NCBI GenBank assembly: GCA_003993805.1
Contig: RSEF01000002.1
Location: 76,805,772 to 76,869,771, forward strand
Source: Himantopus leucocephalus
Lineage: Eukaryota > Chordata > Aves > Charadriiformes > Recurvirostridae
Length of the DNA: 64,000 nucleotides
Reading direction: 5' to 3'
Positions 1 through 64,000 of the stretch are shown piece after piece. A program made the position numbers and the translations under genes. Below the pieces are notes generated by a model. The model worked only from the letters and a program-made list of their open reading frames with translations. It was not told the origin of the DNA and made no database searches. Position 1 is the stretch's first letter. Every line of letters starts with the position of its first letter.

Positions 1-50
1 CTGTGGGTTTTCCTCTCCCCCCATCCTGCCCCTCTCCCCCTCCTCCACAG

Positions 51-141
51 CCCCCCAGAGAGCCGGTGCTTGGGTGTGTGCAGAGAGTTGGGCTCGGTGA
101 GACACCCCAAAACCCCCCACCTGATCTCCGACACGAGTGGC
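51..141 (+). other. IRF4: IRF4 exon 2, 5' UTR part
   Basis: A pyrimidine-rich tract at 11-48 ends in CAG at 48-50, a good splice acceptor, and the sequence then runs without further splice signals to the ATG at 142. In mammals exon 1 of IRF4 is non-coding and exon 2 carries the start codon, so bases 1-50 are read as the end of intron 1. The promoter and exon 1 lie outside the window. The UTR is open in the IRF4 frame but has no ATG. Confidence 0.8.
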
Positions 142-345
142 ATGAACTTGGAGCCGGGCGAGTGCGGGATGAACTCAGTGAGCTGCGGCAACGGGAAACT
201 CCGCCAGTGGCTGATCGACCAGATAGACAGCGGCAAGTACCCAGGGCTGGTGTGGGAGAACGACGAGAAGAGCATCTTCCGCATCCCTTGGAAGCACGCC
301 GGCAAGCAGGACTACAACCGCGAGGAGGATGCCGCCCTCTTCAAG
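142..345 (+). CDS. IRF4: IRF4 coding exon 1 (exon 2 by human numbering)
   Basis: Encodes residues 1-68, from the start Met to ...AALFK, followed by the donor GTAGGA. It covers the N-terminal extension and the first half of the DNA-binding domain, with W23, W38 and W50. A second in-frame Met at residue 10 lies in a fair context. The N terminus is four residues shorter than human before the conserved SCGNGKLRQW block. Ends in phase 0. Confidence 0.97.
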
Positions 346-3300
346 GTAGGACTCAGGCCGGGGTCAGGGTTGTGGGACACAGACGGGGCAGGAGGGATGC
401 CCAGAGGCTCTGCAGTGGCCCCTTGCCATCCTGACCTCACCGGCCACCTCTGCAGGCTGGCTCTGCTGGGTGCCCGCTGCCGCTGGCTGGCTGCCTGCCT
501 GGTGGCCCTGGCTGTGCCCTGGTGTCCTCTGTGTTTGCGGGATGAGACAGCCCGCCCTTTCGCACTTCCCTGTGCGGAGCTAAATGCTTGTGGGACTGCC
601 GCACGGCTGTTTCCACATTCATCTTGGATCATTTTCTCCCTTTCCTTGTGCCGGCTAAACTGTTTTTCGTACCTTACCATGCTGCTTTTTTCTCAGCCTA
701 AATCTGTAGGGAGTAAATTCATGCACATATGAGCACATACATATATGCTGTTTCAGGCATTGTGGACTTGTACCTTGTGGTTGATTCTTTTTCTTTTTTT
801 CTTTCTTTTTTTTTTTCTTTCCTCATTCTTTTGATTATCTGAAATGTTTCCAGGCCTGGGCTCTTTTTAAAGGAAAGTTCAGAGAGGGCATCGATAAACC
901 AGATCCCCCTACCTGGAAGACAAGATTAAGGTGTGCTTTGAACAAGAGCAATGACTTTGAAGAACTGGTGGAGAGAAGCCAGCTGGACATCTCAGATCCC
1001 TATAAAGTGTACAGAATAGTGCCAGAAGGAGCTAAAAAAGGTAAAGCATCTCAAATTCCCCGTGTAACGGAGTGTGAGTATGTCTCATTGTAAGCATATG
1101 AGGACTGAAGCGTGCTTTTCTGGAATGGCCACACAGTCTTTTTAAGTCTTTTAAGGAGCCAAAACACAGGGCTCAAGTGCAGCTTGTTCTGCTGACCTAA
1201 GAGGCTGCGTCTGCAGGAGCCTGCTGGCGTTTGAGCCGGAGCGTTGAAAGGGGGCCCTTGCAGAAGACGCAGACAGGCGCCCTGCGCATCGCTGGAGGAA
1301 TTGCTCTTTTAGCTGGAGCCTCCCTGCCAGTTCTGTGTAGCGAAAGCCAAGCAAGCGGCTCAAGGGACAGGCAAAAAAAAATTAAAAAAAATTGCTTGCT
1401 GGATCTATGCTCTGAATACAGGGAAGAACAGAAGTGTTTTGAGCCAGACAGTAGGTAGCTGCTGCAGGGGGAGGCACCGGGAGCGAGGGATGCCCACCTG
1501 CAGCCTCCTGGGCAGAGGCTGGGGGCAGTGCCCGCTCTCCGAGGAGCCCCTGGTGCCAGGCAGGGCTTGTGGGAGGCAAAGGCTTGGCAGGGCCCGGGGA
1601 GGGCATGATGGCACACTGGGTACGGCTGGGCAGCGCTTCCCTGTGGGGCACCGGGGAGTCCAGCGGGACAGGCTGCCTCCTGGAGCTGCCTGCAAGGGAG
1701 AGCTGGGAATCCTGTCCCAAACGGGCGCTGGAGGGCATTTTAGTCCTCTGCTTGTTCAAAGGCAGGTTGTATGGATTTGTCTTCAATGTGCCGATTTCAG
1801 ATTTCCTTAAGATGTGGTTGACATAATTTATTTTCATCCCTGCGGTGAACATAGGTGCAAAACAGATCAGCATGGAGGAGCAACCGCTAATGATGAACCA
1901 TCCCTTTCCAATAACATCTCCTTACACTTCACTACCATCTCAGGTATGACATTAGTTATGCATTTTTCTTGCAGCTTGTACATTGAGCAGCATCATTTCT
2001 GTGCTACGTGCTCTGTCTGTCTTTGCTGGTGTGCCTCTCTAGTTCTCTCTGGGAAGAAACTTTATTATGAAAACTGAGAAACCGAGAAGCCACTTTTCTA
2101 ATGTCATATGAGGCCACAGGGCAGTTGATTTCCCTTGGTGTTGTTTATCCCTGAGTAATAGCTCTTTTCTGTTGGGCCATCGAGATTAGTGCGCTGCCAT
2201 TCTGTCGATGCCAGAATGTAAGCACCCGATGAAGCCTTGCCTCTTCCAAGCAGACATTTACCAGCGCTGCTTTGACTGCCTTTTGTTATTCCACCCTGTT
2301 TATTATTTACACCAGTGGTGAGAAGTTCATTTGAAAGCCTCATTGGTGGTGGTGGCGAAGTGCCATTCGTGTAGCCTGGGCAATGGTTAGACCTCCGCGG
2401 GCTTTGGCAGAGAAAATCAAGGAGCTGAAATGCGAAAGCTGGTGCAACGCAGAGCATTACTTTTGACAGCTGCCTGGTAAAAGAGTGTCTCGTTAAATTG
2501 AATAGGTACCAAACTACATGGTGCCCCACGAACGGAACTGGAGGGAGTTTGCCCCGGAGCAGCCGCATCCCGACATCCCCTACCAGTGCGCCAGTGTCCC
2601 CTTCGCAGCTCGCAGTCATCACTGGCAAGGGCCTGGCTGTGAAAATGGTAAGATGCTCCCATTTAGGGTTGCTTGCTGAGGTTGGTCACCTAGAAAGACG
2701 GCAGATTTCAGGTTTTTTATTTGTGGCTTTCAGTGGAATTAACAGAAGTGGCCGGAGAGGAGCGCTGGGCTCCCTTCAAAGAGAGCCAGGGAGGCCCATG
2801 GCAAGAGCCTGTGTCCTGCTTCTTGCTTTCACTGCCACCATACAGGCGGTGTGTGGGCTACGCAGTCCTCTGAGTTGATACAAGTTAGCCCCCCAAAGTC
2901 CTCAGCTGTCTCAAAAGCCCTGAGCAATAAGAAGGCAACCAACCCACCCCTGCCCTCCCCCCCAAAACCTCAAATGGGAACATGTGTTCTTTAGCTTTGC
3001 TTTCTGATTTTGGACCTTTTGAGGCATACATCAGTGAGGTTTTCCCTCAAGCCTTGTGGATTAGAATGGCATTATTCTCCCCAGAGGAGAGCTGAAATTA
3101 TTACTTTATTTTAGTGCTGTGGCAATGGGACAACTTGTCATGGATTGAGTCTCTCTTGGGGCTGGTACAGCAGAAACAGAATAAAGGGACATTCCCTTCC
3201 CTGAAGATCTCACAGTACCAGAGCCTAACATAATCATGGCTTTCCAAGCTCTGCATCCTTAGGAAAAAGCCTGAATTGTGAAAATTGGCAACGCTGAGGC

Positions 3301-6300
3301 CTGCAGGGGATAAAACATAAGAGAAAGGGAGCCATGTGCTGTAGACCCTTGCAGGGTAACTCACCTGAGGACACAGATATTTGCTTCGTGAGGAGAAGCA
3401 GCTGGTTCAGAAGGGCAGGAAAGGACGGGAAGTGAGGAAGGACTTCTTAGAGCAGATATTACATTTTCAGAGGACAGTTCTCTAGAGGTTTTGGTGCAGA
3501 GAAATAAACTTCTGTTTCTTTGGGTCTGCCAAAAGTAAACACTCACTGCACTGCAACTTTTGCTGGAAGTTTATTGGCATTATTAGGCAAAATCCTTTGC
3601 TTTTAGTTGAGGTGTTTGCTAATAAAAAAATGGAGCTAGCAAGCTGAATGAACCCTTCCCTGAAGTACGTCCTCTGCAGTAGTTAAAGACACGTTCAGCT
3701 TTGCTGAATTTAGGGGCAGTTGTTAGTGGCTGGTATTGGGTTTCTCGTTGGGCTGTAAGACTTCTCCAAGAGATGCGGGTGTTTTGTATCCGCATCGCTC
3801 CAGCTCCCGATCGTGGTGGGTTCTGCCATTGAGAAAGGTAATGTGCGCTTTGCAAGTCGCTTGCATCATCCTCCAGAGACTTTCATTGACATTAAGAAAC
3901 AGAGGAATACTTCAACTGCCCGTGTTATAAGCCACTTACTGATAGGCATCTCTTGGAACTGTCTAACAGTAGTTCTGGTAATAAAACTGTAGTAATCTCC
4001 TGCTGCACAATGTTCTTCACTTGCTTTTTAAAGAGTGTTAATTCCAGCTTTATTGTTATACCTCTTTCTAGTAAAATTCCTTATACTGAGTGGATTCTTT
4101 TGTGCGGCAACTTTTAACAGCGTTATAGTCTCATTAAAAATGTAAATTATTTCTGTAATAGAATAACATGTTAGGTAAGGAAAAAGTACTAGGGGGAATA
4201 CTGAAATGCCAAGGGAGTATTTCATGGAGATCCAAATAAAAATATGGCCCAAATAACATCTATAGAGATTGGTAGAGTTGGCATACCTGGAAAAAATTGG
4301 GAAATAAGACCTTTTTAAGAGGAAAGGGGGAAGAGAGAGTTCCTGGTGGGACCCAGAAAAACTTGCTTTTGCATTGCCGTGATCTCTGCCCAAGCTTTTC
4401 TTTTAGGATTTAGGCAGCTGTCACTGACTTTTGTTTGTGAAAACAGGTTGTCAGGTGACAGGAACCTTTTATGCTTGTGCCCCTCCTGAGTCCCAGACTC
4501 CTGGTATCCCGATTGAGCCAAGCATAAGGTCTGGTGAAGCCCTCGCCCTGTCAGGTAAGGTCCGTAACCCCCCGGGCTTTCTGGGGAGCTTGACAAGAGA
4601 CTCCCACTTCTGACTTGCCCTGGAATTGTCTCTCCTTTCTGATGAAAAGAAAAAAGAAGAAAAAAATTAAAAAATTAAAAAAGAAACCTCTTTAATGAAT
4701 AAATTCGGTGTATGGGCTTAAGCCTCTGTTTTCCAGGGTACTTAAAGCACTTGTAGCCACAGCTCCAAGGGATGGAGGTGGTTAAAGTTGATGGAAGTGC
4801 TTTGCTGGCTAACGGTGTTAGTGCTGGGTTGCTTCGGTGAGCCATCAAATCAGGCCTTCCCAGGGGAGTTTGGAAATTTTGGGGTTGTCAGTGACTTTTA
4901 GCTCAGTTTTTCATTTGGGAGGAGGAGCCCCCACAAAAGCTGCTCCTGCTGGTGCCATCTGGCTTTGCTCTGATTCATTATTCCTGGTGAAAAAAAGGCA
5001 TTCAGGAAAGAAAAGGGAAGTTATTTCAACCAGGTTTGCAGACGCCTGGATGCTGGGGGACTTTCTGAATGACTCTAGGAAAAGATGTGGGAATGTGCTT
5101 TTCTCAGAAATAATGGATAAACCTGTAACGTGATGCTCGGCAGGTTTCTTGAGCTGGATTGTTCCCCTGATTCAGGGTCTGTATGTATGAATATATGCAT
5201 GTGTGTGTTTGTGTGTATATATATAAACATGTTATATACACACACACGTATTTTTTTTTTTATATATATATATATATATTCAGTGCTGTGTGAGTTCTTA
5301 GGCGTCAGCCAAGTTGATGGAGTGGCCATTTGAAAGTAAGGCTGGGGATTTTGGGTACAGCCCTGTTGGAGCTGGAGCCAGCAGTCGCTGCTTCTCTTCA
5401 GGCAGCTGAGTGCAAGTTCGCAGGGCCCCTGTGCAGAAGCCTCTTTTTATGCAAAATCTGGGGAGAAACACAGTTACTTCCTGATTAAATCTGAGGAAGT
5501 GTACTGAGCCGGTGGGTTTAATTGTGACGTGAACTTGGAAAATGTGACAAACAACAATTTTCTGTGTGCAGACTTTTCCTTTTAAACAGAAATGTGAAGT
5601 TTGTGGGATGTTAGCTCCTACCAAATTCCCACATCAGTAGCCCTTATAATAAAATGGGAGCGCATTAATGCTACTGTGCCCCAAAAGTATTAGTATTTAT
5701 ATTCTTTAGATGATTTTTGCTAATGCGAGCATGTCTTCTGGGTGGTGGTGACAACTAGGCTCAGAAATCTCATGCAAACTTGTCTCTTGGCCTTAGTACA
5801 TATCTGAAGCATAAACCATTTGTACTAATGTATCACAGTGATTCTATTTTTTTTTTTCTCCTTGTAGATTGTCGGCTCCACATCTGCTTATATTACCGTG
5901 AAATACTGGTAAAGGAGGTGACAACTTCTAGTCCTGAAGGTTGTAGGATATCCCATGGCCAAAGTTACGAGGTCAGCAGCCTGGAGCAAGTTATCTTCCC
6001 TTACCCAGAGGATAATGGCCAGAGGAAGAACATAGAAAAACTACTGAACCACCTGGAACGAGGAGTAATACTGTGGATGGCACCTGATGGCCTCTACGCT
6101 AAGAGACTTTGCCAAAGCCGGATCTACTGGGATGGGCCTCTGGCACTCTGCAGTGACCGACCCAACAAGCTGGAGCGGGACCAAACATGCAAGCTCTTTG
6201 ATACTCAGCAGTTTTTAGCAGGTAATTCCCGCTATGGTTTTGATAGCATTTCCGGAGATGTCACCCAGTCGCTCTCCACACCAGCTTTACAGGAGCGCTC

Positions 6301-9300
6301 TTCTCCTGTTGCCTTATGAGTTACAGTAAGAATTACCCCTCACTTCTTCTTCTGGGCAAGCACAGTCAAGGGGTAGTTGAGTCCTGAATAATCCTGTCAA
6401 ATTCTGCTCTCCGTGCGCATTCGATGCCCCCACACAAACCAGCAGGAGTGAACTGATGCTTGGCTGGTGACACCCCAAACCTCACATCTCTTTAAGAAGT
6501 GTAAGGAGGAGCCTAACAAAATAGTCTTTACACATATTGGGTGACAGAGGAAAGTGGATCCTGGTCTTGGATCTGCTAGTGTAAGTCCTATGTAGGTCTG
6601 TGGTCTGCACTAGTGGTGCTCCCAACCTGACCCAGAGCGAGCCTGAGATCTTGCTCAGAGTATACAAATATCAGCATGAATTTCAGTAGAAAGCCTTCTT
6701 TTCAGTCAGCCAGCGTTTAAAAGATATCTGGGAGAGTGAAAAGGATTTCACAAGCTCCGGAGTTTCCGGGTTGCTCTAAGCAGTGAGGTGCATTAGCTCT
6801 CCAGAGCAATGTGAGAAGGTCTCGTTTTGCACAGGGCACTTGGGAGCATCAGTGTAGAGAGGGCAAGGGCACGCTTCAGGACAGTGCCTTCTCCTTCCAG
6901 CCCATGGAGGGAAAAGGCAGAGCCTCAACCCTGCTTCCCAGCACGTCTGAGCAGTTAGAGGAAGGAAAGCTGTCCACCCAGAGAACCTGGTGGGAGCTGG
7001 TCATTGTTGCAGAGGACAACTTGGGCAGCAGGAATACGTTGTCCCCTTTTTTGAGATGTGTGGCATCGCTACAGGTGAACTGAGTGCCTATGGTTTGGCG
7101 CGTTTTCCCATTAGAACAGGGCACCAGCACTGGCAAGAGTCTCTTAGGAGAATAATGCCTTGCAAATTTAAAAAAAACCCCACCAAACCCAAACCAACAG
7201 CTTTAACCTACTTTATATTCCAAGGCTGATGCACCATCCTAGCAAAATGGTCAAGCAAGAAATGCATTTAAAGAGAGAAATCTCATATGGATGTGAAAAT
7301 TGACAGTTAGAAAGGGGAATTTGAGGTCAGAGTATTGGCCTGGGCTTCAATCACATGCTAATTTAAAGATGTATAATTCTGCCTCTGATGATCGTTTTGG
7401 AAATCCCTTTCCCTTTTCTCAGGTGGTTTTTCAGATGTACTCTGGGTTCTTCCAAACGGTTGACAGGACATCTCTTTTTAGACACCTAACCCCAAAGATA
7501 AGCTCAAGCAATAGTTATTTTTTCCCCCTGCTAAATTACTTATGCACCAATGCCTGTGCAAACCCAAGCGTGTGGTTGTAGTCATAGTCTGCGGTGTGTG
7601 CAAAGTGAGTTTTTGCATGTGTTGATGCTCAGCTGGGTTTGTAAGTGACTTGCCATGGGTGTATCGCATCTGCATGTTAATTGAGTGTACTGAAATCCCA
7701 GACTGCAGGCAAGCTTGGGGATTCCCCCCCTTAGGAAACCAGGGCTTCCTTGGAAAGAGATGCGGGAGGCCTCTACCAGGAGAGGAAATATTAAACGGCA
7801 GGGAAAGGGGCAGAAGCAGAATTACTGTGGACCACAGCTATTAGGACCCTGTTGAGGAGCTGGACCCTGCAACGCAAACTGTGCCGGAGCATCGAGGCCC
7901 GTGTTGAGCAGCCTGTACTGTTGAGAAGGCTAAAATGGCAATAAATCAGAAACCAGGTGGATGGTCTGTGGGGAGTACTGCATAATAAATTCAGTAAATT
8001 GGGCTGGGTGGAGAGTAGGAGGATAGAGGAAGAGAATTTGGGAGCTTGAGGGCAGCAGCCAGAGGAAAGTTGGCTTGGCAGAAGGAGAGGCGGCTGGAGC
8101 CGGAGTAGCAGGAGATGGGGAAGGTTTGGGGAGGTGCGTGGGGAGCCCTTGGCACAGGAGGAGGTGCTTGGGCCCAAAAAGGGAGATGGAGTGAGTGGAG
8201 GCTTTTGGAGAAGCGTGAGGCTGATCTCAAGCCCCGGTTATCCTGCTGGTGGGAAAGAAAGGGCTTTCTTCTCCAGGTCCATGCTACAGGCTGCTGTGTG
8301 GTGCTCCCACAGGTATTCAGGATTTGGAGAACTGCTGAGGCCAAGTAAAACTGGAGGAAGGAGGAAGGTGGCAGAAGTTCCCCATTAGCAGTATGGTGTT
8401 GGACTGGCCTTGGGTGGGTCATCCTTCCTTCCCTGTCCTGTGGCAGCACAGAGGGAAGCACAGAGGGTCTTATGGAAAATCTCTCTTCTCTCCTGGTATA
8501 CCTCCAAAAAGTTCACAGCACTTTTAGGGTTTTTTGGGGGAGATTGTGGGGAGAACTATGCTTTACTCTGCATCTTAAGTGAGTGGCCCATTTTTTACCC
8601 TTATAACTGACCCTCCCAGTAAGACCAGTAGTCCCAAGCCAGGGTTGGGGACACCATTGTGGTAGCTGCTGAATTCACGCCTCGGACTGAAAAGCTTGTG
8701 GTTAGAGTAGAAACAGCAAGGGTGTATTTTGGGAAAAGGTGCATTTGTCATGCCAAGTCTGAAGATTCTCCTTTCCCTGTATAGCAGGGGGTGCTTCATT
8801 ATAAGATGGGTTTAATATTAATTTCAACTTTTTCCAGAAAGCACGAACAGGGTTATAAATTAAAATGAAGTCTTTACCAATCAACCATGTAGAAATACTG
8901 CACATAACGCAGACTTTAACGAGGCTATTGTGTTAGATGGACTTTTCTGGAAGGAAGTGCAGTGTCTAAAACACAACATAGTGATTTTGGTCGGAGTGGA
9001 AGTCTCTTATAAAGGTGTCTCCCACTATGTTTCATAGGGGACACTTTGTCTATTGGAATAATTACATAATTTGACCTTTTCCTTTTGTGCAAGGGTGCGG
9101 GTTAGTGAAGAGAGTGCAGGCGCGCAGAAGACAGGCTCATTTGCTGGCTCGGTGCATGGCTTAAATAAGATCCTTCACCTTCCCGTGCCTCTCCGTACCC
9201 CACTAGGCACAGTGATGACAGCAGCTCCATGACTGCGTCCAGCTGAGGCTGAATTTCGTGCCTGGCAGCGCTTTGAGTCTCTGGCTCTACTAAGCCATTG

Positions 9301-12300
9301 GTTTCAGTACTGCTCTTGGGCGTCTGCTTAAGTGGGTCCCGGCTACCACCAGTGTCTGCTCCAGGAGGTTCTGCTGTCCAGGCCCAGTAGAAATACTCAT
9401 TGGAAGACATCCCGGTTTGTGCATATAAAATGACTTGTGATGCAAGGCAAACAGAAAAATTGCAGTGTTATAACGAGGCCCCCCTGATCCGTGGGAAAGT
9501 CTCCAAACTCAGTTTCTCCTCCTCTTGTCTGTTTCCTGACCTCTCTCATCCTCCCCTGGAGTGACTTCGTCTTCTCCCACTCTGCTCCAGGGTCCTCCTT
9601 TCAGACCCATCCGGAAAGTCCTTCTTACTGGTCTGGACTGTTCTTGGCTGGGATAGAGTTAATTTTCTTCATAGCAGCCCATGTGGTGCTGTGTTTTGGA
9701 TGTGTGATCAAAACAGCACTGATAACGCAGGGATGTTTTAGCTATTGCTGAACAGTGCTTGCACAGCATCAAGGCTTTCTCCATTTCTCACTCCGCACCC
9801 ACAGCGAGTAGACTGGGGTGGACAAGAGGTTGGGAAGGGACATAGCCGGGACAGCTGACCCAAGCTGACCAAAGGCATATTCCCTTCTGTATGACCTCGT
9901 GGTCAGCAGTAAACTTTGGGGGGATGGAGAGTGGGGTTGGAATTTGCCAGAAGGTTGCTGTTACCTGGGGAGGGACTGGGCATCAGTCATCTGGTGGTGA
10001 GCAATTGCTTTTTGCATCACTTGTTTTTCTTTTTTTCATTTTGTCTTTTTTTTTTCCTTTTCACCTATTAAACTGTCTTTATTTCAACCCACAAATTTTC
10101 TCACTTTTGCCCTTCTGATTTTCTCCCCCATCCTGGTGGCAGGAGCAAGCAAGCGGCTGCGTGGTGCTTACCTACCTGCCGCGGTTAACCCACAACACGG
10201 CCTTTTCTCTCTTCCCAGAGCTGCAAGCCTTTGCTCACCACGGACGCCCGCTGCCGAGATACCAGGTCGCTCTCTGCTTTGGGGAGGAATTTCCAGATCC
10301 GCAGAGGCAGAGGAAACTAATTACAGCCCATGTAAGTAGGACTTCTGCCTTACCTAAAAGAAACGTATTCCTTGGAGGGTATGAATCTGCCAGGAGGATA
10401 TGTATCAGGCTTTTCTAACTTGCGTAGGTTGTGAGGGAGGTAATAAATTCTTGAAAATTCAGCACCATCCAGACTGGGGGTTGAATCCCCAGATCTGCCA
10501 AGGACTGACTGGTGGCTGTCAGTAGGGCAGAGCATCTGATTTTGCTCTCTGTAGAGCATCAGTGATCCCTTTTGCAAATCCCTTCAAAACCTAAAGCCGA
10601 AAGCTACCCTGGAAAAGCTGGGCTGTGTTGTTATTGCTGGCCCAGTCGTGCAGCTCCTTGGGTGTCCTGGCTGGTGCAGGACGTGGTGCTTTCACAGCCG
10701 CTGCACCTGAAGGTGCTCCAGAATCCCAGTCTGCATCTCAGGGATCTCAGCCCTTAATGGGATTCAAGGGCTGCCTGTGCAGCTTTGGGCTTAAGGTAGC
10801 TGGCAGGCTCATGGGCTGACTGACCACAGTTCACACACACTCAAAGCTAGTGTTTCGGGATGCTATCTGAGAGAGGATGATGACAGAGATTGAGACCAGG
10901 TACTTTCTAAATTGGCTGTATTGGCCCATAAAACCACAAGAGAGGTGATAATGCACACGTTAGTGGCAGGGCTTAGCTTATTGCATCCTGGGGAAGAAAA
11001 CTCGTGTCTTAATTTTTCGAAAGCCCCTTTGGTAGTAGCATGGGTCCCAAGTCAGACTTTTGTCATAAGCTGTGGCCTCCCATCAGCTGCTTAGCATTCG
11101 TACTGCCACACTGCTGCTTAGCAAGTCTCTGGGGTGGAAGGTGGGAAGCTCACAAATTCATCCCAAGTTATCCGTCCCTCCTTCCTAGCATCCCTTCTCC
11201 AGCCCCCTTCTCCATCTCTTGTCCTGTCAGCTTTTCTGTGAGCCTGTACCTCCTGCCCTTTCCAGAGCTTTGCTTCCCCCTTACCAGTTTCACCTCAACT
11301 TCTTGGGCTGTCCTGGCTTGTGGGCTGGTGGGGCTCCACTATGCCACCAAACATCTATGCCCTGGGAGCTGTCTGGCTCACCTTCCCCGCTGCCTTCCCA
11401 TCTCCCCCATGGTGGGACAGGAGGTGTTCAGCTGCCCCTGAATGCTGATGAGAGCAAGGGAAGGGGGATCGGTGGGGCTGCTCCAAGGCAGCAATCCCTT
11501 CTGACTCTCTCCCTTCCCAGAGGTGGGACCCACAGACAGTGCATTTTTCCTCCAAAATGGTGCCTGTGTCTTAAGGTGGAGGCGCTGGCTGACCCACAGG
11601 AGAGGGTTGCGGAGAAGAGTTGTCCAACCTTGTCCGTCCCCTGAGAGTAAGGAGAGCTTCAGGTGTTTGTTCTCAGTGTGCATCTCAAATATTTGCAGTC
11701 AGAGCCCAAAGCCCTGAGGGGGAACGGTGGTTTCTGAAGAGAGAGAAGTGAAGGCAGTGTTAAATCATACGAGTCCCTCTTGGTGGTTGAACAGATTCCT
11801 CATCAGAGCTTGAATGAACAGAAACAAGAGTAACCTTGGTGTGAGATTGAAGTCTAATTTCAAACACAGTCATTTGGTGACATGTGTCATTCTACCTGAG
11901 GGCTCCAGTATTTCAAGTTAAGTCCTCAAAGTACTTCACAATGCAGGCGAGACTTTCAGCACTTTGCGTATGCATTTGAACGCTTCAGGTGGCCATGGAC
12001 ATGCCTGGCCTGTAGGCATCACTCAGACCCAGGGGCTGGCTAAGGGGCTGCAATTGCTGGCACACCATTTGTGTCACTGGTACGTGCCCTTCTAAATGAA
12101 GGCTGTGGAGGTAAGGCTTATTGTGCGGTTAACAAGGCACTTGGCAGCAGAACAGGCAAGGCCCATCTTAAAACAGAGCTTAGTGAGACCACTGAAATCG
12201 TTTTCCCATTCTGGTAAGCAGAACTGTTTTGTCCTGCCTTGTTTTTAACTTAAAACCACCGTAAATAACTAAGATGAGGAGCATGAAATTTTGTCACATG

Positions 12301-12472
12301 TCTGATTAACATTTTGTCTGTTCTTAAGGTTGAACCAATGTTTGCCAGGCAGCTGTATTACTTTGCTCAACAAAACAGTGGACATCTTCTGAGAGGCTAT
12401 GATTTACCAGAACTTGTGACTAGTCCAGAGGATTATCACAGATCTATTCGCCATTCCTCTATTCAAGAATAA
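142..12472 (+). CDS. IRF4: Interferon regulatory factor 4 (IRF4), complete coding region over eight exons
   Basis: Joining 142-345, 854-1040, 1855-1943, 2506-2647, 4447-4554, 5868-6221, 10219-10331 and 12329-12472 gives one uninterrupted frame of 446 codons plus TAA, with GT-AG at every junction. Residues about 17-125 form the IRF DNA-binding domain, with its five tryptophans at W23, W38, W50, W70 and W89 and a recognition helix around R94-C95. Residues about 240-415 form the IRF-association domain that contacts partners such as PU.1 (ETS) or BATF-JUN (AP-1). The last ~30 residues match the autoinhibitory tail. Family knowledge: IRF4 is a nuclear factor for plasma-cell, T-helper and macrophage programmes and, in melanocytes, pigmentation. 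The protein is about 4-5 residues shorter than human, mainly at the N terminus. The start at 142 has G at -3. No ATG precedes it in its exon, and the frame stays open upstream. Frame, length and motif agreement make the identification very secure. Confidence 0.98.
346..853 (+). other. IRF4 intron after coding exon 1
   Basis: 508 bp, GT-AG. It holds a T-rich tract at about 787-822 upstream of the acceptor. I see no other feature. Confidence 0.85.
854..1040 (+). CDS. IRF4: IRF4 coding exon 2
   Basis: Acceptor TTTCCAG at 847-853 and donor GTAAAG at 1041. Encodes AWALFKGKF... through ...VPEGAKK, residues 69-130, plus one base of the next Gly codon. It holds W70, W89 and the recognition helix (T91, R92, R94, C95). 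R94 and C95 correspond to human R98 and C99, and T91 to human T95. All three are unchanged here. Confidence 0.98.
1041..1854 (+). other. IRF4 intron after coding exon 2
   Basis: 814 bp. The middle part (about 1190-1730) is clearly GC-rich compared with the rest of the gene, and several chance reading frames cross it on both strands. I see no recognisable repeat or domain. Confidence 0.8.
1855..1943 (+). CDS. IRF4: IRF4 coding exon 3
   Basis: Acceptor AATAG is weaker than usual (ends AACATAG) and the donor is GTATGA. Encodes the proline-rich linker start, beginning AKQISMEEQ and ending TSLPSQ. The linker is less conserved than the two folded domains, but AKQ, the SPYTSLPSQ stretch and the phase (enters 1, leaves 0) match IRF4. 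Confidence 0.95.
1944..2505 (+). other. IRF4 intron after coding exon 3
   Basis: 562 bp. This is positionally the intron which in human carries the melanocyte enhancer of IRF4. I see a GCCTGGGC at 2374-2381 resembling an AP-2 half-site, but no assembled enhancer that I can defend. Confidence 0.75.
2506..2647 (+). CDS. IRF4: IRF4 coding exon 4
   Basis: Acceptor AATAG at 2501-2505, donor GTAAGA at 2648. Encodes VPNYMVPHERNWREF... to ...HHWQGPGCEN plus one base, which is the linker region. EQPHPDIPYQC and HHWQGP are typical IRF4 linker blocks. Human IRF4 has a tandem acceptor here that adds or drops one Gln. Only one AG is usable in this sequence. Confidence 0.96.
2648..4446 (+). other. IRF4 intron after coding exon 4
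   Basis: 1.8 kb, unique-looking sequence with no repeat I recognise. The short open frames inside it have no support. Confidence 0.75.
4447..4554 (+). CDS. IRF4: IRF4 coding exon 5
   Basis: Acceptor AAACAG, donor GTAAGG at 4555. Encodes CQVTGTFYACAPPESQ... to ...SGEALALS plus one base of an Asp codon. The CQVTGTFYACAPPESQ block is diagnostic for IRF4. Confidence 0.98.
4555..5867 (+). other. IRF4 intron after coding exon 5
   Basis: 1.3 kb. Contains an A-rich stretch at 4646-4686 and a compound TG/TA/CA microsatellite at about 5198-5280 (separate entry). The acceptor is preceded by a run of twelve or more T. Confidence 0.8.
5198..5280. repeat. Compound TG / TA / CA microsatellite
   Basis: Alternating TG and TA units, then a short spacer with ACATGT, then TA, CA and more TA units around a T11 run. 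The TG-TA and TA-CA arms are complementary, so the stretch can fold back on itself. It lies in an IRF4 intron. Confidence 0.9.
5868..6221 (+). CDS. IRF4: IRF4 coding exon 6 (largest part of the association domain)
   Basis: Acceptor CTTGTAG after a long pyrimidine tract, donor GTAATT at 6222. Encodes residues 244-361, starting DCRLHICLYYREILVKE and ending QTCKLFDTQQFLA. This is the core of the IRF-association domain, a beta-sandwich with an MH2-like fold. The blocks FPYPEDNGQRKNIEKLL and MAPDGLYAKRLCQSRIYWDG are strongly conserved. The frame stays open 32 codons into the following intron, to a TGA at 6317, so retention would give a truncated protein. Confidence 0.99.
6222..9638 (+). other. IRF4 intron 7, part upstream of the LTR
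   Basis: 3.4 kb of intron with no gene or TE that I can name. A GA-rich stretch at about 8010-8260 produces long chance frames on both strands. An A/C-rich low-complexity tract lies at 7169-7200. Confidence 0.7.
9639..10197 (+). mobile_element. Solo LTR of an avian endogenous retrovirus
   Basis: About 560 bp starting TGTTCTTGGCTGGGATAGAG and ending GGTTAACCCACAACA, so TG...CA termini. Internal blocks are typical of a family I know from many neoavian genomes: GAGTTAATTTTCTTCATAG, GGGACAGCTGACCC-like, GTGAGCAATTGC, CACCTATTAAACTGTC, TCTCACTTTTGCCCTTCTGA and GCGGCTGCGTGGTGCTTA. It has the same orientation as IRF4. There is no adjacent internal retroviral sequence, so it is a solo LTR. No 5-bp target-site duplication is visible, which suggests age. 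Assignment to class III (ERVL-like) is from memory only. It ends 21 bp before IRF4 coding exon 7. Confidence 0.88.
10185..10189 (+). promoter_or_regulatory. Candidate splicing branch point for IRF4 coding exon 7, inside the LTR
   Basis: TTAAC fits the yUnAy consensus, with the branch A at 10188, 31 nt before the exon. The only A between the LTR end and the exon is the one in the acceptor AG. A second candidate, CTTAC at 10167-10171, is also inside the LTR. Confidence 0.6.
10219..10331 (+). CDS. IRF4: IRF4 coding exon 7
   Basis: Acceptor with a clean pyrimidine tract ending CCCAG, donor GTAAGT at 10332. Encodes E362 to H399: ELQAFAHHGRPLPRYQ, then LCFGEEFPDPQRQRKL and ITAH. This is the end of the association-domain core. 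The sequence is highly conserved, so the close LTR insertion has not damaged the exon itself. Confidence 0.98.
10332..12328 (+). other. IRF4 last intron
   Basis: 2.0 kb, GT-AG. A GC- and pyrimidine-rich portion lies at about 11150-11650. I recognise no repeat or coding segment in it. Confidence 0.75.
12329..12472 (+). CDS. IRF4: IRF4 last coding exon
   Basis: Acceptor TTCTTAAG at 12321-12328. Encodes residues 400-446, VEPMFARQLYYFAQQNSGH... to ...SIRHSSIQE, then TAA at 12470-12472. This is the end of the association domain and the C-terminal autoinhibitory segment. The ending SIRHSSIQE is the usual IRF4 C terminus. Confidence 0.99.
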   Translation, partial: VEPMFARQLYYFAQQNSGHLLRGYDLPELVTSPEDYHRSIRHSSIQE

Positions 12473-12829
12473 GATCCTCAGAAAGAGTGTTTTTAAAGGC
12501 ACTGTAAAGATTATGCAGAGTGGAGGAGCAGATCTGGGTCGCAATTTGGAGAGCCACATCGCAGCTGGATGTGTTCAGGGGTTCAATGATAGGAAAGTGA
12601 ACTAGGACAACCATATTGTATGATACAAATGACACGTCTTCAACATTTGGATGCTACATCTCACATAGTTTCCACTGTCGCTGAGAATAACTCAAAACTG
12701 ACGAAATGATTGCTATGTTTACGTTTGCTTTATGTTCTCCTTTGGTTTTGAGGACTGATGCTTACCGAAGACTTAAATCCAGAGTTTACATGGTTACATT
12801 TGCAGGGCTATTTATTTTGGATTACTGAT

Positions 12830-12837
12830 CTCAGGGA
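12830..12837 (+). promoter_or_regulatory. miR-125 8-mer seed match in IRF4 3' UTR
   Basis: CTCAGGGA is the perfect 8-mer target site for the miR-125 family (seed CCCUGAG). IRF4 is an established miR-125b target in mammalian B cells. Function here is inferred. Confidence 0.6.
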
Positions 12838-14140
12838 AGGTACCTAAATTTGCAGTGTAGCTACTATAAGTGGGTAGCAAACATAGATGGTTTATTAAGA
12901 ATAGCTAATACATGTAAGTGGTTATAAATTTAGATTCATGTGTGATGCCTATATTCTTGTATAGAATATTTCAGTGTATTTTTTAAAAACAATGCAATTC
13001 TTCAGAGACGTATTTTTTTAATGCCTGACTGACATTTGTTCTGACAATGAATTTTGTTGCTGCCACTGTTGTTATTGGATTAGCCCCCATAATAGCAGTT
13101 TCTAAGGTGATGCATTTATGGTACTGTGTTAAGAAAAGTGACCATTCAACTCATATTACCTGTGGATTTAGTGGATTAACCGCTAAAATTCTGGAGTCCC
13201 GAAGAGCAGGTTTAAAAATAAGTTACGTTTTTCTTGTAATTGAAAGCCACTATGCATTTTTTATATATATATATATACACATGCATTAGAATTAAGTTGG
13301 CAGACCATGAAAATAGCACATAAATGGTCCTTCTAGCCCTTTTTTGATGTCACACGTGTGAGCCAGGTTAAAATAACTACCACCTCTGACTTGTACAGTG
13401 CCAGCTCTGCTCTCCGTGTGCACTCACAGCTTCCTTCCGGTGGTACTGAAGTGAATGTGAAGGGAGAGTTCCAGGAGAGCAGCATTTGACCTCCCGTATT
13501 AAGACAGTCAAGGAAATACTTGTTTTAATGTTTGTTTTCAAAAATTTTACAGAAGTGTAATTTGAGGCCATTTGCAGCTTTTAATGGTAGGGTGCCGTTA
13601 CAAAGAAGAGGTCTGTTGGGTATGCACGTCAGTGAAATTTCCTTGCTGGCGAGCAGACCGTGTGATCTTACCAGCTTTAACTCCAGAACACGATCTCCCT
13701 ATGCTTAACAGACATCCTTCACTTGAATTTCTAAATGAGGAAGAAAAAACGGTACTTGGTCTGGCAGCAGACTTGTGTTCTAGGGACTTTGAATTTATAC
13801 ATCTTAAAGATGCATACTCTTTTGGGATATATTATCCCCCTCCTTCTCCGCAGTGCCAAGCAGAGTGACCAGATTATTTTTAGTTTCGTGTTCTTTGTTA
13901 GTTGAAGTGTTTTTCGTGGCTTAAAGATTTTCATAGAGGAGACCTCTTTCTTAGACATTAAAAGCACTGCTCTAGGTGACTTTCAGAGCTTCTGCATATG
14001 CTTTTGGCCTGTGCATACATTTTACTGAAAGGGACTTTTGTGTTCAGACTGAACTGGTACAATACAAATATTTGATGTGTTTTTCACTTTTTTCTAGTGG
14101 TCGTTGCTTCATATGCTCATTGCTTCAGCTCACATCTTAG

Positions 14141-14146
14141 AATAAA
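14141..14146 (+). terminator. Polyadenylation signal of IRF4
   Basis: AATAAA followed 25-45 nt later by TATGTGTTGTTTT, a typical GU/U-rich downstream element. Likely cleavage is at about 14155-14168. Confidence 0.75.
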
Positions 14147-14165
14147 GTCCTTATTCCCTACCAAC

Positions 14166-17100
14166 TGGATTCGTATGTGTTGTTTTCAGTAGCGGGGCAA
14201 ATCTAACGCTCGCGGTTCTGCACTGTGAACCTGGGGCAGCACTGCTGGCCAAGGCTATGGGGAACTGTGTTCTAAGCCAAAAGTGCAGGGAAAGGTCAAA
14301 AGGTAAGGATTTCTTCTTGTGCAAATGTCTGCGATACAAGCTACAGTTAGTAGAAAAAGGGAAAATAGGGAGGTTGCCCTGTGGCTGTTGGTTTCCCGGC
14401 CCACGGACGATGCAGCAGAGCCCTGCCGCTGGGGATCTGGCGCTGCCACGCACCTGAGGGCTCTGCCCCTGTCCCTCCGTGGCCTCTGGGGTTGGGGACT
14501 GGGCTGGTGCCCCCCCTGCCCAGCCCAGCGCTCGGGGACTCTGTGACCCACCACTTGCTGGGCTGGTGGCCGGAGCTGGAGGTGGTGGTTACCGGTGGCT
14601 GTAGTTTCCAAAGTGCTGTCGAGTAAGAAAAGCTGGGAAAGGGTGAAAAGGAGGATGACAAGTGAATTAAGATAGTTAAGAATAGGAGTGAATTTCACCG
14701 GGCAGCCCCTGTTTACTGGAAATCAGGGTCCCGAGAAGGGTCCTTGGGTGCAGTAGTTTACAGAGAGAGCAAGGTGTGAAAAATAGTTATGAGATTTGTG
14801 AAGGGTGTGAAGATGCGGGGGAGGGCATTTTCTCTTTATGTGGAGGCTCCTGTTGGCTATCGAGATGCGTTATCATTTTTGGCTTTGGAATGAGCTTTTA
14901 ATGATTTTCCTTGAAGGACCATGATTTAAAGTCAGCAGCTGTGAACAGGGAGGGAGAAGAGCACCGTCTACGTTCTGGCCAAACACAACTTGCTTAGTTT
15001 GAATGCTGAGAGATGCAGGTGAAATACTTATTTTAATCAAGCAAAGAGGTTGAGATATTTCACTTGGAGGGATGGGGCAGGGGGAAGAGTGGAAGAAAAT
15101 AAAGCTGTTGATTTGTACCATAAATTATTTTGCATGTGAGGACTTTAAAGCTGAATTTGACTTTTTGTGACGATCTCTTATGGTTCAAAATAACTAATGG
15201 ATACGTAAAGTGGAAAAAAAAGGCAAACAAGAAAAAACCCTGAAAACATTTTCTCCTTTTAGTATATTTTTTACAGTCACAACGTGAAAGCATTTGAAGT
15301 ACTTCCTACTTCTGTTAACTTCTGTTTATAGTTTCTGAGGTCTACTTCCTTCCTGTTATGATTTCGGTGGCGTTACAAATGACATGTTTTACTCCTGTCA
15401 GCACCGAAGGCATAGCTGGTGTTTTTTCAAATGATTTCAGTGTGAGATTTGTGTCAGTATTGGTTTCTCTGATTTTAATACAGCCACACTTACAATTGTT
15501 TCTTGAAAGGGTTTCATGCCGGAGCTCTGCAGCTGAACTACCTACATTCAAAATTTGGTTCTGCTAAGTGGTTTTGCCTACTGCTGTGAACTGTATTAGC
15601 CTTAAAGGGATTGTAGGTTAACCAGAAATGAAGAGATATATTTTAAGCCGATATACAGTGTAACAGGGTTTGTGGAAAAAACACAGGATTCACGTGAAAA
15701 CCCCCGTGGCCTTTTAGACGGGCATATGTATGCTGTTTACATCAGCGTTTGTCAGCAGCGTGGAGGTGGGGAAACACCACCTTCGGCAGAGAGCTTTCAG
15801 GAAAAAGTAAAGCATTTTCTCTTACACGCTTTCAGATCATTGTCTGTGTATACATGCAGAAAGGCGGGGGGGGTGGAGGGGGGAGAGAGAGAGAAAGAGT
15901 AGTTACCAAAAAAAAAAAAAAAGGCCGAGTAGTTTGAAACAATCGTAATATCTCCTTTCACAGGCAGAACTATATGTCAAGTTTAGCTGAACTCGGACGG
16001 CAAGATTTTAAAGATTGCCAGGGTGTTTTTTATCTGCACTCTGATCTGGCTAGTAGGAGGCTAAGAGTTAGTTATTTGTGATCAAGTGCTTGCGAGTTTG
16101 GTAGGCTCTGAAGAGAAGTCGGCAGGTCCCTGTGAGTCGGAGCAGTTGGGAGGTAGCTGATGCGCAGCTCGTTCAAGAGCTTAGTTTTCGAGCGTGTAGC
16201 CAGGTGAGCGCGTCCTCTTTGCATCCCAGCGGGGTGGTTACGTCCACTGCGCCCCACAACCAGCTCCACTGCTGGGCTACAGGTACCCGCTGCCCGAATG
16301 CCTGCAAAATGCTCAGTGCCTTGACCGCGCTGAAATGACGGTCAAGGAGGACCTAACTTGGGTGTCTCAAAATAACACTCCTTGAACTGTAGCCATGGCA
16401 TAACTGATGAACATGCTGATCGGATGGGTTGCTGTTGCCCTTTTGGCAACCGGCAAGAGGGTAAGGAAATCTACCTGTGCTCAGGTGGGAGCTGAAAAAC
16501 AGGCCAGACGGCTTGGTTCTGGGCTTGCATTTGTTTTTCCGCTTCGCGCTGGCAGAGTCTGACCTGAAAGCTGACGTCTGAGTGGCTCTGCCCAGGGTGG
16601 TGTTTCGCAAAAAAGGCAATAGTCAAGAAAGGGTAGAGTCCATACTTTCAGCTCTTAGATAGCAGTAGCTTCATTACCTGGGAAACAATGGAGATGAAAC
16701 ACAGGACTTCGTGTTGCAAATGCATTTTTATTGTTTCCGCAGTGCTGGTGCAGCACGGCTGCCTCGCACATTTCTGCCAGCCAGCTGGCAGACTCCTGCC
16801 ACTCCAGTTACAGTGCTGCTGACTGGGACCAGACACGGGACTGTCTGCTGGGCACTTTTCTGAAATACGTCTCCCAGGCTTCAGCTATCATTTCCTGCTC
16901 CCTTCAGAAGACAGGTCATGAATTATGCACAAATTCTGCCTCTCAAGCTAAGAGAACAGATAGATTTAGGTGACTTCTTTTCACAAACCTCAGGTAAGGT
17001 GTCCTCCGTATTCCTGGGAAGTGGTTTCATCTTTGAGCCTTGGGCTTGCTCTGTTTTGGTTTCAAGACCGGCTTCTGCATTCTTGCTCTAGAAATGTCTG

Positions 17101-19647
17101 AAATCCAAAAAATTCTGGATTCCAGTTGGCCTGGCTGCTCGACCCAGTTTTAATCCCTTTCCTGGGCAGGCAGAAATGATGTCCATGTAGTATCAATGAA
17201 ACCACCTACCACAGGAAGTTCTGTGAATGTCCACGTGAACCTGGTGAGGTTAGTGCAGATATTTGCATCTCAGTAGCTGAAACATGCTTGCCAAGCTCTC
17301 TCAGCTATATCAGTACTAGTGCGATGTGTGCATCACCATGTGCGTGAAACACATTTCATCACATCCTCACCATGTTGTCCACCTTGCTCTTTCTCACTTC
17401 CTTCATGAAGAGCAGGTGTTTAAATCTGGATGAGGCAGCTAGAGGAATGCCCTGATTTCTTCAGGTCTGCAAGATGCAGGATCTCTCTCCGAGCTGGGGA
17501 TGGCCAGTGCAGCACAGGCAGAGGTAAGACACTTTCAGGGTCAAGCACTTCTGCTGTTTGTCTCCAAAATGCATTAACCTGTCTCTGTCCATGGGTAAGT
17601 CCTACTCATGTATCAGGGGACAGTTTATTTCATGTAGTCTTACGCCTTCTCCTCCTGGTCTAATATAGGTAACCAGCCCTGGGACATGGCCATGAAGAAA
17701 TTTTCTTCTTTACTGGTGGTTGCAGCCATCTAGTAATGTGCATTGCTAAATACCTCGTTGTGGGTCTAGCTAACATGTTTGGCTCTCTCTTGGGTCCTCT
17801 TTCAATCTTCCTCTACATTGACAGCAATATATAAAGGCAGGCAGCGCTACTTACTATATGCGCAGTGCCAAGCATGATGGGACATCACCTTTGAAGGTGA
17901 GCCTCTGGGCAACACCACAATTCTTATAATTGGGAGTAGGATGTTCTTGGGTCTTGCCAGTTGTGATTCTCACCCTAGGAACCATATAATGCTCAGCAGA
18001 ACATAATCATGGCAATCATTATGCTAGGCTTTCCCGTAGGAAGCTGGTGTGCAGCTTATTTCAGCCCCAGCCACCACATTCAAATTACTTTTTCTCAAGG
18101 AGGTGATTGAATCAACTGTTTCTCACGCTCCTGTTTTAGTCATTCATAATTCTCTCCTAAAAGCGAAGGCTGAGCATTTCCAGTTTCTAGCACAGAACAT
18201 CTAGCTTCAGATCAAATTGCTTTTAGAGCTGGATGCCCTACCTTTTTCCTTTCAAACTTCTCCTGGGTTTCATGATTTTTATATCCTCAGAAACTGAAGT
18301 TATGGGTCAGGTCTAGTTACATCTCCAATAACTCATTTTCATTTCCTCTTTTCACACATGATCAAGAGGTTTAGCCTTCTTCATGACTGTCCCCTCCCAC
18401 AGAAAAAACCCATGCAAGGAGTAGCGAGAGAGAAAGACTTCAAAAACAGGGTGAGTGACCTCATCGTGTATCTACTGTAGAGACGTCAGTCTCCAAGAAA
18501 TAGGAAAGGTCAGAGCTGTTTAGAGCAAGGGGTTTTTCACAACACAGCTGAAAAACCCAGGCCAGGTCTGAAGAATTCATACTATCCTTATCCCTTATCT
18601 CATCTTTCCCCCAAACATTTGGAGACCCTGTATCCAGAGGAGTTGCTGCTGTGTGATTTTTAACATTGGTTGCCATCCTGAAGCACGGGTCATGGTAGCT
18701 TTTGCCAGGCTTGGACTTTCCAAACGAAAACTGTGAAACAAATGACAGACATTTACGTGGGAATAGTGCAAAATCTTTTTTTCCTTTTAAATGAAACACA
18801 TCATTGTTTTTCTTCCAGACCTTCTCCCACCCCCAATATAGCCAAATCCTAGAGGTTTTCATTGCACCACCTTAACAATTTTATTATTCGGACTAATTTG
18901 CCCAGATGGTTGCTGGTCTTTGTGCAGGGGATGGGAGAGAGGTGGACAAGACTTCTCTGTGGTGGGGCGGCAGGAAGGTGTAGGAGCCGGGAGCTGTGTC
19001 CCAAGCACCTTGGGATGGGGAGAGGATCTGCCTGGTGTCCCTGGGCACGGATGCAGGTCACCCGTACCCGCACACAGGGCGGCACCAGCCCAATGGGTGA
19101 CTCTGAAGTCTCACTTTCCTTTAAAAACATCTCTCTACGAATAAAATGGCTTACCTACAATCCCCACACAGACACAGGCACCATTTAAATATAGCAAGCC
19201 TTGATGTCTATCTGTAAATTACAAGGAAATGAATAAATCGAGGCGACATAAACCTCAAAAAGGAAGTTTGAAATCAGCACCGAGCTGTGATAGGTCGGCT
19301 CCTGCCGAGGGACCCCGCCGAACCTTCACCATCCACTGTGGCCGTGACACAGCCACCGAACCCGACCCGCTCGTCCCGGCTCCCTGGCACGCATACCCAT
19401 GTGCCACGGCTCGGCCAGGGATCTGGCCCACGTCTAGCGGTCTAGACCTGTGCCGTGGGGGCACTTGTGCCCACACAAAAGCCGAAGGCGCCCTGGGCAC
19501 CCAGGATCCTTGCAGCAGGGAGGGGACGGCACGGCATTTTCTGGAAACCGATGAGCTCATTTCTGGGAGGCGGTGGTGGTGGGTGCTTCAACGCGCCGGG
19601 GGGTGCGAAGAGGATTAAGGCAGGAAGTTGGGGGGAAAGGTTTTCTT
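14166..19647. other. Intergenic region, left part
   Basis: 5.5 kb between IRF4 and the first gap. No gene is supported. GC-rich stretches at about 14380-14600 and 19260-19620 yield chance open frames on both strands. A G-rich/GA-rich/A-run tract is at 15866-15922. A second AATAAA at 15098 might serve a longer IRF4 transcript. Confidence 0.65.
15866..15922 (+). repeat. G-rich, GA-rich and A15 low-complexity tract
   Basis: A run of eight G, then GTGGAGGGGGG, then (GA)n, and after a short spacer A15. The G part has G-quadruplex potential on the plus strand. Confidence 0.8.
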
Positions 19648-19658
19648 TCTTTCTTTCT

Positions 19659-19692
<34 letters not shown>

Positions 19693-19792
19693 NNNNNNNN
19701 NNNNNNNNNNNNNNNNNNNNNNNNNNNNNNNNNNNNNNNNNNNNNNNNNNNNNNNNNNNNNNNNNNNNNNNNNNNNNNNNNNNNNNNNNNNN
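19648..19792. other. TTTC/poly-T tract and 100-N assembly gap
   Basis: A (TTTC)n and T run at about 19643-19692 leads directly into exactly 100 N (19693-19792), the conventional placeholder for a gap of unknown size. Confidence 0.97.
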
Positions 19793-20345
19793 TTTGGGCC
19801 CAGCCATCCAGCCAGTTTTTTACCCAGTGAAGAGTGCACCTGTCCAAGCCATGAGCAGCCAGTTTTTCCAGGAGAATGCTGTGCGAAATGGTGTCAAAAA
19901 CTTTACTAAAGCTAAATGGTAGACAACAGACACAGCCTTTCCCTCATCCACTAAGCAGGTCACCTTGTCATAGAAAGAGATCAGGTTAGTCAAGCAGGAC
20001 CTGCTTTCATAAACCCATGCTGACTGGGCCCTATTGTCCTGTATGTGCCGCGTGATGGTGCTCAAGATGATCTGCTCCATAACCTTCCCCAGCACCAAGG
20101 TTAGACTGACAGGCCTGCAGTTCCCCAGATCCTCCTTACGGCCCTTCTTGTGGATGAGCGTCACATTCGCTGACCTCCAGTCAACTGGGACCTCCCCGGG
20201 TAGCCAGGACTGCTGATAAATGATGGAAAGCAGCTTGGTGAGCACTTCCGCCAGCCCCCTCAGTACCCTCGGGTGGATCCCGTCTGGCCCCATAGGCCTG
20301 TGTGTGTCTAAGTGGTGTAGCAGGTCACTAGCCATTTCCCAAACT
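19793..20345 (-). mobile_element. CR1 LINE fragment (reverse-transcriptase region)
   Basis: Read on the minus strand, the sequence encodes blocks of the CR1 ORF2 reverse transcriptase: GPDGIHPRVLRGLAEV, SIIYQQSWLPGEVP, KKGRKEDLGNCRPVSLT, GKVMEQIILSTITRHIQDN, SCLTNLISFYDKVT. The catalytic block near the left end is frameshifted, and VKNWLDGWA follows in another frame up to the gap. The copy is 5'- and 3'-truncated and inactive. Confidence 0.95.
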
Positions 20346-23300
20346 GAGAGATGGGCCCACAGGGAAGGACCAGGATGTCGGTGGTGATGAAAACAGACCT
20401 ATCTAAAAGAAAACCAACCAACCCAAAATCCCAACAACCCATTTTTATGAGCAATTGCGTCCATTACCCTAAATAAGAAGGAAATTCCAGAATTCTGGAC
20501 AAGGATTGGGGTTGACTGGAAGAATTACCCACCATCTCCTCCCAGTGGCAGGTACCTCAATGAGTGCAAAAGGAGGCAAAAAGTATTGAAGAATGCAACT
20601 GCAGCAAATGAAACATCTCTCTGACAAACTAGGAAAGAAGAGCAGAGGTAAGTGATGGTTTTGGGACAGGTCTCAGAGTAGAGAAAAAAGGCCTCGGGGC
20701 CTGTGATTCAGAGGTGCTGGCCAGCACTGTGGTTCTGGCTGAAGTGATGGGTATTTAGCTTGTCAAATAGTCAACCCTTTATTCACAAACCCACTCACTC
20801 TTTACAAGCCCCCTTATGTACAAAGCCTATTGATGAAAGTGCTTCACCTTGAACTCTTGTAGGAAGTCTCTTTAATCACAGAAGTTTCAGATCGCTTATT
20901 TGCTTTGGGTTGGTTTTTATTTTATTTTTTTTTAAATTTTGCACTTCATGTACAATAATGTCCAGACAGAGGAGAAAATTACGAAGGCTACATAGGGAAA
21001 ATTAAGAAACATCTGCACTGGACTTGCCTGTGTGGTGTTTGTGTGCCTGGGTATGTGGTTCCCTTAGCTTAAGGAGACAGAATTAGAAGGGATACCAAAC
21101 TCAAGCAACAAGATGCGATTATGTTATATTGGATCCTTTGGCTGTAGCCTGCTGCTTCAGCTTGTAGAGGTACTCTAAGTTGTTGCCCTCATGATTAGTC
21201 CTTGTCCAGTATGTCCCCTGTATGCTCCAGGCACTTGCTCCTCCACTGCTCTTTGCCTCCTCCTGGTTTTTATTTCCCCTCCTTTATCTCTGGCCCTTGT
21301 TTCTCTCTGCTGTTGGTCCCAGACTCCTTTGAGCCCAATCTCATACTCCTCCACCCCCAGTCCCAGCAAGCTGGTGAGGGGATGGAGAGCCATTTCCCTC
21401 ACTGGTTTCCATTTTTGCTTCCCTGTCCCATCACCACCAGCTCTAAGGCACAATTTCTCCGTCTTTCATTCCTAGTCTCATCCCAAGCCACCTCTGCCCC
21501 CTCCCTCCACCTCCAGCACCTTCTGCTTTGTCACAGGCAGTGCCAGAGCTCAGGTTGCTGCCGCCTGGCACCATCTGGGCTAGTGGTGGTGGGACCTTCC
21601 CCCTGGGCAAGAACCCAACAAGCCCCAGCCCCTGGGCTGCAACACTAGGTTTCATGAAGGGGGCTCAGGTGCAGACCTTGGGGGGCTCACAGAGAGCTGT
21701 GAGACTGGAATAAAGCTCGGAAGGATTTTTTTTTAGCTGTCGAGCTCTAATGAGCACTTGCGAGCAAGATGATTTATCTCGTCGAAGGCTTATACCGTGG
21801 TAATATTTGGATGGAGGTTTTTCGCAGGCAAGCGGCACATTCCTGACACACAAGCCAAAATCCTGCCACATTTCAAGTCTTTTTTCCAAAGCCTGGGGGC
21901 ATGAAGAAAAGGTCACCAAATTTCTTGAAGCATGGAGGGGAAAAAAGAGCATATTTTCTTCCAGCTAAATGATCACCAACCACTTAAAATTTCCAGGCAG
22001 AGAAAATACACTGGGGCAGACTCCAGCCTGGGATATTTTAGCTCAAACAGCTGTCATTTGACAAAATTACAAGTGACTGTAATTAGGAAGCAACAGGCAA
22101 CTGGTGGATTTGCTGGTGTCCCATTAAAATATGCTTTTTACATTTTTCAAAGAACAAAAGCTCTTGTGCAGGTATATTTGCTATGGTTGGGAAGAAGTAG
22201 CACTCTGCTTTTCTCCCCCCCACACCCCCCGCCGCCTCCTTTTTTTTCTGAATGAAAGTGTTTTACAAACGAAAAATGAGGTTTCCTGAAATGAAGGGCT
22301 GCCTTTTATTCTGAGCTGGCTTCCATGAAATGTATTTGAGAGCCTCCTGTCCTTATCTCTGAACTTGCTGCAGGGTGACAACCGACCGTCCCATCCGGGC
22401 TGGCTTGGCCGAGTGAGCGGCTGGGCTGGGCAGAGTTCCACAGACCTGGTGGGACATTTGAGGAGGTTCCGGGCAGCCCCAGGAAAAGGCTTGCTATGCT
22501 CTTCGTCGCCTGCCACCACATTTGGAGTCCAGCCCCATGCATGTCCACTTCTACTCCCTGGGACCCAGGGAGGTGCAGGCTGAAGGAGGGCTGCCTCCCC
22601 ATCTCACCCCGGGGCTGCAGTCCTGGCTGGCGCACCCTCCTTCTGATGTCCTGAGCGAAGGCCTCGCTCACCTGCCCCACTTGGGCACCAAAGGGTTCAG
22701 GTTCCCCAAGCAGGAGCAGGAAAGTGTCCCTAGACTTCTCACCACCGATGACCTGCACTTGCCCTGGGGGCTGCTGGCTGACTCGATCTCCCTTTCTGAC
22801 TCATCTCCATCACTTTCCTCCAGGTCTTTTCTCTCTCTCTTTCTCTTCAATAACCTCCCTTTGTGTCCTAGTCCCTCTTTTCCCCTTCAGTGGTACCTCC
22901 TGGAGCACCGCCGGGAGGGGTGGGAAGCAGTAAGGGTGTGCAACAAGTCCTGTCCCTGTGGAACGAGAAAGCACAAGCACCTCCAGAAATGCAGCCTGAC
23001 CTGCACAGCGCACATGGGCAAGTGACAGAGAGAGCACCACGTGTTGGAGACTGTGGGCCACGGCCACTGTGACTTTATCTGGGAATAGCCGATACACATG
23101 AGGGGAGGCTCCAGCATGGGAACAGCAGCACCCCAGCACGCTTATCTGTACTTGGTCATACAGTGAGCACCAAAACTCTCCCCCACAAGGCAAAAGTCAT
23201 GCGACTATATATGATAAACTGTCACAGGCAGTTCTTTGCATAGGTTAGGATAATAGGCTAAACAGCACGTGAGCACAGGAGCAAAAACTTGTAGCTGTTT

Positions 23301-24696
23301 GCTTTCCGACATTATGCTGTGGACTCACTGCCACAAAATATTGCTGAGGCAATAGTTCAGCAGAAAAATTAAAAGCCTGGTAAGTCAACCCCTTTCCCCT
23401 CGTCCGTAGTTCTGATGGGAAAGTCACAGCAGCACAGCAGAGGAAAAAAACATCTTGATGCAATCTTGTGCAGACATTAAGAACTGCAGGGATGCTGTAG
23501 TGCAGTCTCCCACCAGGTAAGCAAGAAGGACAGGCTACGGCCCACAAAGCTGGAGCACTTACTCCTCCTCACACTCAGGAAGGCATTGAGCTTTTTAGAG
23601 CAGTCCTGCCCCGGGTTTTCATCCTGTGGGGCAAACAGAAAGGCAAAAGAGTGTGTTTGTGTCTGTGAGCAGGGGTAGATTTTACCAGGGGACAGGTCCG
23701 AGGAGACTGAGCCTTTTTTCACTCCTAACTGTCTCCTGGCAGCGTCACCGCCACTGCACAGCCTCTTCTTTCCCAGGGCTAAAATAGCACAATTTCTTAT
23801 GTCACATAACAGATCTTATAAAACAGATTCCTTTTTGCCAGAGAGAAAATCTTTGTTACGCTGAAGTTAAGATTGAGATAATATATTGGTGAGACGTGCA
23901 AATTTAAAAAAAAAAGGAAAAGACATTGCCACTGCAAACTCCCCCTCAAGTAACACCCCCCTACAATAAATAAACTACATAAATAACCCCTTCTCAATAA
24001 AAGTCCAAGCAAACCAAACCAAATAGAAAACAAAAGAAACACAAAACCCAAATGGACCGACCAGCCCCAAAACTCTGACAAAAGGACAGCAGTTGGGTTT
24101 CAGTGGAACATGGTGAATTGAGTAGATGAAAACCCAAACAAAATGCAGATATGGGAAGGGGGGGAAAAACAAACAAAAAAACCCTACCCAAGATGAAGAA
24201 CTGAAGGAAATAAATGCCTGGGGCATCATTCCAAAAAGCCCAACCTTTTGTAGTGTGGCAAGTCACTTCAGATGATGCTCCACCAGCCCCGTGCGGCTTT
24301 GTTCCCCTCCCCACTCTCTGCAGCACGATGAAAGCACAGGAAGGATGTTCAATGGCAGATTGGCCATCAGCCACTTTCAAAGGGGAGTCATTTAGTGAGA
24401 TTCACTCATACTTGTATAAGCTGAAACAAAAAAAAATGAACAACATTGGTAAAGCAACCAGACTGATCTTACAAACACACTTCATCTTGGACGTGGCTGA
24501 TGGGAAAAACACTCTGTTGTAGAGAATGTAACATTATGAATACTGATAACACCTCCCAACAAGCCTCAAACACCTATTTCCAGATGAGTGTTTACCACCA
24601 CGTGGTCGGTCAGGGCTGACCATATTGTGTACAAGTCTGATTATTACAGCCCAAGTGTTGTATTGTTTTTAGTTTTCTTTAAATCTAGGAGTGTAC

Positions 24697-24716
24697 GGGG
24701 TGGGGGGGAGAGGGGG
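24697..24716 (+). other. G-quadruplex-prone G-run cluster
   Basis: Runs of G4, G7 and G5 separated by T and AGA. The G7 run can supply two tracts, giving four in all. No gene context. Confidence 0.5.
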
Positions 24717-25177
24717 CTCTTGACTTCTGTAGCACACCAGAGCTGTCATGCTTAGACCAAAATCTGTAAGCTCTTCAGCCCAAAGTGGTTAACCTGATAA
24801 AAAAGGCTCCCCAGAAAGGCTGAACCATTTTTAACAGCGAACGTTTATCACTTACTATCCTTGGTAAAAGCTAGCTAGTCAGACTTAAGGTCGTAAGAGA
24901 TAGAGATAACCCACAGTATTTCTTCAGTTATTTGAGTGATATGCTGCTCCCAGAAAAGTTGAGAAAGCTTTTGAAGCCTGGATAAATTTTCATTCATGAG
25001 AACTGTGGGGGTTTTTTTGTTTGTTTTTTGGGTCTTTTTTTTTTCCTTTTAAACCCGTCTTGCAGATAAAACTTGACACAATTCATCACTGGCAGGAAAC
25101 CTTGGAGGGTGCGGTCTGCTGGGTAGAGCAGAGGCCCAGGGCTTCGCATGTCTCACTTCCATCCCTGCTGCTGGCAC

Positions 25178-25206
25178 TGACTCACAGCCTGGCTGGGGGT
25201 GAGTCA
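25178..25206. promoter_or_regulatory. Candidate AP-1 site pair with downstream TATA-like box
   Basis: TGACTCA at 25178-25184 and TGAGTCA at 25200-25206, both perfect AP-1/BATF-JUN/MAF-type 7-mers, spaced 22 bp start to start in a locally GC-rich stretch. TATTTAA follows at 25264-25270. It could be a distal enhancer or a cryptic promoter, but is unproven. Confidence 0.35.
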
Positions 25207-28200
25207 CCTCGCCGCTCCGCACCTCCTGGAGAGACTGTGGCATACCTGGTGGGACAGCTCCGCTATTTAAGTTAGTTAGCGCCAGGCACGTGATTTTGGG
25301 ATGACCGAAGCTGATGGGTGGTGTCTGTTGGCTTTCACAGGTTCTTGTGTTCGTACCCAGCAAAACGCAGCAGGAGTCAGAGATCAAAGGCCCAGGGTGC
25401 TACTAGAAGCTACGCTGGATTTGTAAATTGAGTTTTCGATATGCTCATGGATTGCACATGAGGGTATCGGCTGAGTTAGAGCAATGTTGCCTTCACTGAA
25501 GCGTCGAAGGCTTGCCATGTGTTAGCCAACCAGAAGTACCATGACTTTGCTCAAGAAGGACTTCCAGGTTCATGTCTCTGCTCTGGCATCAATGCATGTG
25601 ATCACAGGGGAAGCACCAAGGCTGATCTCATGTCAGGAGGGGAGCCTTGGGCACTTTGTCCCACCTCAAGCAGGGCTGCTCTCAGCCCATCCAGTTCTGG
25701 ACCATACGTTCTTCGTCCCTGGTCCCTGCCCTCTTCCTTGCACCAGCCCTTGTGTTTTGGAAACCATCTGCTCAGTAATCTGATGCAATTGATGATGAAT
25801 TTGAGGCAAAGGTGGAGGGCCGGGCCAGGCTGGCGATGCAGCAGTTTCACACTCCTCAGAGCCATGTGTTGAAGTGTGTTGCATCCAACTTTGCAATGCC
25901 CCTGTCCCGCAGCAGAATCCATTCCTAACACCTTACGAAAAGCACCTTAGCAAAGTGTTTCAAGAGCACATAAGCTGCATGAAGAGGCACCTACATGAGT
26001 CATTAGGAAGAAGGCAGAAGCTCATCTTTAAACATTCCTTTGCCACAACACTTCATCAGTCTTCGAAACTGAAGTGTAGGTCTTTCCCTGTCCTCAGTTC
26101 TCACCTTAGGCAACAAAACACCACTTTGCTCCTTCTTGCTGACCAAAGAAATCTTAGAGTCTCTCCTGCAAAGCTTAAACCGTGGGGATGGGGACTCCCT
26201 ACCCCAGCACAACCCACAGCAGAGGAGCTACGACATGGCTGTGAAAGCCAAGGGGGGACACAAAACCAGAGGCCCTCTTCCTGGGAGGATACTGTACCCC
26301 GGGTCTTGTCTTGAAGACCCGGACTGCAGCATCTACATGGAGCTCGTGGCTGTAGGAGGGCACAGGAGGAGTTCAGCTGTAGGGCTGCAGTTACGTTTCA
26401 GGTGAGAGGGGGACGCAGGCAGCTGCAGGCAGACACACACGCCCCCTCCCTGCAAAGGCCACGGCAACCCGGCATGTGCCTGCCATGTTGAGGAGTTGCA
26501 GGCCCAGGCAAGGAGGTGCAGGATTGCAGTCCTGCTCTGCAACTGCTGGTTTTTGCCTCCGTCCCATCTCAGGTGCCAAAATCTGCTTGTGAAGCCAGGC
26601 ATATAAAATTATGGGATCGGTGCTGGAAAAGTAAATACACAAGTTCTGATGTGCTACGAAAGGGGTCCCCGGGTACCTTCAGGAGGCTGGACCGAAGTAT
26701 GATAGGATTAACCCAATTCAGATAGGTCCGTGTAGCGAGTGCTCTTAGGAGGAGAAAAAAACCCATACATACAGAAAATACTATACTGGGCCCTGAAGGA
26801 GTGGAGTTTATTGAGGTTCAAAACCACATTGAACATTCATCTATGCGGGACCCTCAGAAAAATTGTATTTTGCTCATGAACTAATCCATGCACCACCCGG
26901 GCTTGTAAAGCGGTCACTGATTACGTGAGCTGGAGATCAGCTTTCCCATTTGACACAAGGCTTAAATAACTGCCCCAAAAGGACAACCTGGGCACTGCTG
27001 CTGCACAAGGGTAAAACGTGCTTCCGAGAGACACCTTCCGCAGAGGTTGTACCAGGATTAGGCCAGTTGAGTTGCTGACTTTGGGAGTTTCAAACCATAG
27101 AATAGATTTTATCCTCATGAGACAGAAAATTTTGCTGGGGTTTGTTTTATTCAGTTTTACAGCATTTTCACTGTTACAGAGAATCATCTCGCCTTCTGCA
27201 CCGAGGTGTCACCTTCTCTTGCTCTCCAGCATCAGTGGGCGGAGATGTCTGAAGGGACGTGGATGGAGATTCCCTTCCCTGCGCAGGCTGTAACCAAAGA
27301 GGGTTACAACAGGTGTCTACCAACATTTTTTACCCTGATGGTTCAGAGCTCTCTGGTCTCTATTAATTTATTTTCAAATCTACGTCTGCCCATATTTCTA
27401 AAAATAAGTAGCACCGTTAACATTTTGAATTTTAATTATCTACTGAATATCTAAAGATAAGCTGGAAGGGGAAGCCCCTCTGTCAGCAGAAGTACAATCT
27501 AGTTAAATGAGTGAAATTTATCAGAAAAAATGAGTAATGAGCAGTGAGGAAGACTGTCTCATTTTGCTAATTTTACTTCATAAATTATCTGATTTGACAT
27601 TCTGTGCTAAAAAATCTGCTTATGAACCAAGAAAAGCAAGGGACGTACTCCACTCGGTTGAAGCAGAATCTGTGGCCACAAAAATTTTGCTGCATTAGTA
27701 CTGCAGCATGAAACCCCCTGCCACCAAAACGTAGACTCCTGTGGTTGTTTCTAGATCACCGTGTATCTAGAAATAGCTAGGTGTGCTGGGCTTCGGGTCG
27801 CAGCCTACACAGAGCCTCCTGGTTATCTGCAGCCACATCACAACTGCATTAATTTCACTGCCCAGGTGTCCCCAGTGCACAGAAGCGCTAAGCAGAGTTG
27901 TCCTTCCCGCTGCTTGCACCCCCCCAGCCCATTTCAGGAATGAAGGAAAAGATCAGTCTTAATCCTTAATTTGTATTCGATGCGTTTTTAATGAGCTATA
28001 TTGAGACTATCAGCCCCTTTTATTTAGGCGCTTTTGCCTGGGACTGGCAATGAACTTTTAATACTAAAGTTATTTCAGAAGAAAGAGGCGAAAGGGTGCC
28101 AAAATAGGCTATAAAACTAAGCATGTGTTAATAGCATCTGTTACAAATAAGGCTGGATTCCACTTTCCATTGTCTTACTCCTTTTTTCTCAAGTTGTTTA

Positions 28201-29524
28201 AATTTTCCAATTCAAAAGGAATTTGGCTGAAGATTTCCCTTACTTGGTCTTGACCTCACGGAGGGCTGCTTGCAGAAGAGTTGTACAACATCTATTACAA
28301 GCCTTTAAATAGCGAGGGCACGCGAGAAAAGGAACACAGATGCCTTCGTGGATGTTCAGACTAGAAAAAATCAGGTGCAATAAAGGAGCCTCCCCAGTCC
28401 CCCCCATCTGACCCCCAAAATAAAGGGCAGCAGATCTCTTAGTGCTGCTACTCCAAAGGCAGCAAGTCTCCCTCACTGTTCCGTGCAATGAGAAATGTCA
28501 CAGACTGTGTCATTTCTGTTACTCACCAACACACATTACTTTAAAGGATTTCAAGGGTGCATTGATGACTCTCCAAATGAAAGCCCCCTTGGGCTGTCAA
28601 GTAATACTGAAAGAAGTATATAATTTACATGATAAACACCTTGTTCTGAAATAAATACACTGTTTTGGACAAGCTCTCTTAATACCTGCATTAAAGGCAA
28701 GCTTTTAGAGCTCTGAAGCTCGAACAGCACAAAGAGAGAGGGAGCCGAATTGCACAAATCTCCTCTTTAACCTATGGCAGCACTATATAAAAACAGAACT
28801 TAAAAAAGGAAGACCGAAGTGGCTATCACGCTCCCCAGTGAAACCCAGTTTTCCCTTTTATTTAGTGCCAAGAAACTCTAGTAGGTACTGCAAAGTCAGA
28901 AAACAAGGTGCCAACCACATGAAGCCAAAATACTCTTAACACGTACACAGCTTGTGCAAAATTTTTTTCGCCTATAATTAACCATCCAGCATTTTTTATA
29001 GCTTCCTTTAGCAACGTTAAAAGCAACAATGTCGTGTTAACACTGCAGCAGCAGTCCAAACTCTACAAACATCCTAACGTGCGAACGCTTAATACTAACA
29101 TCTAGTACAGAACAGGAGAACGGCTAACGAGGACATAGCAGGAAAATTGAACCATCTCTTTTGTCAGTATACAGACAGGCTGGAATGTAACTAGGGATAA
29201 ATGCTCGCACAGGATTTTTTGTTATGTTTTACCCTTGAATTGTAAACCCTCCAGATTCTCTCTGAAAAATCTTTTAAACAAATTTACAAGTTACAGTGAT
29301 ATTTATTTTCTTTTTTTTTTTGGGTAAGGGTTATCACCCAGAACTCCTCCGGGTACAGGGCTGGGCCAGAAGTGCCGAAAGACCGAAGGACCAAAGCCCT
29401 GTTTGAAATCTATCATTGCATTTAACAAAGCCCTCGACATTTCAGCCTACCTGGAAGCCTGACTGATTCAAAACATATTTTTGTCTTACTAGTTAAATAA
29501 TGCACGTGCTGTTGCCTGTTTTGA

Positions 29525-29553
29525 CAGTAGTCAGAGCCTATTACTGACTACTG
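29525..29553. repeat. Perfect 10-bp inverted repeat, 9-nt loop
   Basis: CAGTAGTCAG at 29525-29534 and CTGACTACTG at 29544-29553 with the loop AGCCTATTA. Too short for a microRNA precursor by itself. Confidence 0.85.
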
Positions 29554-31891
29554 ACTGACGCTAAAATTTTAAGTACCGTGCATGGACTACAGTTCCTAAC
29601 AGTCAGAAACAGATTGCTGATGCTGTACACCGCAGGGGTCCCTCTTTCGGTCCCAGGATAAGATGCACCTGATCCATCAGATCCAGAGAGCCAAAGCTTT
29701 ACAATGTTAAAGATACAGATCTGAGTTTTGAATTTTGGGCTTCAGCAGGAGCACTGCATTCATTTTTCAGTTTCAGTGTGTTCTGATGAGGTTAAGGATC
29801 TTTCCCTTCTAATTTTTAGAGCTATTATAGACTGAAAAGAGCAAAATAGCAGTATGTTTATAGTGTGCAAAACACGTAAACCCCCTCATTGCTAGTGAGT
29901 CCAGACATATATTTGGACACAAAGATCAGTATTTGCATCCATTGATACAATCAATAGTGTACCAATTAATATTGTCAGGAAAATCACAACACTTCAAGAG
30001 TATTTTAGCAGGACAGGTCCAAAGAAGTTGGCTGGAGCTGACTCAAATATGGTCTGGCAGCAGGTTTGGAAGTATAAATCCCGCGTTGCATTGTCTCTGA
30101 TGACTGTGTGTAACCATGGCAAAAGATTCTTGTCTTGATGTTTCCTTCTTCATAAGGCCAAAAACTGTATCTAGGAAATTGAAGTTTCCTACCTTCTCTT
30201 GGATTAGAAACAGAAAATGCCGATCGCTATATTTGAAGTTAAAAAAGGAGTTAAATTTGTGAATATTTTTTATATTTCCTAGGGCTTTGCCTAGCTAAGT
30301 GTTAGACATTCACAGGTGAGGGACTTGCTGCATGTCACTTAGTAGGCTCAGCAAAGAGCTCCACAAAATCCTTCTATCATAGTAACTTGTTAAAATTAAT
30401 CACCATTACACTTTCCTTTACATCAACTATCAATTCTTCTTCTTGTTTTTTTTTTCTGAACATATGTGAGAGTGCTTTTAAAGTAGAATTAGAATAAGCA
30501 ATAACTTTTATCTTTCTTTCAGCTCCATGCTCTGTACAGCACTGCGCTAGTTTTTACGGCTCTGTTCCATCTGCATTGATCTACTTACCAATATAGCCAC
30601 AGAAACACGCTATTACTTCTGAAGTGTTTCCTTAGTTCTGGATGGCAAAAGGCTGTCTGGGTAGAAAGCAAAAAAAAAAACCCCAAAATAAATCTCCCCT
30701 TCAACGCAGAGTACCCTCTTTTCAGGGAGATGCAATAGCTTTGGCAAAGGTTGGGAGACCGGACCTACTTTTACAAGCCAACAGTCACAGGTTATCGCTG
30801 CAGCCGAGGGTGCCCCTACAAAGCATTAACTCCGCACCACTCACTGCACGGATTTCTCTTTTCCTTCTCTGTTGCCATACAGTGAAATTAAACCGGTTGG
30901 AGGTCCTGGGTCTTTTTATGCAACTAGACGAAGACACAAAAGGTTTAGCTCACAGAATACAACTTCCCCAATCCTCAAGAGTCAGGCACATGTGTGCAAT
31001 GTTTGAAGATCTTCCGAGCAAGTACTCTCACATCTATTCATACGCTTGAAATTCAGCACATGCATGAAACTTAGCAGGACTAAGGTTCTTTTTGTATTTT
31101 TACACTAGCTGGCTTTTTAAAAGCTAAAGGAAGGTGTTTAACTTTGACAATGACGCACTACAAGCACATTTCATAAACATATTTTCTAAAAAATATCAAT
31201 TTAAAAAACCCCATTTCTTGGGTGAGAAGGGGTGGGATTTCTTAATTGTTTCATGCTACTTATTTCATCTATTTCATTAAGCTAACACCTGGGTACATAA
31301 CAAATTTCTCCCTTTTTTCCATCATTTTACTGGGGGATTTAGCTATTTTTTCTGCATGTCCCCCCCTCCCATTACATTGATACAGCATTTGCTTTTTATT
31401 ACTTCTTTGCCTACCTCCTGAACTACTCATGACTATTCAAAATAAATGTTCAAAATACAGTAATCTGTAATTAAGGCTGAATATCTCAACACAGCATATT
31501 ATGGTTGAGTTTTCCTCTATAAGACTTAACCTACCTTTAAGCAACATACAGCCTTATTACTTCCTATTTTTTTTTCTCTTAAATGAGAAATAAAGCTCTC
31601 CAGGTTTTTATTTCAGTGTCACATTTTTTTCCAGTCTGTATTGATTTTACATTTTTCTAGAGGTTCAAAGTTCATGTAATAATTAATTTTATTTTCTCTT
31701 GTACTGTTTTCAGCGTTTACCTTTGCTTTAAAAGTCAGAGCCTTTCACTTCTGTTACTTTGATTTCCTTGCTGCCTCCCTTTTCTCTGCAAGCCCCTAAC
31801 TGATCGTTTATTTTACTGTGGTCTCCTCATCTTTTTCCACTCCCAATAAAATTTTTTAAACCTCATTGTATCTTTGAACAGTTTTGGTTGG

Positions 31892-31936
31892 TTTTTTTTT
31901 TTTTTTNTTTTTTTTTTTTTTTTTTTAAAAAAAAAA
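31892..31936. repeat. Poly-T run joined directly to poly-A run (one N inside)
   Basis: T from 31892 to 31926 with an N at 31907, followed without spacer by A at 31927-31936. Either a genuine T/A palindrome or an assembly error at a homopolymer. Confidence 0.9.
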
Positions 31937-32708
31937 CCACACTGACCACTTCTTGTTTTTTGTAATCTTCTTTTCAGAGGAACTGAAGCCTGCTGTATGT
32001 TGGCTCTGAAGTCTCGGCAGTCCCAACTCTCCTTCCACGCAAAGGGATTCCAACACATCCTGTTGCAGCTCACCGACTTCCTTAATTCCACCAGGTGGAT
32101 ACGTTAAAGTCCAGTGCTCTGACTTGACTGTGAGCATTTATTTCATATCAGGTTGAATTCAAGTAATATTTTGATCCCTTACACATTATTCTCTTGTTTG
32201 TTATCAATGACATGTTTTGAAGTGCTACTTCAGAAAGGCAACTAAACACAAACATCTGCCTTCAGGTTTTAAAGACAAGCAACAAGCTGTTGTAACCGCA
32301 GATGAGTGAGAATGATGTTACAATAAAGAGATGCCTGAATATATATTAATTCAGTACAGATGATAAAATATGTTTTCAATACTTAGGATCATGTCTGATA
32401 CAGATGTAGAAAATGTAGACTGGCAAAATTCATAAATCACATTTCTTCAAAAGTAAGGAATTCAAAAAGAGCTTATGACCATAGTTCTTAATATTTTATT
32501 ATTCTGAAGTGAAATCCTTTACAGATTGAGCAAACTGGATGACTATTTCAGTTAATACCAGCAGCTGAGACTACGACCAGCTTAGAATGGACAAAATTTA
32601 ACAAAACAACATTGCTCCAGGTGTTTAACAATTCTCCCTGAAAGCCAACAACGACATGTATTTGAAGTTTCAAATTTCCATTCAACATGCTATTACCACT
32701 TACACACT

Positions 32709-32762
32709 TTTTTTTTTTTTTTTTTTNNNNNNNNNNNNNNNNNTTTTTTTTTTTTTTTTTTT
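32709..32762. other. Poly-T tract with 17-N gap
   Basis: T run on both sides of 17 N (32727-32743), an unresolved homopolymer. It may fall inside the EXOC2 3' UTR if that UTR is long. Confidence 0.95.
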
Positions 32763-33689
32763 GCGAGTAAATACATGTGCATCAAACTGTTTCTTCAATA
32801 TTTCATATTACAGGAACTGTAAACTGTATTTTTAAAGCATGGAACTGAACTGGCAAAAGAAAACATTGACATTACAAAATTGTTTGACAATTCAGTACAC
32901 TGTTTCTGAAAAGTCCCACTCAATATGATTGTAAATACAGAAAGAATACGTTATTACTGCATGATTTACTTGCGAGTCGTGACTTCAGTCATAAAATTAA
33001 ACCCACCCCTCATCCCCCAAAACAAGACCACTTTCTATGAGTCGCTCTCTGTTATAGCTTCCTGCATCTTATATCAAGTCCCAAAATGAAAGTCAGTGTC
33101 AAATCTTCCCTGTGGGGAAGATGGCTGTTGACTTTCGTGTAACTACATCTTAATGGCAGAAAAATTGTTCTTTCCTTCTTAATCCCTAATTCCCATCCAC
33201 ATACAATTCAATAACTAGTGGTGAAAAGAGGACTGACTAACAAGAGGGCAGACAGTGGTAGTAAGCCTGTAAGAGCAAGAAAAGACAAGAGGAGTAAGAA
33301 GGAAGCAGCAAAACCAGTGACGTATTGTGCTCCTCCTCACTTCTGACTACGCAAGATGCAATTAACTATTCTACTCCTTAACACCAAAGAATATTTTACT
33401 TGAAGATTTTTTTAGAAAACTTCTCTTATACTACTCTCATAAACTCGGAGCGCTTTTCTGTTAATTGCCAATGAAAGAAGAGCTTATTTCAAATGCGAAG
33501 TTTATCACCAATATTCCAACAGCAGGGAGAAACAAGAGGCAGGAATATGTTTAATTAAAAAAGAAGCAAGAAAGAAAAGCCTCCCAAGAAGTCAGACTTA
33601 CGGCCACTAAAATTTAGATGGTAACAGAAAAAGAGAGTGATAATTTTTAAATGCAAAAGAAGCAGTGTCCTTCTCCATATAGTATCTGA

Positions 33690-34199
33690 ATATTTATTGG
33701 TCAGCTGTATGTAGTAACATTTATTACATACTTCTCAACAGTTTCTAGAAGTTGAGTCTTCCAGTCACTTGCATCAGTATTGCTTTACATCTAGAAACAG
33801 ATTCATACGCTGAACAACATGAGTAACACCCAAATTTAAGGTGACATTTGCTAAAAATACATTTCAATGTATTTTTAACAAATGAAACTGAGATTGCAGT
33901 GCACCAATGAATATTTCCTCATGAACGTAGAGCCAAGAGTGTATGTAAACAAAACTGGCTTAATCCCCTCCACAGAATGAAATACAGTAGACAGAAAACC
34001 ATTCTATCAAGGCATTTATGACCAGAAGTCTCACTCAGCAGGACACCCCATACCATTACTCAAAGTTGTAGTTCAAAATTTCTTTTCGGTGAAGTTCCTT
34101 TTGTTTTCTTCAGTCTTCAAAAGAATTGAAGAAGTACAGAAAAAATGGGTGACGTTTAAGCACATTTGTCTTTTGAGTTGCCTGCATTGCGTTGTCGTC
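33690..34199 (-). other. EXOC2: EXOC2 3' UTR (minimum extent)
   Basis: Follows the EXOC2 stop codon on the minus strand. Two AATAAA signals (33725-33720 and 33698-33693 on the minus strand) are the first candidates for polyadenylation, giving a UTR of about 0.5 kb. Mammalian EXOC2 has a longer UTR, so the transcript may run further left, possibly past 32700. AT-rich, no repeat recognised apart from the palindrome at 33845. Confidence 0.6.
33845..33884. repeat. 19-bp near-perfect inverted repeat in the likely EXOC2 3' UTR
   Basis: Arms 33845-33863 and 33866-33884 are complementary except at one position, with a 2-nt centre. In minus-strand RNA the single mismatch becomes a U-G wobble, so an EXOC2 transcript could form an uninterrupted 19-bp stem. 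It lies about 315 nt past the EXOC2 stop. Each arm contains a MEF2-like CTAAAAATA core. Confidence 0.85.
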
Positions 34200-34293
34200 T
34201 TATGTTTTCATCATTGCTGATGAAGAAGCTTGAAAACAGGTCAGCTGCAAGTGCATGCTGCTTTTAAATTTGTTTAGTAACTCTTCTAGTAAC
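34200..34293 (-). CDS. EXOC2: EXOC2 last coding exon
   Basis: Minus strand: acceptor TTTTTACAG, then G (completing a Lys codon) and [20 protein letters not shown] followed by [10 protein letters not shown] and TAA at 34202-34200. The frame joins exactly to the preceding exon. Confidence 0.96.
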
Positions 34294-37200
34294 CTGTAAA
34301 AAGAAATAATTACAACTTTGGCAGATTCTGAAAAGGGAACAATTACCAGAAGTTTTGGTTATTATGTCTGTGAACTCAATACACTGTCAGCTTAAATAAA
34401 GGGCCTAAAACTGGATCTATTCAAATATCTGAACATTATAGGTATTTAAAAGTATACCAATGTGTCAGGATGATCTGTGGCCAGAGGAGGCCTTAGCCAC
34501 AGAGATTTTATCAAGGTGATAAAATAGCCCTTTATATATCTTTCCTTCCAGATATAGATGATCTTCTTGAGAGAAACATATTTGCCAAACACAATGGCAA
34601 AAGGACTAGTAAAGAGTGTCATAACATGCTTCTGTAAGGAAAATCCAGAAACTGCCAGACTATGAACCATAAAACCAGTATCCCTTATCAAGGCTATGGC
34701 TTTTCGTGTACAGCTGAATTGCGAATTTCGGTTCTCAAACTTGTCTTCGGAAGGTATTTTGTTCATTTCTCTTAACTATCATGGCTGAAAGATCAGAGAT
34801 GGTATGACTGTTCTAGGAGAAACATTAATTCGCTGGTAACCATGTGGTTTTGTCCTTCATAGATAACTGATAAGTATGAATGAGTTCATTTTGGAGCAGA
34901 ACAATGGTTCATTTACATCTACATAGCTGCTAAGAAGGTACTTGGTGCACTGGATAATATTTATTGCAATGCACAAACTACAGGTGTAGGACCAAGAGTG
35001 TTGATGGCTCTGTTGTAGGAGATAATTACTGTAACAGTTGAGATGTATTATCAAGTATTACAGTCTTGGCTGTGTGTTTTATTTTCCCCATATTCTAGGG
35101 AAGGACGTTTCCTCCAAAGTTTTTGCTCTATTTCAAAAACAAGCTAGATGGGGCAGACATGTATCACCTCAACTTTTTGGAAAGCTGTGATTGTTGAACA
35201 GCCAGAAACAGAAGAAATTATACTGTACATTAAAAAAACCCAAACCAACCCACGAACAACTTGAACAACAAAATCAGTATCGGCTTCCTCAGCAGGTCCT
35301 CTGGAAGACGACTATAGCCACATTCATCATTTAGTATCATAGTAACGACTGTGAACGAACAGAAGTGAACAGCTCTAAATCAGTGCATAAACGTGTGTTA
35401 TTTTACACAAATATGTGTAAATTACAATGCGCTGCCTGTACCGATGACAATTATGGTGTAAAAACCTGGGAAACATAACAACTTTTGCACTGTCTAGGGC
35501 TCAGAACACCAAGGCAGATGTAAAAATGATGCAGTTCTTGATTCTCATCTGTCCCATGAAGCTGATATGCTTGTGACTAAGTGAAAAAAAAAAATAAAAT
35601 CTACAGGTGTTTCGGAAAGTATGAGTTGAAAGAACTCTCCTTACTCAAAACTGATTCCTATCTTTAATAAAGCATAAGAGCTAAGTAAGGCAAGGAGGTA
35701 TCTTGAGACTTGTTGTAGCTAGTGAGGAGTAGGTTTGAATAAATAGACAGAGGACATCTGGAAGAAGGTACAGTCCGCAGACCATGGGCTGCACAAACAG
35801 TCTCTTTGTGTGTCTACAAAATATTCTAAATTGTGACTGAAGTGCAAACTGATTTGATGCAGTTCAGTTCCTGAAAGTAGCGTAATACCAATCTCAAGTT
35901 CAAAACATCTACACTTATACTAATATACTCATTATAAATCCATCCTAATTTTACCATATTACTCTTCATCAACCTATGCTTGTAAAACAGACTACTAAAT
36001 ACTACGTTGGACGCAGCAAAGCAGCTTGGTCAAAGGTTGCTATGGTGGGGAAGGAGGAACCCCAAACTCCTCCCTCCTCCTGATGTTAAGAACCCAAAAA
36101 AACCCACAGACCCTTCTTATTTGTTTTTAAAATGAAACAGGCCCATTTTGAGAGTTCCCCATATCTCAGCTTGCAAAAGCTTGGACTTTTGTTCTTTGGC
36201 CATTTTTTAAATTGCTGCTAAATTCAGTAAGACAAGACAATGGACCCCACAGAAAATTTAAGATTTAACAAGGAAGGCTAAAGTAAATTACAAAATAAAT
36301 ACAAAGCTATACTGGACTGATCAGACTATGATGGACAAAAGAGAGATGCCACAAAGCCATCAGCTCTTCAATGTAATTTAATAAGCTAAGACTTAGCTTA
36401 CTTTTAACTCTGTCCGAAGAGGCTTCTGCTCTGTAATTTGGAAGGGTCAAATACAGTGAACATTAACCCTCTTATAACAAAGTTCTGATACAAGAGTAAA
36501 AAGCAATGGCTCCAGAAAGGAGACAAGAAGGTGCATTGTACTCACTTTTTGTCAGTTCCACTGGAGAGCTGAGGCAAGGCTTCCAAAGCTTGCTTAAAGC
36601 TCGAGCTGCAAGGAAAACAAAAATACGCATATTCCATTGGTACAAGTCTCACTATTCATAGTTTCTCTCTATAAATTCCATGGAGAAATGCTATATTTTA
36701 TCCACTCTTATTTCGATAAATTAACAAAATATTAATTTGACACCTTACATTCATGTGCAAGTTGAACATAAGGTGGTCATGGGTTCAAGCAGGTCTCTTG
36801 ACACTCCTAATGTGACCTATGCCAGACATCAACAGGAAATGTTACATCAGCAGCTGATTTAAGACTGTGCTTGACTCTTGAAGAATTAGACAGTTGCCAG
36901 CCTGCCTTTCGCCTCAAACTAAGTGATCATCAGAGTATGAAACACTGATAAAACATTTATTTTGGCTTTCTGTGCTCAGTAGACAGGTCACTGCATTCTC
37001 CCCTACAGAAGGGGGCCTACAGAGAGAATGACAGTAGGTTTGCATTGAGGTAATGTAGATTCATAGAATAATTTAGGTTGGAAGGGACGTCTGGAGGTCT
37101 TCAGGTTTAACCCCCCTCTCAAAGTAGGGCCAGCTTCGAGGTTAGAGGTTTCTTAGGGCATTATCCAGTCAAGTTCTGAGTAACTCCAAAGATAGGGGTT

Positions 37201-40200
37201 TCCACACCTCTCTGGGCAACAGATGTGGAAAGGAAGTTCAGGGAACGATGCAGGACCTGCACAGATACAGATAATCTTGTCATCAAAAGATTAATATGGT
37301 GGCTTGTGGCAACTATTACTAGTGAGAAGTCCAGGAATAAAAAGGCAGCCACGAAGCTCCAGCACAGTTCACTGTGCTTTGCCTCTATTCTGATTAGAGA
37401 CAACGCCACTTCCACTTTATCCAATTTGAGCCAGTGCCAAGTAGTTTTCATTTAGAGGTCTTCATCACTATCGGACACTCAGAACAGGCAAGCAAGTCTT
37501 TTGAAACAGGATGCAGTGACGCTACAGGACACTACCTGTGACACTCCGAAGACACATTAGGCCCTCAAGCCCTGCAATCTCCCCTACAAAATGTTGATCA
37601 CGTAACATGACCAAATTGCCACCTGCAGGAACATGTGATGCCAATCCTAACAGGAGTGTTGGTAATTAAAATAATGAATGAACCTGCCCATATCTAATCC
37701 CCAACATCCTCACCTAGAAATTTCAATCAATTAACTTTACTCAAAACTGCTGACAGCTATCATAGTTTGCTTTTACATGCCGTGACTGCATCAACAACTG
37801 ACGCTGCTAATGCTTTTCTTTCTCCCTTTATGAGTGTGTGAGTCTGTCCCACACTATTTATTTTTGGTTTTGCACCTCACTGACAAATGATAAATTGCTG
37901 AAAGCCTTTTGAAGGCTTTCATTCTAAGAGACAGCATGAAGCTGAATTTCCCTGATTCGGTGTGTGGAAAAGGAGTAGGGTATGGTACAAGCTTGCGGAG
38001 AGCCCTCATTTTCCATATCCCTATACGGGGATCCTGCCAGTGTCCAGTTCTGTAGCCTCTCTGATGTGCCTGGTAGGTTCTTTGCTGTGTGCTTTATGAG
38101 ATTGCTGCGAAAAACTGGATAAAACTCAGTGATGTCTGCTTTTGTCTTGTTTTAGCATCATTTTCCTCAGCAGTTGAGCTGCTGTTAAGAAGTTGCACTT
38201 TTTTTTTTGAGTGGCAAATACTAGCTTGTGTCTAAAAGTTCAAGTAAAAACAAAAAAAAGATTCTTTTCTTTCAACTGATAGAACTTTGCTAGTAATCTG
38301 GTTTTTGTATATTTACCTGGTGTATCACATATTTGAAGCAAAATTTCTTAATCCTTAATTTACATTATGTACTTTTGCATGTTTACCAAGGATTCCATTA
38401 CATTAAAAAACCCCAGACATTACAGCACATCTTACTTGCTTTCAGGTGTTAGGTATATGGCCACGGTATCTCTCAACGCACAGATTTCAAGTCTTGCCTA
38501 AAGACAGAAACACAAATATTGAAACAATGACACAATATCCTTTCATCAAGTGAATACCAGTATCCCAAAGCTTCATCTTTTTTAGAGGCAAATATTATTG
38601 CACACTGCACCTGTAAGCAGCCTTGGCTTTTAACAGTTTGTTTCCTGTATTTTTCGCTGCCACGCTACTATGTCAGGAGACTGCTAAAAGGAACAATTTC
38701 ATACTTTTGATTCAAGTCAAACTATTTGTACGGTCACTATGTAGCAGCCTAAAAACATTGGTTTGTTTCTCAGTAACAGTAATAAATCTTCAATTCCACT
38801 CTATCTTTTCTGTACTGTGACAGAAAGATAGAAGGATGCAGCCTTAATTTGTCTGTCTTTTTCTTATTAAATACAGTGAGCTTTACTTCTCACAGCACAG
38901 CTTGGCCAGGGAGGAAGGAAACACAAGAGCACAAAAATCTGTCAATACATATTTTACTCTCGGTTTTCCTGTTGAATTTATTTTTTTCCATCAGATGAGG
39001 AAGTCGAATAGTTGTGCTCTGCTTCTTGTCTGTCACCTGGTGGGCACACTAGCTTGGGGATTTTACTCCTGCACTGTACTGTGAGTCCAGGTATTAATTT
39101 TCACCCAGGCAAACTATGGTGGAGAATGATTAAAGATTAAACAAATTTCATAGATCATTCTTTAGTCTTTGAAAAGCAGTAATTACCATCACAGGTTTTA
39201 TATCAAATAGAAACATTCTGCATGTGATCAATACTTTAAGTCATTTCATTTAAAAATATAAAGTGAACTTTATCCAAATTGATATTGTTCATCATAAATA
39301 TAAGATTTAATCCAGTTAGCCATTACAGAAACTGATCTATATTTAGACCCAACTAATATGACATTAATCTTCCAAACCAAAACTTTTTATAATGCAACAC
39401 AGACATCTAATTCTAGTTCTAATGAAAGGCTTTGGCTTTTTGGACTTCCCCTCATCTCTCCCCTAGGTAGGAAGCCAGCTGAGATTTATGCTTTTTTAGC
39501 ACCAGAGCTTTTTGGCACAAAACATGACATAGCCACCCACCAATTTTATACTCGTAAGAAATGTTTTTCTCATGACAGAATGTTTCACCTTTGTTTGTAT
39601 GGTGCTCCAAACTGAACAGCCTTGAACTTTTTGAAGTCCTACACATAAGATTCTGGAGTTGTTCCTACATTTTGGCAGGTAGCAGTACCATGGGGAAGTG
39701 TCACATTCTCAAGTAGCACAGCCTAAATAAACTTGGTGGAAGGGCAAACCCTGCAAAACTGTGGGTCATGGGACATGGGAATACAGATTCAGGCTTCTCT
39801 TCAGGAATGGGTATTTTTTGATCAGTCTGACCAGGCTCAGATCACTCTCACACTGCTGCTGTCTGCCAGACAGGATTTTCTATGCTTAGAGGAACAGAAA
39901 ATGACCGCGAGTGACAAATGTACAGTAGGGAGAGAAAATCCTTTCATTTATGGGTTTAGGCAGCAAGTTTATATGGTGGGTTATCTAGTCAAACAAAACT
40001 GATATACAGGTAGCTTTGTTGCTATTCATTGATTTGGTTTTAAATAGGCAGTCCATCTTATTTGGCTGCGATCTTCCTACATTAATTCTCTGTCCAATGC
40101 AATTACTACCAGCAATTGGAAAATATGGCTTGCAATTGGATAATTATTTTCCCATCATAATGCAGGAGTGCTGTCATGTACAATGAAAATTGGGAGTTTA

Positions 40201-43200
40201 CTCTTATTGTTATTATAGCAATCATTGACTCAAAGGAATATTTTTTTTAAATGATTTTTTCTTCGCGTCCTTTAAAACTTATCCAATAGCAAGTACAACT
40301 ACCAATCCAGCCGTAAACGATGACAGTGTAAGAGTACCTGTTCTACCTATGCTGCAACAAAGCACTAATGTAGAAATAATATAACAAACGACTAGTTTTG
40401 CAAAGACTTGCAAGATCCTACTTGCATGATATTTTCAAGATTTTTTTAAATCTCAAAATATAACAAAATTGTTTTTTCTTTTGAAGTATTTTTTTGATGA
40501 CAGGCCAAAGGCAGTATTTAACATTTCAAACAGATACCACTATGATGCTTTTTACTTCACAGGATAGGTAACCTTTTATGCACTCAGACACAAAGACAAC
40601 ACTAAAATATAATCAAACCCAAGAACCACTATCCCAAAGGGTATTCATCCAGAAATCTGAAATAGGTTGTATACTAATCCTTTTTATCTCCTTGCTTTCA
40701 CTGCTACAATAAGTCCAACAAATACACAGATTATAACTCTCTCTCTTATTCTCAGTTTTCTAGGTTCAGATGTTTGACAGTACACAGTGCTCAGGTACCT
40801 GTAAAGCTCCGTTTTTGCTGAAGGATGAAACACACTGCATCAGCCGACTCAGTTCTTCAGACACTGCTTCTACAACCCTTGACATTACCCGAGGAACTAA
40901 GTCTTTGGAAATGGTAAACACCTGATTTTTATGAAAGAGGAATCATGAGCACAATAGCTATATTAACAGGAATATTTTCTACAGTAACATTTCAGTCAAA
41001 CGCATTAAAAACACTGATTGAAAGGACCACTTCACTTTTATCAATGGACAAAAAAATTTCAAAAGTAACTGGAACATGAAGGATTTCTTTTAATACTTGC
41101 CCTGTATTTGACCAATCACCTCTGTTAATAGCAATGTTAGCTATGTGATAACGACAGCTTTCTTGCAATGCCTAAAAGCAGGTAGGCTTCAAAACGTGTG
41201 CTCTCTGCGGATGGATGCAGGTAGTCAGGTGGTTGTACGTAGACTGCTGTTTTGTAGAGAGCACCTTTAATTCAGGGTTGTGTGACTGAGTGACCTAATT
41301 ACACTTTCTACCCATGTATTTTGCTCTTTCTTCCAGAATCTTTGACCACTGTCAAACGGCTAGTGTCTTTATGTTCTGTGGCAGAAATAAGCCTTTGAAA
41401 GGGTTTGAGAGTATGGCGGTGTAATAAATTTTCATTTAGATTCTTCCCCTGCTGTCGTTGATTAGTTTGCTGGTAAAAACATTACACCTCACTGTTTTTA
41501 CCATGCTTCACGACAACCTTTTTAACTGCTTATTTGTATAGCTTTTTAAAGGGGTACCTCAGTCCTCCATTTGAGGTTTAGAATAGCAACTGGAACACAA
41601 CAGCAACACAAAATGAAACATTAGACCTATGCCTGAAGGAAAGCATGAAGAAACCAATTGTCCTTAAAGGGAGATTTAAGGAAGCGAGAAATCATTGGTG
41701 AATTTAAAAAAAAAAAAAAAGAGTATGACTTTTCTACACATTGGGAAAAAATGCTGGCCAAGAGGTTGGAATATAGGAGGAAGTGAGATTGTAGGTTAGA
41801 CAGACCAAACTTGTATCAAGACATAAAGGTGATGATAAAGCTGCACTAAACTCTGCAGGGTTGGGGGAGAAGATGACACAAGCAACTGAAGATGATGTGA
41901 CTGGAGTGGTGCAAGAACAAAAATGAACTGCATAGTTTTTAAACACTTGCCCTCCTGATTTCTGCTTTAAAATGATCTAAAAAATTAATGATGAGTGGAA
42001 TGATTTTTTTTTTTTGCTAGAATACCTTGGCTTTATGTAAAGTTTAGATCTCATGTCTGACAAGGAAATGTAGTAACTCACAAGGAAATGTAGCAACTGA
42101 CAGAAGATACTCATATATGCCTGTAAAAGCAAATTAAGGGTGTGTGTGTGGGGAGAATACAAGATTCCTGCACAGTTTTCAATGATTTAAGTCATGAATT
42201 ATGTATCAGGGATCCCATAAAGCTGACTGTTCGAAATGGCAGGTCTGCACCATAGGCTAAGTACACTGACCACATATATTTCAGCTATCAGCTTGCTACC
42301 ATTGCTAATTCAAACACGCAACCTGTTTTTATGGTTTTGACCCACAAAAGCTAAGTGACACACTTAGCTGTATGATAAGAAAAAAAAAAAACCAACAACA
42401 AAAAAAACGGTAACGACTTGGGAAAGGGTCATTTTATTCAGCAGCAAATATTGCTGAGCAATTCAACACAAACATACCAGGAACACACCCAAAAATCTTC
42501 TACTGAGAAGAGTATTTGTGCACACAATGAGCACTCTTGAAGTTACTATACAGAATCCAGGAAAAAAAATTCTCAGCAATGGTGAATCACCACAAATTTG
42601 CAATAAGAAGCCCTTATTTTGATTTCAGTTAAATCTGAATTCAAAGGTAGAGGAACAATTTTCTTTCCACTTCAGTCCATGCTCGCTGTTCAGCTGATGG
42701 TTAATTTTTGCTGTTTCAAACTACAGAAACTTGCAGCCTTGCTAACTAAACTTAACTCTGACCCAGCTTTCAGAATTTCCACCAGAAAACAGTGGAAATG
42801 GGGGTTTCATCTTGACACACATTTTCATGTTTCTGTAATATTTCACATCTAGAAATTTATGAGGCAACACTATTTGGGCCAAAATCAGTATCGGTCTCAA
42901 TGAAGTCAGCAAGGAAGTGCACCTTTCTGCTGCAGCAATTTAACGACTATACGTGTTTACAGCATTAGCTCACAAATGCCTGTGACTTCTTTAAAGCAAA
43001 ACCTCTCGTTTTCATTTTTATTAATTTCCACTACACTAAAAAACAACATTAAAAATGAATGTCATGGTAGTATATAATTTTGGTGTTGCTTATCCCCTCA
43101 TTTGGAAGCATTTTTTAAAATCAGTGATGCTTCTGAACTGAATTGAATATTGCAAATTATATTTAAAGTTTCTGAAAATATTTTAATTTATATGAACCCT

Positions 43201-44113
43201 GGTAATTTAAGGAGGAATAAAATAAACAAACCCTCAAGTGAATCTTCTCAAGTTTTAAGTAGATGGAAAAGGCAGAGCAGCAATACTTGTGGTATTTTGA
43301 AAGGTAAGAATGATATTAGTACCAATGCTTGTACCAGGAGCAATAGTAATCATTCATGATGGTTACAAGGAAGGAGTATGTAGAAGAGAGGCTGTGATTT
43401 AAAGGACTATAGAAAATTCTTGCATATTATCAGAAAAGGCCAAATAACTGCAGCGCTGCAAGCATATTATTTTAATATGCACTCCTTATCATAAGCCATT
43501 ACCAACCTAAGTATTTCAAACACAGTTTGTGCTGTACAGAGACTATAAAAATTTCTGGTTTTAGGTTTCCACTTTTTATCCTATGTACCAGAATGACATA
43601 TATTGTCTTTTCACTCCGAGTAGCATATGTTGAACATTTCTTCCAAAGCAAAGCACAAGCTTATTTTCATGTGTTGTGGAAAACAAAGTTAATCAGAGAA
43701 AGTAAGCATCATATCTATCTATATCTCTCTCTGTATATAGATATTTAATCTGTAATGAAAAGGGAAGAATCGAGCTCTAGGCTTTGCCTTTCCTCTTCAT
43801 CAGATAGCGGAAACAAAAAGGTGTAATGGAGTGTTACTGAGGATAAACAGGAACTGTTCGTCTCCTTCTGCCCTTAGAAAAGTTAGCAGCTGCATACTTG
43901 GTTGGCTAAATCTAACCCAAAGCACTTACATCTATAATGAAGACACTTCAACAGAAGTACAATTTTCAGGGGTGATGAATGCCAGGATTTACCACGCAAA
44001 GTACACTGAAATTATTCATATGAATGTAAGCATGAAACAATCTGAAGTTTTTCTCACCTCTGCATGCACAGCAATGATATTCACTAATGCTTCTTTCAAA
44101 TAGTTTCTGACAC
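34200..44113 (-). CDS. EXOC2: Exocyst complex component 2 (Sec5), C-terminal five exons; partial gene
   Basis: On the minus strand, joining 44113-44058, 40921-40799, 38497-38436, 36605-36546 and 34293-34200 gives an uninterrupted frame of about 130 residues plus TAA, with GT-AG at all junctions. It starts [17 protein letters not shown] and ends [16 protein letters not shown]. This matches the C terminus of vertebrate EXOC2, about 924 residues in human. Family knowledge: Sec5 is a subunit of the octameric exocyst, which tethers secretory vesicles at the plasma membrane. Its N-terminal IPT/TIG domain binds RalA and it takes part in TBK1 signalling. That N-terminal part lies beyond the window. 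The segment here is the end of the helical-rod (CATCHR) region. It is convergent with IRF4, about 20 kb apart stop to polyA. Confidence 0.96.
34294..36545 (-). other. EXOC2 last intron
   Basis: 2.25 kb, AT-rich. It has an A/C-rich low-complexity tract at about 35230-35262 and no identifiable TE. A 106-codon open frame at 34446-34766 on the minus strand has no recognisable domain. Confidence 0.75.
36546..36605 (-). CDS. EXOC2: EXOC2 exon (penultimate)
   Basis: 60 nt. Minus strand: acceptor CCTTGCAG, donor GTGAGT. Encodes [19 protein letters not shown] plus the first two bases of a Lys codon that the last exon completes. Confidence 0.96.
36606..38435 (-). other. EXOC2 intron with CR1 3' end
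   Basis: 1.83 kb. A CR1 3'-end fragment sits at about 37058-37220 (separate entry). The rest is unannotated. Confidence 0.8.
37058..37220 (-). mobile_element. CR1 LINE 3'-end fragment
   Basis: GATTCATAGAAT, TTAGGTTGGAAGGGACGTCT, and further right CACCTCTCTGGGCAAC are the reverse complement of the CR1 3' terminus. Divergent and about 160 bp, so an old 5'-truncated copy on the same strand as EXOC2. Confidence 0.88.
38436..38497 (-). CDS. EXOC2: EXOC2 exon (third from last)
   Basis: 62 nt. Minus strand: acceptor GTCTTTAG, donor GTAAGA. Encodes [20 protein letters not shown] plus two bases; the split codon reads Asn (AA|C). Confidence 0.96.
38498..40798 (-). other. EXOC2 intron
   Basis: 2.3 kb of AT-rich unique-looking sequence. 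Nothing recognisable in it. Confidence 0.75.
40799..40921 (-). CDS. EXOC2: EXOC2 exon (fourth from last)
   Basis: 123 nt, phase 0 at both ends. Minus strand: acceptor AAAATCAG, donor GTACCT. Encodes [20 protein letters not shown], then [20 protein letters not shown] and Q. Strongly conserved EXOC2 sequence. Confidence 0.97.
40922..44057 (-). other. EXOC2 intron
   Basis: 3.1 kb. Holds an A-run at 41707-41720, a 20-bp tandem duplication at 42061-42100, a T-run at 42005-42015 and a TATC/TC microsatellite at about 43710-43745. Confidence 0.75.
42061..42100. repeat. 20-bp tandem duplication (two copies)
   Basis: CAAGGAAATGTAGTAACTCA is followed immediately by CAAGGAAATGTAGCAACTGA, two differences in 20. 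Confidence 0.9.
44058..44113 (-). CDS. EXOC2: EXOC2 exon (fifth from last)
   Basis: 56 nt. Minus strand: acceptor TTTGTTTCAG, donor GTGAGA. Encodes the end of a split codon (GT) and then [17 protein letters not shown], with V from the split codon before it. In vertebrate EXOC2 this follows a ...LPPTG block, which should be in the next exon beyond the window. Confidence 0.95.
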
Positions 44114-46101
44114 CTGAAACAAAACAAACAGGACAATTAATTACTTTCATTCTCTTGTCTCAACAAAGCCATAATATCCTACTGTTCAATAATGCACTTT
44201 TTCTTTTCATTCTTTCGCTAGCACTTTTGCAGTCAGAGGCAGAAAGAGAAAGTTCCATAGCCACACCACCAGTCTATTTCCTTTTTCAAATCAAATGGAG
44301 AAAGGCACATTTCCTTACAGCAAAAGGTTAAAAAAGCCAGCAGGTTCCTGTTTCAGTACTCTTCTTCTCTGGCAATCCAATTTAATAAAAACCTACCATT
44401 ATTAAAAAATAAATTCTGGATGTCTTGCTAGAATACACATACCATAGCACAGAACATGCACTACAGCTCGGTAAGTTTTAAAGAAACAGAGAAGACAAGG
44501 GCTTTTGTTTGTATGACAGTCTTCAAGAAGATCTTACTACTTTATCAGTTTCTCTGACTGTAAACTATTAGAAGAGATAGGAACAGCAAGGACTTTTGTT
44601 TCTCTGAAAGCGGTTCAGAACATATTACTCATGGCAGTTTATAGGAGATGTCATGCCTTAGTAGAAATTTCCTCTTGGGGAGGGTGGAGAAGTCAAATAA
44701 GCATTTTATTTACCAAGCATATGAAATGGTTATCAATTCACACTATAAAGAAAATTCTAAACAGAAGGACATCCAGCAGGTCAGCCTCTTAGTCCCCTAC
44801 GCTGCTGTAATTCTGGAGTAACTTCCCAGACTTGGACTCCCATTGTACAAGACCTAAAATAGGCAAAAATCTAAAATCACCCCATTTGCGTTTCTGGGCA
44901 CTTCACTTTGTAGGCAAAGGCAAATTAGAAAGCATTTAACTCATATGCACATATGTTGGAAGTGCATCACAAAGTAATGAGAGAGGGTTACCGATCAACA
45001 AGACCTCAGCTTCTGATTTCAATTACTCAAGCATGAATCAGAGAAACTGCAATGACCCCATCACACCCCTTGGTATATTCAATCGACATTAAAGGATCGG
45101 AATCATGGAAAAAGACTGGTGAGACCACACAGCTCAGAGATCACAGTGTGATTAAAGCTGCTGTTATAAAAATTACAAAGTGAACCTTTAATCGGTTCAT
45201 CTTACTTGCTCCACCTTTCCTCAGATAACACTGATGCAGCAACTTAATCCTGCTACGAAAAATCGCTTTAAAAAGAGTTACCCGAGATCACCAAAATGAA
45301 TTATTCTACGGGAGAATAGAGTAGTGCCTCACCACTGCCATCTCAGGTGTGCTCTTTTTTAACCACTAGTTCCACAACTCGCCTCAAGAGCTAACAAAGG
45401 AGACACTTGTTCTTTCTTACTTAGACAACTATGGACAAACATTTTATAAGAGTAGGACGAAAGGATGACAGGACCCCCCTTGCATGAAGTACAGACACTT
45501 TCAGCAACTGCATCTACACTGTGCAACGCGATGCAGCCTGGAGTTTAGACTGGAGGGTGCCTCCTGGAGTGCATCACAGGTCCCCTGTTGGAAGTGAGGG
45601 TGCGTGGGGGAAAGCAGAGGGAGAGATGTTGAACAGTGACTCTTGTTCGAATTTGCAATCAGGATGTAGCTGAGCTCTGTGTATCAAGACAGTCTCTGTT
45701 TCAAAAGTTCATAGCAAAGAGGCAAGCGTCAAAGGTTTTACTGCTCTCACTAAAAGCAGCTTGGTTTCTGAACATACAAAAGAATCAAGACCTTTTTAGA
45801 AGGAATGTTCTATTTTCACTCTGAAAGAGATGCAAATAACTGAAAAAGGTAAAGAAAAATACAAGCCTTTCTCCACACATTCCAAAACATCTCTAATGCC
45901 TTTTCTCGCTGTCTTTATTCTTTTCCTTGAAAACTCTCAGTCACTCTTTCCATTTAAACTAAACCAACGACAAGTCAAACATCATAGTACACTAGGTTGC
46001 AAGTTTATAATTTCTTGTTATGCTAGTAGTTTTTTGCAACTAGAAAGGGAGGGAGGGAGGAATAGAGCACTATCAGAAATTTTATGAAACCATTTTTTTT
46101 T

Positions 46102-46201
46102 NNNNNNNNNNNNNNNNNNNNNNNNNNNNNNNNNNNNNNNNNNNNNNNNNNNNNNNNNNNNNNNNNNNNNNNNNNNNNNNNNNNNNNNNNNNNNNNNNNN
46201 N
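46102..46201. other. 100-N assembly gap
   Basis: Exactly 100 N after a T9 run at 46093-46101. Placeholder for unknown length. Confidence 0.99.
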
Positions 46202-46480
46202 GCCCACCCACCCCACCTAAGCTCCTGAGGTAATGTGCCTCTTCTCATGTGTTCAAGCTACTTGGCTCAGGATAGGAACTGCTAATTCTGTCTGCTGCTA
46301 GCACCCAAATTAAACAGCTTTTGACGGTGCTAATAAAAGCTGCCCATCAACTATGCCTGTGGAAACCTTCCATAACATATTTCTTAAAGAGTCAGTCACT
46401 GAGTTACCGCAACCAGGTACCGTTAAGTTCTACAAGCATGAAATACTAACGTCAGCAACTTTAGCACCAGATGTCTAGTG

Positions 46481-46590
46481 GACAGGTCTAGTGGGAGGTG
46501 TCCCTGCCCATGGCAGGGGGGTTGGAACTAGATGATCTTTAAGGTCCCTTCCAACCTAAACCATTCTATGGTTCTACGATTCTATGTTAA
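46481..46590 (+). mobile_element. CR1 LINE 3' end
   Basis: GGTGTCCCTGCCCATGGCAG, GGTTGGAACTAGATGATCTT, TAAGGTCCCTTCCAACC and terminal TTCTATG-type units form the classical CR1 3' terminus, well preserved and about 110 bp. Opposite orientation to EXOC2. Confidence 0.95.
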
Positions 46591-49500
46591 ATACCATTGC
46601 CTGGTGGTGCACAGCTAAGATACAAAATGGTCATTTATGTCTTCTAACTGAAGAATCCAGAATGAATTGACTAAATGGAACTGAGATGGAATCTATGGTC
46701 AAAATGAAGTGACAATAGGTTAGTATTGCATCTTGCTAGCCCACCCCAGAGGTACAATAAAATTGTTAACTCAAACCTCAGTGAAAGGGCATAAGCAGAC
46801 ATATTTTATCTTGTATCCTTGTACCACATACAAGGAGAAATGGGTGAACTGAGAGCTTAAAGGAGATTATTTCTTGCAATCCCAGTAGCACTAATTAAGT
46901 GTTCCTGACCTTTCATAGCAGGTCCAGTCCTGCTATGACAGCAGAATCAGAGGGCTTGGCACAAGCTCAAGTATTTCCTTAGTTTCTTATACAGGTTTTG
47001 CAATTTAAAAGCAGATAATTCAGCACAAACTGTGCAAAGCTATGCAGTTTAGAGACAGTCCGTGTATATGAAACTGTAGTTGCCTTAATTGCAGCATCTA
47101 ATCTTCTAAAAGACCTTGTCTTGGTAAGCTAAACAAACCAAAGATGGAAAGAGATGCAATTGCGCTCCAAAAATGCCAGTAAGTGGAACCAGACAGGGAG
47201 AGAAGGGAGAACTAGCTAAACTGAAGAACAATACTGGCATAAGAAAGAAAGGTATAAATGAATTGACCATCAGTAAACTTAGGCTGGAGGTTAAAGGTAA
47301 CCATGTAACAGGTTTGCTCTGACTACGCTATTAAATATGCAGTGTTGTGACAACCATTGCTGTCAGGGAGTCAATTTCCTATCATGAATGGAACATAAGT
47401 AAAAAGAGCATTTCCCCTCAGCCCTTCTTTTTGTTTTATTTCTGAAGGATTTTCATTTTTGCATGTGGAGACAAAGCCAAACATATCTGAATGTCAGGAC
47501 CTGCAGGCATAGTTAATAACAGTACTATATTTTGAAAAATCACAATTAAAAAGTATCCAATTTCTGATTTATATCACTGCACTGTTTGTGGCAGGCTTTG
47601 TTGAAGCAAAGTATTACTTTTCTGGAGTATGATTCACTGGAAATACAAGCAGTGGCATCCAACTGTGAATTTGTTGTGAAATTCATTTCAAAATGAAAAA
47701 ATTCTGTCTAGAATAGAATTTTTGTGTGGCTTTCTCTACAACTGTTCAACAGCCCACGCAATTACAGTTTTTGGGACACCGTGCTGCCAGTCCTATTATA
47801 CAGCACTGAAAGCTAATGCACCATATAACTGTAGGTTGCAACTATTAGGCTAATCAAGTGAAACATAACATTCTTAAGTTGAAAATATCTCTTATTTAGC
47901 ATATTGAAGCACAAATACAATGCCTTTCCATAGCTTCTGACAGAAATGTGTTAAAGAAAGTCTCAACAAGCCCTTGCGATTTCGCTCAGGAAAACGTTAT
48001 TATTCTGTTACAGCATAAACGCATTCCACTCCCACTCCATTCTTAACACCAAAGACTCTGACTTGCTGGAATTCTACCTGCCACTAACAAAGCCCCAGTA
48101 CTGCTCTAAAGAAAATTGGATGGGAAGACTTAAGACATAAAAATGAAGGACAGTTTCAGCCATCAACTATCACAATGGCTGACAGAAACATTAAAATAGC
48201 ATCTTCCAATTTTGGGTCCTCCACTGTACTTTTTACTGGTGAAACATTTAACAAGATTATCCATTAAATTTAATCTCCAGTTTACATCAACTATTATTTT
48301 TTTTTTACAAATTAAATCTGTCAGAAAGTCTACATTTACGAGCAATTTTAACAATATCATAAAGCTGTAGCAAGGATGACTGTGTGAACTATGGGAAAAG
48401 CAGAAGGGAAAAAGATTTGTGGTTCTGAGGAGTAACAGAAACTGAACTTCTAGCTTGCCAATGCAGGAGTCATTCTGGAGATCTTCAGATGGTGTAGTGC
48501 TACCAGTTGTCCCACATGTAGTTCTCAGAGCTATGTTTCCCCCAAGTACTTAGATGACAGCATTCTACTACGAAACCTCCAAAGTGACTGAATAAGCATG
48601 CAAGAGCTGGAACTGCAATACCATATGCGTAATTTTAAGACACAAAGAAGCTACAAAAACTTGCATGCACAAATAAAGCAAAAGTTGCACACACAGTAAA
48701 ACTGAACTCATCGGGATGCTTCGTCTGTGCCAGAAGCCAACACAGGTCTTCAAATGTTCCCAGTCCTTCTAGAGTAACTTGATAGAGAGAGAAAGGATAT
48801 GAGGGTCAAACATTTTTACGTCTTCCGCAGACTCAAGAGTTCAAAGAATGAACTGAAGTTCAGCTAGGACAACTGAAACACATAGGAAATTTTAACCCAG
48901 GCAGCTTGAGTTCAACATACTTTAACTCTTGTGAGGTTGGAACCTCATTTGAGACGGACAACTGGGAAGCTAACCTTGCTGTTGCCTCTTGCTGAACAAG
49001 CCTTTCAGCTTGCCCATTGTGCAAAGAGGACGGGAGGATAAAAGCACAGAACTGTTTAGAAAAAGTAGGTGGTGGCAGCAGGTACCTCTGCTCAACAGCA
49101 ATAAACCACACCAGACGTGAGGATGAGAGGCTATGAAGGGTCAAAAGAAAAAAGTTCTGAGGCAAATTCATTGTCAAATGAAAGTCAGGGAGGAATACTA
49201 AAAGCTGCTGCTCTTCTGCGGAAGAGTTAGAAAAGCCATCCACAGGAAGTTCTACACTTTGACAGCTGTCACTCAATTCTGGTTGTTTTTTGTTTTTTTT
49301 TTTTGAAAAGCAAAGAAAAAGGAGGATTCACCAAAGAGGAATGAGTGGTTCTTTGTACGCTGACCAAGCTACCAGTCCTCTTTTAAGACTGAGTTGACTG
49401 GCTTATTAGAAACCCAAGCTCTGAGGGACTGAAGCAGAAATGAGTCTTGGGTAGGCACAGAGCCACCAATTTAGGAAACAACAGAGAGCATTCTGGCCTC

Positions 49501-50000
49501 TGTAGGAGGTCAGTACTTGCATGGGCAAGCAACTGCTGCTGGTGGTAGCAATGTTTCTTAGTGCCTCTAAAAAGAGAGCACTAAATTTGTTGGCCTTGAG
49601 GCTTGAACATGACTTGGTAGAACTAGGAAAATTGATGCCTGGGAGTCTGAAATTTCAAACTTTTAAACCCATCCAATTGAATGCAATATTTTTACCATTT
49701 ATTGTTCTGTTTGGCGAGTTATGCCTGTAACAGTCAATCAGTTTGAAAACTTTCTTTGCCTGATTGCTTTTTAATAAAAACTTTCCTCAAAAATAACAAC
49801 AAACAGAATTTGGTGATCCAAAGAGATTAATGTTTTTCAGACCTAGCAGCACAGCACCGATACTTGACTGTTCCTGGACATTTCATTTGCTTATGCTGAT
49901 AGAGAATTTAGGAATAACCCCCCATAAAGGAGGATAAATGGAAAAAAATATTATTTAATCTGCTCTGTTCTAAGGAAAGCACCAGCTTTTTAAATTACTT

Positions 50001-50020
50001 GATATATATATATATATATG
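50001..50020. repeat. (TA)n microsatellite
   Basis: About nine TA units. Confidence 0.9.
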
Positions 50021-53000
50021 TATTCTTTACAATTACATTACACCCTATTGCCAGATTTAACTGAATTGATATTGGGTATGTTCACTTCCAAGTTTCAGAT
50101 ACAGTGCACCAAACTTTACAGCAAGCCACACACAAAGTGTTTTAAACTATGTCAGTTAAGTTCCTGCAGCTCTTCTCTGAGTTTTTTTTATCTGCTATAT
50201 GAAACTGCTGGAAAAAACTGCACACATCTACTGCAAGTCGTTAATCAGTGCTGTGTAGTGCACATTAAAAAAGAAACTAATGAATGGTATCCACAAAGCC
50301 ATGCAACTTCTTTAAACAGTCTGATTTTAACTGTTAAATTTCCTCTAGGTGCTGGCTGCATCGCAGCTGAAGCAATAGCAATATTTAACAACGACTTTAA
50401 CTACAATTATTCTAGCATGATTTCCAGTGTGGTCAGGACATTTTTTCTTCCAAGAAACATATGTTACAAAAGAAGTACTATGGGCTAGCAGGATACCCTG
50501 TGAGATGGCAGCCTATTATTTGTATTTCTGCTGCTCTTGGAAAAGCGGACTGTGCTATGCAGCACACCAAGTGAGCACCGTCCTGCCCCGTGCAGCCTAC
50601 TCGAGGATTTTAAGGTTAGATGGACGCCTCCTGACAAGCCAAGTTGCCCAATTGCCCGACACATACCACAGAATTTCACTTTTCAATCTAACCTAACCCA
50701 TAACTTCCGACTCAAATCAAGTAATCTCTTTTTGAAAACTAAAAATACAAACAGGTAAGACAGACTGGGTGGGAGGGGGAAGAGGCACTAAAAAGTGAAA
50801 CATTGTCTGAGGTTGCAGCAGGTCAGCAGAGTAGTTACCGCTGTCTGCATGCAAACATTGCGAGAAGAATTTAAAAAAAAAAAGTAATCTCTGCAGACAT
50901 GCCTTGGTACACAAATTTTAATTTAAGAGATCTACAGAATAGCTCTAGGCTTCCCATACTTATGGATGACTGCCTGACACCTCCCAGAGCATGACGAAGC
51001 TCTATCGACTACCTTATCCCAAGAAATGAACAAGAGGTGGCACAGACTGAAAGTGAAAATTGTAATGCACACTAAAATATTTTTATTTTTGGTATGTGGC
51101 ATTCCAAATAAACATGCAATGTGCCTTACATGTAAAATATTTCAGAGACTCAAGCTACAGAACTATGAAGTATGTAGAGCAAAAAATGTTTTACATTATG
51201 TTGCTATCGTGAAGCTATTTGGAATAAATTTATTTATTGATTCGTTCAGAGCACTTAACTTGGAGTTGAGAAAAAAAATATATTATACAAGCAATTTGGA
51301 TTTAGAATTAAGTGCCCAGGATGGCGTGAAAGAAGAGGGTGGCATCTGCTACCCATGAGGACCAAGAGCATGCTTGAGGCTACACGAAACACACTTAAAT
51401 CAAGGTGGTGTCCCCCAAAACTATTTAGAAATCTAACATTTATAGTCAGGGAAAATGTAATGTTACTGACAACCTGTTTAATTCAAACATAGGAGTTAAG
51501 AGAAATAATTAAAATTCCATTATGAATGAAAACTTTGTATGTTTCGAGAACAACTGTATTTGTCTCCTTAGAAAATGTGCTAAGTTATTTAATGTTTCTG
51601 GAAAATAATTTTACGAGTTAGCTACTATTTGCAATTACTACAATGAATCCAGTTCCGCATTTAGAAAAGTAGTGCTTTAATTTCCAAGAAGCCTATACCT
51701 TTCAAGACCGTCTCTTAACCGTGGAATAGACAGAAACCTAACATTTTGCAGTCATGAGCCTTTAATGAACTACAGCACTGGTACATGAGTATGTCATGCT
51801 ATTTTACTGCAGCGCCCCCACCCACACAGTGATATCATCTAACCTGACACCCCACAGATGTTTTAAAAAAAGGTAAAAAAAAAAAAAAAAAAGTAGAGAT
51901 GTGACTTGGAATTTCCCCATGGACATAACAAAGCAGCTCACCTCTACTCTTTACAACAGCATGAAGGTTTCTCCCTTCAAAGACGGTTGATAGGAAACCA
52001 GCTTCAAATACCGGTACTACCTCTGGCTTGTTTTCTGTATTAAGGTAGCTAGACAAGCCAGTTTGTTTCTTTCTAATTACTAAAAATGTATTTGCTATCA
52101 CACTTTGTTGTTTGCCCTGGATAAAAACATTTTTAGAAAACTGTTTGTAAGATGCTAAAAGCTGAACACTTATATCTGGCAGTAGCTATAAAAATAGAAC
52201 TTCACCAGGTCATAACCTTTACCACTGCTTAAGCTGTTTATTTACTTATTATATTCCGTCCTTGTTTTGACTCACAAAACATTTTCAATTTGATTTTTAA
52301 AAAGCTAATAATTAGTAGCTGTCAAAAACCAAATAATGAGCAGTGCAAAGAATGGCTTTCATTTAGTTATTGCTTCTGCTTTGCCCAAAGAAAGAAATAT
52401 GGACACCACCTCTTAGAGAATTAAATGGACATCATCACGTTCAGTAAATTCCTTACTTCACAGTAAGATTTATGCAGTCTGATTAATAACACTGTTTTTA
52501 CTACCTTCAAACATGATTGTATGTATTTTAAGAAATATGTGTATTGTATAGTAACAAAAAAACCAGCCCCATGTAAAAGAAAGGGTAACGTTGGAGGAAA
52601 GTAATTACTTAAGAAGATACAATTACAGCATTCAGAGACTTTTATGAATTCATGTGACACACCTGAACCAACTGAAATGTCATACAACTGCTCCAATGCT
52701 ATTAAAGCAGAAAAAAAACCACTTACAGACAGTGACTCCAGAACCTCATTTGAATTTAACCAAGAATGTAAAATTTTTCTCTAGGCCACTTCCTGCTGTT
52801 GCTGGAAACATTCCCTCCTTTAAACGGAGATGGATTTCAAGGTACTGTACTTAGTGTTGTTTTGAGAGTGCATTCAGAAGAAAATGTGAACGTGTAGGCA
52901 AACTGGAAACTCTCTGGAGAGATTACCCACTTATTTAACCACATTTCCTGTTTTTTAACCCGTTTGTCCTAAGTCAGTCCTTAGACTACTGACAAAAATA

Positions 53001-54992
53001 GATACAAGTGTGCTATAAATAGCTCATTAGCAGGTCTTTCTTGGTAAAACTGAAAATGTTTTGATAAATCTATTGTTCTTACTAGCTCCATACTAATTAA
53101 ACTGCGAATCAGATCAATGTTTCCTTGAAATTCTTATCTGCATAGCTCACGGTAATTATAAACATACAGCGCCTTAGGAATCAGAGAAAAAGTGGTAAGA
53201 ACTAATAGCGACCTAAAAAATAGCTATCAATAACTGAAATTTAATGAAGCCATTACTGGTAATCTATCTGGGAAAGTGCTTTTACAAAGCACAGTTCTGA
53301 AGCAAGGGAGGACAGAGCCTGATCTGTGAGTCAGAACCTAGCTAAATATTTTGAGATCTGAAGGCCAGAGTGCTACATCTTTGAATTAGTTACTTTAAGC
53401 CATGATACTATGATGATGTAACACAGTGAATGTCACTTAAAGGACTTGATGCTGGTAGCCACAAAACTACTTTGCAAAAACGTTAAACATGAAGGCTTTC
53501 AAGACTTATATTACTTGTAGTTTTTGAACTATTTTTATTCAAGCAGTAGAAATTATGTCATTATGTTCAAAGAACCTGAAAGTTTCTGTGTTTCAGCTGG
53601 TTTGGAGTAGCAAGAGCTCTAAAGACTGCCAATACTGTGATTGATACCGTTGTAGTTTAAGTTCATGCATAGACAAGAGGAGAACACCAAGAGAATAATA
53701 CTGGTTCTGTGCCCTTCTACATAGCCCAAACTATGATGTCTTCAAAAAAAGAAGCTGCTGAGCTGTTCTGAGCTTTCTGCTGCTCCATCAAACCTTACAG
53801 AAGGATCTGAGGGACAGCTGAAGAAGTCTGCAATCCAAATACTTGCTGTTTTCTGATCCTTACCACACACATTAAAATCCACTGCTTCTTGGGACAGAAT
53901 ATATTCTGCTTTATCATTAAGAAGATAAAGACCAAAACCTGTAAAGGCCAAAGACTACAATAGGAAATGTGAAGCCCAATAGCGCTTCACTTGGGAAGAA
54001 GAGATGTTTACTAGCATCTCATACTTAAAAGATGTGCAGGTAGCTGAAGTCCAATTTGATATGTATGCATTTTATCAGACGAGTTTTGTTAAGAGATGAT
54101 TTACTTTCATTTCTTCCATCAAGCACAATAACATAAAGTGTAAAGGGCCTTTTACCAACCCAGACCTGAAGGTCATGAGCAAAGGATGCTGCATACCATA
54201 CTGAGAACTGAACCATAAAGACTCTCAGATTACTTGAATTATTGCAGAATAAGCTAAATTTCAACCCGTTAATCTGGTAACATGAAATATAAATGGCAAA
54301 AGGAAAAAAAAAATCAAACCCCTCTAAACCAAAAAAAAAAAGCCTCTGCACTAATGTAAAAAAATAACCTCCTTCAGAGATCACAGCCATCTATACCTCT
54401 CTATCTAAGCATACACAGGTTATCAGCTCACCAAAATCACCACTTGTAAACAAATGCATCAATGACCTTTAGCTGAGCCCAGCACTTGAGATATATGACC
54501 TACAGAAACTTGCCTTTTTGTTGTTGTCATTTAAGTACTAACAGCATTGTCTGGCACAGTTACAGCCATTAAATGGTGCTCTACATGCACAGTTGCCCAA
54601 ACAACGTGTGCTTGTAATCCAAGAACACAAACCTGAGACAGAATAGGAATACAAATACTTCATAGCCAACAGTGTGTTGCTCTAGAGATTTAGCAGCACT
54701 TAAAAAAAAATAATAATCTTACCGTTTCTCCTTCAGCACTAACACTGCTGGGGCTGTTGGGTCTTTTTTGGTTGAATTTAAGTGACTATATATGTTTGAC
54801 TTAAGGGGAAACCCAACATTATCAAATAATCACAACTATCAGATATTTAAAGTAGCAATTGCACTATGAGAAAAGACATTTCATCCAACTACAACATAAT
54901 ATATACTATCCAAAACAAACCCATCGTTCTCCCTGAGTGGGAAAAATAGGTTCTGCAGAATGAAATTTATGTGTGAGATTCTTAGATATAAA

Positions 54993-55510
54993 ATCATAGA
55001 ATAGTTTAGGTTGGAAGGGACCTTTAAAGGTCATCTAGTCCAACCTCCCTCGCAATACGCAGGGACACCTTCAACTAGATCAGGTTGCTCAGAGCCCCAT
55101 CCAACCTGACCTTGAATGTTTCCAGGGATGGGGCATCTACCGCCTCTCTGGGCAACCTGTTCCGGTATTTCACCACCCTCATTGTAAAAAATTTCTTCCT
55201 TATATCTAGTCTCAATCTTCCCTCTTTTAGTTTAAAGCCATTACCCCTTGTCCTATTGCAACAGGTCCTGCCAAAAAGTTTGTCCCCATCTTTCCTGTAG
55301 GCCCCCTTTAAGTACTGAAAGGCTGCCATAAGGTCTCCCCGGAGCCTTCTCTTCTGCAGGGTGAACAACCCCAGTTCTTTCAGCCTGTCCTCATCACAGA
55401 GGTGTTCCAGCCCTCTGATGATTTTTATGGCCCTCCTCCAGACCCGCTCCAACAGGTCCATGTCTTTCCTGTGCTGACGGCTCCAGAGCTGGATGCAGTA
55501 CTCCACTGTA
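54993..55510 (-). mobile_element. CR1 LINE 3' fragment with ORF2 C terminus
   Basis: The left end is the reverse complement of the CR1 3' terminus (TCATAGAATAGTTTAGGTTG, AAAGGTCATCTAGTCCAACC). The minus strand stays open from 55545 to 55075 and encodes CR1 ORF2 C-terminal blocks: LWSRQHRKDMDLLERVWRRA, LEHLCDEDRLKELGLFTLQK, RLRGDLMAAFQYLKGAY, RNRLPREAVDAPSLETFK. A fairly young, 5'-truncated copy with no stop over about 150 codons. Confidence 0.96.
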
Positions 55511-56170
55511 ACAAACTCTCCTTCTTGACTTGAAAATGAATACATCTAGGCATGCCTCAGTACTACCTGAACTTTTCGACTACCAGCAACCCATTAGCTG
55601 TAGGATGGCTTCCTAAGCAAATATGGCTTCATTCTCCCCAAGGAAAATTTCTTAATTTTTTAACAAATTACCTCCCCCTAACCCCCTATAATTTTCAGCA
55701 TATAATAGTGATAACATTATGTATATAAGTTCTATTATCACTAAATTTCCACTAAGAACAATTTTACTGCTGAAAGGTTTTCTTTTGATAAAATAGAGTG
55801 TTAATAACTAACATGTAAGGTGCTGAAAAATCAACAAGGCACATGTCCCTGGTACGACTATGTTCCCACTGATTTTAGCAGTTTGTAAGGCAGGACTGAG
55901 ATCTTTCTGTGTATACCCAGAATATTTGGCAGAGTGAGAACTTAATAGCTGTTTTCTGGCCACAGAACATTCTTAAGTTTCTAACGCCTGTAAGGAAGAG
56001 AAACACTGAAGCAAGACACAATATTGCACGTAAGAGGGGACAGACTGCGTAGTATATATACATATTGGACATTTTCAAAAAAGCCATCTGCATCAACAGT
56101 TTTCTCATGAAATACAGAGTATGCTGACCAAGAAACTGCTCTGCTGCTTAAAAGCTCTCTGCTGTTTGTT

Positions 56171-56201
56171 TTGTTTTTTTTTTTTTTTTTTTTTTTCAGA
56201 N
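56171..56201. repeat. Poly-T tract with one N
   Basis: T run of about 23 ending TTTCAGA then N at 56201. It resembles a splice acceptor on the plus strand, but no exon follows that I can support. Confidence 0.85.
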
Positions 56202-59200
56202 GCAACAATGCAGGTGGTGGGTGGTGGACATACCAGAGTATCATCACCTTGTAAAACTAGCACCTGCATTCTTCTGAAGCCTGGTACTCATATAATTTTC
56301 AGACTGTACCCTGTTTGTCATTTACCTAAAGCATTTTCCAAAGTCTTCACAACCGAGCCACTCAGGAAAAAAGAAACCAGTTGTAACCCTTCAGAATTTT
56401 GACATAGGCTTCCATAAGCCTGAGCGTGATAACTCATCAAATTTGGTGGTCCTTGTCAATCCCAGACACATGTCTCACTTTACAGATGTGCAGGTTAATA
56501 ATGGCCAGTCACACATCCCGTGGTGTCAGTGGGGGTCAAAGTTGGGAACACAGACTAACCCCTTCACATGGCCCCTATACGTCCCCACACAGCAGGTTTT
56601 ATGTAATGTCAAGAAGCGTCAATTTAAAAAGGTGTGTTTCACAGATAAAAAGGGTAGCTGTATGCATCATAAAGACACAGAATGACCAATTCAATGGGAA
56701 AAGCAAGTCACTTCTTTAATTGTAAGGTATACTAAAAATCAACATCTCTATCAAAACTGAGAACAGTTGAATCCAAAAATTTCAAGCAATATTTCCTTTC
56801 ATTAACACAAACCAAGCATAGTCTGCAAGAATATTCATTTATTTCTTTCAAACACATCATTTTTAAGGCACCCTGAAGGTGTCCTTTCATGATTTTATAA
56901 AACCTAAAATTATTAAAACCTTTCAAAACACAGACTTGCTCAGGAAACGGTGTGTTCTTCTCATAATTCCTGAAGTCACTGGTACTGTAATAATAGCCTG
57001 TCATATGCAAAATGACAGGAATTTCATAAATGAAGAATGGGCTTAGAGATATACTATGTTTATGAATTTACTTCGCTTGTCACTCAAATATTATTATTCT
57101 AAGAAGTGAGAAAACTGAAGCCAACTGATCCAAGAGAGACCAATTTCACAAAGAAAGTATTTGGAACGATACAGACACTAATTATTTTAGAGTCCAGTTA
57201 TGTCCTGCATCTGTCTAACCTTCAAGCTACAAAAAAAAAAAACTTAGTCACCAGTGAAACACATCCTGTGTTAACTGCAGTGAGTTAAGACAGATACACT
57301 TTGATACACTAAAAGAGAAGGCAAACATGGCAAAAGGAAGTAGAGCATGGACTTTTTAAAAGAGGGTTAGTTTGTTGGTTTTTTTTAAGTAAGAAACTTT
57401 AAAAATGGTGCTTTTTGCAAAAAGATTACCAGCAGCAAAAAGATACACAATTTTCCTGTCTTTTACGGTATAGTTTTGTTAGTACAATTGATGATTTAAA
57501 AATATTTTTTTTAAGTTGCTCTTTCTATTGAATTATATCAAAAGTACAATGGTAACAAGCAGGTCAAAATAACTTTTTCAAAGGTGTGGTACAGATATAA
57601 TACAAAACCCCCAAGACTTTTAGAACCAGCAAAGGTCTGTGAATGTTTTTAGCTCAAAAAAATCAAAGCCAGGGTATTAGCTTACAAGCAAACACTAATA
57701 GGTAGCAGTATTTCATAGGCATGGTGGAAGTATCAAGTCATGGGAAAGATCTGACCGAAGAAAGGGACCTTGGTTACAGATGAGGTGGATTTTTTGGAAG
57801 ATGTAGTTGGAGGCCACGTTCTTCTTCGCTTCACCAAATTCTCAAATTTGAGTTCCATAGTAAAATCTAGTTTCTTTTTCAGATTTGGTAACTTGTGATG
57901 ACCTTGAAGATGTAATAATTATTTTGACTTTCAGCCAGTCCTTACTTCTACCAACATATGTATTTAAGGCATTATGTACTGCAGTCAAATGCGCGTAGAT
58001 CCGCAAATCAATAATAATTACTCACCTTAAATTTATGGCAAAAATAATGAATTCTATGTAGAATTTTATTTATCTGTCTGTTTATAAATAAGCAGTGAGT
58101 TGGAACCTGACCACAGCAGCTTTTAGAGATGTTATTGCAGTAAAAGAAACCCCAAACCAACCAAATAAAAACCTGAAACACCTTACTGCCCTCTACTCTG
58201 CTAGGAAAAAGAAAAAATGAGATGAAAATTGTTGTGAGGCACATACAGTATTCAGTGAGATCACGTATTTATCCTACTTATTAGAACAAAGGTGATAACT
58301 TGCACCGGCTTCCAATGTTTCTATTCCACAGCTTTTCACTTCCAAGTTTCACTGAATCCCTACAGCATTTTGAAAAGGGCATGGATTTGAAATGAAGAAT
58401 GTCTTTGCATGACCTGAACAATAGATCCTTAAAAATTATTCAAGTCCAAAATTAACATTTGGAAGCTATCTGGACTCAGGAGTGACCCACAATAACTGGA
58501 AAGCTTAAGATTTTTCACAGTTCAAAGTAAAGGATTTTAATAATTTTGAATTCCTTAAACTGCTGAACAAGTCCAGCACCATAATTTCATCCACACATCA
58601 ATAAAGTTTAAGTGTTTCATTAAATTTAAATTGCTATTCGTTGTGTAAAGAAATTTTAAGCTAATGAAATGCTTTTTATTACAATGGATCTGCTGTACTG
58701 TTAGAAGTCTATCATATTTTCTCACTTAAAAAGTAAGAGTTCAAGGGCTTGATAACTTGGCTACAAAGAGAATATGCTCCAGGCTGAATTCTGTATAGAA
58801 ATTTTCCACAGAAAGCGGAGATTTTTTGTTACACTAAAATTTTCAACTTAAAAACATGCACACACCCCTGGGAAAAAAGTGTTACTGAAGCGTTGAGTAG
58901 ACAGCTATTTTCCCCACTCTGCTAGTTTAGCTGTGCAGTGGCAAGGTACATCTTGGAGACTGTATTTTCATCACTGTATTTAAAACGTTAATAAGTACAA
59001 CATCCTTAACTACTGCACACATTCAGAGGCATAACATGACAAATCTACTCTCTAAGCACAGCAGTGTGAATTACAGAAACCATATAGGCAGCTCCCTCCA
59101 CAGACAAGTCTGGTAATTTTAATGCAGCTGAGTTTACTTAGAGTAATAGCAAAGTTCTAACTTGGAATTTTGCATTTAAACAATGTGCACAAAACTCTGA

Positions 59201-62200
59201 ACCATTATAATCTGAGCTAGAGGGCTATGACTCAGTTACTAATAGCAGCAGACAAACCTCCACTACAGATGAGCCATCAGCCTTAAACGAGACCCACAGT
59301 CACTTATGAGTAGGTATCAACAACACCTTAAAGCTTCCCAAATATTAATCATGGCCTGTAGATGCTTCTTGACCTCACAGTGCTCCCACACGCACTCTGT
59401 CTTCTGAAACTATGACTTCAATATGATCTACTAAACTATTCCACAGTTTAAAGTCCCAGAGTTTCTAGAGCGTATCAGTCTGCCTTGAACCCAACTTTTA
59501 AAATGGACGCCTTGATTTCCACAGGATCTGACAAGCTCAAAACAGAAAATGTGATTGCATGCATTAGCCAATACAATATGAAAAATGCAACTGTTCCAAG
59601 CAAGCAAATATATTTACATATAAAATAAAAAATGAGATAACCCTGAGAATGCATTTAATCTCTCAGCAGATAAATGCTGTAGAGTAAAAAATTAGTTCTG
59701 TTAATACAGAAAGCTACCCATGCACTAATTGACAGCCATGCAACAGCAGCGCAAGCACGAATGCCTTTGGGATCAGGCTAGAGAATGTCAAAGGGATTTT
59801 AAAAGAGTTCAGGGGTACAAGAGGAAAGCACTTCTAAGATCTTTTCGCAGCAAGCACTACCCAACTGGATATTACGTGAGAAATAGCAAAGCATCTACAA
59901 GTGAGCACACCTGTGGAAGTAAATCTTTGTAGGAAGAGAGTAAGCCCAGGTTAAAAAGCTTAACTAAGGAAGCTGATACACCAAGACCACCGTTTGGGAC
60001 TACAGGTAATTTTAGTTTTCATTTGACTTTCTTTCCGTACTCCACTTGTTTCATTACACCTCAGTTTGTTAAAGACTGCTGCAGGAACTACCTTGAGCAT
60101 TACCAAGATAATAAAAATCTAGTTTCTAAGGGTAATGATTGAAGGAGCAGTCTAACCCTGAGCCCACTCAAACACCTAATTCACAACCAAGGTTTTAATT
60201 TTTTTTTGGCTTATAATCAAACTAGTAATCAAATAAAAAGAAATAATAGTAATAGTGACTATTGCTTTGGAGTTCTAAGCTTTTGGCTTTTTATACTATG
60301 ACCTTATCATACCTCCCTCACCTCCTTGGTCTTCAAGTTCTGGCTCCCAAACCCATCCGAAGCACCACTGAGCTCTTCCTCTCCCACCTTTCCATCCATC
60401 CATTCCTACTCACTTACTCGACCTGTAAACGCAACCTGCCAGTGATCCAAAACTGTTTCCTGCCTCATTCCAGTAACATTGGGGCACCCTAAGTAATCAG
60501 TAAACCAAACAGTAAACTTTAAGATGGCATTTGTGCCTATCAAATGCAAAGTAAAGATGAAAGCATTCACTATGCCAACAAGTTAGACCACTGAGTACTG
60601 TTCTGCTGATGATACGATTTATTACTACTTATGTTTTATTGAACGGGTTGGGGCAGTACCAAACTTGTGTGGATACCCCCTCATTCATGCATGTAATACA
60701 GGGTGTTTGAAGGGGGGAAAAAAAAAAAATTATGCTTGCCCTTTCTCCTCTATGCATTATGATTGATTCCAATCCCCGATTAATTTTCTGCTTTGAGCAA
60801 TGCAGAGATCAGATGCTATTATCAAAGACAGTCATAAAAATACTAAATATTAAAATAGCTGAAGCGTTTTTTGAAACGTCCGCTTGAGGGTCTAAAAACA
60901 TATTTAGGTTACTTGTAATAAAGAGAAGGTTGTTGACATTAACACATGTCTACCCAGAGATAGACTGTGAACTAACACTGCGTGAACCAGAAAGCGCTGA
61001 CCTGATGACACGTTTCCTAAGTAAAGATAAAACTGACCTTTGAAATGCCAAACTGGAGACACGTATGGTACAACTTCCTACAACTGGCTAGACAACAAAA
61101 GACTTCCGAGTTGTCAGACACTGCTGATAAATAAATCCTCTGGAGTTGTGATAACTATTATCTGATTTAGGTATTAGAGTGAGTTCTAATACCATCAGTT
61201 AGAAGTGTACATGAATAGACACAATTCTCAAGCTACAACAAGACTAGGATACAGTCTGACCAAGGAATCACAGCAAGATTTCTTTTTAGAGATACAAGGA
61301 TTCTGTGGTCATGCTGTTCCCATCCCTCAAGTAATATAAATGAAGCCTGTCTTACGTCTTCAAAATTTTCAGGTGAGAAAGATTTTTTCCCTATCCTATT
61401 ATTTCCCTTTTTAAAATACACCCTGCTTTAAATAGGCAATTTACCAGTTTGCTGACCACTTAATTTTGCAGTTTGAGAAGAATACAGGTGTTCCAACTTT
61501 TAATGAAAAATGAAGGATAAAATGTTTTTGGAGCTTAATTCCTGGAGCTTAATAGTCTTCAGCAAAGCATAGACAGAAATGCCACAATGTATTGCAGGAA
61601 GGGGTTTGACAGGTAAAGCCAAATAAAAGTTGGGAGAGATATGGGTGACAGTCTAGTAAACAACTACTGGTAGGCTTAACAGAAAACACTGTAAAGCAGA
61701 ACTGTGAGTGACGGCAAGATGTGCAAAGCTAGAAGCAGCATAAGAAATAAAATAGTTAAGTTGCAGATGAACTTCTACTGCATGCTTGCTTGCACGTGTG
61801 AAGCCTAGAGTCTGCTGAGACCAGTGAACAAGAAACCCGATTCAAAATTAGCAGCCGAAAATCCTGCATGCAAGAAGTGTGTGGAAGCACAAGAAGATAC
61901 CTAACAAAGTCTACATGCAAGTACAACTCAGTATGTGGCAGGCAGGGACCAGAAAATGCAATGTCTCCCCAGGACATTTTCTACTGGGATTTCTATAATA
62001 GTCAGAAATTAAAGATAACCTGTTGGCAGAAACTACAGTAAGCTGGAGAAACAGTTCTTTCTCCTGTTCTCATCTTTTGCAACTGTTTCCAAGGACAGAG
62101 AGGGTACAACGTCCATTCCATTTCACCAGCTAGAATGATCCTTAATATTTATAATTCAGACACCAATGTAATACGTTAAAGAAATCTCACTGTTGTCAGA

Positions 62201-62802
62201 AGTGAGAAATGTAATGAAACCTGAATGTCTGAAAGTGAAATTGAAGAAAAACCTGAGGTTAAAATGAAGTTACACAAATGAAGGTATTTTGAAACATGCA
62301 GTGAAATTTGTGAAATTTTTCAAGCACCAATTTTTTTTTCCCCACAAAATTAATTGAAAGACTATGATAAGATAACCCCTGACTTCAAAATTTTAGTACG
62401 TGATTCTACTCGGTGAAGAATTATGTGTAGTAAATAAAATGCAAGAACTGCAGTCATGCAACACATGAATCGTTACACTTGCTGGTTGAACAGGTCATTT
62501 AAGGATGTTGAATTCAGCTCATCCTGATAAAAGTGTGATTGTTGATACAGAACATAGTTAATATCTCTTTATTATAATGACAAAATATCAAATTACTAAT
62601 GTATGTTGCAAATATAGTTAGTTTGAATGAAAGATAGCACATTTTAACCGGAGTACTTAAAGAGTACTGTGTATAAGAACACTCTGGTGTTCCAAAAAAG
62701 TTTGTCCACAAAGGCACAACACACCAGCACAGAAACACAGCTGTTTCAGCAAGCACTGATTCCCTTTGTGCAGCCCTGTGTTTATGTGGTCTCCTCTTTT
62801 TT

Positions 62803-62902
62803 NNNNNNNNNNNNNNNNNNNNNNNNNNNNNNNNNNNNNNNNNNNNNNNNNNNNNNNNNNNNNNNNNNNNNNNNNNNNNNNNNNNNNNNNNNNNNNNNNN
62901 NN
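62803..62902. other. 100-N assembly gap
   Basis: Exactly 100 N after a short T run. Confidence 0.99.
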
Positions 62903-63631
62903 GGGGGAAGATCCAGACAAAAAAAAAGCAAAAAAAATATCACTTTGCTGCTGCAATTACTAGCACTTAAAGGTAAGTTCCCTTTTCAGTAGCTAAAGTT
63001 GGCACTCTTACCAATGCTGAACCCTCTGTACACTCTAAACTACAACCTGAGTAATGCTGCAAGAAAATGAAATACAATGGCATACAATGCAAGAATGTGC
63101 AGGCTGTAAGACATATAAGGCTTCAGCCCGTACCCTCTACTTCTACACCAGTAGCTAGATGAAAATAACTAGCGAGTGGAATATATCTGTGACTGTGCCA
63201 TGAACAGTTAAACAACTGGCATTTTGTAACAAAAAAAAAAAAAGCACAGTTGACAAGTCCTTTAGCAACTTTATTTGCCAATGCAGAACACTTTTTTTTT
63301 TTTTTGTAATATTATGGCACTTATTTCTTCTATGCAATAGAACTGCAAAAGCATCATTGTTTTCTTCCTGGTCACATACAAAGACTAACTGGCACATTAT
63401 ATCCCTCATCAAAATAGCAGAATTTGGCCTTACTAAAGCATAAAAAGACTGACAATTCCTAAACACAGGACATCAATAGTTTGAGATCTGTTGGGGTTCA
63501 AAATCATGTACATCTAGTAAGATAATTCTGAAGCCATTCATTTGAAGTGTTAGAAGAAATCTAAAGGGTTACAGAGATTTCAAACCAAACTATTTTGCAC
63601 ATTTCAGTCAAAAAGTAATTGCCTATTTCTC

Positions 63632-63660
63632 AAAAAAAAANAAAAAAAAAAAAAAAAAAA
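63632..63660. repeat. Poly-A tract with one N
   Basis: A run of 28 with N at 63641. Confidence 0.95.
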
Positions 63661-64000
63661 GATTTCTACTATATCCAAATGTTTTTAAGATGTAAATGCA
63701 CTTGTCATCTTTCATGTAAGCAGGGTGCTGGTGCCCCAAATTAAACAAAAGAAGAAAAGTTAGGGTTGACAAGTATGTCGCTGTGTAACTACAAATTAAA
63801 TATGCCTTTTGATATTTCAGTTTTAACTGTTGAGTACCTTTTCATCAGGCTATTGCCATTAGAAGTTTTTTATTCGATTTTTAAATTAGACAAATAATAG
63901 ATAAGAGATGTGACAAGTATATCAAAGCTGATTTAGCAGATCTGACGCACTTAATCTTTTACTGTAAGAGTGGCATTTGATATATTTCAAAGGTTTCAAA

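Follow-up and report, generated by a model that had tools for sequence, protein, structure and literature searches.

Our analysis indicates that a sense-oriented LTR insertion in an ancestor of several birds very probably displaced the branch site that precedes coding exon 7 of IRF4, and that this exon is now very probably spliced via an adenine of the LTR. The replacement of an IRF4 branch site by an LTR, which the initial annotation had proposed, is supported by an empty site in one sequence (P0128) and by six other sequences that carry the same LTR tail at the same junction. All positions refer to the window, that is, the whole 64,000-nucleotide stretch of DNA that was analyzed, and distances with a minus sign are counted upstream from exon 7.

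We propose that a retroviral LTR, oriented in sense to IRF4, landed downstream of the branch site and upstream of the polypyrimidine tract that precede exon 7, and that this would have happened once, in the ancestor of several birds. The old motif, CTTAC with its adenine at position 9627 (A9627), would have been cut off from the acceptor by the insert, and the final bases of the LTR would now occupy the expected branch zone and supply TTAAC at -31. The resulting 3' splice site would be a hybrid that combines an LTR branch adenine with a host polypyrimidine tract and a host AG.

IRF4 and the insert upstream of exon 7

The host gene is IRF4, on the forward strand, with eight coding exons and an intact frame of 446 aa. 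The exons were located by splice sites and by tblastn with human IRF4. The encoded protein shares 98% identity with IRF4 from Sakesphorus luctuosus, the representative of a cluster of 412 proteins (best 120 of 1,929 matches). Full-length IRF4 proteins among these best 120 are uninformative on the intron, and the informative sequences were the short read-through ORFs alone. The features on which the argument depends are the following:

142-345, 854-1040, 1855-1943, 2506-2647 and 4447-4554, + strand: IRF4 coding exons 1-5 (tblastn, GT/AG borders)
5868-6221, + strand: IRF4 coding exon 6, the upstream exon of the LTR-bearing intron (tblastn with human IRF4, splice sites)
9430-9635, + strand: host intron to the left of the insert, homologous to P0128 (tblastn of P0128)
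9624-9628, + strand: CTTAC, putative displaced ancestral branch motif with A9627 (joined flanks; counterpart in P0128 at -22)
9629-9633 (alternative 9634-9638), + strand: probable left target site duplication, TGGTC (flank comparison)
9634-10197, + strand: solo LTR-like insert of about 560 bp, sense to IRF4 (TG...CA ends, imperfect 5-bp duplication, presence or absence of the tail)
10067-10072, + strand: ATTAAA, possible polyadenylation signal of the LTR, in sense (sequence motif)
10115-10142, + strand: possible competing 3' splice site in the LTR, with CTGAT (A10118), pyrimidines and AG at 10141-10142 (sequence)
10167-10171, + strand: CTTAC with A10170 at -49, ranked second as a branch candidate (motif score)
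10185-10189, + strand: TTAAC with A10188, the branch site proposed here, within the LTR tail and 31 nt from the exon (motif score, carriers)
10198-10202, + strand: putative right target site duplication, CGGCC (identical in the joint reading of P0121 and P0124)
10203-10218, + strand: host polypyrimidine tract and acceptor AG (sequence)
10219-10331, + strand: IRF4 coding exon 7, 113 nt (tblastn, splice sites)
12329-12472, + strand: IRF4 coding exon 8, including the stop codon (tblastn, splice sites)

The acceptor AG of exon 7 lies at 10217-10218 and its donor GT at 10332-10333. These borders and the intact frame bear out the start at 10219 and the 113-nt length given in the initial annotation, which had also assigned the exon to the partner-binding domain and held that its skipping would be out of frame. 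Both of these points agree with our results: the exon 7 peptide, with the end of the preceding exon, matches the solved partner-binding domain of IRF4 (5bvi, E 3.7e-27), and skipping is computed to bring a stop just after the new junction, with a product of 362 aa. Exonization of a transposable element (TE) was ruled out for exon 7, which is conserved IRF4 coding sequence.

The region before exon 7 has the features of a U2-type 3' splice site, namely TTAAC at -31, a 20-nt stretch upstream of the AG that is 85% pyrimidine, and an AG-free zone of 65 nt. The 21 host bases between the LTR and the exon (10198-10218) had been described as free of adenine apart from the final AG, and by base count this is correct: the AG supplies their single adenine, and 10198-10216 contains none. 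Within the AG-free zone, the motif ranking is A10188 (-31), A10170 (-49) and A10192 (-27), on an approximate score matrix, and the earlier choice of A10188 as best candidate is thereby upheld. According to excerpts of a splicing study (PMC7969005), some 90% of branch points in humans are located 19-37 nt upstream of the acceptor. Taken over 9,978 intron points of the window, yTAAC occurs at that distance in 2.3% and any yTnAy in 23%, or 7.2% when no AG intervenes. Because of these background frequencies the TTAAC motif alone is unremarkable, and it is the comparison with other genomes that carries the weight.

The insert ends in CA at 10196-10197 and begins with a TG at either 9634 or 9639. 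With a start at 9634, the flanks TGGTC and CGGCC are identical at three of five positions and both differences are transitions; with 9639, the flanks TGGAC and CGGCC also agree at three of five, and one difference is a transversion. The flanks of a third TG, at 9629, are alike in two of five. The terminal inverted repeat favors 9639 (TGTT/AACA, 8/15 versus 6/15 for 9634). When the flanks are joined, the branch-to-exon distance is 23 for 9634 and 28 for 9639, versus 22 in P0128. Ungapped joins are best at 9625-9630 (4 mismatches), with 9624 and 9631-9635 one mismatch worse, and both starts remain. On the flanks and the joined distance, 9634 is probably the start. Of the boundaries first proposed for the LTR (9639 and 10197), the end stands, given the CA terminus and the missing tail in P0128, whereas the start is likelier to be 9634.

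The label 'LTR' is a putative one that draws on the ends, the length, the possible polyadenylation signal and the general features of such elements. Other copies of the LTR in the window were sought by blastn, which beyond the self-match returned short matches of 41 nt or less, nearly all of them to a T-rich stretch. In addition, pieces of the LTR had no match in viral_contigs or genome_contigs, the whole LTR had no match among phages and plasmids, and its letter strings, when searched in papers, gave a single unrelated match.

Carrier sequences and the empty site

The carriers and the empty site are known from translated ORFs alone. A first query, the LTR tail and exon 7 translated in the wrong frame, was used in a protein search of ORFs in public contigs and recovered P0121 (one of four candidates, E 1e-12), with 79% identity over 47 residues that span the LTR tail, the junction and the exon. 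A second query, in the IRF4 frame, recovered 12 ORFs, with all 12 candidates significant. Half of these (P0122-P0127) join the LTR tail to exon 7 across the same junction; two of them, P0123 and P0126, have a portion of the tail in another frame, which we read as the result of small indels. The tail, the one part of the insert visible in the ORFs, is present in P0121-P0127 and missing from P0128. A search for relatives of P0124 in viral_contigs found none.

P0122-P0128 are taken as birds because of the PRYQ form of the exon, which they share with the bird proteins P0001, P0008 and P0084. The form PRFQ is found in the turtle, crocodile, tuatara and mammal rows that were compared (P0002, P0022, P0029 and P0006) and in P0129-P0133; the latter five were excluded from the bird counts for that form, and P0133 also starts within the exon. 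Past exon 7, at about 10380-10410 of the window, a length change (about 11 nt by estimate) shifts the frame relative to P0122-P0126, and the tblastn match splits there.

P0121 and P0124, although in different frames, fit one and the same DNA over 155 nt, with 64 solutions, equal to the number for the window's own two frames. In contrast, P0121 comes into conflict with the window and with P0122, P0123, P0126 and P0127 inside a stretch of about 33 nt (P0125, which has a one-codon gap, was left out). Because of this joint compatibility P0121 and P0124 are counted as one sequence, so that there are seven distinct carriers, the window included. Between the window and the P0121/P0124 reading, 7 of 32 determined bases of the LTR tail and 2 of 19 host bases differ, numbers too small for dating.

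The empty-site evidence comes from a single sequence, P0128. In a tblastn search of 1.6 kb with composition correction off, its residues 1-73 match window 9430-9627 (40% identity, E 3e-7) and its residues 31-76 match window 9510-9635 in another frame (48% identity, E 1e-5). The match is a weak one, with gaps and one stop in the window's reading in addition to the low identity of 40-48%. In P0128 the left-flank intron continues directly into the polypyrimidine tract and exon 7 without the LTR tail, and since the flank match extends to residue 76 it leaves no space for an insert. At -22, where P0128 has leucine-threonine codons, yTnAC is certain and lines up with A9627 of the window, and the joins of the window's flanks locate the insertion point at, or slightly beyond, the CTTAC motif of A9627.

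A rival reading is that bases 10160-10197 are ancestral intron, with the LTR ending further upstream. The initial annotation had itself named this as the outcome that would speak against it, and the comparison was carried out here in part, by protein-level reads. No second LTR copy was found in the four collections searched that would fix the 3' end, and residues 71-75 of P0128 can alternatively be aligned to the LTR tail with three of five identical. However, P0128, which is without the element, has the left flank followed by the polypyrimidine tract with no tail between, indicating that these bases are not ancestral, and the TG...CA ends fit 10197; we consider ancestral sequence here highly improbable.

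The displaced motif, for its part, should not serve exon 7. In the window A9627 lies 592 nt from the exon, with 33 AGs between, and under the AG exclusion rule splicing uses an AG once it lies more than about 8-12 nt past the branch point, as described in excerpts of PMC7969005. Continued use of A9627 was rejected on these figures. More generally, a distant branch point that bypasses the intervening AGs, be it A9627 or an upstream adenine of the LTR, seems the least credible of the alternatives: distant branch points do exist (PMC7969005, excerpts), but in addition to the AGs that follow A9627 there are four at 10141-10153 of the LTR.

Candidate branch adenines in the carriers

All branch candidates between -15 and -55 in the carriers fall in the LTR tail; in that interval no certain adenine and no possible yTnAy is found nearer to the exon than -22, where the host bases lie. 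From the codons, yTnAC can be taken as certain in five of seven carriers: the window, P0122, P0123 and P0124 have it at -31, and P0125 has it at -28. In P0126 and P0127 a threonine is replaced by phenylalanine and A10188 is lost; these two have a certain adenine at -27, with a uridine at -2 relative to it only if the phenylalanine codon is TTT, and a possible adenine at -32. No single adenine is kept across all seven carriers. An LTR-derived branch site is probable in all carriers, whereas A10188, the adenine named in the initial annotation, is not universal, being gone in two of the seven.

The joint reading of P0121 and P0124 is informative on this point. The compared part of the LTR tail contains eight adenines in the window; P0124/P0121 has G at six of these positions and keeps the two adenines of TTAAC; A10187 and A10188 are the sole certain adenines in 10164-10216 of that reading, with 10193 being A or C. 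This retention suggests that the TTAAC adenines may matter, although CpG decay on the lineage of the window may account for some of the differences and the comparison is not a test of selection.

It is possible, though we think it rather unlikely, that the LTR branch point is a different adenine, such as A10192 (-27) or A10170 (-49), or that several are in use. Six of the seven carriers have a certain adenine at -27 or -24, versus five of seven for A10188. But A10192 has no uridine at -2 in the window, where it scores 2.43 versus 5.12 for A10188, and it is G in P0124/P0121. A10170 scores well in the window; in ungapped register, however, the adenine is missing in five of the six other carriers, and the sixth, P0122, keeps the adenine and loses the uridine. 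A10170 was rejected as a common branch site on that count of five of six. For the window, motif, position and partial conservation thus point to A10188 as the adenine that is probably used, and in P0126 and P0127 the branch point would have shifted to A10192 or A10187, most likely still within the LTR tail.

Possible transcript effects and related systems

The insert may have side effects on IRF4 transcripts. One alternative, to which we give about as little credence as to the use of a different adenine, is that splicing is harmed, with the LTR acceptor (AG 10141-10142) or the ATTAAA diverting transcripts and the inclusion of exon 7 reduced or regulated. The LTR does have a pyrimidine-rich stretch with CTGAT and AG, and ATTAAA at 10067, and a starling gene model (P0005) has exon 7 shortened at its start by 78 nt, with the frame kept. 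Against this, the nearest representative bird protein (P0001, cluster of 412) has the full exon 7, and P0005 is an annotation model. Use of AG 10141-10142 is predicted to add 76 nt and to end the protein at 425 aa, and use of AG 10148-10149 to add 23 residues in frame.

The P0005 model, from Lamprotornis superbus (cluster of 49), begins exon 7 at an exon-internal AG, corresponding to window 10295-10296, and drops 26 residues; this could be an annotation effect or genuine use of a cryptic acceptor.

In its boldest form, the proposal would be that a single ancestral LTR insertion gave an essential immune gene a new branch site in place of the old and was fixed and kept in a large bird group, that the site later moved within the tail in the line of P0126 and P0127, and that the LTR acceptor and polyadenylation signal give carriers regulated short forms of IRF4 that are absent from non-carriers. 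We regard this full combination as improbable, slightly more so than either diverted splicing or a different adenine taken by itself.

Exons and acceptors made by TEs are well known. In the DBASS survey of pathogenic pseudoexons, the excerpted text describes TEs that supply predicted branch sites, once from an LTR (LTR78 in F8), and the IRF4 case is alike in its TE-given predicted branch site (PMC7951965). In those pseudoexons, as far as the excerpts go, the TE contributes all or part of the acceptor of a newly created disease exon (PMC7951965), whereas in IRF4 the exon, the polypyrimidine tract and the AG are old host sequence and the branch site alone would be replaced. In intron 4a of OGDH, TE insertions introduce or eliminate sites that compete with distant branch points; there too a TE close to the acceptor brings branch sites, which in OGDH were mapped in reporters (PMC7969005, excerpts). 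The OGDH insertions described in these excerpts were engineered in a reporter (PMC7969005), in contrast to the natural insertion in IRF4, found in several birds.

Among bird elements, the hitchcock-related LTRs (TguLTR5d) make 5-bp duplications and serve as markers of the neoavian radiation (PMC4540587, excerpts). They resemble the IRF4 insert, whose own 5-bp duplication is putative and imperfect, in presence or absence between birds and in intronic cases, but excerpts of that report present them as markers and say nothing on splicing (PMC4540587). Among the matches listed in searches of open-licence papers, judged by title and opening of the abstract, we found no natural, inherited replacement by a TE of the branch site alone of an old conserved exon that is kept in several species. 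The IRF4 locus is a natural experiment in which the empty state, the filled state and a filled state with an altered adenine all exist, so that a single gene allows tests of branch-site loss, replacement and shift with the exon preserved.

Two further observations concern IRF4 models and the rest of the window. Several IRF4 models, P0002-P0004 from turtles and P0077 and P0112 from fish, contain an additional phosphatase domain (PF00782), as if fused to the neighboring DUSP22 gene. Elsewhere in the window, ORFs on the reverse strand at 19820-20335 and 55075-55545 resemble pieces of CR1-type LINE proteins, and repeats related to these LINE-like ORFs are found by blastn at 37053, 46487 and 54986.
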